From: Oscillospiraceae bacterium
Lineage (GTDB): Bacteria > Bacillota > Clostridia > Oscillospirales > Ruminococcaceae
DNA: 64,000 bases
Assembly: GCA_017460835.1 (NCBI GenBank)
Contig: JAFUAD010000060.1
Coordinates: 60,304 to 124,303 of the forward strand
Direction of reading: 5' to 3'
The position numbers and the translations under genes were made by a program. Numbering within the stretch: position 1 is the stretch's first letter; each line of letters opens with the position of its first letter. Positions 1 through 64,000 of this stretch are shown here, in pieces. The notes under the pieces are model-generated. The model was not told where the DNA came from and searched no databases. It was given only the letters and a program-made list of their open reading frames with translations.

Positions 1-979
1 TTTGTCCGGGGTCGGCGCCGAGCCGCATGGAGCCTGCGATGCGGATAAAATCGTCAAGCCGCTCAATGCCGTGATCCTGACAGAACTGCTTTGTATCAAA
101 GGCGGCGCCGGTGAGGAGCGCACGCAGCGCGTCGATGCCGCAGTGACCGCCTGTCAGCCAGCTCCGGTAATCGCGCAGAACCGCCGCAGGATTGCTCAGG
201 GTAACGGGCAGCCCGCAGCCGAATGTGACCGGAATCCCGAAGCGCGCTGCAAGCTCAAACAAAAGCTGTGCATCGCCCGGGTCGGTCAGCGCGACGGTAC
301 ACTGATCGAGCGGCAGCTTTTCGCGAAAGACCGTTCCGATGACAAATTCCGCCTCGCTCGCGGCGCCGTATGCCTCCGTGATCTGCGGCATCGGCATCGC
401 CTGCTCCGGCACATGCAGCAGCTCCCGCACGGAAACGAGCCGGGGCTCTCCCGCAGAGAGCCGCGCAGCCAATGCCTGTTCCAGCGGGGCGAGCGGGAAT
501 TCCCGCAGCACCGAGCATACGGTTCCGAGCGGCTCTGCATCGGCAGCGGCAAGCCGGATGATCCCGGCGGTATCGGTCAGATTCTGCTCCCGCAATGCCG
601 CAGTGTACCGGTCATAGACTGCGAGCAGCGCAGCATTTTTCTCACGGAAGGGGCTGTCCTTCAGGCGCTCAGCAATGCAAGCCCGTTCATCGCCGGTGAT
701 TTGCAGGCGCAGCGTATGCAGCGTCGCTGCGAGATTTTGCGCATCATGATACGATGCGCTCGCGAAATACGGGATTTCTCTCAGGAAGCGGAAGATCAGC
801 GCGGCCTCGGTGTCCGGCGTGATCAGCGTCTCCGCGGGCACGATGCCGGAGCGCATCAGCCCAAGCTTCGCCAGCTCTGCCGGCCGCATGACGCGCAGGC
901 CGAGTGTCGCAGTCCGGTACCGCGCCATTGTCCGGAGCAGCTCGGTGCCGTTCGGCGCAATCAGGATTTGTTCCTGCAT
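1..979 (-). CDS. AddB-like helicase/nuclease subunit, N-terminal part (runs off the left edge)
   Basis: I translated this by hand on the minus strand: it is open from an ATG at 979 to the window edge, 326 codons with no stop. It begins MQEQILIAPNGTELL. An AAAGGATGTG ribosome site lies just upstream. The long stretch of alternating hydrophobic and charged helices, with segments such as FREKNAALLAVYDRY, resembles the inactivated helicase-like N-terminus of AddB/RexB proteins, which pair with AddA to process double-strand breaks for recombination. No nuclease motif can be seen because the C-terminus lies outside the window. The family call rests on general similarity and gene size; an unrelated large PD-(D/E)XK protein remains possible. 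That a minus-strand gene is present is much surer than its name. Confidence 0.5.
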   Translation of the reverse strand, partial: MQEQILIAPNGTELLRTMARYRTATLGLRVMRPAELAKLGLMRSGIVPAETLITPDTEAALIFRFLREIPYFASASYHDAQNLAATLHTLRLQITGDERACIAERLKDSPFREKNAALLAVYDRYTAALREQNLTDTAGIIRLAAADAEPLGTVCSVLREFPLAPLEQALAARLSAGEPRLVSVRELLHVPEQAMPMPQITEAYGAASEAEFVIGTVFREKLPLDQCTVALTDPGDAQLLFELAARFGIPVTFGCGLPVTLSNPAAVLRDYRSWLTGGHCGIDALRALLTGAAFDTKQFCQDHGIERLDDFIRIAGSMRLGADPGQ

Positions 980-1015
980 AGAATTTCACATCCTTTTCCG
1001 GTGAAATATATGAAT

Positions 1016-1044
1016 ATTGTATCATATTTCTGTTATCTTGTCAA
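1016..1044 (-). promoter_or_regulatory. Promoter of the AddB-like gene
   Basis: On the minus strand TTGACA (1039-1044) and TACAAT (1016-1021) are separated by exactly 17 bp, 37 bp ahead of the ATG at 979. From 1045 to 1189 I see no gene, only short GC-rich inverted repeats around 1113-1130. Confidence 0.75.
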
Positions 1045-1189
1045 TTGAAATTATGCTTTTTGCATTTCTGCTTTTTTCGCAGATTGCGAGTCGGCTCAGG
1101 ACGCTTCCCGCCGGGCAGATGAAATGCCCGCTATGCCTTCGGACAGAGTCGGAGTATTCAAAATGCGGTGTATGAATCGTGTATGAATA

Positions 1190-1227
1190 AAGCCGTTAAG
1201 AGTACGTTTTACGACTCTTAACGGCTT
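1190..1227 (-). terminator. Hairpin terminator after yebC
   Basis: A perfect 14-bp inverted repeat (AAGCCGTTAAGAGT against ACTCTTAACGGCTT) with a 10-nt loop lies 35 bp past the yebC stop. On the minus strand it is followed by the modest U-rich run TATTC, so it is a plausible but not textbook end for the rplU-to-yebC operon. Confidence 0.6.
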
Positions 1228-1262
1228 CTCCAAAGACGTATTTACGCGATTTTCATAGCGGT

Positions 1263-2000
1263 TCAATCCTCACTGGGCATATCCCAGTTGTGCCAGACAT
1301 TCTGCACATCGTCGTCATCCTCAAGATGCTCAAGCAGCAGTCCCATCTTGCGGATGGACTCCTCCTCGGTCAGGGTGACATAGGTGCTCGGAACCTCTGC
1401 TTCCTCCGCAGATGCGACCAGATAGCCCTTGCCGGTGAGCCCCTCGCGCAGCTCGCTCAGCGCTGCCGGGTCGCAGACGATCTCGACGCTGTCCTCCTCG
1501 AAGGTCATGTCATCGCCGCCGAATTCCATAACATCCTCCAGCACGGTGTCCTCATCGAGCTCGCCCTCGTGCTCCAGAATGACAATGCCCTTCTTGGAGA
1601 ACAGATACGAAACGCAGCCGTTTGTGCCGAGGTTGCCGCCGAATTTATCGAAATAGTGGCGGATATTGCCCGCGGTACGGTTCTTGTTGTCGGTCAGGCA
1701 CTCGACGATGACCGCGACGCCGTTCGGGCCGTATCCCTCATAGGTCAGGCTCTCGTAGTTGTTCTTGTCACTGTCGCCGGCGGCCTTCTTGATGAGGCGG
1801 TCGATGTTGTCGTTCGGCACATTGTTTGCCTTTGCCTTTGCGATCAGATCGCGCAGCTTGCTGTTATTGTTCGGGTCGGGGCCGCCCTCTTTGATGACGA
1901 CCATCATCTCTCTGCCGATTTTGGTAAAGATCTTGGCCTTGACGGCGTCGGTCGCTTCCTTTTTGCGCTTGATGTTATTCCACTTGGAATGTCCTGACAT
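1263..2000 (-). CDS. yebC: YebC/PmpR (TACO1) family protein
   Basis: The protein has 245 residues, the usual family length. It starts with the hallmark MSGHSKWNNIKRKK and continues with GGPDPNNNSKLRDL, both diagnostic of YebC/TACO1. The family was first annotated as transcriptional regulators; work on bacterial and mitochondrial members supports a role in translation, relieving ribosome stalling. It is cytosolic. The ATG at 2000 follows a strong AGGAGGG site. It is the last gene of the minus-strand ribosomal/GTPase operon, 11 bp after mrnC, and is followed by a hairpin. Which of the two roles applies here cannot be read from the sequence. Confidence 0.95.
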   Translation of the reverse strand: MSGHSKWNNIKRKKEATDAVKAKIFTKIGREMMVVIKEGGPDPNNNSKLRDLIAKAKANNVPNDNIDRLIKKAAGDSDKNNYESLTYEGYGPNGVAVIVECLTDNKNRTAGNIRHYFDKFGGNLGTNGCVSYLFSKKGIVILEHEGELDEDTVLEDVMEFGGDDMTFEEDSVEIVCDPAALSELREGLTGKGYLVASAEEAEVPSTYVTLTEEESIRKMGLLLEHLEDDDDVQNVWHNWDMPSED

Positions 2001-2011
2001 AAGAAACCCTC

Positions 2012-2449
2012 CTAATCTGTAATCTCATGATCCGGCAGGGCTTCCTGCCAGATTGCGGTAAAGAGCGTGCGGAGCCGTTCGGTTCTGCCGCACAGGTATA
2101 AATATCCGAACAGGCACTCAAAGCCTGTTGCCTTCCGGTAATCGGCGGGGGTCGCATGCTTCGGCACGCTGATTCCGCTTGCATTTCTGCCGCGGCGGAG
2201 GATATCCGCCTCCTCCTCGGTCAGCAGCGCGGCGATCTGCTCTGCCGCCTGCGCCTGAAATGCGGCGCGGACATGCGCGACTGCCTGCTCATGGAGCTGC
2301 CTTGCGGGGCGGTTTGCCTCGCGCAGAAGCCGCTCGCGCACCATGACCTCATAGACGCTGTCGCCGAGAAATGCGAGCGTCAGCGGGCTGTAAAGCCGAA
2401 CCTCCTCCGGGCTCAGCGGGGGATTTGTCTGCAAAAGATCAATCGACAT
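2012..2449 (-). CDS. mrnC: Mini-ribonuclease III
   Basis: The 145-residue protein is a stand-alone RNase III catalytic domain without the double-stranded RNA-binding domain. The core helix reads LAFLGDSVYEVMVRERL, matching the Mini-III signature with the acidic Asp of the active site, and the C-terminal ATGFECLFGYLYL segment is also typical. In Firmicutes this enzyme matures 23S rRNA ends. I chose the ATG at 2449, which overlaps the end of obgE by 11 nt; an upstream TTG at 2461 is in frame but has no advantage. Translational coupling to obgE is likely because no clear ribosome site stands alone. Confidence 0.9.
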   Translation of the reverse strand: MSIDLLQTNPPLSPEEVRLYSPLTLAFLGDSVYEVMVRERLLREANRPARQLHEQAVAHVRAAFQAQAAEQIAALLTEEEADILRRGRNASGISVPKHATPADYRKATGFECLFGYLYLCGRTERLRTLFTAIWQEALPDHEITD

Positions 2450-3713
2450 AATCGAATTCAAAACCGTTGATCGAAACGGTCACGCCCTCCTTTGCACCCA
2501 TTTCCTCCAGCCTGTCAATGATGCCGCTGCTGCGGAGCACGCGCTCGAAGTACTGGAGCGACGACCAGTCGTCCGGATTGACCGTCCGCATGATCGGCTC
2601 CATGAACGGTGCCTCGACCTGATACACGCCGTCGCCGTCGATCTCGATTGTGAAGCGCTTGGTGTCCTCCGGCTTGATTTCCGGAGCTGCCTCCGGCTCA
2701 AAGCGCTTGACCGGCGGGAGTGTTTCGAGCGTTTTTGCAATTTCGTCGATCAGCGGCTTTGTGCCCTGTGCCGCCGCTGCGGAGATCACGAAGAACGGGT
2801 AGCCCTTTTCCGCGATATACGCATGCAGCCGCTCGATCTGCTCCTCTGATGCGAGGTCGGATTTGTTCGCCGCAACGATCTGCGGGCAGCGGCTCAGCTC
2901 CTCGGAGAAATTCCGCAGCTCCGTGTTGATCTTCTCGAAATCCTCGATCGGGTCGCGGTCCTCGCTGCCTGCGCAGTCCAGCACATGCACGATCAGCCGG
3001 CAGCGCTCGACATGCCGCAGGAAGGAATGCCCGAGCCCTGCGCCGTCGGCAGCGCCCTCGATCAGGCCAGGGATATCCGCCATGACAAAGGACTTTTCCT
3101 CATCGACCCGCACGACACCGAGCACCGGCTCCAGTGTCGTGAAATGGTAATTCGCGATCTTGGGCTTTGCGGCGGATACCACGGAGATCAGCGTCGATTT
3201 TCCGACATTCGGGAAGCCGACCAGTCCGACATCCGCGAGCAGCTTCAGTTCGAGGATGATATCGAATTTTTCTCCGTCATAACCGGGCTTTGCAAAGCGC
3301 GGAACCTGACGGGTCGAGGAGGCAAAATGCTGATTGCCCTTGCCGCCTCTGCCGCCCTTTGCGAGGATGACCGGCTCATCGCCGGAGATATCGGCGAGGA
3401 CTCTGCCGCTCTCCGCCTCCCGGATGACCGTTCCGCGCGGCACCTTGATCGTGAGATCGGGCGCACTTTTGCCGGTGCAGCGCTTTGCGGCTCCGTTCTG
3501 GCCGTTTTCGGCGACATATTTCCGTTTATACCGGAAGGAAAGCAGCGAGGAGAAGTGGTCGTCCGCGACAAAGAGCACATCGCCGCCCTTGCCGCCGTCG
3601 CCGCCGTCCGGTCCGCCGGCCGCAACATATTTTTCCCGGTGGAAGCTCACGCAGCCGTCGCCGCCGTTGCCCGCCTCAATCCGGATCCTCGCCTGATCGA
3701 CAAACATTGACAT
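2439..3713 (-). CDS. obgE: Ribosome-assembly GTPase Obg
   Basis: At 424 residues this is a complete Obg protein. The N-terminal glycine-rich Obg fold (about 1-158) carries AGNGGDGCVSF and GGPDGGDGGKGGD. The G domain follows with P-loop GFPNVGKST, switch region NYHFTTLEP, DIPG and NKSD motifs. The last 80 or so residues form the OCT domain seen in Firmicute members. Obg binds the 50S subunit, takes part in its maturation and in stress signalling through ppGpp. Sitting just after rpmA is the classic arrangement. The ATG at 3713 has a GAGG site 8 nt upstream; a second ATG at 3707 is possible. Confidence 0.97.
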   Translation of the reverse strand: MSMFVDQARIRIEAGNGGDGCVSFHREKYVAAGGPDGGDGGKGGDVLFVADDHFSSLLSFRYKRKYVAENGQNGAAKRCTGKSAPDLTIKVPRGTVIREAESGRVLADISGDEPVILAKGGRGGKGNQHFASSTRQVPRFAKPGYDGEKFDIILELKLLADVGLVGFPNVGKSTLISVVSAAKPKIANYHFTTLEPVLGVVRVDEEKSFVMADIPGLIEGAADGAGLGHSFLRHVERCRLIVHVLDCAGSEDRDPIEDFEKINTELRNFSEELSRCPQIVAANKSDLASEEQIERLHAYIAEKGYPFFVISAAAAQGTKPLIDEIAKTLETLPPVKRFEPEAAPEIKPEDTKRFTIEIDGDGVYQVEAPFMEPIMRTVNPDDWSSLQYFERVLRSSGIIDRLEEMGAKEGVTVSINGFEFDYVD

Positions 3714-3731
3714 ATCGGATTACCTCATAAG

Positions 3732-3760
3732 AAATCCCCCTGCGAAACGCAAGGGGATTT
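3732..3760 (-). terminator. Hairpin between rpmA and obgE
   Basis: AAATCCCC pairs with GGGGATTT and the helix continues with GCG/CGC inside, with one C-A mismatch and an AAA loop. On the minus strand it ends in GATTTCTTATG. No long U run follows, so it probably sets partial read-through, letting rpmA be expressed more than obgE. Confidence 0.55.
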
Positions 3761-3782
3761 GCGATAAATCGCAGAATCTGTG

Positions 3783-4067
3783 TTACTGCTCGACAGCGTA
3801 GACGCTGACGCGCTTGCGGTCGCGGCCGTAGCGCTCGAAACGAACCTGACCGTCGATCGTTGCAAACAGGGTATCGTCGGAGCCGATGCCGACGTTGTTG
3901 CCCGGGTGGATGTGTGTACCGCGCTGGCGAACGAGGATGTTGCCTGCGAGGACATACTGGCCGTCGCCGCGCTTGACGCCAAGGCGCTTTGCTTCGGAGT
4001 CACGGCCGTTCTTTGTAGAACCAACGCCCTTCTTGTGAGCGAAGAACTGCATGCTGATACGCAACAT
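3783..4067 (-). CDS. rpmA: 50S ribosomal protein L27 (with Prp-cleaved leader)
   Basis: The 94-residue protein contains the L27 body [15 protein letters not shown] and the C-terminal RVSVYAVEQ region. It carries the Firmicute-specific leader MLRISMQFF, which must be removed by the protease Prp to expose AHKKG; this segment reaches toward the peptidyl-transferase centre. The Prp gene is the neighbour upstream, so substrate and processing enzyme are co-transcribed. The order rplU-prp-rpmA is standard for Firmicutes. Confidence 0.97.
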
Positions 4068-4125
4068 TTGGAATGCACCTCCGTTTTTTTAAGGTTTACC
4101 TCTGCACCGGGATCCTCAGCGCATC

Positions 4126-4458
4126 CTACCGGATCTTCACGGCCATCATGCCGTCAAAATCCTCGGTAAGCGCCTGAAAATGAATCAGCAGCCCGTGCAG
4201 GATCTCGGACTGTACGGAATCCGGCTTCCTCAGCCGGAGCGAGAGCATATTCTGAACGCCGTCATCGGGCAGCTCGGTGATTTCCGCATCTGCGTGAAAG
4301 CACTCGGTGAGCGTGTTGCATGTGAGCTGCATGGCAGAGGAGACCGCCGCACAGAGAATCTGACCGCTTGGGTCACCGTCCGTGCAATCGGCATGTCCCG
4401 TCACCGTACACGCTGCATAGAGCCCTTCTGACTGTTCAAAAACCGCTTTGAGCTTCAT
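4126..4458 (-). CDS. prp: Ribosomal-processing cysteine protease Prp
   Basis: The 110-residue protein shows the catalytic pair of the family: His22 in GHAD and Cys36 in LCAAVSS. Prp cuts the N-terminal extension off L27 before ribosome assembly and is essential in Staphylococcus aureus. It lies between rplU (9 bp away) and rpmA, exactly where the Prp family is found. The cleavage motif MQFF-AHKKG in the neighbouring L27 supports the substrate assignment. Confidence 0.93.
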   Translation of the reverse strand: MKLKAVFEQSEGLYAACTVTGHADCTDGDPSGQILCAAVSSAMQLTCNTLTECFHADAEITELPDDGVQNMLSLRLRKPDSVQSEILHGLLIHFQALTEDFDGMMAVKIR

Positions 4459-4467
4459 ATCCCGTAC

Positions 4468-4779
4468 TTATTTGCTGATGGATTCGATCTTGAGCTGGGT
4501 GTAGGGCTGTCTGTGGCCCTGCGCCTTTTTCTGACCGCACTTGGGCTTGTAGGTGAAGACGCGGATCTTCTTGCCCTTGCCGTTTTCGAGCACCTTTGCG
4601 GTAACAGTCGCACCTGCAACTGTCGGCGCACCGACGGTCAGACCGCTCTCGTCACCGACTGCGGCGACCTGATCGAATGTGACGGTATCGCCAGCCTCGA
4701 CCGCGAGCTTCTCAACACGGATGATGTTGCCCTCCTCGACCTTCAGCTGCTTGCCGCCTGTCAGAATAACTGCATACAT
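4468..4779 (-). CDS. rplU: 50S ribosomal protein L21
   Basis: The 103-residue protein starts [17 protein letters not shown] and ends with [14 protein letters not shown], both strongly conserved in L21. I moved the start to the ATG at 4779; the open frame continues further upstream but that part is the untranslated leader. First gene of the operon, driven by a near-consensus promoter about 100 bp upstream. Confidence 0.97.
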
Positions 4780-4875
4780 GGTATTTTGGCACCTGCCTTT
4801 TCCATAAACTCGCTGCGGACGGTGCGTATGATCTGCATTTGGGCATAATACGACTTCAACCGTTAGCATGCGGCC
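4780..4875 (-). promoter_or_regulatory. 5' leader of rplU (possible L21 leader RNA)
   Basis: About 95 nt separate the predicted transcription start from the rplU ATG. Firmicute rplU mRNAs commonly carry an L21 leader that represses translation or transcription when L21 is in excess. I see a long leader in the right place but did not match the published consensus, so this is an inference from position. Confidence 0.4.
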
Positions 4876-4880
4876 TTACC

Positions 4881-4909
4881 ATTATACCTGATTTTGCCTG
4901 ATTTGTCAA
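4881..4909 (-). promoter_or_regulatory. Consensus promoter of the rplU operon
   Basis: Perfect TTGACA (4904-4909) and TATAAT (4881-4886) on the minus strand with a 17-bp spacer. This fits the strong expression expected for ribosomal protein genes. Confidence 0.9.
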
Positions 4910-4921
4910 GCGAAAGCAGAC

Positions 4922-4950
4922 GGGCCGCCGGTATAATTTCCGGCAGCCCG
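4922..4950 (-). terminator. Hairpin after the GH26 gene
   Basis: GGGCTGCCGG pairs with CCGGCGGCCC (one mismatch) around an 8-nt AT-rich loop, about 20 bp past the GH26 stop. It separates that gene from the rplU promoter. No strong U tract follows. Confidence 0.5.
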
Positions 4951-4971
4951 CGGTTCGTTTTTTGTCAATTT

Positions 4972-6852
4972 TCACGGAATCTTCTCAAATTCCGCTTTGG
5001 TCAGCTTTCCCGAAAGATAGCGCAGCAGGCGGGAGAGATCGCTGCTTTTGACAGCGGAATCGCCGTCGCAGTCGGCATTCAGCTTTCCGGTGTCGGTGAT
5101 GCCGGTATCCAGATCCTCCGAGACGACCCGCGCGATCATCACCGCATCGAGCACATCGACAGAGCCGTTGCAGTCCGCATCGCCGAGCAGGGTTGCGTTT
5201 GCGGGATCGGTGCCGGAAACCATCGTAGTCGTGGTGACCTCCGGCAGCTCCGGGTCATAGGTATCCCAGTCCGGCAGCTCGTCGAGCGTGATGCAGTAAT
5301 CGCTGTTGTAGATTTTCTTGAGCTCGGATTTGGCAGTGAGATCGGTCAGGTAATTGCCGTACCACGGGCAGAAATACAGCCAGCCCGCCTTTGCATCCTG
5401 CAGATTGTCGAGCGACGGAATCGTGTCATTTTCGCTCATGGCGACCATCTTCTCGCCCTCTGTCTGCGAGACGAGCGAATAGAAGGTCGCGGAGATCGCG
5501 CTCGGATTCGGCTGATAATTGACCGCATTGTACTTGTCATAGCCGATCAGATCGACATATTCGTCGCCGGGGTACCAGTCAAGGGAATTGGCGTAGGTGT
5601 AGCCCGTCCACTCCCAGATCAGGTTGTTCAGGTGATACTCGTTCGTCAGCTTCTCCCAGACATAGCGGTACAGCGCCTTGCAGGGCTCCGGCCCTTCCGC
5701 GCCCCACCAGAACCACGCGCCCTGCGCCTCATGCAGCGGCCGGAAGATGACCGGCACACCCGCATCCTGAATCTTCCGGAACTCCTGTGCAATCAGTTCA
5801 AGATCGGCATTGATCTTGTCGTTTTCCCATGTGCCTTTCTTGACGGCATTGGTTGCGCTGAAGGTCGTGAAGGCGCCGCCGTTTGCCGCAGATTCCACAT
5901 AGAATGCAGCCTTCGTGCTGTCCTTGCCGTCGGTCGGCACATTCCAGTGATAGGTGACGGTCGGGATGCCGCCCTTGTCCTTGTACCACGCGATGACGCG
6001 CTCCGGCGCATCGTCGAAGTAGGGCTCGGTCGTGTTGTAGAACAGGAAGTCGATGCCGCGGACAGCCGGCTGCTTGCCGGTATTGGTCTCGATATACTCA
6101 AACTCCTGCTCATTGCTTTCCAGATAGTTGATCGGCAGCCCCTGCTGCTCATAGGAATTCTTGTTGTAGCAGTGCGAGCCGCAGTATTCCTGCTGTCCCG
6201 CGAGGATATGCTTTCCGTAAATGCTCGTCAGATAGGCATAGAGCTTCCGCGCCTCCGCCGAGGCATTGGGATTGCACGGCGATTTTGCCGGCGAGAGGTT
6301 CGTCAGATAGGACGGCGCCTCGGTCACGGTCAGATAGTCAAGGAACGTGTAGCCCCAGTAGCTCTTGATCTGAATCTCGTTCTCGCCCTTGTTCAGATGC
6401 GCATAGCCGGCCGGCAGCAGCGTCCAGCCCTCTCCGGAATTGAACGGGAACAGGATCTCGCCCTGCGATTCGCCGTTTACGATGAGATACTGCGTCTTAT
6501 CCTGCGTCTTATCCAGATGCTCCGGATCGCCGGCGCACTGGATATAGCAGATGTTCAGCCCGTAGAAGCCGTCCTCCGGAACAGTGACCTTCACAGTCGC
6601 ACAGGCATCCTTGCGGTCGATGTAGACATATCCGTCGCCGGACCATCCGGTCATATCGCAGGGATTGCCGTAGGCGTCCTTATCAATCTGTGTCCATGTG
6701 ATCGGCTCGCTGAATTCGCAGTCGGTCAGCGTGCCGCTCTCAAATTCGATCTTCGCGATCACACTGTCGGCAGCGGCGGCCTCCGGCACCGGACACGCGC
6801 AGATTGCCGTTGCTGCGGCGAGCAGCAGAGCGGCGGTTTTCCGTTTTTTCAT
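4972..6852 (-). CDS. Secreted dockerin-bearing GH26 beta-mannanase
   Basis: 626 residues: signal peptide (1 to about 28), a beta-sandwich carbohydrate-binding region of CBM35 type (about 30-185, with DMTGWSGDGYVYI), a GH26 barrel (about 195-520), a short TTTT linker and a type I dockerin (about 557-617). The two catalytic glutamates are visible: acid/base near 373 in FRPLHEAQGAWFWW and nucleophile near 473 in VAMSEN. The dockerin has the two calcium-loop repeats GDADCNGSVDVLDAV and NADCDGDSAVKSSDL. The enzyme should cut mannan or galactomannan while docked to a cohesin scaffold outside the cell. It follows rpiB by 27 bp with a GGGGGG site, so it may be read from the tsaE promoter; a promoter of its own was not found. 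Confidence 0.93.
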   Translation of the reverse strand: MKKRKTAALLLAAATAICACPVPEAAAADSVIAKIEFESGTLTDCEFSEPITWTQIDKDAYGNPCDMTGWSGDGYVYIDRKDACATVKVTVPEDGFYGLNICYIQCAGDPEHLDKTQDKTQYLIVNGESQGEILFPFNSGEGWTLLPAGYAHLNKGENEIQIKSYWGYTFLDYLTVTEAPSYLTNLSPAKSPCNPNASAEARKLYAYLTSIYGKHILAGQQEYCGSHCYNKNSYEQQGLPINYLESNEQEFEYIETNTGKQPAVRGIDFLFYNTTEPYFDDAPERVIAWYKDKGGIPTVTYHWNVPTDGKDSTKAAFYVESAANGGAFTTFSATNAVKKGTWENDKINADLELIAQEFRKIQDAGVPVIFRPLHEAQGAWFWWGAEGPEPCKALYRYVWEKLTNEYHLNNLIWEWTGYTYANSLDWYPGDEYVDLIGYDKYNAVNYQPNPSAISATFYSLVSQTEGEKMVAMSENDTIPSLDNLQDAKAGWLYFCPWYGNYLTDLTAKSELKKIYNSDYCITLDELPDWDTYDPELPEVTTTTMVSGTDPANATLLGDADCNGSVDVLDAVMIARVVSEDLDTGITDTGKLNADCDGDSAVKSSDLSRLLRYLSGKLTKAEFEKIP

Positions 6853-6879
6853 TATTATCCCCCCAGATTGATGATGATT

Positions 6880-7341
6880 TCAGCCGGCCTTTCCGGCTGT
6901 GCCGGATTCAGCCTGCTCGATATCCGTAATCATGTCGATGCGCTTCTGATGTCTGCCGCCCTCGAATTCCGTAAAGAGGAACGCGTCGAGGATCTCCTGT
7001 GCGAGCCCGCTTCCGACGACCCGCGCGCCCATGCAGAGCACATTTGCATTGTTGTGCAGCCGCGTGAATTTTGCGCTGTATGGCTCGGCGCAGGCAGCCG
7101 CGCGGATGCCGCGGTGCTTGTTTGCCGCCATGCTCATGCCGATGCCGGTTCCGCAGAGCAGAATGCCGGAATCCGCCTCGCCGTTCTGGATCATCTCACA
7201 GACCCTTCTTGCGATGACCGGATAGTCGCTCGGGCTTTCGTCGGTTCCGCAGTCCGTAAAGGGAATCTCCTGATTTTCGAGATAATCCCGGACAATTTTG
7301 CGCAGATCTGCCGCTGCGTGGTCACTTCCGATTGCAATCAT
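6880..7341 (-). CDS. rpiB: Ribose-5-phosphate isomerase B
   Basis: 153 residues of the RpiB/LacAB fold: IGSDHAA at the N-terminus, CGTGIGMSMAANK with the active-site Cys, and the late NANVLCMGARVVG. It interconverts ribose-5-phosphate and ribulose-5-phosphate in the non-oxidative pentose phosphate pathway. I chose the ATG at 7341 because a strong AAGGAGG lies 8 nt upstream; a TTG at 7347 would be too close to it. Third gene of the tsaE-tsaB-rpiB run. Confidence 0.95.
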   Translation of the reverse strand: MIAIGSDHAAADLRKIVRDYLENQEIPFTDCGTDESPSDYPVIARRVCEMIQNGEADSGILLCGTGIGMSMAANKHRGIRAAACAEPYSAKFTRLHNNANVLCMGARVVGSGLAQEILDAFLFTEFEGGRHQKRIDMITDIEQAESGTAGKAG

Positions 7342-7395
7342 AATCAAAACCTCCTTGAATCTGTATCAGTGATGTATCGGGTACGGAGCAGCCCG

Positions 7396-8055
7396 TTACC
7401 CGATCTTGACCTCCTGCAAATAGCGGACGGTCAGCGCCTCAGGCGGCTGCGGCTCCGTGTGCATCGCCGCGAGCGCGATGCCGCATGCAGACTGGTTGCA
7501 CAGGTGCATCGGCGCAGTCAGGAATTCTGTGCTTTCCCGCTGCAAGATCGCTGCGCCGTCCCCGATGACCATGACCGGCTCATGGTACGCCGCGATCTGT
7601 TCCGCGATTTTTGCCGCGGGGAGCACGCGATCCTCAGTCAGCCGCGTGACGGTCTGTGCGCTGCTGCGGAAGAAGGCGCAGTAGCACAGATCCTTCCGCG
7701 CCGAGAGACAGGCGCAGAGGATGCCGTCCCTGCCGCAGAGGTTCCATGCCAGCCCCTCAAGCGTCGAGATGCCGGCACACTGCTTTCCTCCGGCAAATGC
7801 CATTGCCTGCATCGCCGCGATGCCGATGCGCAGCCCGGTGTAGGAGCCCGGGCCGTCCGCGGCAGCGAATACATCCACATCCTGAGCGGTGTGTCCGGTG
7901 TCGGCGAGCAGCTCCTCCGCCATCGGCAGCAGAATCTGCGAATGCGCCCGGGCGGTATAGAGCATCCGGTATCCGATCAGCAGCCCGTCCTCCGCAAGCG
8001 CGCAGGAGGCCGTTTTCCCGGAGGTATCAACCGATAAAATCAGCAAGACTGTCAT
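7396..8055 (-). CDS. tsaB: tRNA t6A synthesis protein TsaB
   Basis: 219 residues of the ASKHA fold. The start LLILSVDTSGKTASCAL and the middle DGPGSYTGLRIGI are TsaB hallmarks. TsaB pairs with TsaD and TsaE to transfer threonylcarbamoyl to A37 of tRNAs that read ANN codons. The gene overlaps the end of tsaE by 29 nt, the usual tsaE-tsaB coupling. tsaD is not in the window. Confidence 0.94.
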   Translation of the reverse strand: MTVLLILSVDTSGKTASCALAEDGLLIGYRMLYTARAHSQILLPMAEELLADTGHTAQDVDVFAAADGPGSYTGLRIGIAAMQAMAFAGGKQCAGISTLEGLAWNLCGRDGILCACLSARKDLCYCAFFRSSAQTVTRLTEDRVLPAAKIAEQIAAYHEPVMVIGDGAAILQRESTEFLTAPMHLCNQSACGIALAAMHTEPQPPEALTVRYLQEVKIG

Positions 8056-8473
8056 TCCCTTCTATGGTAACGGTGCGGGGCTGATCGCCGCTTCCGGCAA
8101 TCGTGATCCGGAGCGCGTGTTCGGGCAGCTCCTCTTCAATATTCTCCGCCCATTCGATCACAAAGACGCTGTCCTCCGCCGGGTAATCCCAGAACCCGGT
8201 CGTTTCGAGCGCCTCGGGCGAGGTCACGCGGTACATGTCAAAGTGATACACGGAGATGCAGCCGGGCGCGTGGTATTCATTGACCAGCGCAAAGGTCGGT
8301 GAGCTGACGAGATCGGGCAGCCCGAGCCCCTCCGCAAGGCCGCGGGTAAAGGTCGTTTTGCCGGCGCCGAGATCGCCGAAGAAGGCGATGCAGGTGCCCT
8401 TGCCGATGTGCTGCCCGATCGCTTTGGCGAGGGCATGCGTTTCGGCGGGGGAGTGCGTGATGTATGAGAGCAT
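8027..8473 (-). CDS. tsaE: tRNA t6A synthesis ATPase TsaE
   Basis: 148 residues with Walker A GDLGAGKTTF, the SSPTFALVNEY switch and the YHFDMYR motif of TsaE. It is the ATPase that resets the TsaB-TsaD complex during t6A formation. First gene of its operon; the promoter lies about 60 bp upstream and the leader contains a GCGGCG/CGCCGC inverted repeat at about 8498-8521. Confidence 0.94.
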   Translation of the reverse strand: MLSYITHSPAETHALAKAIGQHIGKGTCIAFFGDLGAGKTTFTRGLAEGLGLPDLVSSPTFALVNEYHAPGCISVYHFDMYRVTSPEALETTGFWDYPAEDSVFVIEWAENIEEELPEHALRITIAGSGDQPRTVTIEGNDSLADFIG

Positions 8474-8529
8474 AGTGTGTCGGTTCCTTCCTGCGGGCGG
8501 CGCGGTGCAATGCCCGCCGCTCTGTCTGT

Positions 8530-8558
8530 ATTATACCAGACTCATCCGGAAAAATCAA
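8530..8558 (-). promoter_or_regulatory. Promoter of tsaE-tsaB-rpiB
   Basis: TTGATT (8553-8558) and TATAAT (8530-8535) on the minus strand, 17 bp apart, with an extended -10 TGG directly before TATAAT. Confidence 0.8.
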
Positions 8559-8598
8559 GTTGTGCTTATGCGCCTGTTCCGCGCAAAATTTACAGCAT

Positions 8599-9492
8599 TC
8601 ATCGCCGCGTCTGCCTGTGACCGATGTGTATTGCATCCTCCGGGCAGGCGGCTCTGCATTTCCCGCAGCGGATACACTCGCCGCAGTTGATATTTTTCAG
8701 CACATCGACTGCCATCGGGCAGACATGCGCGCAGGTGCCGCAGCCGGTACATGCCTGATGATCGACATGCATCTGATACAGCGCAAAGCGGTTGAACAGC
8801 GAGTAAAAAGCGCCGAGCGGGCAGAAATACCGGCAGAAAAATCTGCTGATGAACACCGACCCGATCAGAATCAAGCAAAGCACGGCGGCCTTCCATGTAA
8901 ACAGTGCGCCTGCGAGCCGACGGAGCATTCCGTTCCGCGCAAGCAGCGGAATGCCGCCCTCCAGCGTTCCGGCGGGGCAGATGTACTTGCAGAACCACGG
9001 CTCCCCGCGCCCGAAGCGGTCTGTGACCAGCATGGGCAGCAGGAAAACGGTCAGCAGCAGCACCCAGTATTTGAAATACCGGAAGATCCGGTCGGGCGTT
9101 TTCGGAACGCGCAGCTTCGGGGTCTGGATTTTGTGCAGCAGATCCTGGATCAGCCCGAACGGGCAGAGAAAGCCGCAGATCAGCCTGCCGAGCACGGTGC
9201 CGAACAGCACCAGCGTTCCGAGTACATAAAACGAGATGCGGTGCGATTTTCCGGCGGCGAGGCTCTGTATCGAGCCGATCGGGCAGGAGCCGAGCGCACC
9301 CGGGCAGGAGTAGCAGTTCAGAACCGGAACGCAGACGGTCTTGAGCTTTCCGGTGTAGATTTTATTTTTCGCAAAGCCGGCGATATAGCCGTTGAACAGC
9401 GCGGCGGCGCAGAGCTGAATCAGCAGCCGGAAGCGGCTCTGTCGGCGCATTTTTGCGCTTTTCTTCATCCGATCCCGATGCATTCGAGACAT
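8599..9492 (-). CDS. Polyferredoxin-like 4Fe-4S membrane protein (NapH/CcoG-like)
   Basis: 297 residues. After a basic N-terminus there are about four or five membrane segments carrying the paired cysteine motifs seen in NapH/NosR-type proteins: CPGALGSCPIG, CGFLCPFGLIQDLLHK and CRYFCPLGAFYSLFNR. The C-terminus holds two ferredoxin clusters, CTGCGTCAHVCP and CGECIRCGKCRAACP. It should move electrons across or along the membrane; partner and substrate are unknown. The ATG at 9492 has an AAGGCGGTG site; an internal ATG at 9468 overlaps the previous stop and is an alternative. Co-transcribed with the CXXC mini-protein upstream. Confidence 0.8.
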   Translation of the reverse strand: MSRMHRDRMKKSAKMRRQSRFRLLIQLCAAALFNGYIAGFAKNKIYTGKLKTVCVPVLNCYSCPGALGSCPIGSIQSLAAGKSHRISFYVLGTLVLFGTVLGRLICGFLCPFGLIQDLLHKIQTPKLRVPKTPDRIFRYFKYWVLLLTVFLLPMLVTDRFGRGEPWFCKYICPAGTLEGGIPLLARNGMLRRLAGALFTWKAAVLCLILIGSVFISRFFCRYFCPLGAFYSLFNRFALYQMHVDHQACTGCGTCAHVCPMAVDVLKNINCGECIRCGKCRAACPEDAIHIGHRQTRR

Positions 9493-9611
9493 ATTTTCAC
9501 CGCCTTGTGCAGGATCGCTTCTGTTTCCTCGCGGTACACGCCGAGGCAGAGCATTGCCGCGCCGGCCGTGATGCCGCAGACCCGCAGAAGATTCTGAATG
9601 CCCCGTTTCAT
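9465..9611 (-). CDS. CD1871A-type CXXC mini-protein
   Basis: 48 codons. It starts MKRGIQNLLRVCGITAG, has one hydrophobic helix and ends KICLECIGIG. This matches the tiny CXXC family named after Clostridioides CD1871A, which ends in the same ICLECIGIG motif and is often found beside 4Fe-4S proteins. Cys41 and Cys44 form the CXXC near the C-terminus. It overlaps the following polyferredoxin gene by 28 nt. The function is unknown; a small redox or assembly partner of the neighbour is an inference from linkage. Confidence 0.8.
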   Translation of the reverse strand: MKRGIQNLLRVCGITAGAAMLCLGVYREETEAILHKAVKICLECIGIG

Positions 9612-9646
9612 CCGTTCACGCTCCGTTCTGTTGCTGTTTCAGGTTC

Positions 9647-9675
9647 ATTCTATCACAGGTTTGCGAAAAAGTCAA
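9647..9675 (-). promoter_or_regulatory. Promoter of the CXXC/4Fe-4S pair
   Basis: TTGACT (9670-9675) and TAGAAT (9647-9652) on the minus strand with a 17-bp spacer and TGA before the -10. It stands back to back with the lipoprotein promoter at 9725. Confidence 0.7.
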
Positions 9676-9724
9676 TCGGATTCTGCGCAATCAAAGCGAA
9701 ATGTGCCGCACGCCCGTGCAGTGC

Positions 9725-9753
9725 TTGACATTTCCCCGTACTTGCTGTATAAT
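9725..9753 (+). promoter_or_regulatory. Promoter of the YD-like lipoprotein gene
   Basis: Perfect TTGACA (9725-9730) and TATAAT (9748-9753) with a 17-bp spacer, 33 bp before the ATG. Confidence 0.88.
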
Positions 9754-9785
9754 ATTGCTGATAATCGTATAAGGAGGCCAGCATT

Positions 9786-11021
9786 ATGAAACGAAACCGC
9801 ATCACAGCACTTCTGCTGACGGCTGTCATGCTGAACGGCATGTCGGCATGCGGCAGCAGAGAGACCGAACCGGAGCCCGGAGACAGCGGGAGCGCCGCAG
9901 CATCCTCGGAGCAGGCCGGAGAATCCGCTTCCGAGCCGGATGCAGAGCCCGGAGCGCAGGAGACAGAGGAGCTGCCGGAATTCACGCTTGCCGATATCCT
10001 GGCGCCGACGAACCCCGATTATCTGGTAATTCCGTTTGTCGAGGAGCCGCACTTCACCGCCGGCAAGCAGATTTCCAAAATCACAAAGGATCACCGCGAT
10101 GATACAGGCGGCGGCGTCGATTATTATGAGGAATTCTTTTTCAATGAGCAGAATCAGCTTGAGAGCTATCGGGTAACGGAGCGGGCAGTCGGGAGCCTTG
10201 CCTTCCTTGAAACCATCAACTATGAATACAATGAGGAGGGAAAGCCGGTCTCGGCAACGCACAATTTCCCGCGGCTCAGTTTTGACGATCAGAAGTTCTT
10301 TGTCGAGAATATTGTGAAACAGCAGGGAATCTACAAGCACTCCTATCCCGGGTATGTTGACCCGGACTTATCCAGAGACGAACCCTCTCCTGCTGCCGCC
10401 GCACAGGATAATCCGCCGATCGAGGCGATCGACGAATTTGATGAAGACGGGCTCAAAACGCAGACAACCGTCACCTACATGAATGGCGACACACGCGTGT
10501 TTACATTCAAATATTCTGATTCCGGCGGTGTAAGCTCACATTCCAGAACTGGACAAAGCGAGAGAATCAATGGGGGACAGCAGGTCGAAATGATGGATGA
10601 GGCTGGAAATAACTATCCCATAACAGACGAATATAGCTACAGCTTTGAACACAGAAATCTGATATATACCCATTTCGGTACCATTTATGGCAAGTGCGTT
10701 ACACAGTATACCTATAACGAAGACGGAACAATACACTATATCGTATTAGATACTCATAAAGGCGGAAAGCAGGTCTGCACCTATCAGTTCGATGAAAACG
10801 GAAATCCGGACGAGGGCGAAATCCGCAAACCTAAAAGAGCGGCGACATCCGCAGCTCCGGCTGTGACAACAACGGCGCCCCCGCGTGATCCTTCCGCTCC
10901 CGCCGTGACCACAGAGCCGCATTCCGATCTGGATGATATTGATATGTCGGATTATCCGGCCGCGGTTCTGTCTTACAGCTATCAGTACCGGGAGGGCGCG
11001 GATTCCGCCGGCGAGGAATAA
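9786..11021 (+). CDS. Secreted lipoprotein with YD/RHS-like wisps, function unknown
   Basis: 411 residues. The lipobox MSAC ends a signal peptide, so it is anchored outside the membrane through Cys. A low-complexity Glu/Ser/Ala stretch follows. The body contains several short repeats of the form Y-x-(Y/F)-(N/D)-E-(D/E)-G: YEYNEEGKP, DEFDEDGLK, YTYNEDGTI and YQFDENGNP, recalling the strand-turn units of YD or RHS proteins. A Thr/Pro linker precedes the acidic C-terminus. AAGGAGG is perfectly placed before the ATG. It is monocistronic as far as I can see. The stretch around 10500-10780 is more AT-rich than its surroundings. Confidence 0.75.
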   Translation: MKRNRITALLLTAVMLNGMSACGSRETEPEPGDSGSAAASSEQAGESASEPDAEPGAQETEELPEFTLADILAPTNPDYLVIPFVEEPHFTAGKQISKITKDHRDDTGGGVDYYEEFFFNEQNQLESYRVTERAVGSLAFLETINYEYNEEGKPVSATHNFPRLSFDDQKFFVENIVKQQGIYKHSYPGYVDPDLSRDEPSPAAAAQDNPPIEAIDEFDEDGLKTQTTVTYMNGDTRVFTFKYSDSGGVSSHSRTGQSERINGGQQVEMMDEAGNNYPITDEYSYSFEHRNLIYTHFGTIYGKCVTQYTYNEDGTIHYIVLDTHKGGKQVCTYQFDENGNPDEGEIRKPKRAATSAAPAVTTTAPPRDPSAPAVTTEPHSDLDDIDMSDYPAAVLSYSYQYREGADSAGEE

Positions 11022-11062
11022 CCAAAGCGCAAAAAGATTTTTGGAAAATCCCGGAAAAGTGC

Positions 11063-11091
11063 TTGACAAACCGGGAAAAGTGTGGTATAAT
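11063..11091 (+). promoter_or_regulatory. Promoter of rplJ-rplL
   Basis: Perfect TTGACA (11063-11068) and TATAAT (11086-11091), 17-bp spacer, extended -10 TGG. About 260 nt lie between it and the rplJ start codon. Confidence 0.9.
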
Positions 11092-11097
11092 AGCAGA

Positions 11098-11256
11098 GCC
11101 AAATGAATCAGACGAATCCCGTATTCCGCAGACAGCAGGCAGTTTTCCGCGTATTGCGCGAAAAACAGAAGTCCGGCCGAGGAGTGCCGGCCGTTCCGGA
11201 TCATGCTCTGCATGATATACAGTGAACTCCGCCTCTCCCTGTCATACGGGAGAGGC
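11098..11256 (+). promoter_or_regulatory. L10 leader RNA with attenuator
   Basis: The long leader before rplJ matches the position and general make-up of the Firmicute L10 leader, which binds the L10-L12 complex to limit its own synthesis. A hairpin at about 11171-11188 (GGCCG and CGGCC arms) is followed by an intrinsic terminator: GCCTCTCCC (11231-11239) pairs with GGGAGAGGC (11248-11256) and runs into TTTTT. The terminator ends about 95 bp before rplJ, so transcription is probably attenuated. Confidence 0.75.
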
Positions 11257-11352
11257 TTTTTGATTGTGCTCCGCGCACAAGGACTTGCCTCCCGCTTTTT
11301 CGTGCTGGATCAGACGGCGGCAAGCTCACAGCAGACGGAGGTGAAATACAAA

Positions 11353-11871
11353 ATGGCAAGTGAAAAGGTTTTGCAGGCAAAGCAGGCGAAGGTCGATGCG
11401 CTGACCGAACAGCTCAAGAATGCTGCTGCATGTGTTCTGGTTGATTACAAGGGCATCAACGTAGAGGACGACACCAAGCTCCGCAAGGAGCTGCGTGAGG
11501 CAGGCGTGCAGTATTCTGTTCAGAAGAACACCCTGATCCGCCTTGCAATGCACAACATCGGCTACGATCAGTTTGACGGCGTGCTCGAGGGTACGACCGC
11601 AATCGCGATCAGCGACGGCGACCAGACCGCAGCAGCCCGCATTCTCGGCGAATATGCAGAGAAGGCACAGAAGGCAGGCGGCAGCTTCGCACTGAAGGCC
11701 GGCTTCGTAGACGGCGAGGTCTACGATGAAGCAGGAATCAAGGCTCTGTCCAAGATTCCGTCCAAGGATGTCCTGCTCGCACAGCTCGTCGGCGCGCTCC
11801 AGGGCCCGATCCAGAAGCTCGCTGCGACCCTTCAGGCTCTCGTGGACAAGAAGAACGAAGAAGCTGCATAA
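11353..11871 (+). CDS. rplJ: 50S ribosomal protein L10
   Basis: 172 residues starting MASEKVLQAKQAKVD, with the conserved LVDYKGINV and the VQKNTLIRLAM segment. L10 forms the base of the stalk and its C-terminal helix carries the L7/L12 dimers. I chose the ATG at 11353, which has GGAGGTG upstream; the longer open frame before it is the leader. rplL follows. Confidence 0.96.
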   Translation: MASEKVLQAKQAKVDALTEQLKNAAACVLVDYKGINVEDDTKLRKELREAGVQYSVQKNTLIRLAMHNIGYDQFDGVLEGTTAIAISDGDQTAAARILGEYAEKAQKAGGSFALKAGFVDGEVYDEAGIKALSKIPSKDVLLAQLVGALQGPIQKLAATLQALVDKKNEEAA

Positions 11872-11927
11872 TCAGATTGCTGCTTCCAACTCAAATCAAA
11901 TTTTTATTTATGTAAAGGAGAATTATC

Positions 11928-12296
11928 ATGGCTTCCGAAAAGACAATGAAGTTTATCGAAGATATCAAGGCACTCTCCGTTCTCGAGCTGGCTGAGCTGG
12001 TCGAGGCAATTCAGGAAGAGTTCGGTGTCACCGCTGTTGTTGCTGCTGCGGGCGCAGGCGCTGCTGCTCCGGCTGCTGAGGCAGAGAAGACTGAGTTCGA
12101 TGTCGTGCTCAAGTCCTTCGGCGATGCAAAGATGGGCGTTATCAAGGCTGTCAAGGACGTTCTCGGTCTTGGCCTGAAGGAGGCAAAGGCTGCTGTCGAG
12201 GGTCTCGGCACTCTGAAGGAGCAGGTTCCGAAGGCAGAGGCAGAGGAGATCAAGAAGAAGCTCGAAGAAGCAGGCGCTACCATCGAGCTCAAGTAA
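11928..12296 (+). CDS. rplL: 50S ribosomal protein L7/L12
   Basis: 122 residues: N-terminal dimerisation domain, an Ala/Gly-rich hinge ([15 protein letters not shown]) and the C-terminal domain with [21 protein letters not shown]7/L12 recruits translation factors to the stalk. It lies 56 bp after rplJ with AAAGGAG upstream and is followed at once by a strong terminator. Confidence 0.97.
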
Positions 12297-12314
12297 TTTT
12301 CACTTCCGTGATAC

Positions 12315-12351
12315 AAAACCGGCAGTACGGGCGATCTGTACTGCCGGTTTT
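12315..12351 (+). terminator. Intrinsic terminator of rplJ-rplL
   Basis: AAAACCGGCAGTAC (12315-12328) pairs perfectly with GTACTGCCGGTTTT (12338-12351) around a 9-nt loop. Confidence 0.92.
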
Positions 12352-12401
12352 CTGTATTTTGATATCTGCACGCAGCACCGCGCTCCGTGTGCGCGCAGGG
12401 C

Positions 12402-12430
12402 TTGACAATTTGCGGGTTTTGTGGCATAAT
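12402..12430 (+). promoter_or_regulatory. Promoter of the GH9 gene
   Basis: TTGACA (12402-12407) and CATAAT (12425-12430), 17-bp spacer, TGG before the -10. A strong AAAAAGGAGGGG site precedes the ATG at 12484. Confidence 0.82.
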
Positions 12431-12483
12431 GGATACAGAATGGCGTATTATGCCGCTGTTCAGAAAAAGGAGGGGATTGTACC

Positions 12484-14775
12484 ATGTTGAAGAAACGGAT
12501 CGCGGCAGGGCTTTCTGCCGCCGTGATGCTCGGGAGCTGTCTGCAAACCGTACCGGCTGCAACGGTGACCGCGGCATCGAACCCGGATTATGCAAAGGCA
12601 CTGCAAATGTCGCTGTACTTCTACGAATGCCAGCAGGCGGGGCATCTGCCGGAGTGGAACCGCGTCGAGTGGAGAGCAGACGCGGCAGTCGATGACGATG
12701 TAGACGGCGGATGGTTCGATGCGGGCGACCATGTGAAGTTCAATCTGCCGATGTCCTATTCGGCGGCGATGCTGGCCTGGGGACTGTATGAGTATCCGGA
12801 GGGCATCGAAGCAAGCGGCGAGATGACAAACTATGTCAACAACCTGAAATGGGTGCTGGATTATCTGGTGCAGTGCGATCTGGGGGATTCCGTGATCTTT
12901 CAGGTCGGCAACGGACAGGATGACCACAGATGGTGGGGGCCGGCAGAGCTCCTGCCCTACGGCATGGATGAGCAGGGCGTTACGGACCCGCGCGGACACC
13001 TTGAGGGACGCAACTGCTCTGCTGTGACCGCGGAAATGGGCGCGGCACTGGCAGCGGGCAGTGTTGCACTGAAGGGCAGAGTCGCGCAGAGCGTGCTGGA
13101 TGACTATGTCAAGCACGCAAAGAATTTCCTGAAGATGGCGGATGCAGACCGCAGCGACGAGACCTATCAGAATTCCGACGCAAAGGGCTTTTACCGCTCC
13201 AGCCATTTCTACGATGAGCTGTTCTGGTGCGCAAACTGGCTGTATATCGCCACAAATGACCAGAGCTATCTGACGCAGGCGGCATCCTATATCCCGAATC
13301 TCGGCAAGGAACAGGGACAGGATGTTCTGAAATATTCATGGGCACATTGCTGGGATGATGTGCAGCAGGGCGCAACGCTGCTCTATGCGATCAATACCGG
13401 CGATGCGGAATGGATCGCGCAGACGAAAAAGCATCTGGATTACTGGCTCAATATCGACAGCACCAAAATCGTTCCCGGCGGGCTGCGCCATGTGGATACA
13501 TGGGGATGCCTGCGCTATGCGACGGCAGTCGGCTTTCTCACCTCGGTTGCCTGCGATGAGCTCTTTCAGAATGACCCGGACAGAAGCAAGTATGTGGATC
13601 TCTACGAGACACAGATCAACTTCTGCCTCGGCGTCAACCCGGATAAGCGCGCCTATGTGGTCGGGTACGACGAGACCTCGCCGCATAACCCGCACCACAG
13701 AACGGCACATGCCTCGTGGAAAAACAGCGAGGAAACGCCGGTTGACAGCCGCCATACCCTGTACGGCGCACTGGTCGGCGGCCCGAATCTTGACGGCAGC
13801 TATGAGGATGACCGCGGCAACTACATCAACAACGAGGTCGCAACGGACTACAATGCCGCGTATACGGCGCTGCTCTGCAAGATGGTGACGGAATACGGCG
13901 GAAAGGGCGACCCGGCATTCCCGTATCCGGAGGAGCGCGATGACGAATTCTTCGTCGAGGCAAAGGTCACCAATTCGGCCTCCGGCTCGACGGTCAGCAT
14001 GAAGATCACCAACCATTCCGCATGGCCGGCGAGAGTGGTCGATAACCTCTCCATGCGCTACTATATGGATCTCTCCGAGATCATCAGCGCGGGCTTCTCC
14101 GCATCGGATGTGACGGTTCGCTGCGACCGCGATCAGGCGGCGATGTACTCCGGCGAGGGCGTAAAGCCGGCGCAGATTTCCGAGCTCAAGCAGTATAAGG
14201 GCAATATTTACTACATCGAGGTCACATTCCCGGACGGCAGAGCCGTCATGCCGATCTCCGAGGGGCGGCATCAGTGCGAGGTGATTTTGGCGCTGGTGTA
14301 TCCGAATTACGGAGACGGCTGGGATGCAGCGAATGACTATTCCGCACAGGAGAGATCAAGCTCCGAAAAGAACGTGAAAACAGCGCGGATTCCGGTCTAT
14401 GAGAGCGGCACGCTGATCTCCGGCACGGAGCCCGACGGCACGACCGGCAAGGGCTCGATCAGTGCGGCGCCTGCCCCGGACGGCCAGCCCCGCGTCACCG
14501 AGCCGATCACGCTTCCGGACGAAACCACGACCACCGCGCCGCCTGAGATCGACGGGAGCGCGGTCTGGGGCGATGCGGACTGCAACGATGCGGTTGATGT
14601 GCTGGATGCGGTCATGCTTGCGCGCGTCGCGGTGGAGGACACCGGAACCGGCATTACCGATCAGGGCAAGAAGAATGCGGATGTGACGCATGACGGCTCG
14701 ATCAGGAGCGACGACCTCAGCAAGCTGCTGAAATATCTGGCAGGACTGCTTCAGCAGAAGGATCTTGCGCCGTAA
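12484..14775 (+). CDS. Secreted dockerin-bearing GH9-CBM3c endoglucanase
   Basis: 763 residues: signal peptide (1 to about 30), GH9 domain (about 35-475), CBM3c (about 490-650), Thr/Pro linkers and a type I dockerin (about 696-757). Catalytic residues are visible: Asp79 and Asp82 in DAGDH, His and Arg in the 400-406 PHNPHHR motif, and the acid Glu451 in NNEVATDYN. A GH9 with a fused CBM3c is the processive endoglucanase type. The dockerin repeats are GDADCNDAVDVLDAV and NADVTHDGSIRSDDL, closely similar to those of the GH26 enzyme in this window, so both probably bind the same class of cohesin. Single-gene unit with its own promoter and terminator. Confidence 0.95.
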   Translation: MLKKRIAAGLSAAVMLGSCLQTVPAATVTAASNPDYAKALQMSLYFYECQQAGHLPEWNRVEWRADAAVDDDVDGGWFDAGDHVKFNLPMSYSAAMLAWGLYEYPEGIEASGEMTNYVNNLKWVLDYLVQCDLGDSVIFQVGNGQDDHRWWGPAELLPYGMDEQGVTDPRGHLEGRNCSAVTAEMGAALAAGSVALKGRVAQSVLDDYVKHAKNFLKMADADRSDETYQNSDAKGFYRSSHFYDELFWCANWLYIATNDQSYLTQAASYIPNLGKEQGQDVLKYSWAHCWDDVQQGATLLYAINTGDAEWIAQTKKHLDYWLNIDSTKIVPGGLRHVDTWGCLRYATAVGFLTSVACDELFQNDPDRSKYVDLYETQINFCLGVNPDKRAYVVGYDETSPHNPHHRTAHASWKNSEETPVDSRHTLYGALVGGPNLDGSYEDDRGNYINNEVATDYNAAYTALLCKMVTEYGGKGDPAFPYPEERDDEFFVEAKVTNSASGSTVSMKITNHSAWPARVVDNLSMRYYMDLSEIISAGFSASDVTVRCDRDQAAMYSGEGVKPAQISELKQYKGNIYYIEVTFPDGRAVMPISEGRHQCEVILALVYPNYGDGWDAANDYSAQERSSSEKNVKTARIPVYESGTLISGTEPDGTTGKGSISAAPAPDGQPRVTEPITLPDETTTTAPPEIDGSAVWGDADCNDAVDVLDAVMLARVAVEDTGTGITDQGKKNADVTHDGSIRSDDLSKLLKYLAGLLQQKDLAP

Positions 14776-14797
14776 TAACCGGCAATTGCATAGAGGC

Positions 14798-14824
14798 AAA
14801 ATGGGGGCAGTCTGCCCCCATTTT
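14798..14824 (+). terminator. Intrinsic terminator of the GH9 gene
   Basis: AAAATGGGGGCAG and its reverse complement are separated by a single T, giving a long GC-rich stem that closes on a short loop and runs into TTTTCGTTT. Confidence 0.9.
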
Positions 14825-14902
14825 CGTTTGCATCGGGAATGAACCGCTGATATTTAAGAACATTTGTTTAGTGCGATGGGAAAAGCGTGACTTTTTGCGC
14901 TG

Positions 14903-15120
14903 GGAGTGGCTTTTTCGGGGATTTTTACTCAGTCACAATCGGAGTTGCCTCTAAAGTTTTTGGTCGAGCTTTTTTCAAAAAGCTCGCGGAGTCCAGAGGC
15001 AGAGCCTCTGGTCGCCCACCGCAGTGGGCGAAACTCCCCTAGCGTGCAGAGAGCTCGGCGGGCTTGGGGACCTGCGATAGAGGTCCCCATTCCAAAATAG
15101 CATCCGCGCAGCGGATACTT
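14903..15120 (+). repeat. Structured intergenic element, copy 1
   Basis: The core (14953-15120) contains five inverted repeats in a row: HP1 14966-14985, HP2 14993-15011, HP3 15012-15031, HP4 15066-15088 and HP5 15102-15116. GGAGT (14988-14992) can pair with ACTCC (15033-15037), enclosing HP2 and HP3 in a three-way junction. The same array occurs at 41195-41358. HP2, HP4 and HP5 are identical in the two copies, while HP1 and HP3 differ only by paired changes. A 5' extension back to 14903 is shared with a fragment at 42263. The element ends about 55 bp before the ruvC promoter. I found no protein-coding explanation. Confidence 0.85.
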
Positions 15121-15174
15121 TATTCTTAATATCATAAAATCCCCGATATGCCACACCTTTTTGCGCTGTTCCCA

Positions 15175-15203
15175 TTGCTTTTTTTTGCAATATGTGCTAT
15201 AAT
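15175..15203 (+). promoter_or_regulatory. Promoter of ruvC
   Basis: TTGCTT (15175-15180) and TATAAT (15198-15203) with a 17-bp spacer; the -10 is perfect, the -35 weaker. Confidence 0.75.
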
Positions 15204-15234
15204 AGAACAGAATGCATATAAGGGGAGAGTGGCT

Positions 15235-15714
15235 TTGCGGATACTGGGAATTGATCCGGGCTATGCGACCGTCGGGTTCGGGGTTGTGGATTATCAGGGC
15301 TTTTCGTTCAAGACGCTGGAATACGGCGCGATCCTGACAGAGGCGCATACCGATTTTCCGGGGCGGCTTTTGCAGATTTACACGGATATGGTGTATCTGC
15401 TGGAAAAATACCGCCCGCAGGCGCTTTCCGTCGAAAAGCTGTATTTCAATACCAACAAGACCACGGGCATCATGGTCGCAGAGGCGCGCGGCGTGATCCT
15501 GCTCGCCTGCGCGGAAAAGGCTGTGCCGGTGTTTGAATATACGCCGCTTCAGGTGAAATCTGCGGTGGTCGGCTACGGCAAGGCTGAAAAGCGGCAGGTC
15601 ATGGACATGACCCGGCGGATCCTGCACCTGAGCGAGATTCCGAAGCCGGACGATGCGGCGGATGCGCTGGCACTGGCGATCTGCCACGGGCACTGCGCAA
15701 AGCCGGATTACTGA
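15235..15714 (+). CDS. ruvC: Holliday junction resolvase RuvC
   Basis: 159 residues starting MRILGIDPGYATVG with the first catalytic Asp, then SVEKLYFNTNKTTG with the catalytic Glu and the C-terminal DDAADALALAICH with the last Asp pair. RuvC cuts four-way junctions moved by RuvAB. The start is the TTG at 15235, which has AGGGGAG 7 nt upstream; a GTG at 15229 is too close to that site. First gene of the ruv cluster. Confidence 0.95.
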   Translation: MRILGIDPGYATVGFGVVDYQGFSFKTLEYGAILTEAHTDFPGRLLQIYTDMVYLLEKYRPQALSVEKLYFNTNKTTGIMVAEARGVILLACAEKAVPVFEYTPLQVKSAVVGYGKAEKRQVMDMTRRILHLSEIPKPDDAADALALAICHGHCAKPDY

Positions 15715-15727
15715 AAGAGGTGTTGCT

Positions 15728-16324
15728 ATGATAGACCATATACGCGGAACGGTGTGCTATAAGGAGCCGAATCTCGTCGTGATCGAGTGCGGGGGCGTCG
15801 GCTATGCCTGCCGCACCAGCCTGCAAACCACGGCGGCAGTCGGCGGAACGGACGCAGAGGCGATGCTGTATACAAGGCTCGCGGTGCGGGAGGATGAGAT
15901 CGCGCTGTACGGCTTTTTCAGCCGCGCAGAGCGGAGCTGCTACGATCAGCTCACCGGCGTGACCGGCGTCGGGCCGAAGGCGGCGCTCGCGATCCTCTCG
16001 GATATGACACCCGATCATTTCGCCCTGTCGGTTGCGGCAGGAGACTACAAGGCATTTACGAAGGTCAAGGGCATCGGCACAAAGACCGCGCAGCGGATCG
16101 TGCTGGAGCTGAAGGACAAGGTCGCGAAGACGGCAGAGCTCTCCGGGCTCCCGGATATCCCGGCGGCGCCGGTCGGCGGGAATACCGAGGAGGCGATGGC
16201 AGCGCTGCTGGTGCTCGGCTATTCCCAGAGCGAGGCGGCATCTGCGCTGCGCACGCTGGAGCCGGGGCTGCCCTCCTCGGAGCTGATCCGGCTTTCGCTG
16301 ATGCAGCTCGGAAAGAACCTTTGA
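15728..16324 (+). CDS. ruvA: Holliday junction DNA helicase subunit RuvA
   Basis: 198 residues: N-terminal OB fold starting MIDHIRGTVCYKEPN, the two helix-hairpin-helix units (LTGVTGVGPKAALAIL and KVKGIGTKTAQRIV) and the C-terminal domain that contacts RuvB (EEAMAALLVLGYSQSEA). It binds the junction and loads RuvB. It lies 13 bp after ruvC. Unusually, ruvB is not next but 6.2 kb downstream, past a lipoprotein array. Confidence 0.96.
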   Translation: MIDHIRGTVCYKEPNLVVIECGGVGYACRTSLQTTAAVGGTDAEAMLYTRLAVREDEIALYGFFSRAERSCYDQLTGVTGVGPKAALAILSDMTPDHFALSVAAGDYKAFTKVKGIGTKTAQRIVLELKDKVAKTAELSGLPDIPAAPVGGNTEEAMAALLVLGYSQSEAASALRTLEPGLPSSELIRLSLMQLGKNL

Positions 16325-16345
16325 TTCAGACGGAGATACGAAAGA

Positions 16346-16885
16346 ATGAGACAAAAACGGAAATACGGTACGGCACTTGCAGCTATGCTGCTCGCGGCAA
16401 TCTGCCTGCCGGGCTGCGGAAAGAAACACAGTGCAACCGATGAGGCAGAGCTTGCAAAGGCACACGCGGAGATGATCGCAAGAGAAAGCGTCAGGCAGGA
16501 CAATGCCGACGCAAAGGCGCTCTGGAAGGCGGTCAATGACGCGGTGCCGGATTACATGGCGTGGGGCGGCGGGTCGCTCTCACAGATCAACGGGGACTAT
16601 GTCTTTGCCGGCAGCGATTTTGCCGAGGCGGACGGCAATTCCCTGAACCCGAAGGAAAAGCTGCTGTACCTGATTCAGCAGCACGATGACCTGCACGAGC
16701 TCCCGCAGGCGGCCTTCCGCCTCGAAAACGGGCGCTGCGTGTATGCCGCGGTGCAGAATCTGGATGTATACGGGACGTACCCGGAAGCGCTCAGCGCGGA
16801 GGATCTGCCCTATCTGGATTCCATGCAGGAGGCGGCGGATTATGCGAAAAACGGCATGAACAGCCGGATTCAACAATCAAAATGA
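16346..16885 (+). CDS. Array lipoprotein 1 (short form)
   Basis: 179 residues with a signal peptide ending in lipobox LPGC. After the Cys comes a charged helix, then a domain that keeps the layout of the other array members: an N-terminal helix (AKALWKAVNDAVPDYM), the (Y/F)xGSDF strand motif (YVFAGSDF) and a late VYGTYPEALSAEDL followed by DSMQEAADYAKNG. It starts 21 bp after ruvA, so it is probably read with it. The most divergent of the short members. No known family was recognised. Confidence 0.75.
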   Translation: MRQKRKYGTALAAMLLAAICLPGCGKKHSATDEAELAKAHAEMIARESVRQDNADAKALWKAVNDAVPDYMAWGGGSLSQINGDYVFAGSDFAEADGNSLNPKEKLLYLIQQHDDLHELPQAAFRLENGRCVYAAVQNLDVYGTYPEALSAEDLPYLDSMQEAADYAKNGMNSRIQQSK

Positions 16886-16900
16886 ACGGAGGAAACTAAC

Positions 16901-17422
16901 ATGTTCGGACTGAGAATGAGAAAAATGCTTTGTGCTGCGGGTGCAGCCATGCTCTGCTGTGCGGCACTGACCGCCTGCGGAAAGGAAGAGAAGAAGATCA
17001 CGCGGTATCGGCTGAAAACCGAGATCGCGACCTCCAATTCCTGCGCAAAATCCATCTATACCGGCGTACAGTCCGCGCTCACGGATATGAATGCGGAGGA
17101 TGCCGATATGTCCGGTCTGAAGGGGCAGACATTCAATTATACCAGCCGTGACTTTCAGTTTGACGGTCCGCCGCAGAGAGACGCTTCGGCGGAGGAAAAA
17201 TTCCGTTACAGGGTCTATATCTATTTTACCGATATCACAAAGATGGACAATATCTCGATCTCCCTCAGTGAATATTGCGAAGTGCAGTGCGTTGCCGTCA
17301 AGCGGACAGAGGATAAATATGATACCGAGGTCTACGGAACGCATCCGCACCAGCTTACGATTGATGATTTTGACAGCATCAATTCGATGAACGATGCAGT
17401 CGCGTATGCCAAGCGCGGCTGA
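16901..17422 (+). CDS. Array lipoprotein 2 (short form)
   Basis: 173 residues, lipobox LTAC at about position 25. The mature domain runs NSCAKSIYTGVQSALTDM, then the strand motif YTSRDF, KFRYRVYIYFTDIT, and the C-terminal VYGTHPHQLTIDDF and SMNDAVAYAKRG. The helix motif AK-x-x-Y-x-x-x-Q-S-A-L-T-D-M is reminiscent of the first helix of pilin-like soluble domains, but this protein is lipid-anchored and has no pilin N-terminus. It is a recent duplicate of the next gene: the 5' 96 bp block (16952-17047) and the 3' 140 bp block (17287-17426) each differ at one base. Confidence 0.78.
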   Translation: MFGLRMRKMLCAAGAAMLCCAALTACGKEEKKITRYRLKTEIATSNSCAKSIYTGVQSALTDMNAEDADMSGLKGQTFNYTSRDFQFDGPPQRDASAEEKFRYRVYIYFTDITKMDNISISLSEYCEVQCVAVKRTEDKYDTEVYGTHPHQLTIDDFDSINSMNDAVAYAKRG

Positions 17423-17445
17423 GCGCAGAAGGGCAGGGAAACAGA

Positions 17446-17973
17446 ATGAAACAAACTCATAAGCGCAGAATTTTATGTTGTCTGGGCGCCGTGCTCTGCT
17501 GTGCGGCACTGACCGCCTGCGGAAAGGAAGAGAAGAAGATCACGCGGTATCGGCTGAAAACCGAGATCACGACCTCCAATTCCTGCGCACATTCTATTTA
17601 TACCGGCGCACAGTCCGCGATCACGGATATGTATGCGGAGGATCACGATACCTCTGAACTGAGGGATCAGGTGTTCAATTATACCGGCCGTGATTTTCAG
17701 TTCGACAGCCGGCCGCAGGCATTTGCTTCGGCGGAGGAGGAGTTCCGTTACAGGGTCTATGTCTATTATAACGATATCACTACGATGGACAATATCTCGT
17801 TCTCCTTTGGAGACAGTAAATGGGGCGGTGAGCTGGAGTGCGTTGCCGTCAAGCGGACAGAGGATAAATATGATACCGAGGTCTACGGAACGCATCCGCA
17901 CCAGCTTACGATTGATGATTTTGACAGCATCAATTCGATGAACGATGCAGTCGCGTTTGCCAAGCGCGGCTGA
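17446..17973 (+). CDS. Array lipoprotein 3 (short form, duplicate of 2)
   Basis: 175 residues, lipobox LTAC, same domain as its neighbour: NSCAHSIYTGAQSAITDM, YTGRDF and the identical VYGTHPHQLTIDDF ending. The matching DNA blocks are 17494-17589 and 17838-17977. Between them the two genes differ at many positions and by a few codons (for example KWGGEL here against a shorter loop there). This pattern suggests tandem duplication followed by sequence exchange at the ends or selection for change in the middle. Spacing to the next gene is 23 bp. Confidence 0.78.
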   Translation: MKQTHKRRILCCLGAVLCCAALTACGKEEKKITRYRLKTEITTSNSCAHSIYTGAQSAITDMYAEDHDTSELRDQVFNYTGRDFQFDSRPQAFASAEEEFRYRVYVYYNDITTMDNISFSFGDSKWGGELECVAVKRTEDKYDTEVYGTHPHQLTIDDFDSINSMNDAVAFAKRG

Positions 17974-17996
17974 GCGCGAAAGGACAGGGGAACAGA

Positions 17997-19232
17997 GTGA
18001 AACAGACTCAGAGACGCAGAATCGTATGCTGTCTGGCGGCACTGCTCTGCTGTGCGCCGGTCATGCAGAGCTGCGGCAAGGAGGAATCCTCCGCGGCACT
18101 GACTGCCGAAAGCTCCGGTGAGGAGAGCGTGCAGGATGCTGCGGAGACTACCACAACCGGAACCGCATCAGACAGCGGCACGGATACGGAAACCTCGACA
18201 ACTGCCGCGCCGCAGAGCAGCGGGCAGACGGCAGCAGACGGGAACACCGAGTACATCCCCGTGGATCCTGACAGCCCGGACTGCGCCAACGCGAAGGCAA
18301 GAGTCGAAGCCTATCTGAATGCGATGAAAATCGGCGATGCTGATACTGCACTTGAGATCATGGATATCGAGAGAACGCTTGCATATATGCAAAGCCTTTA
18401 TTCAGGAGAAGAATCGGCCGGTTATTCCCTTGATGAGATGAAGCAGAGCCTCCGGGAATCTGTTGAGGAGGCTGCGGATTCTTCCTTCCGCTACACGATT
18501 GTCGGCGTTTATGAGGTTCCCGGATATCGCGAACAGATTGATGAGATGTTCGCAGAGCTGGATGAAAATATCGAGGAGCTGCGGGATTCGGATGATCCGG
18601 ACAAACAGGCGATGCTTGCCCAGTATGATAGTCAGATGGAACTGATGCGCGATATGCTCAATTTTGACAAGCTGTATTTCTTCGACTGCGATGTGACGGC
18701 AGAGGGCGAAACCGAGGAGACCCCGCTGATTATGGTGCAGCGAAACGGAGAATGGTATCTTGAGATGACCTTCATGCCCGCGATGATCGGCTATGTGAAA
18801 AAATCCAAGATCAGCTCTGCAAATTCCGCAGCAAAAACGGTGTATCATGCGGCACAGAGCGCACTGACCGATATGGATGCAGAGGGCTATGACATCACGG
18901 AGCTGGAGGACACCTATACATGGCAGGGCAGCGATTTTGAGAATGTCACAAAACCCGCGAGCATCACCGCGAAGGACGAGAAGCTCCGGTATCTCCGTTA
19001 CCTGATTTCACAGTATTACAGCGATATCACGGAGCTTCAGCAGATCGGCATTGTGATCGCGGACAGCTCCTGCACCGCTGTTGCCGCTGATTGCGGCGAG
19101 CTCAGCACCCTGCGGCAGGGAACCTGTGAGCTGTTCGGCACATACCCGAATATGGTCACAGCGGATAATTTCAACACGGTCAGTACCCTTGCGGAAGCAC
19201 TGCGCTTTGCAGAGCCGGAATATGACCGTTAA
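17997..19232 (+). CDS. Array lipoprotein 4 (long two-domain form)
   Basis: 411 residues starting at a GTG (17997) with ACAGGGGAAC upstream. Lipobox MQSC, a Ser/Thr/Glu linker (about 25-85), then an extra domain (about 90-265) that looks like an NTF2/SnoaL-type lipoprotein domain: helix KARVEAYLNAMKIGDADTALE, later strands ending LIMVQRNGEWYLEM. The C-terminal domain is the array domain: NSAAKTVYHAAQSALTDM, WQGSDF, LFGTYPNMVTADNF and TLAEALRFAE. The join KKSKISSAN leads straight into the shared helix. Presumably surface-exposed; ligand unknown. Confidence 0.78.
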   Translation: MKQTQRRRIVCCLAALLCCAPVMQSCGKEESSAALTAESSGEESVQDAAETTTTGTASDSGTDTETSTTAAPQSSGQTAADGNTEYIPVDPDSPDCANAKARVEAYLNAMKIGDADTALEIMDIERTLAYMQSLYSGEESAGYSLDEMKQSLRESVEEAADSSFRYTIVGVYEVPGYREQIDEMFAELDENIEELRDSDDPDKQAMLAQYDSQMELMRDMLNFDKLYFFDCDVTAEGETEETPLIMVQRNGEWYLEMTFMPAMIGYVKKSKISSANSAAKTVYHAAQSALTDMDAEGYDITELEDTYTWQGSDFENVTKPASITAKDEKLRYLRYLISQYYSDITELQQIGIVIADSSCTAVAADCGELSTLRQGTCELFGTYPNMVTADNFNTVSTLAEALRFAEPEYDR

Positions 19233-19275
19233 GCTCCGCTGAAGCGGGAAAGAGAATCAATCAGGGAGGAAAAGC

Positions 19276-20541
19276 ATGAAACGAAATATTCGGTTCCGGG
19301 CGGCATGCCTTGCGGCGGCACTGATGTGCGGTGCGGCATGGATGCAGGGCTGCGCCATAAAGGCTGCGGACAGGGACGGGAGCGAGAGCACCGCGGATTC
19401 TGCGGGCTCTGCTGCGGAGGAATCCTCCGCGGCGGATACGACGGCTCCCTTATCATTGGAATTCAGCGTTCCGGATGCATTTGAACCCGATAAGTTTGAG
19501 TCTGATGAGAACGGAGATGCGGACAGCTCTACAGAGGATGAATTCATCATGGTTCGGGCAGATACCGGCAAGGCGGAGTATGCAGAAGCGAGTAAAACGC
19601 TGGAGCGCTATCTGGAGGCTATGAAGGCCGGCGATACTGAGACTGTCCTTGAGATCATGGATCTCAACAGATCCGCCCGTGATTATTTGCTGATGCTCGG
19701 AACGATAGCAACCGCAGAGGATCCGGATGCAGCAGTGAAGCTTCAGGCTGATACGCTCCGGGAAAATGTTACAAAGCAGGTTGGAATGTTTCAGGATTAC
19801 TCAGTGCAGTTCCCGTATGAGATGCCGAATTATATGAAGCGGTGCGAGGAAGCAGCGCCGGAGCTGGCCGAAATGGACAGCCGTCTGGAGGAGGTCCGCG
19901 CACAGGCTGCCCCCGAGGAGGCGGCGGAGCTGCAGCGTGCTGAGGCTATGGTTGAGCTGATTCACCGGCAGTACGGCATTGATATGATTTATGTCATTCA
20001 GTGCCAGATGCATTATACCGATTTCGGCGGGACGGAGTGGATGTGTCTTGTCTGCCGCGACGGAAAGTGGGCTGTTGATACAACATTTTTCGGGCCGATG
20101 GTACTGGGGAAAATCAAAAAGGACATCGTCAATGAGGCAAATGATATGGCGAAGCACATCTATAATGCCGTGCAGTCGGCGCTGACAGATATGAGCGCGG
20201 AGGGCATCCTTGACGCTTCGCTGGATGATACCTATGATATGAAGGGCGGCGATTTTGCCAATCTGTCGAAGCCTGCCGAGACGGATTCCGCAGAGGGCAA
20301 ACGGCAGTATTTCTATTACAAGGTTGCGGCATATTACGGGGAAATCACGGAGATCAACGTCATCATGTTCTCCGTAACAAACAGTTCGTGTGACGGTGTC
20401 GCGCTGCAAAACGGCATCATCAATCTGCCGCAGGAAACGAAGCCGGTGATTTACGGCTCGTATCCGAATCTGATGAAACCCAATGCATGGGGCATCGGGA
20501 GCGTTTCGGCTGCGCTCGAATATGCAAAAAAGCAGTCCTGA
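19276..20541 (+). CDS. Array lipoprotein 5 (long two-domain form)
   Basis: 421 residues, lipobox MQGC, acidic linker, then the same NTF2-like region (TLERYLEAMKAGDTETVLEIM ... LVCRDGKWAVDT when read in two parts) with a longer helical insert (AELAEMDSRLEEV region), and the C-terminal array domain: NDMAKHIYNAVQSALTDM, MKGGDF, IYGSYPNLMKP and SVSAALEYAKKQ. GGGAGG precedes the ATG. Together with its neighbour it shows that the short members correspond to the C-terminal half of the long ones. Confidence 0.78.
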   Translation: MKRNIRFRAACLAAALMCGAAWMQGCAIKAADRDGSESTADSAGSAAEESSAADTTAPLSLEFSVPDAFEPDKFESDENGDADSSTEDEFIMVRADTGKAEYAEASKTLERYLEAMKAGDTETVLEIMDLNRSARDYLLMLGTIATAEDPDAAVKLQADTLRENVTKQVGMFQDYSVQFPYEMPNYMKRCEEAAPELAEMDSRLEEVRAQAAPEEAAELQRAEAMVELIHRQYGIDMIYVIQCQMHYTDFGGTEWMCLVCRDGKWAVDTTFFGPMVLGKIKKDIVNEANDMAKHIYNAVQSALTDMSAEGILDASLDDTYDMKGGDFANLSKPAETDSAEGKRQYFYYKVAAYYGEITEINVIMFSVTNSSCDGVALQNGIINLPQETKPVIYGSYPNLMKPNAWGIGSVSAALEYAKKQS

Positions 20542-20564
20542 CCCATCAATCAAACGGAGGAAGC

Positions 20565-21713
20565 ATGAGCATGAAGCGAAAGCGTATGCTGTGTCATGTA
20601 CTGAGCCTGTGCCTTGCAGCGGCGGCGCTGACCGCCTGCGGGGACAGCAGCAGTCAGACTGCCGGGGGCGATTCCGGCATGACCGAAACCACGACCGGGG
20701 TCTCCGGCACTGCGCCGCAGGAATCGGGCGTCAGCGGGACGGAAACGACCTCGCTGCCCGCTGAGGCGGCGTCTCAGACAACCGTGCAGACGGACTATAT
20801 CCCGACAAATGACCGAGACTATGACACCGCATATCTGACGCTTGACAGCTATTTCAAGGCCTGCGCGACCGGAGACAGCGATCTGGTCAAGGGCGCATCC
20901 AATCTGCTGGATGCCTATGAGACCGCGGACATGCACGGCGCAAAGGGCGCGCAGTTTGAGCGGGAAATGGACGAGAAAATCGCGCAGCAGTGTCAGATTC
21001 GCTCCGCGAAGATCGGCAAGGGCGCCGCTGCGGAGACGATGATGACCGAGTATCACGAGGCGCTCGAAGCGCTGAAGCAGGATGCCGTGGCAGCGGATGA
21101 CCTTGATTTATCAGAGGAGCTCGCGCTGAAGCTCGACCTCCGGCAGCAGATCGAGCTGCTGTATGTGTTCCCCGTGATGGTTCAGACCGCGGACGGGCAG
21201 AGCATTTCCGATCTGTACTATGTCACCTGTTCCGGACATGAGTGGACGGTCGATCTTGCGGCGATTCCGGAATTTGTGCAGGAGCGGCGCGCAGCCGGCA
21301 TGCAGACGGCGGCAGCGAATGCAAAGCACTTTTTCCTCGCGGTCAATAACGCGCTGAACGATATGACCGATCTGGGCGCGGATGTGACGCTGATGGACGG
21401 CGTGTATTATTACCGAGGCGCCGATCTTGGCTGGGGCGAAATGCCGGAGGAATTTGAGCGCGCAAACGACGTCATCACGGCGGTCAATATCCGGCTCGGC
21501 TATTACTGCGGATATCTGAAGGACTGCGACCAGATGGCGTATGCGATCAACAACGGTGCCTGCAAGGCGGTCGCGATCCAGTGCGGCGGAGAAAATGAGC
21601 CGCTGACCGATACCGACCAGTATTATTACGGCTGCTACCCGCGGATCCTCTCGGAGGAGGATTTCGGCGAATATATCAGCATTGACGATGTGATGACCCA
21701 TGCACTGGGCTGA
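20565..21713 (+). CDS. Array lipoprotein 6 (long two-domain form)
   Basis: 382 residues from the ATG at 20565, which has CGGAGG upstream; the open frame runs further back into the previous gene but that part is not used. Lipobox LTAC, Thr/Ser linker, NTF2-like region (TLDSYFKACATGDSDLV ... VTCSGHEWTVDLA) and a diverged array domain: ANAKHFFLAVNNALNDM, YRGADL, YYGCYPRILSEEDF and SIDDVMTHALG. Last lipoprotein of the array; 52 bp separate it from the sseB-like gene. Confidence 0.75.
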   Translation: MSMKRKRMLCHVLSLCLAAAALTACGDSSSQTAGGDSGMTETTTGVSGTAPQESGVSGTETTSLPAEAASQTTVQTDYIPTNDRDYDTAYLTLDSYFKACATGDSDLVKGASNLLDAYETADMHGAKGAQFEREMDEKIAQQCQIRSAKIGKGAAAETMMTEYHEALEALKQDAVAADDLDLSEELALKLDLRQQIELLYVFPVMVQTADGQSISDLYYVTCSGHEWTVDLAAIPEFVQERRAAGMQTAAANAKHFFLAVNNALNDMTDLGADVTLMDGVYYYRGADLGWGEMPEEFERANDVITAVNIRLGYYCGYLKDCDQMAYAINNGACKAVAIQCGGENEPLTDTDQYYYGCYPRILSEEDFGEYISIDDVMTHALG

Positions 21714-21765
21714 CGATCCGAGCGGATTCTGATTACAGACAGCAAGAAAAAAGGAGGATTTTACT

Positions 21766-22491
21766 ATGAATCTGGACGAACTGTTGAAGGAAGCGATTAC
21801 GAAACCGGAGAAGCGTTCCCTGTTCCTGCAAATGCTGATCAAGAGCGATGTCTATGTCATCTGCAAGCGCCCTGTCAAGCAGGACGAGGTCAACGGCGGC
21901 ATCTCGATGGAGCTGGTGACGACCCAGAACCCGGACGGCGATATCTTTATCCCGTTCTTTACGAGCTACCGTTCGCTTCAGCAGTTTGCGAAGCGCTATG
22001 TCAACTGCTACCGCCTGAACTGCCTGCGCCTGTTTGACCTGATTCAGTCGGCCAATGCCGTTCTGAACCCGAATTCCTACGGCAAGGAGTTCTCCTCGCA
22101 GGAGATCAAGAGTATTCTGATGGTTGCACGAAACCTCAATATTCCCGCGATTTCGATGAAGGAGGAGGAGACGATCGAGTACCGGCCGTCTACCAAGAAT
22201 CTTGAGCATCTGATCCGCCCGCTGACGCGGTATCTTGCAAAGCAGGCGAATGTCGATGCGTGCTATGTCGTCGAGATGATCCGCGGCTGCGAGCGTCCGC
22301 AGACCCTGTTCGTGTTCGATATGGGCGGCAATACGAGAAAGCTGTTCTTCCCGCTCTCGAAGTATTTGCAGAATTATTCCAAGTCCGGCGATTCGCTTGT
22401 GTTCATCAGTCTGGAGGAGCCTGCGGCGAAGAAGGCGGTGACCGGCATCGACCCGTTCTATATCCGCAAAAAGCGGTTCTTTGAGCGCTGA
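21766..22491 (+). CDS. SseB-family protein
   Basis: 241 residues in the SseB layout: N-terminal domain with FLQMLIKSDVYVICKRP and IFIPFFTSYRSLQQF, and a C-terminal domain with ISMKEEETIEYRPS and a final VTGIDPFYIRKKRFFE. SseB is named for enhanced serine sensitivity in E. coli; its biochemical role is not known. No signal peptide, so cytosolic. AAGGAGG precedes the ATG. It sits between the lipoprotein array and ruvB. Confidence 0.8.
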   Translation: MNLDELLKEAITKPEKRSLFLQMLIKSDVYVICKRPVKQDEVNGGISMELVTTQNPDGDIFIPFFTSYRSLQQFAKRYVNCYRLNCLRLFDLIQSANAVLNPNSYGKEFSSQEIKSILMVARNLNIPAISMKEEETIEYRPSTKNLEHLIRPLTRYLAKQANVDACYVVEMIRGCERPQTLFVFDMGGNTRKLFFPLSKYLQNYSKSGDSLVFISLEEPAAKKAVTGIDPFYIRKKRFFER

Positions 22492-22530
22492 GCCGGGTAA
22501 TGCAATCAAAAAACGCGGAGATACAAAGCT

Positions 22531-23619
22531 ATGATACAAACAGGAACGCCTGTTTTTGATACCGATGATATGGAAGCGGAGCGGATCTCCAGCCCGGAGG
22601 TTCTCCCGCAGGACGGCGATGCCGAGGTGTCGCTCCGGCCGAAGACCCTGAAGGACTATATCGGACAGGATCAGGTGAAGGAAAATCTGGCGGTCTATAT
22701 CGAGGCGGCACGCCGGCGCGGAGACCCGCTCGACCATGTGCTGCTCTACGGCCCGCCCGGTCTCGGCAAGACCACGCTTTCCGGCATAATCGCCCATGAG
22801 CTCGGCGTCAATCTGCGCGTGACCTCCGGGCCTGCGATCGAAAAGCCCGGCGATCTCGCCGCGCTGCTGACGAATCTCGGCAGGGGCGATGTGCTCTTTG
22901 TGGATGAGATTCACCGGCTGTCCCGCGCCGTGGAGGAGATTCTGTATCCCGCGCTCGAGGACAGAGCGCTGGATATCATGATCGGAAAGGGACCCTCTGC
23001 GCGGAGCATCCGCGTCGATCTGCAGCCCTTTACGCTGGTCGGCGCGACGACAAGAGCCGGTCAGCTCACGCCGCCGCTGCGCGACCGCTTCGGCATTGTG
23101 CAGCGCCTTGAGCTGTATACGCCGGAGCAGCTCTGCGATATCATCCGCAGAAGTGCGATGCTGCTGGATATCCCCTGCGAGACCGACGGCGCGATGGAGC
23201 TCGCGAAGCGCTCCAGAGGTACGCCGCGTATCGCGAACCGCCTGCTGCGCAGAGTCCGCGACTTTGCCGATGTGCTCGGCAAGGGCGTGATCGACGCACA
23301 GACCACCCGGCTTGCGCTGGAGCGGCTCGAAATTGACGAGCTGGGGCTCGATAAGCTCGATATCCGGATGCTCGATATGATGATCCGGGGCTATCACGGC
23401 GGGCCGGTCGGGCTCGAAACGCTCGCTTCTGCGATCGGCGAGGAGGCCGTGACGCTGGAGGATGTCTGTGAGCCGTATCTGATGCAGCTCGGGATGCTGG
23501 CGCGTACCCCGCGCGGCAGATGCGCGACGGCGCTTGCGTATCAGCATCTCGGATACCCGGTCGAAAACGGCGTCGGGCAGCAGTATTCCCTGTCCGATAT
23601 GCTGAATGAATCCGACTGA
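22531..23619 (+). CDS. ruvB: Holliday junction ATPase RuvB
   Basis: 362 residues, complete: arginine-rich N-terminus ([21 protein letters not shown]), Walker [11 protein letters not shown], Walker [10 protein letters not shown], the GATTRAGQL sensor 1 and the winged-helix end with [16 protein letters not shown]. It is the motor that moves Holliday junctions with RuvA. In most Firmicutes it directly follows ruvA; here 6.2 kb intervene. The start may be the ATG at 22531 or the internal ATG at 22570 (MEAERISSP). Confidence 0.97.
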
Positions 23620-23634
23620 CATTGGGGTCTTGCC

Positions 23635-24189
23635 ATGAGACGCTTATCGACAAAAAACTATGAGCACAACCGGCAGATCAAACTGCCGGACGGGCTGCTC
23701 TGCGGGCAGGGGCTCGGAAAGCTCGCGGAGATGAAATACGGGCGGTCAACCGTCAGCTACAGCGGCTGCGAGTGCATCGCGGTATACAATGCGCTGCTGC
23801 TGAACGGGACGCCGGTGCCGTTTGCCGATGTCGCAAAATATATGGAGCGGTTCCGGGTGCTGTTCGGCTTCTGGGGCACGAATTTTCTCGCGCTCGGCCA
23901 TTGCCTGCGGCATTTCGGGCTGCGGGTGAAGCGGTACAAATTCCGCAGAAGGATTGCGGCGGCGCTCAGCCCCGGCAGCCCCGCTCTGCTGGTTTACTGG
24001 ACAAAGCGGCGGTTTGCGTCCTCTGTCCACACGGTCTGCGTGCGGCTCTGCGAGGACGATTCGGTTGAGATTCTGAATGCATACAATACCTGCGCGCATC
24101 CGATCAGGGAGAAGCTCTGCGATGTGCTGCGGAAAAAACTGATTTTTGCGTATATTCCCCAAAAACCTGCGGAGCAGGAATCACAGTGA
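23635..24189 (+). CDS. Putative papain/C39-fold protein, uncharacterised
   Basis: 184 residues, no signal peptide. The order Cys in YSGCECIAVYNALLL, then His in SSVHTVCV and Asn/Asp in ILNAYNT fits the Cys-His-Asn arrangement of papain-like (C39-type) domains. The N-terminal LPDGLLCGQGLGKL and the basic middle (KRYKFRRR) have no match that I recognise. It lies 15 bp after ruvB and 20 bp before the phosphohexomutase homologue. Whether it is an active peptidase or only shares the fold is open. Confidence 0.5.
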   Translation: MRRLSTKNYEHNRQIKLPDGLLCGQGLGKLAEMKYGRSTVSYSGCECIAVYNALLLNGTPVPFADVAKYMERFRVLFGFWGTNFLALGHCLRHFGLRVKRYKFRRRIAAALSPGSPALLVYWTKRRFASSVHTVCVRLCEDDSVEILNAYNTCAHPIREKLCDVLRKKLIFAYIPQKPAEQESQ

Positions 24190-24209
24190 TATGAGAGGAG
24201 GCGGATGCT

Positions 24210-25595
24210 GTGAGCAGACTTCTGAAGCCGGAGGGGCTTCGCGGAAAGGCGATGACGGATGTGACGCCGGAGCTGATGCTGCGGCTTGGCAGGGCAGCGG
24301 CACAGGCAATCGGGAAGTCATGCAGTCATCCGCCTGTTTTTTATTTGGCGCATGATACGCGCCTTGCGGCAGATGCCCTCGAAGCGGCACTGTCCGCGGG
24401 CATCTGTGCAGGCGGCGGCCATGCGCACCAGCTCGGCGTGATGCCCTCGGCGGGCATGGCGCTGATGCTTGCGGCAGAGGACGCCGAGGCGGGCATTTCA
24501 CTTTCCGGCGGCGACCTGCCCTTCGAGCAGATCTGCATCCGGCTCTATGCCAAAAGCGGCGCACTGATGTCCGCAGAGCAGCTCGATTCGATCTCGGCGC
24601 TGATGCAGAGCGGAACCGTGAGCTCCGCCGGGAGCGGAAGAACCTGCGGACAGATTCAGCTCCAGACGGATGCTCAGAAGCGCTATCTGCGGCTGCTCGG
24701 AACCCGCCTGACAAGGCCGGGTCTGCGCGAAAAGAATCAGCTTCGCATTGCGCTGGACTGTGCCAACGGCGCAGCCTCGGAGCTTGCGGAGCCGCTGTAT
24801 AAGATGCTCGGCGCCGAGGTGCTCGTGCTGAACGACAACCCCGACGGCATCAACATCAACCAGGAATGCGGCGTGCGGAATACTGACAAGCTCGCGGAAT
24901 TCGTGCAGGATTACAGCTGCGCGGCGGGCTTTGCGTTCGACGGAGACGCCGCGCGGTTTATTGCCGTTGACGAGAACGGCGAAACGCTCGACTGCGACCG
25001 CTGCCTTGCGATTCTCTGCGAGGACAGGATGCAGGAGCAGGCCGCGGCGCCGGCGATGCTGCCGAAAACGATGACACGCGGTGCGGCCGTGACCGTCGAA
25101 ACGAATCTCGGCTTTCTGCGGTATGCGCAGTCCCGCGGGATTCCGGTTCACATGACGCAGCCCGCGCAGCCGTTCATGACGCAGCGGATGCGGAAACTCT
25201 CGCTCCCGCTCGGCGGCGACGGCAGGGGACTGATCTACACCTCGGATTCCCCCGCGCTGGACGGCCTGATCGCGGCGGCCTATCTGCTTCAGGCCATGCA
25301 GCGCACCGGCAAAAAGCTCAGTGAGCTCGCCGCGGTCATGGAGCATGATCCGCAGGTCATGACGCCGGCACGGATTCCGGCATACTGGAAGGAGATCTGG
25401 AAAAACGACCCGGAGATCTCCGGATTCATCGCACAGTGCGAACAGGAGCTCGGCATGGACGGAAGAATCGTCGTGCGCGAGCGGCGGGACGACGCCCCGA
25501 TCATCAATGTCATGGTCGAGGGACGCGATTTCCGCAGAATCAACAGCTATCTGCTCGCAATTACGGAGAAAATCACGCAGTGTACGCACCGCTGA
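24210..25595 (+). CDS. Phosphohexomutase (GlmM-like) homologue lacking its signature loops
   Basis: 461 residues with the overall alpha-D-phosphohexomutase layout (GLRGKAMTDVTPELMLRLGRA at the start, IALDCANGAASELAEPL in the middle). Every signature loop is altered. The phosphoserine loop, normally SASHNP, reads SLSGGDLP (about 97-104); a Ser is kept but HNP is not. The metal loop DGDxDR reads DGDAAR (244-249), losing the third Asp. The sugar loop GExSGH reads GGDGRG (335-340). The phosphate-binding SGTEP loop reads RRDDAP (425-430). It starts at a GTG with GAGAGGAGG upstream. It is probably not an active mutase; a scaffold or regulator is possible. The frame is intact, so this is not a decayed gene. 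Confidence 0.8.
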   Translation: MSRLLKPEGLRGKAMTDVTPELMLRLGRAAAQAIGKSCSHPPVFYLAHDTRLAADALEAALSAGICAGGGHAHQLGVMPSAGMALMLAAEDAEAGISLSGGDLPFEQICIRLYAKSGALMSAEQLDSISALMQSGTVSSAGSGRTCGQIQLQTDAQKRYLRLLGTRLTRPGLREKNQLRIALDCANGAASELAEPLYKMLGAEVLVLNDNPDGININQECGVRNTDKLAEFVQDYSCAAGFAFDGDAARFIAVDENGETLDCDRCLAILCEDRMQEQAAAPAMLPKTMTRGAAVTVETNLGFLRYAQSRGIPVHMTQPAQPFMTQRMRKLSLPLGGDGRGLIYTSDSPALDGLIAAAYLLQAMQRTGKKLSELAAVMEHDPQVMTPARIPAYWKEIWKNDPEISGFIAQCEQELGMDGRIVVRERRDDAPIINVMVEGRDFRRINSYLLAITEKITQCTHR

Positions 25596-25613
25596 GAAAA
25601 TATGGGAGAAGAA

Positions 25614-26006
25614 ATGGAACCGATCTGGAATACGCTGTATGATGCGGCAAAGCGCGTGCTGAATGCGCGCAGAATCTCGGAATATGTCACCGCCGGAGAG
25701 GTTTCGGCGGCGATTCTGTCAAAATCCGGAAAAATCTATACCGGCGTCTGCGTCGATACCTGCTCGACGCTCGGCATCTGCGCGGAGCGGAATGCGATCT
25801 TTGCGATGCTGACGGCAGGGGAGCACGAGATCGACAAGGTGATCGCAATTCTGCCGGACGGAAGCTCCGGCGCACCCTGCGGCGCCTGCCGGGAGCTGAT
25901 GGTACAGCTCATGCCGGAGACCTACGGTGACATCGAGATCATGATGGATATGCAGACCGGCCGGGTCATGAAAATGGCGGAGCTGACACCGGAATGGTGG
26001 ATCTGA
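25614..26006 (+). CDS. Cytidine deaminase-family protein
   Basis: 130 residues of the CDA fold: zinc motifs CAERNAI (with the catalytic Glu) and PCGACRE. Usual cytidine deaminases turn cytidine into uridine for salvage; the C-terminus (MKMAELTPEWW) is typical of the blasticidin-deaminase-like branch. I chose the ATG at 25614 with GGGAG upstream; an ATG at 25602 is also in frame. The gene follows the phosphohexomutase homologue by 18 bp. Confidence 0.85.
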   Translation: MEPIWNTLYDAAKRVLNARRISEYVTAGEVSAAILSKSGKIYTGVCVDTCSTLGICAERNAIFAMLTAGEHEIDKVIAILPDGSSGAPCGACRELMVQLMPETYGDIEIMMDMQTGRVMKMAELTPEWWI

Positions 26007-26019
26007 CGGAGGAGGCCGC

Positions 26020-26898
26020 ATGAGAATCGCAGAGCATTGGGCGGATTATCGCCTGATTGATACAAAATCCGGCGAGCGGCTGGAGCGCTGGGGCGAGATC
26101 ACGCTGATCCGCCCCGACCCGCAGGTGATCTGGCAGACTTCGCCGCTGACCGACCTCTGGGCGCATGCCGACGGGCATTATCACCGCTCAAAATCCGGCG
26201 GCGGAAGCTGGGAATACCGCAGAAAGCCGCCTGAGAGCTGGCAGATCGGATACGGGGAGCTTCGGTTTATTGTGCGCCCGACCGGCTTCAAGCATACCGG
26301 ACTGTTCCCGGAGCAGGCGGTCAACTGGGACTGGATGCAGGAGACAATCCGCAGCGCCGGCAGACCGGTTCGTGTGCTGAACCTCTTTGCCTATACCGGC
26401 GGCGCAACGCTTGCCTGCGCGGCAGCGGGCGCGGAGGTCTGTCATGTGGATGCGGCAAAGGGCATGGTGCAGTGGGCGCGTGAAAATGCCGCCGCCTCTG
26501 GGCTGAGCGACAGGCCGATCCGCTGGATCGTGGATGACTGCGAGAAGTTTATCCGCCGGGAGGCGCGCCGCGGCAAGACCTATGACGCAATCATCATGGA
26601 CCCGCCGAGCTACGGCAGAGGCCCCGGCGGCGAGATCTGGAAGCTCGAAAACAGCATTTATCCGCTCGTGGAGGCATGTCTTGATGTGCTGTCACCGGAG
26701 CCGCTGTTCTTTTTGCTCAACAGCTACACGACCGGGCTTTCGCCCTCGGTCATGGGCTATCTGCTGCACAGCCTGATCGTGCCGAAATTCGGCGGGACAG
26801 TTTCCGCTGATGAAATCGGCCTGCCGGTGGAGCTTACGAAGGCAGCGCTGCCCTGCGGTGCGACCGCGATCTGGTCGGCATCCCCGAAGGAAATGTGA
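26020..26898 (+). CDS. Class I SAM methyltransferase, RlmI/RlmK-like
   Basis: 292 residues. The SAM-binding region shows LNLFAYTGGATLACAAAGAEV and the catalytic-type IIMDPPSYGRG, as in the 23S rRNA cytosine methyltransferases RlmI and RlmK. It lacks a PUA domain, so it is the short form found in many bacteria. Substrate is inferred, probably rRNA. GGAGGAGG precedes the ATG, 13 bp after the deaminase gene. Confidence 0.8.
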   Translation: MRIAEHWADYRLIDTKSGERLERWGEITLIRPDPQVIWQTSPLTDLWAHADGHYHRSKSGGGSWEYRRKPPESWQIGYGELRFIVRPTGFKHTGLFPEQAVNWDWMQETIRSAGRPVRVLNLFAYTGGATLACAAAGAEVCHVDAAKGMVQWARENAAASGLSDRPIRWIVDDCEKFIRREARRGKTYDAIIMDPPSYGRGPGGEIWKLENSIYPLVEACLDVLSPEPLFFLLNSYTTGLSPSVMGYLLHSLIVPKFGGTVSADEIGLPVELTKAALPCGATAIWSASPKEM

Positions 26899-26905
26899 GA
26901 AAACA

Positions 26906-27373
26906 ATGGAGCTCAGACGTTTTAAGGAGCAGGACGCGGCGGAAACGGCGCAGGTGGTTGCAGATACGCTGAGAATCAGCAACAGCTCCGATTATCCGCC
27001 CGAATACATCGACGAAACCATTGCGGCACACAATGCTGCGGTTCTGACAGAGCGCGCGCAGCAGGGACATACATATGTTGCCTGCGACGGCGAACGCATC
27101 GTCGGGACTGGCACGATCGCGCCCTTCTGGGGCAGCGAGACGGAGAGCATCCTGCTGACCGTTTTCGTGCTGCCGGAATATCAGGGCAGGGGCATCGGCC
27201 GCGCGATCATCGAAACGCTTGAGCAGGACGAATACGCCCTGCGCGCTCGGCGCATTGAGATTCCGGCCTCGCTGACCGCTGTGCAGTTTTACCGGCATCT
27301 CGGATATGATTACAAAAACGGCGTGACCGAACCGGAGGACGGTTCTATGTACCGCCTCGAAAAATTCAGGTGA
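26906..27373 (+). CDS. GNAT-family N-acetyltransferase
   Basis: 155 residues from the ATG at 26906. The acetyl-CoA binding motif VLPEYQGRGIGRAIIETLE and the later AVQFYRHLGYDY are typical of GNAT enzymes. The substrate cannot be predicted. It sits 7 bp after the methyltransferase and 21 bp before ecfA1. Confidence 0.88.
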   Translation: MELRRFKEQDAAETAQVVADTLRISNSSDYPPEYIDETIAAHNAAVLTERAQQGHTYVACDGERIVGTGTIAPFWGSETESILLTVFVLPEYQGRGIGRAIIETLEQDEYALRARRIEIPASLTAVQFYRHLGYDYKNGVTEPEDGSMYRLEKFR

Positions 27374-27394
27374 ACAAGTAAGCACGGAGAATCT

Positions 27395-28282
27395 ATGGAA
27401 CCACTGATCAAGCTGGACAATGTCCGGTTCTCTTATCCCGCCGATGCGGAGAACAGCGAGCCGGCTGAGGTGCTGAAGGGCATCTCACTGGAATTTGAGC
27501 ACGGCGAGCTGGTCGCGGTGCTGGGGCATAACGGCTCCGGCAAATCCACGATGGCGAAGCTGATGAACGCGATTCTGCTGCCGACAGAGGGCAGCGTCAC
27601 GGTCGCCGGAATCGACACAAAAAATGAGGAAAAGCTGCTGGAGATCCGGCAGCATGTGGGCATGGTCTTTCAGAATCCCGATAATCAGATCGTCGCGACG
27701 ATCGTCGAGGAGGATGTCGCCTTCGGGCTCGAAAACCTCGGCGTCCCGACGGACGAAATGCGCATCCGCGTCGATCAGGCGCTCCATGCGGTCGGGATGT
27801 ACGAATACCGTGAGCATGCGCCGCATCAGCTTTCCGGCGGCCAGAAGCAGCGGGTTGCGATCGCGGGGATTATCGCGATGCGACCGGACTGCATCGTGCT
27901 CGACGAGCCGACCGCCATGCTTGATCCGCAGGGGCGGAAGGAGGTCATGCGCACGGTGAAGATGCTGAACCGGGATTACGGAATTACCGTGATTCTGATT
28001 ACGCATGAGATGGACGAGGCCGCGCAGTGTGACAGAGTGATCGTGGTCGATCACGGGGCGGTGCATCTGGATGCGCCGCCTGAGAAGGTGTTTTCCCATG
28101 TAGAGGAGATGCGCGCACTGGGACTGGATGTCCCGCAGGTGACGGAGCTGTGCGAGGTTCTGCGGCAGGCAGGCTATGCACTGGATCCGGAGATTCTTGA
28201 TGTCAGCGCGTGCGTCGATGCGATCGCGGAACTATTTTCGCAGAAAGGAATCACGCAGAATGCCGATTCTGGAAGCAAATAA
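27395..28282 (+). CDS. ecfA1: ECF transporter ATPase EcfA1
   Basis: 295 residues: Walker A GHNGSGKST, Q-loop MVFQNPDNQIVATIVEEDVAF, signature LSGGQKQRVAIA, Walker B CIVLDEPTAML and the EMDEAAQCDRVIV region. NPDNQ after the Q is the mark of EcfA1. With EcfA2 and EcfT it forms the shared energising module for vitamin uptake by separate S components. It overlaps ecfA2 by 23 nt. Confidence 0.95.
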   Translation: MEPLIKLDNVRFSYPADAENSEPAEVLKGISLEFEHGELVAVLGHNGSGKSTMAKLMNAILLPTEGSVTVAGIDTKNEEKLLEIRQHVGMVFQNPDNQIVATIVEEDVAFGLENLGVPTDEMRIRVDQALHAVGMYEYREHAPHQLSGGQKQRVAIAGIIAMRPDCIVLDEPTAMLDPQGRKEVMRTVKMLNRDYGITVILITHEMDEAAQCDRVIVVDHGAVHLDAPPEKVFSHVEEMRALGLDVPQVTELCEVLRQAGYALDPEILDVSACVDAIAELFSQKGITQNADSGSK

Positions 28283-29126
28283 CCTGACCTATACATACAG
28301 CATCGGCTCGCCGTTTGAGAAAACAGCGGTCGATCATATCAATCTGCAAATCGAGCAGGGCGAGTTTGTCGGCATCATCGGGCATACCGGCTCCGGAAAA
28401 TCGACGCTGATGCAGATGATGAACGGGCTGCTGAAGCCGACGGAGGGAACCGTTCTGCTCGACGGCAGGGATATCTGGGAGAAAAAAGCCGACCGCCGCG
28501 CCGTGCGGTTTCAGGTCGGGCTGGTGTTTCAGTATCCGGAGTATCAGCTTTTTGAGGAGACGGTCTATCAGGATATCGCCTTCGGCCCGAAGAATATGGG
28601 GCTCGAAAAGGATGAGATCGACCGGCGTGTCCGCGAGACCGCGGAGATCGTCGGGCTGGATGCGTCGCTGCTGGAGAAGTCGCCGTATGCGCTCTCCGGC
28701 GGACAGAAGCGCCGTGCCGCGATTGCCGGCGTCATGGCAATGGAACCGCGTGTGCTGATTCTCGATGAACCGACCGCCGGGCTCGACCCGATCGGCAGAA
28801 CCACGATTCTGACGCAGCTTCGCGAATATCACAGGCGGACAGGCTGCACGGTCATGCTGGTTTCGCACAGCATGGAGGATGTGGCAAAATACGTCTCAAA
28901 GCTGCTGGTGCTCTCGCATGCGAAGGTCGTGTGCTATGACACGCCGGCAAATGTCTTTGCGCGCGGCAGCGAGCTGGAGAGCATGGGGCTGGCGCTGCCG
29001 CAGATCACCAGAGTGTTCCATGAGCTGAGGGCGCGCGGCATGGACTTCCCGGAGGAGGTCTATACCGTGAAATTCGGCGCGGAGCTCCTGAAGGCCAGAC
29101 TGGAAGGGAGTGCGCCGGTATGCTGA
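28260..29126 (+). CDS. ecfA2: ECF transporter ATPase EcfA2
   Basis: 288 residues from the ATG at 28260 (MPILEANNLTYTY), with AAAGGA upstream. Walker A GHTGSGKST, Q-loop VFQYPEYQLFEETV, signature LSGGQKRRAAIAG, Walker B VLILDEPTAGLDP. QYPEYQLFE is the EcfA2 form. It overlaps ecfT by 7 nt. Confidence 0.95.
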   Translation: MPILEANNLTYTYSIGSPFEKTAVDHINLQIEQGEFVGIIGHTGSGKSTLMQMMNGLLKPTEGTVLLDGRDIWEKKADRRAVRFQVGLVFQYPEYQLFEETVYQDIAFGPKNMGLEKDEIDRRVRETAEIVGLDASLLEKSPYALSGGQKRRAAIAGVMAMEPRVLILDEPTAGLDPIGRTTILTQLREYHRRTGCTVMLVSHSMEDVAKYVSKLLVLSHAKVVCYDTPANVFARGSELESMGLALPQITRVFHELRARGMDFPEEVYTVKFGAELLKARLEGSAPVC

Positions 29127-29929
29127 AGGATATCACGCTCGGACAGTATTTTCCGATCAACAGCGTCGTACACCGCATGGACGCGCGCTTCAAAATCATC
29201 ATCACAATGCTGTTTCTCGTGATGCTGTTCTGGGGGCAGCGCGTGACGACGCTCGCAGCAGGGCTGCTCTTTGTCATTGTCGCGACCGCCTGCTCGAAGA
29301 TTCCGCTGAAAATGCTGGTGAAAAGCATCAAGCCGATCGTGCCGGTGCTGATTATCACGGGGCTGTTCAATCTGCTCCTGCTGGACGGCGGCAAGACCTA
29401 CTGGAGATGGCATTTCCTGAAGCTGACCGAGGAGGGCATCCAGACCTCTGCGTTTATGATCGTGCGCATCTGCCTGCTGATCGCGGGCACCTCGCTGCTG
29501 ACCTATACGACCTCGCCGATCGTCCTGACGGACGCGATCGAGGCGCTGCTTTCTCCGCTGAAAAAGCTGAAAATGCCGGTGCATGAGCTGGCGATGATGA
29601 TGACGATTGCGCTGCGGTTTATCCCGACGCTGATCGAGGAGACCGACAAGATCATGTCCGCACAGAAGGCGCGCGGCGCCGATCTCGAAAGCGGCGGGCT
29701 GATGCAGCGTGTCAAAGCGCTGACGCCGATTCTGATTCCGCTCTTTGTCTCGGCATTCCGCCGGGCGGAGGAGCTCGCGCTGGCAATGGAATGCCGCTGC
29801 TATCACGGCGGCGAGGGCAGAACCCGCCTGCGCGTGCTGAAAAGCGGCCTGCGGGATTACATCGCCCTGATCTTCACGCTGCTGATGTTTGCAGCGGTCA
29901 TCCTCTGCAATATTTTTGTGAAATTCTGA
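29120..29929 (+). CDS. ecfT: ECF transporter transmembrane subunit EcfT
   Basis: 269 residues, about five or six membrane helices, starting MLKDITLGQYFPINSVVHRMDAR when read in two parts. The coupling motifs ADLESGGL and the AMECRCYHGG (Ala-x-x-x-Arg-x-Tyr/Gly type) region link to the two ATPases. The only S component in the window is bioY at 50.5 kb, so this is probably the general module for several vitamins. Confidence 0.94.
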   Translation: MLKDITLGQYFPINSVVHRMDARFKIIITMLFLVMLFWGQRVTTLAAGLLFVIVATACSKIPLKMLVKSIKPIVPVLIITGLFNLLLLDGGKTYWRWHFLKLTEEGIQTSAFMIVRICLLIAGTSLLTYTTSPIVLTDAIEALLSPLKKLKMPVHELAMMMTIALRFIPTLIEETDKIMSAQKARGADLESGGLMQRVKALTPILIPLFVSAFRRAEELALAMECRCYHGGEGRTRLRVLKSGLRDYIALIFTLLMFAAVILCNIFVKF

Positions 29930-29935
29930 TTTGCT

Positions 29936-32524
29936 ATGAAAAAGAACCGGATTTATCATTTGCTGAGCTTTCTGCTGCCGTGTATCGGCATGCTGCTGCT
30001 GTTTGCAGCCGGCGGCCGGTATCCCTTCGGCAGCGCGACCGCTCTGGAATCGGATGCGGCGATTCAGTATTATCCGTTTACGCTGCTGCTGCGGAATGCC
30101 GTGCGCGGCGGGCATTCGCTGTTCTATTCGTGGAGCGGCGGGCTCGGCATCAATCTCTGGAGCACCGCAGCCTATTACTGCACGAATCTCTGGAGCATTG
30201 TCTGCATCGCGCTGCCGCAGACATGGATTCCGCTGTTTCTGACGCTGACGATCTGCGTGCGGATCGGGCTTGCGGGGCTGTTTTTTTCGGTGCTGCTGCG
30301 GGCGGTCCGGCGGGAGCTTGATTTTTCCGCCGTGATCTTCTCCGTGCTGTATGCCATGAACATGTGGTATCTGGTGAATTTCTATCAGCTCATCTGGCTC
30401 GATACAGTCGCGCTGACGCCGCTTGTGCTCGCGGGGCTGATGTTTCTGGTGCGCGACGGGAAGCCGGGGCTTTATACGGCGGCGCTCTTTTTCTCGCTGA
30501 TCTTCAACCCGTACATGAGCTGGATGACCTGCCTGATGACCGGGCTTTGCTGGCTGATTCTGCTGACCGTGCTGAAAAAGCCGGTGCGGACATGGCCGCG
30601 GGAGGCCGGCAGATTTCTGGGGCATTCGCTGCTTGCGGCGGGGCTCGGCGCGGTGCTGCTGCTGCCGATGGCATGGACGCTGCATGAATACAGCGCGCCC
30701 GGTACCGGCATGCCGGCGCTGACGCAGACCGAATTTCCGCTGTTGCAGGGCTTTGGGCGGCTTGTGAGCTTTACCTACCCGTTCCTGCATATCGGCGCAC
30801 CGAATCTTTCGGGCAGTATGCTCGGCGTGCTGCTGCTCGGCGGATATCTGACCGAACGCCGGATCCCGCTGCGGGAGCGCCTTCTGACGGCAGGGCTGTT
30901 CCTGTTTCTGATGCTGAGCCTCTGGTATTCCCCGCTCAGCTATCTCTGGCACGGCTTCCACACCCCGCACGGCTTTATCCACCGCTTTGCGCATCTGGTT
31001 CCGCTGGTGCTGCTGTTCATGGGCTGGCGCTATACGACCGCCGCCGATGACGGCTCCGGCAGCAAAAAGCGGCTTTGGCAGCTCATTCCGATGCTTCTGT
31101 GCAGTGCCGCAGCCGCGGTGCTCTCGCAGATTTACGATACGACCGATGTGGTGCTGGTCTGCGCCGTGCTGGTCATGCTCTACGCCGGCATTTATGCGCT
31201 GCGGATGCTGAAGCCGCAGAAGCGGACGGCGTTTTTCGCGCTGCTGCTGAGCGTATCGCTCGGCGAAACCGCACTGAATGCCGATCTGACCGCCGGTACG
31301 GCCTCCCCGCAGTTTGCCGCGGATGACTTAACCCCCGATGCGAACATGCAGCAGGCCGCCGATGCCGTGCGCGCGGATGCGGCGGCGCAGGGCTTTGCCG
31401 TTTACCGGACGGCGATGTACCCCTACCGGAGCTATAATCCGGAGCTGCTGTATGATCTGCCCTACGGCGGCAGCTTTTACAGCTCGCTGATTCCCGATTC
31501 GCTCTGCGTGACCTGCGGCGCGCTCGGGATGGATTCGGGCTCGGGGCTGAATTACTACTTTTATCAGGAGCTTCCGCCGGTTTCCATGCTGCTGACCGGC
31601 CTGCAATATGTTGTGATGCCGAATGCCAAGCTCCCCGCATCCTGCTACCGGCAGCTCGGCGATACATGGGCATATGCGTTTCGCTATGACGCGCTTTCCG
31701 GCTTTCTGATCCCGCAGACTGCGGCAGAGATGCCCGAAATGACTGATAGGATCGCCGTGCAGCAGGTGCTGTTTTCGGCAATCACCGGCCTTGATATCCC
31801 GCTTTATACAGCGCTTCCGGCCGAATATTCCGCAGAAAACGGCGCAGAGATCACCAAAACCGGCGATCACGCCTATCACTGCATCACCGGCAGCGAGTAT
31901 GAGACACTGACATTTTCGTTTTCTGCGGATGCCGACGGCTGGTATGTTTATTTTCTGAATATGGATGCCGGGATGACAGCGGGCGTCAAGGCATATCAGA
32001 TCACGGCTGACGACCGCCCCGTTATCTCAGATAATTACTGGATGGGCGGCGCATTTGCGGTGTCGAAATTTTTAGAGCAGATCGGCGCGCTGGATGCCGG
32101 GCAGACTGTGACCGTTTCGCTGACCGTGCGCCCCGGAACCGAAGGGACCGTGGATGTATACGCCGCGCGTCAAAATGATGACGCAGCGGAGGCAGGATAT
32201 CAGGTTCTGCGGCAGAATGCCATGACCGAAACAGCCCGCATCGATACCGAAATCCGCGGGACTGTGACCGCAGAGGGCGACCGGCTGCTGTATCTGCCCG
32301 TGCCGTATGAGAGCGGCTGGACTGCTTATGTTGACGGCGAAAAGACGGATACCTGCCGCGTTTTCGGCGGTATGCTCGGCATCCGGCTCAGCAGCGGAGC
32401 ACATGAGATCCGGCTGCGCTTTCTCCCGCGCGGGCTGATCGCCGGCGGCATCATCACCCTGCTGTCGGCGGTATGCGCGGTGTTCCTTTGCATCCGGCGC
32501 AGACGAAAAAACCAAAGGAGCTGA
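29936..32524 (+). CDS. YfhO-family membrane protein
   Basis: 862 residues. The N-terminal half has many membrane helices; near the start is DAAIQYYPF followed by FYSWSGGLGINLWS, a typical YfhO pattern. The C-terminal half is extracellular with a final helix and a basic tail (RRRRKNQR). YfhO in Gram-positives is a GT-C-like glycosyltransferase used in modifying cell-wall polymers such as lipoteichoic acid. The activity here is inferred from family. It lies 6 bp after ecfT and 4 bp before truA. Confidence 0.85.
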   Translation: MKKNRIYHLLSFLLPCIGMLLLFAAGGRYPFGSATALESDAAIQYYPFTLLLRNAVRGGHSLFYSWSGGLGINLWSTAAYYCTNLWSIVCIALPQTWIPLFLTLTICVRIGLAGLFFSVLLRAVRRELDFSAVIFSVLYAMNMWYLVNFYQLIWLDTVALTPLVLAGLMFLVRDGKPGLYTAALFFSLIFNPYMSWMTCLMTGLCWLILLTVLKKPVRTWPREAGRFLGHSLLAAGLGAVLLLPMAWTLHEYSAPGTGMPALTQTEFPLLQGFGRLVSFTYPFLHIGAPNLSGSMLGVLLLGGYLTERRIPLRERLLTAGLFLFLMLSLWYSPLSYLWHGFHTPHGFIHRFAHLVPLVLLFMGWRYTTAADDGSGSKKRLWQLIPMLLCSAAAAVLSQIYDTTDVVLVCAVLVMLYAGIYALRMLKPQKRTAFFALLLSVSLGETALNADLTAGTASPQFAADDLTPDANMQQAADAVRADAAAQGFAVYRTAMYPYRSYNPELLYDLPYGGSFYSSLIPDSLCVTCGALGMDSGSGLNYYFYQELPPVSMLLTGLQYVVMPNAKLPASCYRQLGDTWAYAFRYDALSGFLIPQTAAEMPEMTDRIAVQQVLFSAITGLDIPLYTALPAEYSAENGAEITKTGDHAYHCITGSEYETLTFSFSADADGWYVYFLNMDAGMTAGVKAYQITADDRPVISDNYWMGGAFAVSKFLEQIGALDAGQTVTVSLTVRPGTEGTVDVYAARQNDDAAEAGYQVLRQNAMTETARIDTEIRGTVTAEGDRLLYLPVPYESGWTAYVDGEKTDTCRVFGGMLGIRLSSGAHEIRLRFLPRGLIAGGIITLLSAVCAVFLCIRRRRKNQRS

Positions 32525-32528
32525 CGCT

Positions 32529-33305
32529 TTGCGGACAATCAAAATGACAATCGCCTACCGCGGCACGCGTTATCACGGCTTTCAGCGGCAGCCGAACGCC
32601 GTGACGGTACAGGGCGAGCTGGAGAAGCAGCTTTCCCGCGTCCTGAACGGTGCAACGACCGTTTACGGCTGCTCGCGCACGGACACCGGCGTACACGCCA
32701 ACGAATTCGTGCTGCATTTTTTCACGGAGCGTGAGATTCGCTGCAAGAATCTCGTGCGTGCGCTGAACGGCTATCTGCCGGACGACATCTCGGTGCTTTC
32801 GGCGGAGGATGCCGCTGCGGATTTCCATGCGCGGTTTGACTGCCGCGGGAAGGAATACCTCTACCGGATTCACTGTCACGAGAGCAAAAACCCATTCCTG
32901 ACCGATCTTGCGTATCATTACCGCAGGCCGCTGGATACCGATAAAATCCGCGAGGCGGCGCGTGCGGTCGTCGGGACGCATGATTTCCACAGCTTTTGTG
33001 CGCAGGCGGCGCCGGAGACAAACTGCATCCGGACGATCTACGGGACGGATGTGCAGCGCAGCGGTTCGGATGTGCGCATCTATATCCGCGGAGACGGCTT
33101 TTTATACAACATGGTGCGGATTTTCGTCGGCACGCTGCTGGATATCAATGAGGGCGTGTTTCCGCCCAGTGCGATGCCCGGCATTCTTGCCGCAGGGGAC
33201 CGTCTCGCGGCCGGGAGAACGGCGATGGCGCACGGGCTTTACCTGAACAGAGTGTTTTATTCCGATGCCGTAATCACCGGCACGGACTCACAGAACAACG
33301 ATTGA
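32529..33305 (+). CDS. truA: tRNA pseudouridine synthase TruA
   Basis: 258 residues starting TIKMTIAYRGTRYHGFQRQP. The catalytic Asp is in GCSRTDTGVHA, and the later YNMVRIFVGTLLDI is also conserved. TruA makes pseudouridine at positions 38-40 of tRNA anticodon arms. The TTG at 32529 has AAAGGAG 8 nt upstream, better than the internal ATG at 32544. In Firmicutes truA often follows ecfT, here with yfhO inserted. Confidence 0.95.
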   Translation: MRTIKMTIAYRGTRYHGFQRQPNAVTVQGELEKQLSRVLNGATTVYGCSRTDTGVHANEFVLHFFTEREIRCKNLVRALNGYLPDDISVLSAEDAAADFHARFDCRGKEYLYRIHCHESKNPFLTDLAYHYRRPLDTDKIREAARAVVGTHDFHSFCAQAAPETNCIRTIYGTDVQRSGSDVRIYIRGDGFLYNMVRIFVGTLLDINEGVFPPSAMPGILAAGDRLAAGRTAMAHGLYLNRVFYSDAVITGTDSQNND

Positions 33306-33317
33306 ACGGAGAAACAG

Positions 33318-34499
33318 ATGGCAAAGAAAGCGAAACAGCAGGGCGGCGCAGTAAAGGAAAAGAAACAGAATATTTACGCTGCGCGCAGTCAGAAAAAGCG
33401 CCGGAGAATTTTGCGGCGCTCGATCATCTTCCTTCTGCTTGTCATGGCGGTGATGGTGCTGTACCGCCGCCGCGATTCGTGGATGCCGGGGCTGGATGCC
33501 TCAGGGCGGCAGTCGCAGCAGCAGGAGGGCAAATTCCCGCTTTATATTCCGGGCAGCTCGGAATACCAGATGGGTGCAGCGGACGGCAAGCTCGTCGTCC
33601 TGACGGACTCCTACCTGAATTTCTATCAGACCGGCGGCGGACAGGTAGCCGCGCGGCAGCATACCTACGGCAGCGCCATGCTGCAAACGGCGGGGAATTA
33701 TGCGCTGGTGTATGAAAACGGCGGCACGCGCTTCCGGCTCGATACACCGGGCAAGGCGGTCTTTGAGAAAACGGTGTCCGACCCGATCATCTTCGGCCGG
33801 GTGTCCGATCAGGGCAAGGTCGCGCTGGTCACGGGCTCAGAGACCTGCGCATGCAGGATGCTGGTGTTCAATGCAAAGGGGCAGCAGCTCTACGCCAGAA
33901 ACTGCGTGGAGGATTTAAGCGATATCTGCTTCCGATCCGACGGCGGCGGATGCTATGCGGTTTCTGTCTTTATGCAGGAGGGGAGCCTGAAATCTGTCGT
34001 AAATTCGTACAGCTTCACCTCAAAAGACGACCTTTGGCACAGTCAGGCACTTGACATGCTCGCCGTTTCGGTATATAATACCAGTGAGGGAAATGCATTT
34101 GTGTTCGGAGATACCCGCTGTGTCTTTCTGGATCGGGACGGCGCAGTTACCGGCAGCTATGAATACCCGAAATCACTCTCGGGCTGTGCATTCCGCGATC
34201 AGACCGCAGTGCTGCTGCTGTCCGATCAGGAGCGCCGCTCAAGCTCGGTCGTGATTCTGGACGGGAGCACGCAGTCGCCGGTCGTCCGCAGCTATGAGAA
34301 AGAGATCAAGGCTGTCGGACTTCTCTCGGACGGTACCATTCTGGTACAGCTTCGCTCGAAGCTGGAGCGGCTTTCGGAAACCGGCAGAGTCTTGGAAGAA
34401 AAAGAGATCTCAGACAGCTACGAAGGGTTCCGGAGTGTCGGGTCGTATATTTTCCTGCACGGCTATCAGCATATCGACCGGACAGAGCTGCACAAATAA
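33318..34499 (+). CDS. DUF5711-like membrane-anchored beta-propeller protein
   Basis: 393 residues: a very basic cytosolic N-terminus (about 1-35), one membrane helix (IIFLLLVMAVMVLY), then an extracellular domain of repeated beta strands spaced like a propeller (VLTDSYLNFY, ALVYENGGTRF, FVFGDTRCVFLDRDG, AVGLLSDGTILV). I place it in the DUF5711 group by architecture and by its neighbour CvpA, but cannot confirm this. Function unknown. It follows truA by 12 bp. Confidence 0.65.
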   Translation: MAKKAKQQGGAVKEKKQNIYAARSQKKRRRILRRSIIFLLLVMAVMVLYRRRDSWMPGLDASGRQSQQQEGKFPLYIPGSSEYQMGAADGKLVVLTDSYLNFYQTGGGQVAARQHTYGSAMLQTAGNYALVYENGGTRFRLDTPGKAVFEKTVSDPIIFGRVSDQGKVALVTGSETCACRMLVFNAKGQQLYARNCVEDLSDICFRSDGGGCYAVSVFMQEGSLKSVVNSYSFTSKDDLWHSQALDMLAVSVYNTSEGNAFVFGDTRCVFLDRDGAVTGSYEYPKSLSGCAFRDQTAVLLLSDQERRSSSVVILDGSTQSPVVRSYEKEIKAVGLLSDGTILVQLRSKLERLSETGRVLEEKEISDSYEGFRSVGSYIFLHGYQHIDRTELHK

Positions 34500-34555
34500 C
34501 AGACAGATGATTATGGGGAACAAAAAAAGGGGCGACTTAGGGAGGATTAAAAAGA

Positions 34556-35467
34556 ATGGTAAGCCATTTCGGGTGGATTTTTGACGTTTGCATCATCGCG
34601 ATTATCGTCTATGTCATTCATTCCAATGCAAAGCGCGGCGCGACAAAGGTTATCGTGCTGAGCATCGGATATATCGTTGCATCCTTTGCAGCATCGCTGG
34701 TCTCAGCCGCCGGCGCGGAGGCTGTGTATCAGTCGATCGCACAGCGGAATACCGTCTCTGCGATCGAAGCTGTGAACGAAAAGGTCGATCTGCCAAAGGC
34801 GTTCAAGGAGACGATCGACAAGGGCAGATACGGCTTTACCAGCAGCGCGCAGGAGATTGGAAGCATCCTGCAATCGGAGGACAGAGCGCATTTCGATTCG
34901 CAGCTTTACGATTATGTGTACGAGCACTGCGGCGCAACGGTCGGGCCGAAATCGGAGTTCCTGAATACGATCCGGGACAGCTTCATCACGGCATACGGCG
35001 ACGCGATGGACAAAAAGCTGCCGGCATATGTCCGCAGCGGCTTTGAGCAGGCCGTGCAGGATGACAGCGAGGTCATGCGGAAGATCGTCACAGCGCAGTT
35101 TGACAGCCGGATGTCCGTCCGCGATAAGGCGACCGAGATCGAGGTGCTGTTTGCAAAGGCCCCGACGGTCGAGGTCATGCGGATGTTCGTCTACCTGATC
35201 CTGTTTTCGATTCTGATGATTCTGGCGGCGGTAATCGCAGCGGTTGCGGAAAACCGCCTGTTCCTCAATCTGACGAAGGCGAAAGAACGGTTCTTCGGCG
35301 GCGTGCTCGGCCTGCTGGAGGTTGTCGCGATGCTGGTGCTGTTCACGATTCTGGTGCGGCTGCTGGTGCTGATCGGCGGCGGCGATTTCCTGTGCTTCAG
35401 CGACAAGGCGATCAGTAATTCGTTCCTGTTCCGCATGCTTTATGACAATATCCCCGCAATGCTCTGA
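34556..35467 (+). CDS. CvpA-like membrane protein
   Basis: 303 residues. A membrane helix at the N-terminus with GWIFDVCIIAIIVYVIHSN, a long extracellular middle (about 55-220), and two or three C-terminal helices (ILFSILMILAAVIAAVAENR and the GVLGLLEVVAMLVLF region, as in CvpA). CvpA proteins affect colicin V secretion in E. coli and envelope processes elsewhere. The large soluble middle is longer than in ordinary CvpA. AGGGAGG precedes the ATG. Confidence 0.65.
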   Translation: MVSHFGWIFDVCIIAIIVYVIHSNAKRGATKVIVLSIGYIVASFAASLVSAAGAEAVYQSIAQRNTVSAIEAVNEKVDLPKAFKETIDKGRYGFTSSAQEIGSILQSEDRAHFDSQLYDYVYEHCGATVGPKSEFLNTIRDSFITAYGDAMDKKLPAYVRSGFEQAVQDDSEVMRKIVTAQFDSRMSVRDKATEIEVLFAKAPTVEVMRMFVYLILFSILMILAAVIAAVAENRLFLNLTKAKERFFGGVLGLLEVVAMLVLFTILVRLLVLIGGGDFLCFSDKAISNSFLFRMLYDNIPAML

Positions 35468-35513
35468 GCGCCCGGCTTTGCGCATTGCTCCCGTAAAAAG
35501 AGAGAAACAGTCA

Positions 35514-35529
35514 GGCGGAGCGATCCGCC
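35514..35529 (+). other. Hairpin in the clpC-like leader
   Basis: GGCGGA and TCCGCC enclose a GCGA tetraloop of the stable GNRA type, directly before the GGAAGGG ribosome site of the clpC-like gene. It may modulate translation. No CtsR box was seen nearby. Confidence 0.45.
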
Positions 35530-35547
35530 GGAAGGGAAACATAATAC

Positions 35548-37899
35548 ATGGTTTTATGCAGTAATTGTAAGAAACGGCCTGCCGTGGTGTTTATTACCTC
35601 CATGCACGGCTCCGAGAAGAAAAATGAGGGCTTCTGCCTTGTCTGCGCCAAAAAGCTCAATATCCCGCAGGTCGCGGAATATATGGAGCATATCGGCATT
35701 TCGGATGAAGATATCGAAATGATGAGCGATCAGATGATGGATCTGATGGAGGACGAGAATTTTGAAATGGGCGGCGCGAGCACGCTTCCCGGATTTATCC
35801 AGCGCCTCTTTACCGACCGTCCGGTCAATGACAAGGGCACACCGGAGGAGCAGCCGGAGGAACAGCCGCCGCGCCCTGTGAATGCCGCCCCGAAGCGCAA
35901 TGACAAGCCGCAGGATGCGGGCAGGAATGAACGGAAGAAAAGACCTGAGAAGCAGAAGGAGCCGAAATACCTCGGCAGCTATTGCACCAACCTCAGCAGA
36001 AAGGCAGAGGAGGGCAAGATGGACGGCGTGGTCGGCCGGGATACCGAGATCGCGCGCGTGATTCAGATTCTCTCCCGCCGCCAGAAGAACAACCCCTGCC
36101 TGATCGGTGAGCCGGGCGTCGGAAAGACCGCCGTAGCCGAAGGCATCGCGCAGCGCATCGCATCGGGCGATGTGCCCTTCCACCTGAAGGATAAGAAGCT
36201 CTATTTGCTGGATATGACCGCACTGGTCGCCGGCACGCAGTTCCGCGGACAGTTTGAGAGCCGCGTCAAGGGGCTGATCGAGGAGGTCAAGGAGCAGGGG
36301 AATGTCATCCTGTTCATCGACGAGATTCACAGTCTGGTCGGCGCGGGCGATTCCGAGGGCTCGATGAATGCCGCGAATATCCTGAAGCCGGCGCTCTCGC
36401 GCGGCGAGGTGCAGGTCATCGGCGCGACGACCTTTACCGAATACCGCAAATATATCGAAAAGGACGGCGCACTCGAACGCCGCTTCCAGCCGGTCAAGGT
36501 CGATGAACCGACCGTCGCCGAAACGGTTGAGATTTTGAAGGGCGTCGCGAAATACTACGAGGAATTCCACCGCGTCAGCATTTCGCCCGCAATGCTGCAT
36601 CTGTGTGCCGTGCTCTCCGAGCGCTATATCACAGACCGCTTCCTGCCCGATAAGGCGATCGACCTGCTCGACGAGAGCTGTGCATTTGTCAGCATCCGGC
36701 ACCCGGAGCTCAATGAGCTGGAGCAGCTTGAGACGCAGATCGCGGATAAGGAGGAGGAGGTCGAGGAGATCGAATCCGACAGCAACCCCGATTATCAGCG
36801 CCTCCAGGAGCGCAAGGGCGAACTCATCCGCCTGAAGGCAAGGCAGCAGGAGCTGACCGAGCATCCGGTATCGGTCTCGGTATCCGCCGGCGATCTGGCA
36901 CATGTCATCGAGATCTGGACGGGAATCCCCGCAAACAAGATCGAGGAAACCGAATATGCGAAGTTGCGCGATCTCGAATCGCATCTGAAGGAGCATATCA
37001 TCGGACAGGACGAGGCAATCAGCGCACTTGCCCGCGCGATCAAGCGCAGCAGAGTGCAGATGACCGAGCGCCGCAGACCGGCATCGTTCATCTTTGTCGG
37101 CCCGACCGGCGTCGGAAAGACCGAGCTTGTGAAGGTGCTCTCGAATGAGCTGTTTGATTCGACCGAGCCGCTGATCCGGCTTGACATGACCGAATACATG
37201 GAGAAGCACGCCGTCTCCAGAATGATCGGCTCGCCGCCCGGATATGTCGGCTATGACGAAGCCGGCCAGCTTACCGAAAAGGTGCGCCGCCGGCCGTATT
37301 CCGTGATTCTGTTCGATGAGATCGAGAAGGCGCATCCGGACGTCATGAACCTGCTGCTGCAAATTCTCGACGAGGGCAGGATCGACGACGCACAGGGCAG
37401 AACCGTCAATTTCGAGAATACGATTATTGTGATGACCTCCAACGCCGGCAGCACCGACAAGACAACCGGTGTCGGCTTCAACCGGACGGAGGAGGAGATT
37501 TCCTCCGAGAAGGCGCTGAAGGCGCTCAAGGATTTCCTGCGCCCGGAATTCGTCGGCAGAGTGGATGAGATCATCGTATTCAAGCCGCTGTCGAAGGAGA
37601 ATTATGCGGAAATCGCCGGACTGATGCTGAAGGAGACCGCCGCGGCGCTTTCCGAGCGCGGCATTTCGCTTGACTGGGACGATGCGGCGCTGAAGATCGT
37701 TGCGGAGAAATCGCACGGCCACCGTTACGGTGCGCGTGATATCCGGCGTGTGCTGCGCGACGAGGTTGAGGACGCGATCGCGGGCCTGATCGTCGATGCA
37801 GAGAAGCCGGTGACGGCAATCCGCATCCGCGGAACGGAGACCGGCATTCAGGTGACCGGGGATGCACCGCAGGAAGCGGCGGAACCCGCAGAGGAATAA
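35548..37899 (+). CDS. ClpC-like AAA+ unfoldase with N-terminal zinc finger
   Basis: 783 residues. Instead of the Clp-N domain the protein begins with a four-cysteine zinc finger (Cys4, Cys7, Cys30, Cys33), like the one in McsA. A disordered Glu/Pro/Lys linker (about 90-140) follows. AAA domain 1 has GEPGVGKT (near 187) and LFIDEIHSL; a short helical UVR-like insert (about 390-440) follows; AAA domain 2 has GPTGVGKTE (near 520) and [12 protein letters not shown]. The tripeptide VGF (near 641) sits where the ClpP-contact loop is in ClpC, so it probably feeds ClpP. It ends a plus-strand run and is followed by a bidirectional terminator. Confidence 0.9.
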
Positions 37900-37905
37900 A
37901 AAAGC

Positions 37906-37936
37906 TGAGGGGAAGGATGCAGAATCCTTCCCCTCA
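37906..37936. terminator. Bidirectional terminator between clpC-like and ABC genes
   Basis: TGAGGGGAAGGAT (37906-37918) pairs perfectly with ATCCTTCCCCTCA (37924-37936). Preceding AAAAAA serves the minus-strand transcript as a U tract; the genes converge here. Confidence 0.85.
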
Positions 37937-37940
37937 TGTG

Positions 37941-38621
37941 TTACCCGACATCTTCCAGCTTATGGTTGTTCAGCCGGACGATTCTGTTTCCGTAGGCGGC
38001 GCATTCATCGGAGTGCGTGACCTGCAAAATGGTAATGCCCTTTTCCTGATTGAGCCGCTGAAAGAGCTGCATGATCTCGCTGCCGGCGGCCTTGTCGAGG
38101 TTGCCGGTCGGCTCATCCGCGAGCAAAATCTCCGGCTCAGAGAGCACCGCGCGCGCAATGGAGCAGCGCTGCTGCTGCCCGCCGGAGAGCTGTGCCGGAT
38201 AGCTCTCCCGCTTCCCGGAAAGCCCGGTCAGCTCCAGCAGATCGCTGAGCTTTTCTTTATAGTCCTTCACCTTTCTGCCGGAGAGCTCGATCGGCAGCAG
38301 GATATTTTCCTCGACGGTCAGATTTGCGACGAGATTGTAAAACTGGAACACATAGCTGAGCTGCGCCGAGCGGATCTCCGAGAGCTGCCTGTCATTCATG
38401 CCGCTGATATTTTTCCCGCCGATGCAGATTTCCCCGGAAAAATCGCGGTCAAGCCCGCCGATCAGGTACAGCAGCGTCGATTTTCCGCTGCCCGAGGCGC
38501 CCGTCAGCGAGACGAAGCTGCCCTTTTCGATCTGAAGCGACGCGCCGTCAAAGATCAGCGCCTCATTTTCGCCGGAGCCGAATTTCTTGTTCAGATTGCT
38601 GATTTCAATTACATTGCGCAT
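37941..38621 (-). CDS. ABC transporter ATPase (LolD/MacB type)
   Basis: 226 residues: Walker A GASGSGKSTLLYLIGGLD, the FQFYNLVANLTVEENI Q-loop, signature LSGGQQQRCSIARA and Walker B ILLADEPTGNLD. The form GGLD and NLTVEEN are typical of MacB/LolD/YknY ATPases. Its partner is the FtsX-like permease 15 bp upstream. Such pairs export peptides or lipoproteins or act in sensing antimicrobial peptides. Confidence 0.92.
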   Translation of the reverse strand: MRNVIEISNLNKKFGSGENEALIFDGASLQIEKGSFVSLTGASGSGKSTLLYLIGGLDRDFSGEICIGGKNISGMNDRQLSEIRSAQLSYVFQFYNLVANLTVEENILLPIELSGRKVKDYKEKLSDLLELTGLSGKRESYPAQLSGGQQQRCSIARAVLSEPEILLADEPTGNLDKAAGSEIMQLFQRLNQEKGITILQVTHSDECAAYGNRIVRLNNHKLEDVG

Positions 38622-38636
38622 GGTCTGTTCCTCCGT

Positions 38637-41069
38637 TTATTCGTATTTCAGCTCTGCGGCTGTGTTCATTTTTCTTAGGGAGAGCATCGGCCTGACCGCG
38701 GAAAGCAGCAGCACCGCGACGATGATGCCGATGAAGGTGAGTGTTCTCGGCAGATCAAACATGATCTCGATGCCCATGCCGAGCGCAGACATTGCCGTCC
38801 GGATCAGCGCCGTGAGGAGTACCCCGTTCAGCAGCGCGAGAGCGGCGGCAATCAGCGCAGAAAAGAGCGTTTCGAGCAAAATCAGCCTGCACAGCTTTCG
38901 CTTGTTAGCCGCAACGGAATGCAGCACCGCATATTTGCGCTTTGCCTGCTCAAAGCCGATGATCGCATTGCTGACTGCGCCGAGCACCGCCAGCACGCAT
39001 CCGATCGCCGTGATCGAGTAGAGCACGGTCATCAGGCTTGCGCTGTTCTCGTCATTTTCGCGGATGACTTCTTCAACCGATGTGATCTCGGCATAGCGGT
39101 CGGCCTTTTCGAGCGCAGTGCGGACAGTTTTGATATCCTCCGGCTTTGCGAGCATGATAAAGGTATTGTTGACCCAGTCGCCGAGGTGCGCCTTGAACCA
39201 TTCCGTGCTGACGACGATCGTCTCATTGTAATGATCCGTGGTATTGCAGAGCCCCTTGACCTTCATCTCATAGGGCGCACTGTAAACCGGATTGCCGTTT
39301 TCGTCGATGTCATAGCTTTCGCAGTCCTCCAGCCGGACGGTATCGCCGGCCTTGATGCCGAGGCGCTTTGCAAAGGAGGCGCCGATGTAGATTTCATTTT
39401 CCGCCGGTTTCTCTCCGAGCCCGCGGATGCTGGGAAAGAGCTTGAATTCGCCGTATCCTGCAATGCAGATATTGCGCTTTTTGTTGTCATTGATCTTGAA
39501 TGCGCCGTAATAATTGAACAGATTTTCATGCGCGGTGATTTCCGGCCTGTTCATGAATTCCTCGGTTTTTTCCTCGGTCATGCCCGCGTCGATTCTCGCA
39601 TCGAAATGGTAGATGTCCGCATGATAGATCCGGTTGATCGACGCAGAAACGATGAAGATCGCAGCGGTGATGGAAAGCGCCGCAAAGGTGAGCTGCGTCC
39701 CGGCAACGGTGCTTTTCTTGTGCGAGAGCTCCTTTGCCGCGAGCTTTGCGCAGGGCATGTGCAGCGCCTGGAACAGCTTCGCGAGCGCCGCAGAGAGCAG
39801 CCGCAGCACTATCGGCAGCATCATGACCGCGCCGACGCAGATCAGCGTGATCGCGGCGATGCTCAGGAGAATATCCTCTGTCAGCATGCCGACGGTGACG
39901 CCCGCCGCGAACAGCACCGTGCCGATGATGACCCGCGGAATGCGCAGCACATAGCTGGTATCGCGCGAGGAGAAGATGATATCGCGGACCGGCGTCCGGA
40001 CGGCCTTGAGGAGCGCGCCCGACTGACAGATCAGCTGAATCACGACGGTCATGATGACCGCCGAGAGGTAGAGCAGCAGGGGGACATGCCAGCCGTCCCA
40101 GTTCGAGCCGAACATGGCGGAGATCGCGAGGTTTCCGAGCAGCGCAAACCCGATACATCCGATCACGCCGCCGATCAGCCCGTAGACCGTGCTCTCGGCC
40201 AGCAGAACCCGCGAGGTTTTCGCGATGCTTCCGCCGAGGCTGCGCAGCGTACCGATGACCGAAAGCCGCTCGTTCGCGATGTGCCGGGACATGGAAAAGG
40301 TCAGGAACAGCGTCAGCAGCAGGATGACCGCGAAGATCAGGTAGAACACCATCGTCTCATTGTCGAGCTCCGCGAGCATCTCATCGGTCAGCACCGGCGA
40401 AAAGATGTAGCTCTGCCCGCTGTATTTCGCGGTCAGATCCGCCGCGAGCTGGTTCACATCGGTTTCATCGGGGACATTCGCATACGCCGCCGAATACCCG
40501 GTACCGGCAGCACCGGAGAGGGCTTTGACGGTATCGAGCCCTGCGTAGAACGTCTTTGTATTCCGCCGCAGATACTTGTCGTCGGAGATGCTTGTGACCT
40601 TCAGCGTCACGGAGGCTTCATCGCCCTCGAGCGTCACGGTGCTGCCCGCCGAAAGCCCCCATTGCTGCGCGATTTTTTCGGGGATGATGAGCCCGTCCGT
40701 CTGCGCGTATTCGCTGTCGGTGATATTCGCCTTTTTTGCGGCGGCGGTATCAAAATAGGTCACTCTGACCGCATACTCGCCGTTCGGCGTTTCGGCGGTT
40801 GCAGAAGCATTTGCGACATACAGAATCTGCGTGCCGTCCGGGAAATCCGCCGCATTGAGGTCAAGATTTTTCTCTGAGTCGATGATCATGAGCTCCGCGC
40901 CGCCGTATGCATTGAGCAGAACCCGGCGGAGCTCCTGCTCCGGCGCCTTCCGTCCGGCAACGCAGAACAGCATGGCGAATGCGGAGGCTGCGAGCGCAAT
41001 GATAATCGCGAAGGAACGGAACGGTTTTCCGAAGATATTGCGCCGGGTCAGCCTGCTGAGAATTGACAT
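38637..41069 (-). CDS. FtsX-like ABC permease
   Basis: 810 residues from the ATG at 41069 (MSILSRLTRRNIF), with AAAGGACAG upstream. One N-terminal helix, a large extracellular MacB-type domain (about 45-240), three helices, a second extracellular domain and three final helices (the FtsX fold twice, as in ten-helix permeases). Partner of the adjacent ATPase. Substrate unknown; no two-component system lies next to it. Confidence 0.9.
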   Translation of the reverse strand: MSILSRLTRRNIFGKPFRSFAIIIALAASAFAMLFCVAGRKAPEQELRRVLLNAYGGAELMIIDSEKNLDLNAADFPDGTQILYVANASATAETPNGEYAVRVTYFDTAAAKKANITDSEYAQTDGLIIPEKIAQQWGLSAGSTVTLEGDEASVTLKVTSISDDKYLRRNTKTFYAGLDTVKALSGAAGTGYSAAYANVPDETDVNQLAADLTAKYSGQSYIFSPVLTDEMLAELDNETMVFYLIFAVILLLTLFLTFSMSRHIANERLSVIGTLRSLGGSIAKTSRVLLAESTVYGLIGGVIGCIGFALLGNLAISAMFGSNWDGWHVPLLLYLSAVIMTVVIQLICQSGALLKAVRTPVRDIIFSSRDTSYVLRIPRVIIGTVLFAAGVTVGMLTEDILLSIAAITLICVGAVMMLPIVLRLLSAALAKLFQALHMPCAKLAAKELSHKKSTVAGTQLTFAALSITAAIFIVSASINRIYHADIYHFDARIDAGMTEEKTEEFMNRPEITAHENLFNYYGAFKINDNKKRNICIAGYGEFKLFPSIRGLGEKPAENEIYIGASFAKRLGIKAGDTVRLEDCESYDIDENGNPVYSAPYEMKVKGLCNTTDHYNETIVVSTEWFKAHLGDWVNNTFIMLAKPEDIKTVRTALEKADRYAEITSVEEVIRENDENSASLMTVLYSITAIGCVLAVLGAVSNAIIGFEQAKRKYAVLHSVAANKRKLCRLILLETLFSALIAAALALLNGVLLTALIRTAMSALGMGIEIMFDLPRTLTFIGIIVAVLLLSAVRPMLSLRKMNTAAELKYE

Positions 41070-41099
41070 AGAATCTGTCCTTTCATGATGATATACGCT

Positions 41100-41128
41100 A
41101 TTATAACATATTATAATGAAAAACGCAA
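41100..41128 (-). promoter_or_regulatory. Promoter of the MacB-type transporter
   Basis: TTGCGT (41123-41128) and TATAAT (41100-41105) on the minus strand, 17 bp apart. Confidence 0.75.
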
Positions 41129-41194
41129 TGGGAAATCGGCGGTATTTGCGGTGCATCTGAAAAGATTCAAAACTCGGCGCGAGTACCCATTTTG

Positions 41195-41358
41195 AAAGTT
41201 TCGCTCAAGCCTTTTCAAAGGCTTGCGGAGTCCAGAGGCAGAGCCTCTGGTCGCTGCCCGCAGGCAGCGAAACTCCCCTAGCGTGCAAAGAGCTCGGCGG
41301 GCTTGGGGACCTGCGATAGAGGTCCCCATTCCAAAATAGCATCCGCGCAGCGGATACT
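41195..41358 (+). repeat. Structured intergenic element, copy 2
   Basis: Second full copy of the element at 14953. Hairpins: HP1 41206-41225, HP2 41232-41250, HP3 41251-41270, then HP4 and HP5 (ATCCGC/GCGGAT) followed by ACTTCTTTTTT, which resembles a weak terminator. Compared with copy 1, HP1 has five and HP3 three base pairs exchanged on both arms, with pairing kept throughout. Here too a plus-strand gene follows, with its own promoter about 70 bp downstream. Confidence 0.85.
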
Positions 41359-41425
41359 TCTTTTTTAATATGTTTTAATATGTCGTTTCGTCATACTATC
41401 GGCAAAATCTGTATCATCTTGCGAT

Positions 41426-41454
41426 TTGCAATCTCCCGCAATCTGTGGTATAAT
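41426..41454 (+). promoter_or_regulatory. Promoter of the GNAT gene at 41487
   Basis: TTGCAA (41426-41431) and TATAAT (41449-41454) with a 17-bp spacer and extended -10 TGG; GAGGGAGG lies before the ATG. Confidence 0.8.
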
Positions 41455-41486
41455 ACCGGTATCAGAATGAGAGGGAGGCTGAGACG

Positions 41487-42236
41487 ATGGAACAGCTCAG
41501 GCAGGCGGCATACCGGGAGGCAGTGCGGCTGATCGACCCGGAAAGCTGCGGCGCGGTCTATCCGCTGTCCGTTGCGCAGGGGTATCAGAGCGGCGGGATG
41601 GTGCGGGTCGGGCGCGCGCTGCTGATCCGGCATTATGCAGGCTTTGCGTTTTTGTACGGCGTCTGCGATCCGCAAGCGCTGCACGAGGTCTATGCAGAGT
41701 TCCTTTGCCGATCTGACATAGACAGGCGGTTTATCCTGTTTGCGCCCGATGAGGAAACGGCGGCATTTTTCCGCAGGAAGCCGGATTGCGTCTCCGGCAG
41801 GCGCCTTTTTTTCACCTATCAGGGGGATTGCCCTGCAGCGCCGGCGCTTCCGGAGCCTTTGCAGTGCCGCAGGATCGACAGCGCCCTGCTGCCGCAGCTT
41901 CACGGGCATGTGACCCCGCGCTTTTCATGGGAGGACGACGCCGCATTTCTGGAAAAGGGCATCGGGTACTGTCTGACCTGCGGCGAAGCGCCTGCGGCAT
42001 GGAGCTTTTCTGCGGCGCTCAGCGATACCGAGGCCGATATCGGGATTGAGACCGCCGAGCCATACCGGAGAAGGGGATATGCAGAGATTGCGGCGCAGGC
42101 AGCGGTTCGGGCGAGTATGCAGCGGGGCAGGTGTCCGGTCTGGGCATGCAATGCAGAAAACACGGCATCGCGCCGCCTCGCGGAAAAGCTGGGCTTTGTG
42201 CTCGCCGGGGAATGCACCACGATCAAAAGACGCTGA
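41487..42236 (+). CDS. GNAT-family acetyltransferase, two-domain
   Basis: 249 residues. The C-terminal half holds the acetyl-CoA motif AEPYRRRGYAEIAAQAAV and ends with ASRRLAEKLGFVLAGE. The N-terminal 130 residues are a degenerate GNAT-like domain (FILFAPDEETAAFF). The pattern is that of the GNAT proteins often annotated next to stress genes; substrate unknown. It has its own promoter and no partner gene. Confidence 0.8.
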   Translation: MEQLRQAAYREAVRLIDPESCGAVYPLSVAQGYQSGGMVRVGRALLIRHYAGFAFLYGVCDPQALHEVYAEFLCRSDIDRRFILFAPDEETAAFFRRKPDCVSGRRLFFTYQGDCPAAPALPEPLQCRRIDSALLPQLHGHVTPRFSWEDDAAFLEKGIGYCLTCGEAPAAWSFSAALSDTEADIGIETAEPYRRRGYAEIAAQAAVRASMQRGRCPVWACNAENTASRRLAEKLGFVLAGECTTIKRR

Positions 42237-42262
42237 TCCGATTCCATTATGCATTTATTCCG

Positions 42263-42320
42263 GAAGTGACTTTTTCGGGGCATTGAGCTGTCTCTGAAGT
42301 TTTTGGCCGGGCTTTTTTGA
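42263..42320 (+). repeat. Fragment of the structured intergenic element
   Basis: GTGACTTTTTCGGGG matches GTGGCTTTTTCGGGG near 14906, and the block at 42290-42320 matches 14947-14977 with few changes (both contain AAGTTTTTGG and GCTTTTTT). The match stops within HP1, where the sequence changes to an AT-rich segment leading into the gene at 42380. It looks like a truncated copy. Confidence 0.6.
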
Positions 42321-42379
42321 AGTTCCTTTTAGGAATTGTGTTGCCTAAAGATAAACCTGTTACAAGGGAGGTGTAATCA

Positions 42380-42721
42380 GTGAGAGATATGATTGCTGAA
42401 TTGGTCAGACTTGGAAAAATCCCAAACAACGGCGATATTTCAGATGAGCTTTTCAGAAAGTATGATAGGTTAATCGAGAAAGCCGAGCCGCTTACATATG
42501 ATGAGGCAGAAATTTTAATCGTATTATTTTCTGATGATTGTTTATTATCTGATCAATGCTTTTATTTGAATGAACAATTGTTTATGCTGATTGAGAGCGT
42601 TGATTTTCAGGATATTGACAGATATCAAAAACTGATATCAAAATGCAGCAGCAAGTATTACAAAGAATTATTTGAAGCAAGACTTAACAACTATATTCAA
42701 TATCTAAAGGATAGATCATGA
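42380..42721 (+). CDS. AT-rich orphan gene, hypothetical
   Basis: 113 residues, all helical by appearance (MIAELVRLGKIPNNGDISDELF at the start read in parts, KYDRLIEKAEPLTYDEAEILI later), acidic, no signal peptide. The GTG start has a very good GGGAGGTG site. Base composition and codon use (TTA, AAT, AGA) are far more AT-rich than anything around it, which points to recent transfer. Size and acidity would suit an immunity-type protein, but no toxin gene is present and no family was recognised. Confidence 0.65.
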   Translation: MRDMIAELVRLGKIPNNGDISDELFRKYDRLIEKAEPLTYDEAEILIVLFSDDCLLSDQCFYLNEQLFMLIESVDFQDIDRYQKLISKCSSKYYKELFEARLNNYIQYLKDRS

Positions 42722-42823
42722 TTCCGCACAGGCACACTTTTATGAAATGAGAGCTTTCAAAAAAACCGCGGGGCCGAGGGGCATTGCCCCGGAAATTTTC
42801 ATCATTCTTTTATCTATCTCCCA

Positions 42824-42852
42824 TTGCAAAAAACTGCATAACATGTTATAAT
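42824..42852 (+). promoter_or_regulatory. Promoter of the yunG-like/flavodoxin pair
   Basis: TTGCAA (42824-42829) and TATAAT (42847-42852), 17-bp spacer, extended -10 TGT. Just upstream (about 42762-42790) is a GC-rich inverted repeat (CGGGGC/GCCCCG) that may terminate the AT-rich gene. Confidence 0.78.
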
Positions 42853-42888
42853 AGATCATCGGCCGGATTCGGCCGGCAGGAGGTGCAT

Positions 42889-43347
42889 ATGGAACGCTAT
42901 CATTTTTACGGCTGGGAGACGGCGAACGCCCGGCCGCTCAGCGACGCCTATGCGGGCATCACATCGCCGCGCGCGCTGTATGACGCGCTGCTGCATCTCT
43001 GGTGCGCCGAGACCTGTGCGCCGCGGCTGCGGGAGCGCTGGAGCACGCAGCACCCGTCATGGGGGCAGTGCTCGATCACCGCGTTTCTGACGCAGGATAT
43101 CTTCGGCGGAAGGGTGTACGGCGTGCTGCGCCCCGGCGGGAATTATCACTGCTACAATGTCATCGGGGACAGCATCTTTGATCTGACAAGCGAGCAGTTC
43201 GGAGACGAAATCCTCTGCTATGAGCATAATCCGGAGCAGCTCCGGGAGGTTCATTTTGCAAAGGAGGAAAAACGGCAGCGGTATCTGCTGCTGAAGGAAA
43301 AGCTGATGCAATACTGTGCTGATGAAAGGAGCAATTTGAATGTCTGA
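42889..43347 (+). CDS. YunG-like protein
   Basis: 152 residues from the ATG at 42889 with CAGGAGGTG upstream. The central HPSWGQCSITAFLTQDIFGG and HCYNVIGDSIFDLTSEQFG segments match the YunG family. The conserved Cys, His and Asp spacing suggests a small enzyme related to papain-like folds; no function is established. It overlaps the flavodoxin gene by 8 nt. Confidence 0.75.
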   Translation: MERYHFYGWETANARPLSDAYAGITSPRALYDALLHLWCAETCAPRLRERWSTQHPSWGQCSITAFLTQDIFGGRVYGVLRPGGNYHCYNVIGDSIFDLTSEQFGDEILCYEHNPEQLREVHFAKEEKRQRYLLLKEKLMQYCADERSNLNV

Positions 43348-43822
43348 AATTCTGATCGCGTATTTTTCCGCTTCCGGTGTGACCGAAAAGGTCGGGAAGC
43401 GCATGGCAGAGGCGGTAAACGGCGATGTGTTTGCGATCCGCCCGAAGGAGCCGTATACGGAGGCCGACCTGAACTGGAAGAATCCGTTTGCGCGCTGCAA
43501 TAAGGAGAAAATCGGGAAGAAGGGCGTGCCGTTTGTTGGAAAAATCGAACAAATCGACCGATACGGCCTTGTTGTGATCGGCTTCCCGATCTGGTATGCG
43601 GGCGCACCGAATATCATCAAAACATTCCTGAAGCGGTATCCGATGGAGGGCAAGCGGGTCGCAGTATTCGCGACCTCCGGCGGCAGCAGGATCGGCAAGA
43701 GCGCGGAAAAGCTCAAGCCCTTTTTAAGCGATTCGGCACAGATTGTCGGGAGCAGGCTGTTCAGCCCGGACGAAAAGCCGGAGGAGCTCGCCGCATGGAT
43801 TCAGAGCCTTCCCCTTGCTTGA
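43340..43822 (+). CDS. Flavodoxin
   Basis: 160 residues. The FMN phosphate loop is YFSASGVTEKV at the N-terminus; IGFPIWYAGAPNIIKTFL and FATSGGSRIGKS are the other flavin loops. It probably acts as an electron carrier in the cytosol. The last codons overlap the -35 box of the glmS promoter. Confidence 0.88.
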   Translation: MSEILIAYFSASGVTEKVGKRMAEAVNGDVFAIRPKEPYTEADLNWKNPFARCNKEKIGKKGVPFVGKIEQIDRYGLVVIGFPIWYAGAPNIIKTFLKRYPMEGKRVAVFATSGGSRIGKSAEKLKPFLSDSAQIVGSRLFSPDEKPEELAAWIQSLPLA

Positions 43823-43847
43823 CATTCCCATTATTATGTGATAAAAT
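43819..43847 (+). promoter_or_regulatory. Promoter of glmS
   Basis: TTGACA (43819-43824) and TAAAAT (43842-43847), 17-bp spacer. The leader of about 95 nt has a CCGG-GAAT-CCGG palindrome and lacks the features of a glmS ribozyme. Confidence 0.8.
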
Positions 43848-43946
43848 ATAAAAAGGGTCTCTCTGCGGCTCCGGGAATCCGGCAGCAGGGCAGGGGAGTG
43901 CCTTTTTCAGAAAATTTACAACCAGAAACAACAGGAGAAGAAAGAT

Positions 43947-45785
43947 ATGTGCGGAATCGTAGGTTTTACCGGCAATAAGCAGGCGGCGCCTGTTCTGCTC
44001 GACGGTCTGTCGAAGCTAGAATACCGCGGCTATGACTCAGCGGGCATCGCAGTCCGCAACGGCGATAAGGAACCCGAGATCATCAAGGAAAAGGGCAAGC
44101 TCAAGGTGCTCGCCGAGATGACCGATTACGGCAGAGCGGTCGAGGGCTGCTGCGGCATCGGCCATACGCGCTGGGCAACGCACGGCGAGCCGTCGGCTGT
44201 CAATGCGCACCCGCATGCCAGCGACGATCTGAACGTCATCGCCGTCCATAACGGCATCATCGAGAATTATCAGGAGCTCCGCGAGAAGCTCATGAAGCAC
44301 GGCTACACCTTCAAATCGCAGACCGATACCGAGGTCGCCGTGAAGCTGATCGACTACTACTACAAGAAATATGCACCGCTGCCGATCGAAGCGATCGCCC
44401 GCTCGATGGTTCGTATCCGCGGCTCGTATGCGCTGTGCGTCATGTTCAAGGATTATCCGGGTGAGATCTACTGCGCGCGCAAGGACAGCCCCATGATCAT
44501 CGGCATCGCAGACGGCGAATCCTACGTCGCATCCGATGTGCCGGCGATTCTGAAGTATACCCGCAGCGTATACTACATCGGCAACATGGAGATTGCAAAG
44601 CTCGAAAAGGGCGCTGTTACGTTCTATAACATCGACAGCGAGGTCATCGAGAAGCCGGTGACCGAGATCAAGTGGGATGCGGAATCCGCAGAAAAGGGCG
44701 GCTATGAGCACTTCATGCTCAAGGAGATTCACGAGCAGCCGAAGGTCATCCGCGACACGATCAATTCCGTCGTGACTGAGGGCGTGGTGCATTTTGACAG
44801 CATCAATCTGACTGACGGGGAAATGCAGGCGATCGAGCAGGTCTATATCGTGGCATGCGGCTCGGCGTATCATGTCGGCGTCGCAGTGCAGTATGTGATT
44901 GAGGAGCTCACCTCCTTGCAGGTGCGTGTCGAGCTCGCGTCCGAGTTCCGGTACCGGAAGATGACGCTCAACAAAAAGAGCCTTGTCATCGTGATTTCGC
45001 AGTCCGGCGAGACCGCGGATACGCTGGCGGCGCTGCGCGAGGCAAAGGAGCAGGGCATCAAGACGCTCGGCATCGTGAATGTCGTCGGCTCGTCGATCGC
45101 CCGCGAGGCGGACAATGTGTTCTATACGCTTGCCGGCCCGGAGATTTCCGTCGCGACCACAAAGGCTTATAGCTGCCAGCTTGTCGCGGGCTATCTGCTC
45201 GCGCTGCAATTTGCAAAGGCGCGGAATGAGATCACCGATGAAAAATATGAGGCGCTGCTTCAGGAGATCTATTCGATTCCGGAAAAGGTCGAGCGAATCC
45301 TTGAGGACAAGGAGCGGCTTCAGTGGTTTTCCGCGAAGCTCATCAATGTCTCGGATTCCTTCTTCATCGGCAGAGGCATCGACTATGCGATCGGCATGGA
45401 GGGCAGCCTGAAGCTCAAGGAGATCAGCTATATCCACTCGGAGGCATATGCCGCCGGCGAATTGAAGCACGGCCCGATCAGCCTCATTGAGAACGGCACG
45501 ATCGTCATTGCCGTCGTGACGCAGACCGCGCTGACCGAAAAGACCGTCAGCAACATGGTCGAGGTCAAGAGCCGCGGCGCAAAGCTGATGGCCGTCACCA
45601 CAGCGGGCAATTATTTCCTTGAGGATACGGCGGAATTCACCTGCTATGTCCCGAAGATCGAGCCGATGTTTGCGGGCAGCCTGTCGGTTATCCCGCTCCA
45701 GCTCCTGAGCTACTATGTCTCGATCGGCAAGGGCTTTGATGTCGATAAACCGCGTAATCTCGCAAAATCCGTGACGGTGGAGTAA
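43947..45785 (+). CDS. glmS: Glutamine-fructose-6-phosphate aminotransferase
   Basis: 612 residues. The N-terminal Cys2 in MCGIVGFTG is the glutaminase nucleophile; the two SIS domains contain VACGSAYHVG, VISQSGETADTLAAL and the final KPRNLAKSVTVE that closes the active site. It makes glucosamine-6-phosphate, the first step toward UDP-GlcNAc and cell wall. Four bp separate it from the nahK-like kinase. Confidence 0.97.
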   Translation: MCGIVGFTGNKQAAPVLLDGLSKLEYRGYDSAGIAVRNGDKEPEIIKEKGKLKVLAEMTDYGRAVEGCCGIGHTRWATHGEPSAVNAHPHASDDLNVIAVHNGIIENYQELREKLMKHGYTFKSQTDTEVAVKLIDYYYKKYAPLPIEAIARSMVRIRGSYALCVMFKDYPGEIYCARKDSPMIIGIADGESYVASDVPAILKYTRSVYYIGNMEIAKLEKGAVTFYNIDSEVIEKPVTEIKWDAESAEKGGYEHFMLKEIHEQPKVIRDTINSVVTEGVVHFDSINLTDGEMQAIEQVYIVACGSAYHVGVAVQYVIEELTSLQVRVELASEFRYRKMTLNKKSLVIVISQSGETADTLAALREAKEQGIKTLGIVNVVGSSIAREADNVFYTLAGPEISVATTKAYSCQLVAGYLLALQFAKARNEITDEKYEALLQEIYSIPEKVERILEDKERLQWFSAKLINVSDSFFIGRGIDYAIGMEGSLKLKEISYIHSEAYAAGELKHGPISLIENGTIVIAVVTQTALTEKTVSNMVEVKSRGAKLMAVTTAGNYFLEDTAEFTCYVPKIEPMFAGSLSVIPLQLLSYYVSIGKGFDVDKPRNLAKSVTVE

Positions 45786-45789
45786 GCGT

Positions 45790-46881
45790 ATGAGGGAAAC
45801 CGTCAGTAAAATCGGGGCGGCATTCCGTCTGCCCGGCGAGCCGGTAAAGATCGACACGATCACAAACGGCAATATCAATTCGACCTACCGCGTGACCTAT
45901 CGGAATCCGGACGGCACCGAAAAGCCTTATATCTTCCAGCGGATCAATACGGTCGTGTTCAAAAATCCCGTGCAGATCATGCAGAATATTGATCTCGTGA
46001 CGTCCCATATCCGCGCGAAATATCCGCAGGAGCAGACGCTGCATTTTCATCACACCGCCGACGGGAAGAACTATGTGTTCACCGAGGATGACGCCTTCTG
46101 GCGCGTCATGAACTGTGTGGATTCGGTGACACTCGATTCCTGCGATGACCTCAGCGTGATCGAGGCGACCGGCAGGGCGTTCGGGCATTTCCAGAATCAG
46201 CTCTCGGACTTCGACGGCTCGCAGCTCTACGAGACGATTCCGGATTTCCACAATACGAAAAAGCGCCTTGATACGCTGTTTCAGCATATTTCCGAGGATC
46301 CATGCGGCAGGGTCATAACGGTGCAGGACGAGATTGATTACATCCGCTCTGTCCGCGAGACCGCCGGGGCATTGTCTGTGCAGTATGCAAACGGGGCATT
46401 TCCTGTCCGCGTGACGCATAATGATACAAAATTTAACAATGTGCTGTTTGACCGCGTGACAAAGGCGCCGCTCGTCGTCATTGACCTTGACACGGTAATG
46501 CCCGGCATGGCGATGTACGATTTCGGCGATGCTGTGCGCTTTATCGCGAACACCGCCGCCGAGGATGAGCCGGATGCCTCGAAGGCTTCGGTCGATACGG
46601 AGAAGTTTGCGGCATTCTGCCGCGGCTTTATCGGCGAGGTCGCAAAGGGTCTGACCCGGCCGGAGATCGACGCGCTGGTGCTCGCCGCCTTTTCCGTGAC
46701 GGTCGAGCTCGCCGCGCGCTTCTTGGATGATTACATCACCGGCGACACCTATTTCAAGATCAATTATCCGGAGCACAATCTGGTTCGGACGAGATGCCAG
46801 ATTGCCCTCGCAAAGGATTTCTGGCGCAAGCGGACGGAACTGGAGAATATTGTCCGGGATGTGTACCGGGCAGCAATATAA
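45790..46881 (+). CDS. N-acetylhexosamine 1-kinase-like phosphotransferase
   Basis: 363 residues of the APH kinase fold. VTHNDTKFNNVLFD holds the catalytic Asp and VIDLDTVMPGMAMYDFGD the metal-binding DxD; both match NahK, the kinase that phosphorylates GlcNAc and GalNAc at C1 in the bifidobacterial lacto-N-biose pathway. The next gene is galE, as in that pathway. The sugar specificity is an inference. Confidence 0.8.
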   Translation: MRETVSKIGAAFRLPGEPVKIDTITNGNINSTYRVTYRNPDGTEKPYIFQRINTVVFKNPVQIMQNIDLVTSHIRAKYPQEQTLHFHHTADGKNYVFTEDDAFWRVMNCVDSVTLDSCDDLSVIEATGRAFGHFQNQLSDFDGSQLYETIPDFHNTKKRLDTLFQHISEDPCGRVITVQDEIDYIRSVRETAGALSVQYANGAFPVRVTHNDTKFNNVLFDRVTKAPLVVIDLDTVMPGMAMYDFGDAVRFIANTAAEDEPDASKASVDTEKFAAFCRGFIGEVAKGLTRPEIDALVLAAFSVTVELAARFLDDYITGDTYFKINYPEHNLVRTRCQIALAKDFWRKRTELENIVRDVYRAAI

Positions 46882-46891
46882 TACAAAACAG

Positions 46892-46936
46892 AATGATATC
46901 GTTATGATATGCTTTTGATGTCATAACGATATCATT
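46892..46936 (+). other. Long AT-rich palindrome between nahK-like and galE
   Basis: A perfect 16-bp inverted repeat (AATGATATCGTTATGA and its complement) with a 13-nt loop, followed by TTTTAG. It could be a weak terminator that reduces galE expression or an operator. Confidence 0.6.
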
Positions 46937-46959
46937 TTAGAATAGGGGTGTTTCAGAAT

Positions 46960-47976
46960 ATGGCAACTGTATTTCTGGCGGGCGGCGCGGGCTATATCGG
47001 CTCGCATACTGCCGTGGCGCTGCTGGATGCCGGCTATGACGTCGTCGTCGCGGACAATTACTCCAACAGCTCTCCGGAGGCGATCCGCCGCGTCGAGCGC
47101 ATCACCGGAAAGACCGTGCAGCTTTATGAGGCGGATATCCGCGATTCTGCGCGGATTTCGGAGATTTTTCAGGAGAACCGGATCGACGCGGTCATCCATT
47201 TTGCCGGACTGAAGGCGGTCGGCGAGTCGGTGCAGAAGCCGCTGATGTATTACCGCAACAACATCGACACGACGCTCACGCTGCTGGAGACAATGGCTAA
47301 ATTCAACGTAAATAAGGTGATTTTCTCGTCGAGCGCGACGGTTTACGGCTCGGAAAATCCGATTCCGTATATCGAGACGATGCAGCGCGGCGTCTGCTCA
47401 AACCCCTACGGCTGGACAAAGGCGATGATGGAGCAGATTTTCGAGGATGCCGCGAAGGCAAACCCCGAGCTTTCCGTGGTTCTGCTGCGGTATTTCAACC
47501 CGATCGGGGCGCATCCCTCCGGGCTGATCGGCGAGGACCCGACCGGGATTCCGAACAATCTGATGCCTTATATCACGCAGGTTGCGGTCGGAAAGCGCGA
47601 TCATTTGACCGTTTTTGGCAACGATTACCCGACGCCGGACGGCACCTGCCGCAGAGACTATATTCATGTCATGGACCTTGCGAACGGGCATGTGAAGGCG
47701 ACGGATTATGTTCTGGCGCACAAGGGCGTGGAGATCGTCAATCTCGGAACCGGAACGCCCTACAGCGTGACCGAGATCGTGGAGACCTTTCAGCGCGTGA
47801 ACGGGGTTGCGGTGCCCTATGAATTCGGGCCGCGGCGCTTCGGCGATATCCCGGAATTCTACGCAAATGCGGACAAAGCGCTTGCACTTTTCGGCTGGCG
47901 CACCGAGAAATCGCTGGAGGATATGTGCCGCGATTCGTGGAACTGGCAGAAGCAGAACCCGAACGGCTACCGCTGA
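46960..47976 (+). CDS. galE: UDP-glucose 4-epimerase
   Basis: 338 residues from the ATG at 46960 (AGGGGTG upstream). NAD motif GGAGYIGSH, catalytic FSSSATVYG and NPYGWTKAMMEQ (Tyr-x-x-x-Lys with Y replaced by the NPYGWTK form seen in GalE), and LRYFNPIGAHPSGLIGE. It interconverts UDP-glucose and UDP-galactose, and often the N-acetyl forms. With glmS and the nahK-like kinase it forms an amino-sugar set. Confidence 0.95.
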   Translation: MATVFLAGGAGYIGSHTAVALLDAGYDVVVADNYSNSSPEAIRRVERITGKTVQLYEADIRDSARISEIFQENRIDAVIHFAGLKAVGESVQKPLMYYRNNIDTTLTLLETMAKFNVNKVIFSSSATVYGSENPIPYIETMQRGVCSNPYGWTKAMMEQIFEDAAKANPELSVVLLRYFNPIGAHPSGLIGEDPTGIPNNLMPYITQVAVGKRDHLTVFGNDYPTPDGTCRRDYIHVMDLANGHVKATDYVLAHKGVEIVNLGTGTPYSVTEIVETFQRVNGVAVPYEFGPRRFGDIPEFYANADKALALFGWRTEKSLEDMCRDSWNWQKQNPNGYR

Positions 47977-47979
47977 GCG

Positions 47980-48561
47980 ATGGCGCCGGAATTATACTGT
48001 GCATATCAAAGCCCGCTCGGCGGCATCGTCCTGAGAAGTGACGGTGCGGCGCTGACCGGGCTTCGGTTTATGCAGGCGAATGAGAATTGCTCCATACAGC
48101 AAAATAACGCAGATATGCCGGTTTTCGGGCTGAGCATCAAATGGCTCGATGCCTATTTCGGCGGGCGCGGGCAGGGGAGTCTGCCGCCGCTTGCGCCGCA
48201 CGGAACTGCGTTCCAGAGGGAGGTCTGGGCGGTGCTGCTGACGGTTCCCTATGGGGAAACCGTGACCTACGGGGCGCTCGCGGCGCAGATCGCAGCGGCG
48301 CGGGGCATTCCGCGAATGTCGGCGCAGGCAATCGGGCAGGCGGCAGCGAAAAACCCGATTCTGCTGATGATTCCGTGTCACCGGCTGATCGGCGCGGACG
48401 GCGCACTGACAGGCTATGCGGGCGGAGTTGCGCGCAAGGAACGGCTCTTGCTGGCGGAACGGGATGCAGCAAAAAAGGAGACGGATTATGGAGATCGCAG
48501 CGCTGAGGCGATACTGGGAGGCGGAGGAGCAGAAAGCCCGCATCATCGGCTGGAATTTTGA
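47980..48561 (+). CDS. ogt: Methylated-DNA-protein-cysteine methyltransferase
   Basis: 193 residues. The active-site Cys133 is in IPCHRLIG; FQREVWAVLLTVPYGETVTYG is the DNA-binding domain. It removes alkyl groups from O6-methylguanine. The usual C-terminus would end near RKERLLLAE (about 160); here about 33 more residues run through the start of the next gene, an overlap of 74 nt. The extra tail may be a read-through of a lost stop. Confidence 0.9.
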   Translation: MAPELYCAYQSPLGGIVLRSDGAALTGLRFMQANENCSIQQNNADMPVFGLSIKWLDAYFGGRGQGSLPPLAPHGTAFQREVWAVLLTVPYGETVTYGALAAQIAAARGIPRMSAQAIGQAAAKNPILLMIPCHRLIGADGALTGYAGGVARKERLLLAERDAAKKETDYGDRSAEAILGGGGAESPHHRLEF

Positions 48562-49249
48562 CTATATCGCAGACCGGTACGAATCGGACGAGGATGCCCT
48601 GCCGTGGAATCTGACGGAGGTCATCAACCGATACAGGGGCAGCGGGGACAGGCTGCTCGATATCGACACGGGCGGCGGGGAATTTCTGCTGTCGCTTGGG
48701 CATCCGGACAAGCTGACCTGCGCAACCGAGGGCTATCCGCCGAATGTTGCGCTCTGCCGCGAGAAATTCGCGGAGCGCGGCATCGAATTCCATGCAATGA
48801 CGGATTATGCCCACATGCCCTTCCCGGACGGGCGCTTTGACATCATCATCAACCGGCACGGGAGCTATGACCCGAAGGAGCTGTACCGTGTTCTGAGGCC
48901 GGGCGGGGTGTTTGTCACGCAGCAGGTCGGGGAGGAGAATGACCGGGAGCTCGTGAAAATGCTGCTGCCGGATGCCGAAAAGCCCTTTCCGGGGGCAAAT
49001 CTCACAAACTATGCGCGGGAGCTGGAGCAGGCAGGCTTTTCGGTCGCGGAGCAGTATGAGGCGTTCCGCGGTATCCGGTTTTATGATACAGGGGCGCTGG
49101 TGTGGTTTGCAAAGATCATTGAATGGGAATTTACCGGATTTTCCGTTGCACGCTGCTTTGACCGGCTCGTTGAGATCGAGCGCACCATCCGGCAAAACGG
49201 CTTTGCGGAGGGCAGGATTCACCGGTTCTGTCTCGCGGCGAGAAAATGA
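48488..49249 (+). CDS. Class I SAM methyltransferase
   Basis: 253 residues from the ATG at 48488 with AAAGGAG upstream. SAM motif LLDIDTGGGEFLLSLG, then FPDGRFDIIINRHGSYD and VLRPGGVFVTQQVG. This is the UbiE-like small-molecule branch. Substrate unknown. Last gene of the glmS operon. Confidence 0.85.
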   Translation: MEIAALRRYWEAEEQKARIIGWNFDYIADRYESDEDALPWNLTEVINRYRGSGDRLLDIDTGGGEFLLSLGHPDKLTCATEGYPPNVALCREKFAERGIEFHAMTDYAHMPFPDGRFDIIINRHGSYDPKELYRVLRPGGVFVTQQVGEENDRELVKMLLPDAEKPFPGANLTNYARELEQAGFSVAEQYEAFRGIRFYDTGALVWFAKIIEWEFTGFSVARCFDRLVEIERTIRQNGFAEGRIHRFCLAARK

Positions 49250-49254
49250 TAAAA

Positions 49255-49287
49255 AGGAGCATGACAGTTCTGCACTGCCATGCTCCT
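49255..49287. terminator. Bidirectional terminator between the methyltransferase and cysE
   Basis: AGGAGCATG pairs with CATGCTCCT, with a further CAG/CTG pair inside. AAAAA precedes it, giving a U tract to the minus strand. The genes converge. Confidence 0.8.
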
Positions 49288-49311
49288 GCTCATTTTCTGC
49301 GCGAAATCCGT

Positions 49312-50262
49312 TCAGATAATGTAATACCATGCGTTGTCATCATCCTCCGGGAGCGGCTTCTTGGAATCATAGCGGAACCGCAGCTCCTGCGTCTTGATGC
49401 TGACCTTTGCGCCCTCCGGGACGGAGTGCGTGATAAATGCATTCGCGCCGACAACCACGTCCTTTCCGATGACGGTATCGCCGCCGAGAATGGAGGCGCC
49501 GGAATAGATCGTCACATTGTCGCAGATCGTCGGGTGGCGCTTCTTGGATTTGAGCTGCTGGCCGCCGCGCGTCGAAAGCGCACCGAGCGTGACGCCCTGA
49601 TACACCTTGACATTGTCGCCGATGACCGTGGTCTCGCCGATGACGATGCCGGTGCCGTGGTCAATGAAGAAGTATCTGCCGAGCGTCGCGCCGGGGTGGA
49701 TATCAATTCCGGTCTGGCTGTGCGCGTATTCGGTCATGATGCGCGGAATCAGCGGCACGCCGAGCAGATGCAGCTCATGCGCGATGCGGTTGACGAAAAT
49801 CGCGAACAGACCCGGATACGAATAAATGATCTCATCCTTATTGAAGGCAGCGGGGTCGCCGTCATAGGTCGCCTCGACATCGGCCTCGATAAAATCACGA
49901 ATCTGCGGGATTTTTTCAAGGAATGCGAAGGTGATCTCCTCCGCCTTCGCCGCCATCATCGCGGCACCGGAGACCTTCATCTCCGGGATGTACTCCAGCA
50001 CGATCGTGATCTGCTTGGTGAGGTTATAGATGATATCCTCCAGCAGCATCGAAACCTGATTGCGGAGCGTGTAGACGCGGTAGTTCTGGTTGCGGAAATA
50101 GCCCGGGAAAATGAGCTGCCGCAGCTTGTAGATCAGGCCGATTACAATGTCCTTATCCGGATGATCGAATTTGATCAGGGCGTCGATCGTTCTGCCCTCG
50201 GTGTAGTCGCTGCGCAGTGTCTCTACCAGATGCTCGATTTTTTCATCCATTCTGTGCTGCAT
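49312..50262 (-). CDS. cysE: Serine O-acetyltransferase
   Basis: 316 residues. The N-terminal helices are followed by the left-handed beta-helix: GIDIHPGATLGRYFFIDHGTGIVIGET and VYQGVTLGALS when read in parts, with the catalytic His in DHGTG. It makes O-acetylserine for cysteine synthesis. The ATG at 50262 has GGAGGG upstream and is preferred over 50280. The longer helical N-terminus is the EpsC-type form. No cysK is adjacent. Confidence 0.93.
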   Translation of the reverse strand: MQHRMDEKIEHLVETLRSDYTEGRTIDALIKFDHPDKDIVIGLIYKLRQLIFPGYFRNQNYRVYTLRNQVSMLLEDIIYNLTKQITIVLEYIPEMKVSGAAMMAAKAEEITFAFLEKIPQIRDFIEADVEATYDGDPAAFNKDEIIYSYPGLFAIFVNRIAHELHLLGVPLIPRIMTEYAHSQTGIDIHPGATLGRYFFIDHGTGIVIGETTVIGDNVKVYQGVTLGALSTRGGQQLKSKKRHPTICDNVTIYSGASILGGDTVIGKDVVVGANAFITHSVPEGAKVSIKTQELRFRYDSKKPLPEDDDNAWYYII

Positions 50263-50292
50263 AGGGGTTCCCTCCATCATTGTATTTGCTTT

Positions 50293-50321
50293 ATTATATC
50301 ATATTATGCAGGAAATTTCAA
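50293..50321 (-). promoter_or_regulatory. Promoter of cysE
   Basis: TTGAAA (50316-50321) and TATAAT (50293-50298) on the minus strand, 17-bp spacer, TGA before the -10. Between 50322 and 50485 there is no gene that I can support. Confidence 0.78.
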
Positions 50322-50485
50322 TGGGGAACAGAATAAAATTGTATGGAGCCGGACTGCCGGGGAGCAGAACCGGAGCCGGGCACTGCCCGGTTATATCATA
50401 TTATTCGGAAAAGTGCAATGGGCGCGGGGAGAAAAAACTGAGAGTGAAATCATATGCAGAAAAACAAACCGGGCACCGGGTCTGT

Positions 50486-50517
50486 AAAAAAAGACATGCC
50501 CCGCAAAGGACATGTCT
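50486..50517 (-). terminator. Intrinsic terminator of bioY
   Basis: On the minus strand AGACATG and CATGTCT form a stem (with CC/GG pairs inside) that runs straight into TTTTTTT. It lies just after bioY. Confidence 0.9.
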
Positions 50518-50529
50518 CAGTCTGATGAT

Positions 50530-51114
50530 TCACGCGGATTTTGCCTGATACCGCCCCAGTCCGATAATCGGCTCAAGACGGTTTGCGAGAACAAAAGCTG
50601 CGGCGATCTTGATCAGATCGGGAATCACAAACGGCGTCACACACCAGCCGAGCACGGTTCCGAGCCCGACGGCACCGATTTTTCTCGTATATACGACGAT
50701 AAACCAGACCGTTCCGAAGGTGTAGCAGATCACAAGCCCGAGCAGCAGCGCGGCGATCTGCACCGCGATCTTCTTCCCGAGTGTCGCCTCAAAGAGCCAG
50801 TAAATCAGCCCGGAGAACAAAAATCCGAGAATATATCCGCCGGATTTGTCGAGCAGCGCGCCGATTCCGCCGGTGAAATGCGCAAAGACCGGAACGCCGG
50901 CAGCGCCGAGCAGAATATACACCAGAATCGACGCAGTTCCGCGCTTTCCGCCGAGCAGTACGAGGTTGAATGCGACCGCAAACACCTGAAGCGTGAACGG
51001 CACGGCAGTCGGAATGCTGATGAACGAGCAGACCGCGAGCAGCGCGGCGCCGACTGCGATGTAAACCAGCGAGAGAGTGCGCATCTGGGATGCGGAGCGA
51101 TGAACCTGTGTCAT
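50530..51114 (-). CDS. bioY: Biotin transporter S component BioY
   Basis: 194 codons from the ATG at 51114 (MTQVHRSASQ). Six membrane helices, with the BioY marks SIPTAVPFTLQVFAV, GAAGVPVFAHFTGG and GGYILGFLFSG. It binds biotin and works with the EcfA1A2T module (encoded at 27-30 kb). The start overlaps the DUF1284 stop by 4 nt (ATGA), so they are coupled. Confidence 0.95.
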   Translation of the reverse strand: MTQVHRSASQMRTLSLVYIAVGAALLAVCSFISIPTAVPFTLQVFAVAFNLVLLGGKRGTASILVYILLGAAGVPVFAHFTGGIGALLDKSGGYILGFLFSGLIYWLFEATLGKKIAVQIAALLLGLVICYTFGTVWFIVVYTRKIGAVGLGTVLGWCVTPFVIPDLIKIAAAFVLANRLEPIIGLGRYQAKSA

Positions 51115-51497
51115 AGCGATGAAACCTCCGTTCTCCTGCAAAGATCATACCACTGACAGCAGGAGCAAATCTTGTGAAAAGCATGTGTTTGCAGGATTTT
51201 TGTGTACGCATCGCCCGCGAAAGCCCGCCAAGTCCCGGCGTCCCCGTATTGAAGCGAAAGGGCATCGAGCACATTGCGGTCGAGCGCATCGGTTTTGTCC
51301 GCCGCGTCGCATTCCCCGTCCCGCAGATGCGGACAGCGCGCGCAGAGCGCATCGGCACCCTGCTTCAGCACGATACGGGAATCCGGCTGCCCGCGCAGCA
51401 TCTCCGAAACCGCGGTCATATGCGCAGTAAAGCCCGCGTCATAGCCGTGCCCGGTGAATTTCTGGATGCAGAGCAGATGATGCGGTCTCAGCAGCAT
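51111..51497 (-). CDS. DUF1284 protein
   Basis: 128 residues from the ATG at 51497 with GCAGGAGG upstream. LRPHHLLCIQKFTGHGY is the DUF1284 signature. Five further cysteines (CARCPHLRDGEC and KICSCCQW) suggest metal or cluster binding. It is co-transcribed with bioY and lies behind the BirA-type operator, so it may have a biotin-linked role, but none is known. Confidence 0.8.
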   Translation of the reverse strand: MLLRPHHLLCIQKFTGHGYDAGFTAHMTAVSEMLRGQPDSRIVLKQGADALCARCPHLRDGECDAADKTDALDRNVLDALSLQYGDAGTWRAFAGDAYTKILQTHAFHKICSCCQWYDLCRRTEVSSL

Positions 51498-51527
51498 GGC
51501 GGCTCCTCCTGCAAATTTACTGTTGCT

Positions 51528-51556
51528 ATTATAACACAAACGCAGCGAATTGTCAA
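51528..51556 (-). promoter_or_regulatory. Promoter of DUF1284-bioY
   Basis: Perfect TTGACA (51551-51556) and TATAAT (51528-51533) on the minus strand with a 17-bp spacer. The -35 box lies within one arm of the BirA-type operator. Confidence 0.88.
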
Positions 51557-51591
51557 CCCCTAAATTTCATTTGGGTGACAATTCGCTGCGT
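51540..51591. promoter_or_regulatory. Probable BirA operator over the bioY promoter
   Basis: A perfect 16-bp inverted repeat (ACGCAGCGAATTGTCA and its complement) spaced by 20 bp. Its inner part reads TTGTCAACC (51550-51558), 15 bp, GGTGACAA (51574-51581), which fits the BirA operator plan TTGTTAACC-N(14-16)-GGTTAACAA. Since it covers the -35 box, BirA-biotinyl-AMP would block bioY transcription. The same hairpin lies just past the birA stop and could also terminate birA. Confidence 0.72.
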
Positions 51592-51598
51592 ATTTTGT

Positions 51599-52588
51599 TC
51601 ATTGCTCCGGCAGAATCCGAATCTCGCCGGAGGACAGCACTTTCCTCTGCCCGTCCGCAGTGTATACGATGAGGTGCCCCGCATCGTCGATATCCTCCGC
51701 GAGCGCCCGTTCGGTTTCGTTTCCGCGGATGACCGTCACGGTTTTTCCCAGCATCATCAGCCTTTTCCGGTATGCCGCAAAGATTTCGTGCTCGTCCGGC
51801 GGCGTATCGAATCCGGCGAGCCGGTTGATGATCTCGGCCGCGAGCCGGTTCCGGATGCCCGCCGGCGATGTCCCGTCCGGGAACAGCGAGGAGGCGATAT
51901 CGCGCAGCTCCGGCGGAAAATCCGATGTTTTTGCCAGCACGTTGATGCCGATTCCGACGACGATCCAGCTATGGCAGCCGCTCTCGAAGTCTGTGACGGC
52001 CTCCGTCAGGATGCCGCAGACCTTTTTCCCGCGAAGAAAAATATCATTGACCCATTTGATCTCCGGCTGCATGCCGGTTACGGCCGCGATCGCCTCGCAG
52101 ACCGCCACCGCCGCAAACGCGGTCACCGCAGTGATCTGCGAAAAACGCAGGCGCTCCGGGTGCAGAATGATGCTCAGATAGAGCCCGCCGGGCGGCGAGA
52201 AGAAGCTGCGGGAATAGCGCCCCCTGCCGCCGGTCTGGCTGTCTGCTAGGACGGCTGTCCCATGCGCCGCGCCGTCGAGCGCCAGAGCCTTTGCTGTGCG
52301 GTTCGTCGAATCCGTCTCCGCCTCATAAACCATAAAATCTGCGAAGGCACGCGCATTTTCTTTCAGCAGCGGCCGGATTCCCTGTATGGAAAGGATGTCG
52401 TTCCGATCGGAGAGGCAATAGCCCCTGTTCGTTGCGGCCTCGATCTGATAGCCTGCCCCGCGGAGCTCATTGACCGCCTTCCAGACCGCATTTCTGGAGA
52501 CATGCAGCCGCTCGGCGATCTCCGCGCCGGAGAGGCAGTCTCCCCGGTGCTGCTCCAGCAGCTCCAGCACATGCTCTCTCGTACTCAA
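51599..52588 (-). CDS. birA: Biotin protein ligase and biotin repressor BirA
   Basis: 329 residues. N-terminal winged helix (LSGAEIAERLHVSRNAVWKAV), central ligase domain with the GGRGRYSRSF AMP loop and EIKWVNDIFL with the catalytic Lys, and a small C-terminal SH3-like domain. It loads biotin onto carboxylases and, with the HTH, represses biotin genes. The start is a TTG at 52588 with GAAAGGACGG upstream. The operator lies directly after it. Confidence 0.95.
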   Translation of the reverse strand: MSTREHVLELLEQHRGDCLSGAEIAERLHVSRNAVWKAVNELRGAGYQIEAATNRGYCLSDRNDILSIQGIRPLLKENARAFADFMVYEAETDSTNRTAKALALDGAAHGTAVLADSQTGGRGRYSRSFFSPPGGLYLSIILHPERLRFSQITAVTAFAAVAVCEAIAAVTGMQPEIKWVNDIFLRGKKVCGILTEAVTDFESGCHSWIVVGIGINVLAKTSDFPPELRDIASSLFPDGTSPAGIRNRLAAEIINRLAGFDTPPDEHEIFAAYRKRLMMLGKTVTVIRGNETERALAEDIDDAGHLIVYTADGQRKVLSSGEIRILPEQ

Positions 52589-52606
52589 GGTGCAATCCGT
52601 CCTTTC

Positions 52607-52993
52607 TCAGCGATTGTGCGCAGGCTGTCCGGCATCGTCCAGCAGCTTCTCCAGCAGCTCGGCGGCATCCGTCACGCAGCCGCGGCACGAGCGCAGCGGC
52701 CTGCCGGTCAGTCCGCCCTTCAGCTCGCGGCAGAGCGCCGAGCGGTTCATTTCCGTGAACTGCTCCTCCAGCAGTGCAGCCCGCGGGTCATCCTCGCCGA
52801 ATTTGCGAATCAGCACGGTTTTTGCCGCAAGCACCGCCCCGCAGGTCCCCATGCGCCCGCCCGCATACTGCGCCGCGAGCTGCCGCGCCTCCTCCTCAGA
52901 GAGCCCTGCATCCTCACGGAATGCGCAGAGCACGGCCGCCGAGCAGCTCATGAACTGTTTGTGATTTTCGATTGCTCTTTCCGCCCGTTTCAT
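52607..52993 (-). CDS. C_GCAxxG_C_C family redox protein
   Basis: 128 residues from the ATG at 52993 with GAAAGGACG upstream. The conserved cysteines are arranged as the family name says: Cys in FMSCSAAVL, GTCGAVLAAK, a Cys in SALCREL and SCRGCVTDAA. It is thought to be a redox-active or metal-binding protein. It lies between the FeoB-associated gene and birA; in other Firmicutes it is often near iron genes. Confidence 0.8.
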   Translation of the reverse strand: MKRAERAIENHKQFMSCSAAVLCAFREDAGLSEEEARQLAAQYAGGRMGTCGAVLAAKTVLIRKFGEDDPRAALLEEQFTEMNRSALCRELKGGLTGRPLRSCRGCVTDAAELLEKLLDDAGQPAHNR

Positions 52994-53022
52994 CCGGATC
53001 CCGTCCTTTCTGTGAGATCGGT

Positions 53023-53178
53023 TCACTCGCCCGGAGGAACCTTCTCCTTTTTGCATTTGTCACATCCGCTGCATCCGCAGCCGCAGCCGCCGCGCTTTGA
53101 CCGCCGTACCTGCATGACGACTGCCGCCGCGACCGCTGCCGCGATCAGAACCAGAATGATAATATCGAGTGCGTTCAT
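53023..53178 (-). CDS. FeoB-associated Cys-rich membrane protein
   Basis: 51 residues from the ATG at 53178: one membrane helix (MNALDIIILVLIAAAVAAAV) and a Cys-rich tail (GGCGCGCSGCDKCKK). This is the FeoB-associated small protein family that often follows feoB in Firmicutes. It may assist ferrous iron transfer. Five bp separate it from feoB. Confidence 0.88.
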   Translation of the reverse strand: MNALDIIILVLIAAAVAAAVVMQVRRSKRGGCGCGCSGCDKCKKEKVPPGE

Positions 53179-53183
53179 GTTCT

Positions 53184-55523
53184 TCACCCCATTGCCGTAC
53201 CGATCAGCCGGACGGCCAGTGCCGCCAGCCACGCAACCGCACATTGCCAGATCACGACCGTCAGCGCCCATTTTCCGCCGAGCTCCCGCTTGACCGCCGC
53301 AACCGCCGCAACACAGGGCGTATACAGCAGCGAGAACACCAGCATCGCCGCCGCCGTCAGGTCGGAGAGATAGGTCGTGATATTGCCGCCGAATAAAATC
53401 TCCATAGTCGAGACGACGCTTTCCTTCGCCATGAATCCGCTGACCAGCGAGACGATGATGCGCCAGTCGCCGAGCCCGACGGGCTTCATCAGCGGCTTCA
53501 GAACCCCCGCAACGGAAGCAAGAATACTGTTCTCCGGATCGGCGACCATATTCATATGCAGATCAAATTTTTGCAGGAACCAGACCGCGACCGTCGCGAT
53601 CAGAATAACCGAGAATGCGCGCTGCAAGAAGTCTTTGGCCTTTTCCCAGAGCAATTGCCCGACATTTCTTGCACCCGGCATCCGGTAATTCGGCAGCTCC
53701 ATGACAAACGGCACCGCCTCGCCGCGGAACAGCGTTCCCTTATAGAGCAGCGCCATGAGCACCGCCGTCACAATGCCGAGCAGATAGAGCCCGATCATGA
53801 TGAGCCCGCCGCGCTTAGGAAAGAAGGCATTGACGAAAAATGCGTAGATCGGCAGCTTTGCGGTGCAGCTCATGAACGGCGTCAGCAGAATGGTCATCTT
53901 CCGGTCGCGCTCACTGGGCAGCGTGCGCGTCGCCATGACAGCGGGAACGGAGCATCCGAAGCCGATCAGCATCGGCACAATGCTCTGCCCGGAGAGCCCG
54001 ATCTTGCGCAGCAGCTTATCCATAAAGAACGCGACACGCGCCGTATAGCCGCTGTCCTCCAGCAGCGAGAGGAAGAAGAACAGCGTAATGATGATCGGCA
54101 AAAAGCTCAGCACACTGCCGATTCCGGCGAAAATGCCGTCGATCAGCAGGCTGTGAATCACCGAATTGACATGCCCTGCGGTCAGCGCCCTGTCGGTGAC
54201 CCCGGTCAGCCAGTCAACGCCCGATTCCAGCAGCCCCTGAAAGAACGCGCCGATGACATTGAAGGTCAGCCAGAACACCAGCGCCATAATCCCGATGAAT
54301 ACGGGGATCGCCGTGTATTTTCCGGTCAGAACCGTGTCGATGCGGCGGCTGCGGATATGCTCGCGGCTTTCCCCGGGCTTGGTGACGGTCTCCCGGCAGA
54401 GCCTCAGAATGAACGAAAACCGCATATCTGCGATCGCAGCGCTGCGGTCGAGCCCGCGCTCCTTCTCCATCTGCATCACGATATGCTCCATCATCTTCTG
54501 CTCATTCTCGTCGAGCGCGAGCTGCTTGAGTACGAGCGTGTCGCCCTCGATGACCTTGCTTGCGGCAAAGCGCAGCGGAATGTCGGCCTGCTCCGCATGA
54601 TCCTCGATCAGATGGCAGATGCCGTGCAGGCAGCGGTGAACGGCGCCGCCGTGCGCGGTTTTGTCGCAGTAATCCTGCCGCAGCGGGCGCTCCTGATACT
54701 TTGCGATGTGCATGGCGTGCTCGATCAGCTCATTGACGCCCTCGTTCTTCGCCGCCGAGATCGGCACGACCGGCACACCGAGCAGCTTCTCCATCCGGTT
54801 GACGTCGATGCTGCCGCCGTTTGCGCGCAGCTCATCCATCATATTCAGCGCGACCACGACCGGAATATTCATTTCCAGAAGCTGCATGGTCAGATAGAGA
54901 TTGCGCTCGATATTGGTCGCATCGACGATATTGATGATCGCGTGCGGCTTCTCCTGCATGACGAAATTGCGGGAGACGATCTCCTCGCTGCTGTACGGCG
55001 ACATCGAATAGATGCCCGGCAGGTCGGTGACCTCCGTACCCGGATACGCCCTGATCGCGCCGTCCTTCCGGTCAACGGTCACGCCGGGGAAGTTTCCGAC
55101 GCGCTGTTTTGCACCGGTCAGCCGGTTGAACAGGGTGGTTTTGCCGCTGTTCTGGTTCCCGACCAGCGCAAAGCGGATGACCGTATCCTCCGGCAGCGGC
55201 GTACCGCTTCCCTTCTGATGAAATCTTCCGCCCTCGCCGAGACCGGGGTGCTCCGAGCGCCGCTTCTCGGGTCTCGGCTGCTCCTGCTGTTCCTCCTCCG
55301 AAAGCGGCTCGACCTCGATCTGCTCGGCATCGGAAAGCCGGAGGGTCAGATCGAAGCCATGCAGCCGCAGCTCGACGGGGTCGCCCATCGGCGCATATTT
55401 GATGACCGTGATCTTCGTGCCGGGGATGACACCCATATCCAGAAAATGCTGGCGGAGCGCCCCGTCTCCGCCCAGCGACCTGACCTGTGCGGATTCTCCC
55501 GGCTTCATGCTTCTGACGTTCAT
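53184..55523 (-). CDS. feoB: Ferrous iron transporter, FeoA-FeoB fusion
   Basis: 779 residues. The first 75 are a complete FeoA SH3-like domain (MKPGESAQVRSLGG, MGVIPGTKITVIKYAP), a charged linker follows (about 76-112), and then FeoB: G1 GNQNSGKTT (122-130), VTVDRKDG (G2), DLPGIYSM (G3), NMMD (G4), then about eleven membrane helices including the Gate motifs GFGCSVPAVMATR and FMSCTAKLPIYA. It imports Fe(II) using GTP. It has AAAGGAGG upstream. The usual separate feoA gene is absent. Confidence 0.96.
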   Translation of the reverse strand: MNVRSMKPGESAQVRSLGGDGALRQHFLDMGVIPGTKITVIKYAPMGDPVELRLHGFDLTLRLSDAEQIEVEPLSEEEQQEQPRPEKRRSEHPGLGEGGRFHQKGSGTPLPEDTVIRFALVGNQNSGKTTLFNRLTGAKQRVGNFPGVTVDRKDGAIRAYPGTEVTDLPGIYSMSPYSSEEIVSRNFVMQEKPHAIINIVDATNIERNLYLTMQLLEMNIPVVVALNMMDELRANGGSIDVNRMEKLLGVPVVPISAAKNEGVNELIEHAMHIAKYQERPLRQDYCDKTAHGGAVHRCLHGICHLIEDHAEQADIPLRFAASKVIEGDTLVLKQLALDENEQKMMEHIVMQMEKERGLDRSAAIADMRFSFILRLCRETVTKPGESREHIRSRRIDTVLTGKYTAIPVFIGIMALVFWLTFNVIGAFFQGLLESGVDWLTGVTDRALTAGHVNSVIHSLLIDGIFAGIGSVLSFLPIIITLFFFLSLLEDSGYTARVAFFMDKLLRKIGLSGQSIVPMLIGFGCSVPAVMATRTLPSERDRKMTILLTPFMSCTAKLPIYAFFVNAFFPKRGGLIMIGLYLLGIVTAVLMALLYKGTLFRGEAVPFVMELPNYRMPGARNVGQLLWEKAKDFLQRAFSVILIATVAVWFLQKFDLHMNMVADPENSILASVAGVLKPLMKPVGLGDWRIIVSLVSGFMAKESVVSTMEILFGGNITTYLSDLTAAAMLVFSLLYTPCVAAVAAVKRELGGKWALTVVIWQCAVAWLAALAVRLIGTAMG

Positions 55524-55634
55524 GCACGTCCTCCTTTTGTGTCTTTTTGGATTACCCTATCATAACACATTTTGGACGCTTCGTCAATACAGCAGAAATC
55601 AACTGTCTGTTTAGAGCCGGAATTTTGTATAAAC

Positions 55635-55669
55635 AGCACAGGACGGGAAGCATTGCCCCCCGTCCTGCT
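55635..55669 (-). terminator. Terminator of fba
   Basis: AGGACGGG (55640-55647) and CCCGTCCT (55659-55666), extended by AGC/GCT pairs, lie 20-50 bp after fba. On the minus strand it is followed by GTTTATAC. Confidence 0.7.
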
Positions 55670-55687
55670 GATTCATTCTGAAGCTGA

Positions 55688-56551
55688 TTATGCCTTGTCC
55701 ACAGAACCGAACAGGCGCATCTTCTCCTCAACCTTTGCACAGATTGCATCGAAGCCCGGCGCGAGCAGCTTGCGCGGGTCAAAGCCCTTGCCCTGCTTGT
55801 CCTTGCCTGCCTCGACATAGCCTCTGGTCGCCTCAGCGAACACGAGCTGGCACTCGGTGTTGACGTTGATCTTCGCAACGCCGAGGGAGATTGCCTTCTT
55901 GATCTGGTCGTCCGGAATGCCGGTGCCGCCGTGCAGCACGAGCGGCATCTCGCCGACTGCCTGGTTGATCGCAGCGAGGGTCTCAAAGCTCAGGCCCTCC
56001 CAGTTTGCCGGATACACACCGTGAATATTGCCGATGCCGGCTGCAAGGAAGTCAACGCCGAGATCCGCGATCTGCTTGCACTCTGCCGGATCTGCGCACT
56101 CGCCCTTGCCGATGACGCCGTCCTCTTCGCCGCCGATCGCGCCGACCTCTGCCTCGATGGAGAGACCGAGACCGTGTGCGACATTGACGAGCTCAGTGGT
56201 CTTCGCGACATTCTCGTCGATCGGGAAGTGGGAGCCGTCGAACATGATCGAGGTAAAGCCCGCCTTGATGCACTTGTAGCAGCCCTCGTAGGTGCCGTGA
56301 TCGAGGTGCAGTGCGACCGGAACGGTGATGCCGAGGGACTCGTCCATCGCCTTGACCATTGCAGCAACGGTCTTGAAGCCGGTCATGTACTTGCCCGCGC
56401 CCTCGGAAACGCCGAGGATGACCGGGGAGTTCAGCTTCTGTGCGGTCAGCAAAACCGCCTTTGTCCATTCGAGGTTGTTGATGTTGAACTGACCGACCGC
56501 ATACTTGCCGTCTCTTGCCTTGTTCAGCATCTCTGTTGCAGATACCAGCAT
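55688..56551 (-). CDS. fba: Class II fructose-1,6-bisphosphate aldolase
   Basis: 287 residues. The zinc ligands are visible: His in LHLDHGTYEGC, Glu/His in EAEVGAIGG and LVLHGGTGIP. The start MLVSATEMLNKARDGKYAVG read in parts is the usual class II form. It splits fructose-1,6-bisphosphate in glycolysis. AGGAGG lies before the ATG. The leader contains a CTGCCGG/CCGGCAG hairpin at 56581-56600. Confidence 0.96.
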   Translation of the reverse strand: MLVSATEMLNKARDGKYAVGQFNINNLEWTKAVLLTAQKLNSPVILGVSEGAGKYMTGFKTVAAMVKAMDESLGITVPVALHLDHGTYEGCYKCIKAGFTSIMFDGSHFPIDENVAKTTELVNVAHGLGLSIEAEVGAIGGEEDGVIGKGECADPAECKQIADLGVDFLAAGIGNIHGVYPANWEGLSFETLAAINQAVGEMPLVLHGGTGIPDDQIKKAISLGVAKINVNTECQLVFAEATRGYVEAGKDKQGKGFDPRKLLAPGFDAICAKVEEKMRLFGSVDKA

Positions 56552-56640
56552 TGATTTTTCCTCCTAAATCGCTCAAGATCCTGCCGGAGCACACCGGCAG
56601 CCTTTGCGGCAGACCGCCCTCAGGCACTCCGCCATCCATT

Positions 56641-56669
56641 ATTATACACGATTTCGGCGCAAAATGCAA
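56641..56669 (-). promoter_or_regulatory. Promoter of fba
   Basis: TTGCAT (56664-56669) and TATAAT (56641-56646) on the minus strand, 17 bp apart. Confidence 0.78.
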
Positions 56670-56743
56670 TAGTCATCTTGCAAGAATTATCCGAATTTCC
56701 GTTTCTGTGCAGTTCCAAACGGAAAAATTTTCCTGTGAAAACT

Positions 56744-56773
56744 GTATATTTCCGCCAAAAGCGGGTCATAATG
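56744..56773 (+). promoter_or_regulatory. Sigma-F-type promoter of spoIIR
   Basis: GTATA (56744-56748), 15 bp, GGTCATAATG (56764-56773). This fits the Bacillus subtilis sigma-F form GYATA-N15-GGNNANAHTR at every fixed position, 33 bp before the spoIIR ATG. In B. subtilis spoIIR is indeed transcribed by sigma-F in the forespore. Confidence 0.75.
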
Positions 56774-56805
56774 GAGCCGAATTCATCTTCAGGGAGGAAA
56801 ATTTT

Positions 56806-57399
56806 ATGAAAAAAGCACTGCATCTTCTCGCGATTTTGTTTTGTGCCGTATTTGCGGCGAATCTGATGCACACGGAGGCGATGCTGGAGCAGATCGAGCA
56901 CAGCGTCATCCGCCTGCATATCCTTGCAAACAGCGATTCGACCGCCGACCAGACCCAAAAGCTCCTGGTACGGGATGCGCTGGTGCAGGCAGCGTCGGAG
57001 TGGATTCCGGAGGGGGCGACATGGGCAGAGGGCTGCGAGGCGCTGCGGGCAAGGCTCCCGGAGATTCAGCAAAGGGCGGAGGAGACGCTCCGCGCCGCCG
57101 GCTGTGATGCGCCGGTGCAGGTCTCCTTCGGGGAGGCGGCGTTTCCCGTCCGCAGCTACGGCGATATCACGCTCCCTGCGGGGAATTATCAGGCACTCCG
57201 CGTCGAGATCGGCGCCGGAAAGGGGCAGAACTGGTGGTGTGTGATGTACCCCGCGCTCTGCCTGCCCGCAGCGGAGGCAGAGGCTTCACTGCCGGAGGGC
57301 GAAGCCCGCAGGCTGACAGAGCAGCCCGAAAAATACGAAATCCGCCTCAAATGTGTCGATGCGCTCCGTGCCGTGTTCCGCCGGCTCCGCAGCCTGTGA
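56806..57399 (+). CDS. spoIIR: Stage II sporulation protein R
   Basis: 197 residues from the ATG at 56806 with AGGGAGG upstream. One N-terminal helix for export, then SVIRLHILANSDSTADQ and the hallmark NWWCVMYPALC. SpoIIR is the signal sent from the forespore to trigger processing of pro-sigma-E in the mother cell by SpoIIGA. Its presence indicates that the organism keeps a sporulation programme. Confidence 0.92.
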   Translation: MKKALHLLAILFCAVFAANLMHTEAMLEQIEHSVIRLHILANSDSTADQTQKLLVRDALVQAASEWIPEGATWAEGCEALRARLPEIQQRAEETLRAAGCDAPVQVSFGEAAFPVRSYGDITLPAGNYQALRVEIGAGKGQNWWCVMYPALCLPAAEAEASLPEGEARRLTEQPEKYEIRLKCVDALRAVFRRLRSL

Positions 57400-57435
57400 T
57401 TCTCAGACATTTCGGCGCATTTGTATAAATAGCAC

Positions 57436-57464
57436 TTGACAACCGCGCAGTTTTCCGGTATAAT
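57436..57464 (+). promoter_or_regulatory. Promoter of pckG
   Basis: Perfect TTGACA (57436-57441) and TATAAT (57459-57464), 17-bp spacer; CTAGGAGG lies before the ATG at 57517. Confidence 0.88.
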
Positions 57465-57516
57465 GTAATCAGGGAAAAATGGCTTTTTTCCGAAAATGTA
57501 CTAGGAGGTCTGCTAT

Positions 57517-59352
57517 ATGTCACTGACAAAGAACCCCAATGTAAACAAATGGGTTGACGAGATGATCGCGCTCTGCAAGCCGGATCAGGTAATCTGGATC
57601 GACGGCTCGAAGGAGCAGCTCGACCAGCTCACCGCGGAGGTCACGGCACTTCCGGACGGTCATCCCGATAAGCTCTATAAGCTGAACGAGGAAAAATATC
57701 CCGGCTGCCTGTATCACCGCACCCGTCCGAACGACGTTGCGCGTGTCGAGGACAGAACCTTTATCTGCTCCCGCAGGGAGGAGGATGCCGGCCCGACCAA
57801 TAACTGGATGGATCCGAAGGAAATGTATGCCAAGCTGACCCCGCTCTATGACGGCGTCATGAAGGGCAGAACCATGTATGTCATTCCGTACAGCATGGGC
57901 CCGATTGGCTCTCCGCTCGCAAAGGTCGGCGTCGAGGTGACGGACTCCGTTTATGTTGTCCTGAATATGAAGATCATGACCCGTATGGGCACGCAGGCAT
58001 TTGAGAATCTCGGCGATGTGTCCGATGATTTCGTCCGCGGCCTGCATTCCAAGGCTGACGTCGATCCGGAAAACCGCTACATCGTGCAGTTCCCGGAGGA
58101 CAACACCATCTGGTCGATCAACTCCGCATACGGCGGAAACGTCCTGCTCGGCAAGAAGTGCTTTGCACTGCGCATCGCTTCCTATCAGGCAAAGAACGAG
58201 GGCTGGATGGCAGAGCATATGCTGATCCTCGGCCTCAAGAGACCCGGCGAGGAGACCAAGTACATCTGTGCTGCGTTCCCGTCTGCATGCGGCAAGACCA
58301 ACCTTGCAATGCTGATTCCGCCGGAGATTTACCGCAAGAACGGCTATGAGGTCTTCACCGTCGGCGACGATATCGCGTGGCTGAAGCCCGGCCCGGACGG
58401 CAGACTGTATGCGATCAACCCGGAGGCAGGCTTCTTCGGCGTCGCACCGGGAACCAACGAGAAGTCCAACTTCAACGCACTGGCTTCGACCAAGAAGAAC
58501 GCGATCTTTACGAATGTCGCGCTGGATAATTCCGACAACACCCCGTGGTGGGAGTCCCTGACCAAGGAGCCGCCGGTCGATGCGACCGAGTGGAAGGGCG
58601 CGAAGGTCAACGGCCCGGAGTACTGCGCGCAGCTTGACGCAAACGGCAAGCACCTGACGCTGGCACATCCGAACAGCCGCTTCACCGCACCGGCAGAGAA
58701 CTGCCCGTGCATCAGCCCGGAATTCAACAATCCGAACGGCGTGCCGATCTCCGCAATCATTTTCGGCGGCAGACGCGCCTCCACCACCCCGCTGGTGTAT
58801 CAGTCCTTTGACTGGACGCACGGCACCTACATGGGCTCCGCAGTCTCCTCCGAGACCACGGCAGCCGCGACCGGCGCTGTCGGCGTGCTCCGCCACGATC
58901 CGATGGCAATGAAGCCGTTTATCGGCTACAATGTCGGCGATTACTGGGCACACTGGCTCGAAATGGGCGAGATTCTCGGCGACAAGGCTCCGAAGATCTT
59001 TAATGTCAACTGGTTCAAGAAGGACGCCGAGGGTCACTTCATGTGGCCGGGCTTCGGCGACAACATGAGAGTCCTCGACTGGATCATCAAGCGCTGCGAG
59101 GGCAAGGCTGACGCAAACGAGACCGCGATCGGCTATCTGCCGAAGCCGGAGGACATCAATCTGGCAGGCATCGAGGACGAGGTTTCGCCGGAGGCACTGG
59201 AGCAGCTTCTTGCTGTCGATCCGGAGCTCTGGAAGAAGGAAATCGCGGAGATGCGCAGATATTACGACGATGATATCGCAGCAAAGGGCGGCAAGATCCC
59301 GGCTGCGCTGTACGGCGTGCTCGACAAGATCGAGGCAAATCTCAACAAATAA
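57517..59352 (+). CDS. pckG: Phosphoenolpyruvate carboxykinase (GTP)
   Basis: 611 residues. The GTP-type motifs are present: FPSACGKTNLAML (P-loop), TVGDDIAWL (metal-binding Asp pair), and the PFIGYNVGDYWAHWL guanine region, as well as EDAGPTNNW. It converts oxaloacetate and GTP to PEP and CO2, or the reverse; in rumen-type anaerobes it usually fixes CO2 on the way to succinate. It is monocistronic with its own promoter and a strong terminator. Confidence 0.96.
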   Translation: MSLTKNPNVNKWVDEMIALCKPDQVIWIDGSKEQLDQLTAEVTALPDGHPDKLYKLNEEKYPGCLYHRTRPNDVARVEDRTFICSRREEDAGPTNNWMDPKEMYAKLTPLYDGVMKGRTMYVIPYSMGPIGSPLAKVGVEVTDSVYVVLNMKIMTRMGTQAFENLGDVSDDFVRGLHSKADVDPENRYIVQFPEDNTIWSINSAYGGNVLLGKKCFALRIASYQAKNEGWMAEHMLILGLKRPGEETKYICAAFPSACGKTNLAMLIPPEIYRKNGYEVFTVGDDIAWLKPGPDGRLYAINPEAGFFGVAPGTNEKSNFNALASTKKNAIFTNVALDNSDNTPWWESLTKEPPVDATEWKGAKVNGPEYCAQLDANGKHLTLAHPNSRFTAPAENCPCISPEFNNPNGVPISAIIFGGRRASTTPLVYQSFDWTHGTYMGSAVSSETTAAATGAVGVLRHDPMAMKPFIGYNVGDYWAHWLEMGEILGDKAPKIFNVNWFKKDAEGHFMWPGFGDNMRVLDWIIKRCEGKADANETAIGYLPKPEDINLAGIEDEVSPEALEQLLAVDPELWKKEIAEMRRYYDDDIAAKGGKIPAALYGVLDKIEANLNK

Positions 59353-59364
59353 TCTGAACTGTGA

Positions 59365-59400
59365 AACGGCTGCGGCTTTTTTGACCGCAGCCGTTTTTTT
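59365..59400 (+). terminator. Intrinsic terminator of pckG
   Basis: AACGGCTGCGG (59365-59375) pairs with CCGCAGCCGTT (59385-59395) and runs into TTTTTTT. Confidence 0.95.
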
Positions 59401-59560
59401 ATTCACAAAGAGGCGCTTTTGTTGTGTTGATCCTATCGAAATAACTGAAAATACTGATACACCGTGTTTCGATTTGGTTGTAATCGCACATACGGAACTG
59501 TTGCATTGTTGTCATTCTTCTGTAATAATTACCAAATATCAGGAAAATAATGTAAATTAG

Positions 59561-59587
59561 TTGACATATTTGCGTATTGTGTATAAT
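59561..59587 (+). promoter_or_regulatory. Possible promoter of the remnant gene
   Basis: TTGACA (59561-59566) and TATAAT (59582-59587) are only 15 bp apart, unlike the 17-bp spacers elsewhere in the window. The stretch 59401-59560 is AT-rich and holds no gene I can support. Confidence 0.4.
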
Positions 59588-59656
59588 AATAGAATTATTT
59601 GTGACGTTTTGATATTTTTCCGATAAATCTGATTTTTTTGCAAAGGAGATGATTGT

Positions 59657-59722
59657 GTGAGCTGGAACAACCCGTCTCAGGAGGAGGCGCAGGAGGCCTA
59701 TGATGATGCGCGTTCGCGGTAA
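59657..59722 (+). pseudogene. 22-codon gene remnant
   Basis: A GTG with a very good AAAGGAG site opens a frame reading MSWNNPSQEEAQEAYDDARS and then stops with TAA. It looks like the helical start of a longer protein with the composition of its GC-rich neighbours, cut short where AT-rich sequence begins. Everything after 59723 up to 60057 is AT-rich, without a credible gene. What the full gene was I cannot say. Confidence 0.45.
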
Positions 59723-59786
59723 TATCCTGTGCATACAAGTATTCAAACATAGTTCCAACTCCTTTTCAATTTCGGACAATAAAAAA

Positions 59787-59816
59787 AGCGTTTCCCAAAT
59801 TTCATTGAGAAACGCT
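59787..59816 (-). terminator. Minus-strand terminator, first of a similar pair
   Basis: AGCGTTTC (59787-59794) and GAAACGCT (59809-59816); on the minus strand the stem is followed by TTTTTTTATTG. Confidence 0.75.
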
Positions 59817-59850
59817 CATAAGGCAATATTCGATTTTAAGGTACAAAAAA

Positions 59851-59873
59851 AGCGTTCCTCATTTGGGAACGCT
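59851..59873 (-). terminator. Minus-strand terminator, second of a similar pair
   Basis: AGCGTTCC (59851-59858) and GGAACGCT (59866-59873); on the minus strand it runs into TTTTTTTGTAC. Its stem is close in sequence to the one at 59787. It is the first strong terminator downstream of the ABC exporter genes. Confidence 0.82.
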
Positions 59874-60057
59874 GTCGATTTATTCAGTTTTATTTGTTTT
59901 CAAGCAGCTAACCTGCCTACATTCGACATTGTAAAATTTTTGTGAACTTCACTTCCCTAATTCACTTAACAGTATTCTTAAGGAACAATGTCCCTGAATC
60001 GGAATTTGGGGCTCAATGTTTATACAGCAAACTCGACACAGCATGGAAATCCAAGCG

Positions 60058-61884
60058 TTATGCGCTCTCGAACTGGCTGTTATAGAGCTGTGCATAAAAG
60101 CCATTTTGTCTGAGCAGATTCTCATGGCTGCCGCTTTCGACGATATCGCCGTCGCGCATGACCAGAATCAGGTCTGCGTCCTTGATGGTCGAGAGCCGGT
60201 GTGCAATGACAAACGAGGTGCGGTTTTCCATAAGCTGATCCATTGCCTTCTGAATCTGCAATTCCGTGCGCGTATCGACCGAGCTGGTTGCCTCATCGAG
60301 AATCAGCATCGGCTTATCCGCGATCATCGCGCGCGCAATGGTGAGCTGCTGCTTCTGACCCTGCGAGAGATTGAGCTGATCGGTCAGCACGGTATCATAG
60401 CCGTTCGGGAGCGTGCGGATGAAGTGGTGCAGCCCGACTGCCTTGCAGGCGCGCCGGATCGCTTCCTCATCGTCATGCTCCGAGGAATAGACAAGATTCT
60501 CGCGGATCGTGCCCTCAAAGAGCCATGTGTCCTGCAACACCATGCAGAACTGGTCGTGAACCTCGCTGCGGGACATCTCCGCAGTCGGGACGCCGTCGAT
60601 GCGGATTTCGCCGCCGCCCAGCTCATGGAACCGCATCAGCAGATTGACGAGCGTGGTCTTGCCGGCGCCGGTCGGGCCGACAATGGCGATCTTCTGGCCG
60701 GGCTTTGCCTCCGCGGAAAAATCGTGAATGATGATCTTGTCGGTGCCTTCATAGCCGAATTTCACATGCGAGAACGTGACGGCGCCCTTAGTTTCCGTGA
60801 GGCGCTTTGGCTTTTGGCTTTCGTCCGGCATCTCCTCCGCTTCGAGGAATTCAAACACGCGCTCGCCTGCCGCCGCCGCGGACTGCATTGCCTGTGCCGC
60901 CTGTGCGATCTGGGAGAGGGGCTGCGTGAAATAGCGCACATAGATCATAAACGCGACAATGACGCCGAAGCCGATTTTACCGTTCAGGGCGAGCGCGCCG
61001 CCGACCACGCAGACTGCCGCGTAGCCGAGGTTGCCGATGAAGCCCATGAGCGGCATCATCAGGCCGGAGAGACACTGCGCCCGGAATGCGCTCTCGCGCA
61101 GCTTTTCATTGAGGTCATCGAATTTCGCCTGCTCCTGTGCCTCGCCGTTATAGGCCTTGACGACCGTATGACCCGCGTAGATTTCCTCGATATGGCCGTT
61201 GATCTCGCCGAGATGCTTCTGCTGGCGCAGAAAATACTTCTGGCTCCTGCCCATGATGAGGAACATCAGCACAAAGCCGATGACCGTCGAGAGCACCGCC
61301 GTCAGCGTCATGATGCCGTTCGTTTTCAGCATCATGAAGATGCTGCCGAAAAACAGCACGATCGCATGCACGAGGTTCGCAATGCTCTGGTTGAGCGACT
61401 GCCCGATCGTATCGACGTCATTTGTGACGCGGGAGAGAATGTCGCCGGTCGAGGTCTGATTGTAAAACCACATCGGCAGGCGGTTGATCTTCTGCGAGAT
61501 ATCAGTGCGCATCTGCTTCGAGAGCCCCTGCGTGACGGAGGCCATCAGCCAGTTCTGGATGACAGACGAGAGGTAGCTGACCGCATAGAAGCAGATCAGC
61601 GTGATGCCGATTTTCTTTACCGCATCCATGTTGATGCCGGTGACAAAGCCCTTTGCGATCTCCTCTGTCAGATCGGAGAGCTTATCGGGGCCGATCAGCG
61701 TCAGAACCGTGCTGACAATCGCACAGACCAGCGCGATGATGACAGCAGGAACGTATTTTTTACCGTAACCGACGATTTTTTTCGATGTACCGGAAAAATC
61801 CTTCGCCTTTTCGCCGGGCATTCCCGGACGGGGCGGGCCGCCGCGTCTGCGGGGCGTTTGTGCTCTGTATTCCTGTTCTGCCAT
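60058..61884 (-). CDS. ABC exporter half-transporter (canonical site subunit)
   Basis: 608 residues: a cytosolic Arg/Gly/Pro-rich N-terminus, six membrane helices, and an ATPase domain. Walker A GPTGAGKTTLVNLLMR, signature LSQGQKQQLTIARA, Walker B MLILDEATSSVD with the catalytic Glu and switch His in VIAHRLST. It forms a heterodimer with the next protein, in the manner of BmrCD, LmrCD or TM287/288. It probably exports drugs or lipids. TAATG start-stop overlap with the partner. Confidence 0.93.
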   Translation of the reverse strand: MAEQEYRAQTPRRRGGPPRPGMPGEKAKDFSGTSKKIVGYGKKYVPAVIIALVCAIVSTVLTLIGPDKLSDLTEEIAKGFVTGINMDAVKKIGITLICFYAVSYLSSVIQNWLMASVTQGLSKQMRTDISQKINRLPMWFYNQTSTGDILSRVTNDVDTIGQSLNQSIANLVHAIVLFFGSIFMMLKTNGIMTLTAVLSTVIGFVLMFLIMGRSQKYFLRQQKHLGEINGHIEEIYAGHTVVKAYNGEAQEQAKFDDLNEKLRESAFRAQCLSGLMMPLMGFIGNLGYAAVCVVGGALALNGKIGFGVIVAFMIYVRYFTQPLSQIAQAAQAMQSAAAAGERVFEFLEAEEMPDESQKPKRLTETKGAVTFSHVKFGYEGTDKIIIHDFSAEAKPGQKIAIVGPTGAGKTTLVNLLMRFHELGGGEIRIDGVPTAEMSRSEVHDQFCMVLQDTWLFEGTIRENLVYSSEHDDEEAIRRACKAVGLHHFIRTLPNGYDTVLTDQLNLSQGQKQQLTIARAMIADKPMLILDEATSSVDTRTELQIQKAMDQLMENRTSFVIAHRLSTIKDADLILVMRDGDIVESGSHENLLRQNGFYAQLYNSQFESA

Positions 61885-63635
61885 TATGCAAGCTCCTTTT
61901 CCGAAAGCTGCGAGTACGCGATCTGGCGGTAAACCTCGCAGCTCTGCATCAGCTCCGCGTGTGTACCCATGCCGGCGACGCTGCCTTCCTCCAGTACGAT
62001 GATCCGATCTGCGTCCTTGATCGTGCCGATGCGCTGCGCCACGATGATCTTTGTGCTGTCCGCGCAGTGCTTCTTGAGCTCGGAGCGCAGGGCGCGGTCG
62101 GTTTTATAATCGAGCGCGGAGAACGAATCGTCAAAGATCAGGATGTCGGGATGACGGAAGACCGCTCTTGCGATCGAAATGCGCTGCTTCTGACCGCCGG
62201 AGAAATTCGAGCCGCCCTGTGCAACATATGCATCGGCGCCCTGCTCAGTTTTCTCCAGAATATCTCTGCCCTGCGCGATTTCCATTGCAGCATTGACTTC
62301 TTCGTCCTCGGAATGCGCGCTGCCGTATGCGACATTGGAGCGAACGGTGCCGGAGAACAGCGTCGCCTTCTGTGAGACATAGCCGATCATCTCACGCAGC
62401 GCATTCTGCGTATAATCCTTCACATTCACGCCGCCGACCGTTACGGTACCCTCCGTCACATCGTAAAAGCGCGGGATCAGGTTGACGACAGTGCTCTTGC
62501 CGCAGCCGGTCGCGCCGATCAGTGCGACGGTTTCGCCGCGCTTTGCGGTAAAGCTGATATCGTGCAGCACATCGCCGTCCCCGTCGGGATAGCGGAAGGA
62601 AACCCTGTCAAATGTAATCTCGCCGCGGCAGTCGGGCGCGCAGGCGGTCACGGTGCCGTCGGTGATCGACGCCTTTGTGCCGAGCACCTCGCCGATGCGC
62701 TGTGCCGCGACCGAGGCTCTGGGCAGAACCATGAAGATCATGACCAGCATCATAAATGCCATCACAACCTGAATCGCATACTGCGAAAAGACCATCATTT
62801 CGGAGAAGATATCCGCCTTTTCCGTCATATCAGCAGCATTGTTGATGAGCGCAGCACCGAGCCAGTACACCGCGAGTGAAATGCCGCTCATGATGAGCTG
62901 GATGCCCGGCATCATGAATGCCATTGTGTGCATCGCAAAGAGGTGCGTGCCGGTCAGCTCGGCATTTGCCTGCTCGAATTTCTCCTCCTGATACTGCTCG
63001 GCATTGTATGCACGGACCACGCGGATACCGGTCAGGTTTTCGCGCGTGACGCGGTTCAGATCGTCGGTCAGCGCCTGTAGTTTCCGGAATTTCGGGTATG
63101 CGAGCACGAGGCAGACGATGACAACCGTGAGCAGAATCACGACCGCGGCGCCGGTCGTCGCGAGCCACTGCCACTGCTTGCCGGAAATCTTCATGATCGC
63201 CCAGACCGCCATGATCGGCGCCTTGATCATCACCTGAAGCCCCAGCACAATGACCATCTGCACCTGCGTGATGTCGTTGGTCGAGCGGGTTATGAGGCTT
63301 GCGGTGGAAAATCTGCCGATCTCCTGCATGGAGAACGACTGCACCTTGCGGAACATCTCCCCGCGCAGATTTGCGCTGAAATCCGCGGCGATCTTCGAGG
63401 CACAGAGCGCCGTCACGACCGATGCCGCAAGGCTGCCCGCCGCGCACCCGAGCATTTTCAGCCCGGCTGTGATAATCTCGGACATTTTGCTGCCCGGTGT
63501 CTGCACCAGCCTCGTGATATCCGCCATGTAGTCCGGCAGGGTCAGATCGAGCCAGACCTGCGTCACCACAAAGCCGACCGCCAGCACCGCGAGCGCCCAT
63601 GCGTGTTTCGTCAGATATTTCAATAGCTTCAGCAT
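61884..63635 (-). CDS. ABC exporter half-transporter (degenerate site subunit)
   Basis: 583 residues, six membrane helices then the ATPase. Walker A GATGCGKSTVVNLIPR and signature FSGGQKQRISIARA are normal, but the Walker B reads ILIFDDSFSALD (Asp where the catalytic Glu belongs) and the switch His is Gln in VAQRIGT. This is the usual pattern of the degenerate half in heterodimeric exporters. AAAGGAGGAG precedes the ATG. A TATAAT at 63666-63671 may be the -10 box; the -35 is unclear. Confidence 0.93.
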   Translation of the reverse strand: MLKLLKYLTKHAWALAVLAVGFVVTQVWLDLTLPDYMADITRLVQTPGSKMSEIITAGLKMLGCAAGSLAASVVTALCASKIAADFSANLRGEMFRKVQSFSMQEIGRFSTASLITRSTNDITQVQMVIVLGLQVMIKAPIMAVWAIMKISGKQWQWLATTGAAVVILLTVVIVCLVLAYPKFRKLQALTDDLNRVTRENLTGIRVVRAYNAEQYQEEKFEQANAELTGTHLFAMHTMAFMMPGIQLIMSGISLAVYWLGAALINNAADMTEKADIFSEMMVFSQYAIQVVMAFMMLVMIFMVLPRASVAAQRIGEVLGTKASITDGTVTACAPDCRGEITFDRVSFRYPDGDGDVLHDISFTAKRGETVALIGATGCGKSTVVNLIPRFYDVTEGTVTVGGVNVKDYTQNALREMIGYVSQKATLFSGTVRSNVAYGSAHSEDEEVNAAMEIAQGRDILEKTEQGADAYVAQGGSNFSGGQKQRISIARAVFRHPDILIFDDSFSALDYKTDRALRSELKKHCADSTKIIVAQRIGTIKDADRIIVLEEGSVAGMGTHAELMQSCEVYRQIAYSQLSEKELA

Positions 63636-63671
63636 GTAACTCCTCCTTTGGAATCATACCCGTATATTATA

Positions 63672-64000
63672 ACATAAATAGAGGAAGTGTGCGGGCAGTT
63701 TGCGCCGGGAATGATGAAAATTAGGTGAAAATTTGATGAAAACAGAACGGATCATTTCACGGTCTCCTGTAAACGCTGCGTTCCGATCATCCGGGAGCAG
63801 CGATTTTTGAGGCAACACCGCACAGAGCTGGTGGTGCAGATGCGCAGTCAGATCTTTCATCAGATTGTATGAAAACGACGCCGCTGGGCTGTCGCACGTT
63901 TGCTTGCAAACTGCGCAGTTTCGCTTTGCGAAACATGCGCCCAGCAAGGAGTTTTCGTGCAAGATGACGAAAAAGCTGCAAGCAGATGTGCCGCCAAGCC
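63672..64000. other. Right-edge intergenic stretch with adjacent palindromes
   Basis: No gene that I can support. Two adjacent short hairpins stand out: GTTTGC-TT-GCAAAC (63898-63911) and GTTTCGC-TTT-GCGAAAC (63918-63934). The open frames across here look non-coding. The arrangement is like that of the structured intergenic element, but the sequence is unrelated. Confidence 0.4.

Follow-up and report, generated by a model that had tools for sequence, protein, structure and literature searches.

The hairpin element that occurs twice in the stretch of DNA analyzed here (the window; 64,000 nucleotides of an Oscillospiraceae genome) most probably represents a group of non-autonomous transposons, which share a DNA-level hairpin core of unproven function. 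The base pairing within this core is genuine, but present evidence points to a mobile repeat whose palindromes are a feature of the DNA, and not to an RNA. An earlier note on the window had offered three options, namely a small RNA, an mRNA-end element, and a transposable palindromic unit. The last of these fits the terminal inverted repeats, the target duplications, and the element-free ruvC promoter in relatives. The element is common in uncultured gut relatives of Ruminococcus.

Copies in the window and in related genomes

Covariance-model matches at 14953-15122 and 41194-41361 confirmed the two copies, each with five hairpins in the same order, of which HP2, HP4, and HP5 are identical. All three pairs that differ in HP3 are compensated, as had been read from the sequence. 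For HP1, the five compensated pairs claimed earlier come down to two when a length difference of two bases at the apex is aligned. The total is thus five substituted pairs (3 in HP3 and 2 in HP1) instead of eight, with none broken. Marker strings for HP2 and HP4 (at most 3 mismatches) each occur twice in the window, against 0.00 expected, which rules out chance. The short end hairpin with T-rich sequence was also found in the copies, and a plus-strand promoter lies downstream of both, although the exact 17-nt register is seen in copy 1 only. Copy 2 has a different left end, and by eye its -35 starts about 28 nt past its right end. The features are as follows.

14892..14901, no strand: left target-site duplication TTTTTGCGCT, 10/10 identical to 15158-15167
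14902..14926, plus: left terminal inverted repeat of the type I carrier (alignment of own-genome copies)
14953..15125, plus: hairpin core, copy 1 (model match 14953-15122, 184.9 bits; end extended by eye)
14965..14986, plus: HP1 (sequence, copy alignment)
14993..15011, plus: HP2 (sequence, folding)
15012..15031, plus: HP3, the most variable stem (sequence, alignments)
15066..15088, plus: HP4; many own-genome copies carry a 48-nt insert at its loop
15102..15116, plus: HP5 (helix 7 in the alignments), with a T-rich stretch after it
15134..15157, plus: right terminal inverted repeat
15158..15167, no strand: right target-site duplication TTTTTGCGCT
15175..15203, plus: ruvC promoter, sigma-70-type TTGCTT-17-TATAAT; -35 begins 17 nt past the element end
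15235..15714, plus: ruvC, downstream of copy 1 (Pfam PF02075, E 2.6e-48)
41194..41361, plus: hairpin core, copy 2 (model match, 176.0 bits); its left end differs, and no left repeat of type I was seen
42262..42310, plus: decayed relic in which a left end of type I, with 3 mismatches, is followed by the beginning of HP1; its right limit was set by eye

The gene preceding copy 1 (12484-14775 of the window) encodes a family 9 glycosyl hydrolase with cellulose-binding and dockerin domains.

BLAST found 61 segments matching copy 1 in the genome from which the window derives (its own genome). Many of the 40 regions that were aligned are cut by contig ends, because breaks in the assembly (2.98 Mb, 103 contigs) tend to fall at the repeat. 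Among these copies, several paired versions exist of each of HP1, HP2, and HP3, and they are combined in varying ways. Some of these combinations could be assembly chimeras; they already differ among copies with matching duplications on both sides (e.g., L001, L006, L010, and L021). HP1 was seen split by other DNA in L008, L016, and L028/L095 (contigs C89, C8, and C19), over about 0.5-0.9 kb where both sides are visible. The interrupting stretch in C19 contains a 259-codon open frame, which we take from a motif to be methyltransferase-like.

The earlier note had proposed a covariance-model search of the genome and its relatives, and many further core copies were found in this way. With a model built from 17 cores and a threshold of E 1e-5, the core was matched in 27 of 30 genomes of the genus, with up to 64 matches per genome. 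Under stricter filters it was matched in 36 of 295 genomes of the order, covering 26 of 149 genera; both counts include the own genome. Records containing the HP4 string (71 stretches) bear the titles of uncultured Ruminococcus, Oscillospiraceae, Clostridia, or Clostridiales, several of them from rumen, omasum, or pig. Several distant cores from other families of the order and from the same family (among L345-L355) share HP1-HP3 by eye and have a different 3' half, often with a TCCGGTGGA-loop hairpin.

The comparison with Rfam, also proposed in the earlier note, gave no match: with Rfam 15 at gathering score, neither the window nor the related loci (10 and 11) had any match, and by E-value nothing was found, the best hit being isrK with 12.2 bits against a cut-off of 50. 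A tRNA scan found none, and the plasmid search gave no match. The phage search gave 2 records, and searches of viral contigs gave 3, 4, and 2 stretches. Part of the HP1-HP3 module was found in a Microviridae genome (L365; MG945283.1, 4693-4767, E 8e-8) and in a 4-kb phage scaffold (L366; MT839740.1, 3259-3306, E 3e-6). No description of the hairpin-core element was found among the papers listed, as represented by titles and the openings of abstracts, with subscription papers outside this scope.

Carriers, target duplications, and promoter register

Homology around copy 1 extends past the core to the inverted repeats at 14902-14926 and 15134-15157, with TTTTTGCGCT on both flanks, and copy 1 belongs to a carrier that we term type I. 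At the ends of this carrier (GGGAGTGG ends) lie inverted repeats that are imperfect, measure about 25 bp, and have a terminal C; the end pattern (at most 2 mismatches) was detected in 21 of the 30 genus genomes, a few of these by chance. Target duplications that agree in at least 8 of 10 bases flank 18 of the 26 two-ended type I copies, five of which are from the own genome, against 2 of 650 mismatched left-right pairs. These duplications read as 8-10 bp and not cleanly as 8 or 9.

Type I elements have one end 14-17 nt upstream of a promoter -35. Among the two-ended copies, 21 of 26 have a -35 at 15-17 nt from one end, which is the right end in 11, the left end in 10, and both in none. The other five (L168, L018, L006, L237, and L220) failed the promoter scan, although TATAAC is in place in L006 and L018. 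A wider scan yielded 82 distinct type I ends, some of which are plainly chance matches. A promoter with at least 9/12 matches was present within 60 nt of 44 of these, and lay at 14-17 nt in 38 of the 44, one end being entered twice (at 16 and 11). At 20,000 random positions in the fetched loci, such a promoter was found at 2.1%, and at 14-17 nt at 0.12%. In the own genome, where the two ends differ, 12 of 16 right ends and 0 of 6 left ends are in register; over all 26 copies, both orientations occur.

The ruvC promoter exists without the element in relatives, as judged by eye. The gene was located in 26 of the 30 genus genomes, and in the 160 nt examined upstream of it a type I end was visible in two (the own genome and G004). 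In the 24 remaining loci, including that of the nearest relative (G023), the promoter has no type I end, and in most of them a comparable promoter is visible. An alternative in which the right-end motif is an operator independent of the element was rejected: 22 of 23 matches adjoin element sequence or a type I/B end, the remaining one being C95:8460.

At least one other carrier, type II, contains the core as well, and there it is often flanked by duplicated terminator-like hairpins. The left end of this carrier begins near CTGTCGATAAAC. A duplicated block scoring at least 13 was found on both sides in 11 of the 25 type II copies; among mismatched pairs, the figure was 4 of 400. Nine of the 11 blocks are stable hairpins of 26-38 nt that resemble intrinsic terminators; the other 14 copies had no such block. 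This looser local-repeat count replaces a first count at the exact end, which gave 3 of 18. Taking copies of all kinds together, direct repeats scoring at least 10 flanked 31 of 99, against 9 of 294 mismatched pairs. The occurrence of the same core in type I and type II carriers suggests that it may pass between end systems by recombination or capture.

Two further carriers were noted by eye. In several of the loci L164-L179 (genome G026), core copies precede arrays in which the GACAT or GACATNCAAACG-like repeats are degenerate. Three other copies (L189, L190, and L130) have TACAATCGCC-like ends, two of them with duplications of 14-15 nt, near a stretch resembling a ribosome-binding site.

A role between genes as an mRNA-end element, as a terminator, or as an insulator of transcription would be in keeping with HP5 and its T-rich tail, and with some type II copies at duplicated terminator-like hairpins. 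We consider this unlikely, as type I elements lie upstream of promoters in either orientation and neighboring genes occur in every orientation. With a crude ORF caller, all four arrangements were found (30, 26, 25, and 14 of 95 copies), so that gene context lends no support to the mRNA-end role suggested earlier. These mixed orientations also rule out a fixed position next to one class of gene.

An autonomous partner with the same ends was sought in the fetched loci, in the genus-wide scan for the end pattern, and with PF06782 and NF033529, and none was seen. PF06782 matched in 0 of 30 genus genomes, and the control genomes were likewise without a match. NF033529 matched in 5 of 245 order genomes, and type I ends were not found at the five inspected of the six listed loci. 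No transposase bracketed by a pair of type I ends was present in the fetched loci. Membership in the p-MULT family discussed below is not shown by these searches, which covered PF06782 and NF033529.

Base pairing on the two DNA strands

The earlier note had reasoned that its reading would fall if other copies broke the HP1 or HP3 pairing as often as they kept it. This condition was examined and the reading withstood it: in a model-fitted alignment of 104 matches (102 distinct), 97.6% of cells pair. Double changes affect 29 of 42 pairs, with 396 double-changed cells over the 104 matches. None of 500 shuffles reached any of the covariation measures, and sliding the partners gave at most 38 double-changed cells; with a fitted alignment and related copies, these shuffle figures are not probabilities. 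A first count with mafft and RNAalifold on 100 full cores was misaligned (40 G-U against 364 alternative pairs, at 22 variable pairs) and was replaced by the model-fitted alignments, which favor structure.

A transcript under selection is expected to tolerate G-U pairs and to reject A-C mismatches. In helices 1, 3, 4, 6, and 7, G-U and A-C numbered 15 and 15 in alignment A2, and 30 and 18 in alignment A3. Over 152 distinct cores the figures were 40 and 26, a difference in the RNA direction that is not significant (p 0.11 against equality). In RNase P, taken from 27 genus genomes with the structure given by RNAalifold, the count was 354 G-U against 14 A-C; two partial sequences among the 29 matching genomes were excluded. 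As a fitted model should favor G-U over A-C, the bias of fitting runs against the conclusion that an RNA signature is absent. G-U cells were also few relative to alternative Watson-Crick cells, with 15 against 378 in A2 and 57 against 423 in A3 (where one helix-5 pair may be counted in), compared with 120 against 271 at the variable pairs of RNase P. Helix 5 is the exception: G-U is fixed at some of its pairs and double changes occur in only 7 cells, so that its pairing is unsupported.

The window copy folds at -84.3 kcal/mol in sense and -86.5 kcal/mol in antisense. Among the 137 of 152 cores that are 155-225 nt long, the sense strand was the more stable in 43 (means -78.5 sense and -80.1 antisense), compared with 27 of 27 for RNase P. 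The sequence of both copies allows the proposed three-way junction of GGAGT with ACTCC. Across the cores, however, it pairs no better than with shuffled partners. Over the 102 of 152 cores in which a script found both HP2 and HP3 (50 were dropped), its five positions paired at 0.96, 0.85, 0.84, 0.84, and 0.39, against 0.96, 0.83, 0.81, 0.83, and 0.38 for shuffled partners. It was rejected as lacking covariation support.

A structured non-coding RNA spread by transposons, with its hairpins selected in the transcript, would be in keeping with the strong covariation, the conserved loops and linkers, the T-rich 3' end, the strength of folding (z -7.0 for the window copy), and the slight G-U excess over the 152 cores. 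Of the features of a structured RNA, however, the covarying helices are present while a strand-specific tolerance of G-U was not seen. With G-U not clearly above A-C, an antisense strand that folds equally well, a junction without covariation, and no Rfam match, we regard such an RNA as unlikely. The step from paired changes to RNA is not supported here, as the two DNA strands preserve the pairing to almost the same degree, which is not so for RNase P in the same genus. Rather, stems in which entire Watson-Crick pairs are exchanged, with hardly any or no preference for a strand, appear to be kept as DNA palindromes and not as the fold of one transcript.

The paired changes could also be purely mutational, with template switching copying one arm from the other and the hairpins being functionless, which would be compatible with a mobile element. 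Template switching during replication has been described to yield, in one event, compensatory changes over several bases as well as perfect stems (PMC8794818). The scarcity of G-U intermediates relative to RNase P agrees with this. Against it, the order of the hairpins, the loops, and the linkers are recognizable in 26 genera, which neutral decay would not preserve, and we consider a purely mutational origin possible but doubtful.

Proposed origin and comparison with known systems

Our preferred reading remains that of non-autonomous transposons in which a core of about 170 bp, non-coding and containing five hairpins, is set between transposon ends. The ends, the duplication, the promoter register, and the link between asymmetry of the ends and orientation indicate that type I behaves like the Mutator-like (p-MULT) elements with DDE transposases, of the TnGBS/ISLre2/ISKra4 kind. 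Type I would thus probably be moved in trans by a p-MULT-like enzyme, although no enzyme was found. The core may have been transferred between end systems through recombination or capture, and its stems may be upheld as DNA palindromes by template-switch correction in replication, by selection on the DNA hairpin, or by both. Against this reading stand the searches for a transposase, in which none with these ends was found, the duplications of 8-10 bp, the five type I copies that failed the promoter scan, the 14 type II copies without a duplicated block, copy 2 being out of register, and the excess of G-U over A-C by 40 to 26. The preservation of hairpin order, loops, and linkers across the order likewise argues for a function and against it, and the linkers may yet have a role in RNA. 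For its carriers, the core could owe its presence to template-switch upkeep alone, to selection on the DNA hairpin, or to an RNA role.

More tentatively, one conserved hairpin core may have been adopted by several unrelated end systems, of which one selects promoters and another terminators, and may work at the level of DNA. It would then be a passenger that codes for nothing and whose palindromes are active when single-stranded or as cruciforms, for instance in a replicating circular intermediate. A look-alike of the HP2-HP3 module in a Microviridae genome fits such a passenger but does not show it.

The element presents textbook covariation without the strand signature of RNA, and comparing G-U with A-C and sense with antisense folding offers a simple test for other covarying repeats. 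With it, a published rule of promoter-targeting insertion is extended to numerous small elements in uncultured gut bacteria, and a single hairpin core is seen to be common to carriers that differ in target choice.

REP and BIME sequences are dispersed intergenic palindromes. The element is likewise dispersed, intergenic, and palindromic, but consists of five different hairpins in a fixed order. The IS1202 family comprises insertion sequences with long duplications. Nine type II copies resemble this family in having duplicated blocks of 26-38 nt, which here are terminator-like hairpins.

MITEs are short, non-coding elements with many copies, terminal inverted repeats, and target duplications. 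The element shares all of these features; terminal inverted repeats, a target duplication, and an empty site were found, and an autonomous partner was not seen in the loci and genomes searched. It differs from MITEs in that its interior is recognizable across an order, covaries, and is common to carriers with different ends and target choice.

The closest resemblance of type I is to TnGBS/ISLre2 (p-MULT 3) and ISKra4 (p-MULT 4). Guerillot et al. place the insertions of TnGBS/ISLre2 and of some ISKra4 elements 15-17 bases upstream of sigmaA promoters, as measured to the -35, with duplications of 8 or 9 bp and inverted repeats of 18-39 bp that have a terminal C, and in a single orientation if the ends differ or in both if they match (PMC3942029). 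These elements and type I are alike in promoter distance, terminal C, short duplications, and the link between orientation and ends, where asymmetric ends fix the orientation and matching ends free it. The inverted repeats of type I fall at about 25 bp, imperfect and with a terminal C, and its duplications at 8-10 bp. The p-MULT elements described there encode transposases and measure 1.1-52 kb, whereas the element of copy 1 is gene-less, is 256 bp long (about 300 with the HP4 insert), and is built around a hairpin core.
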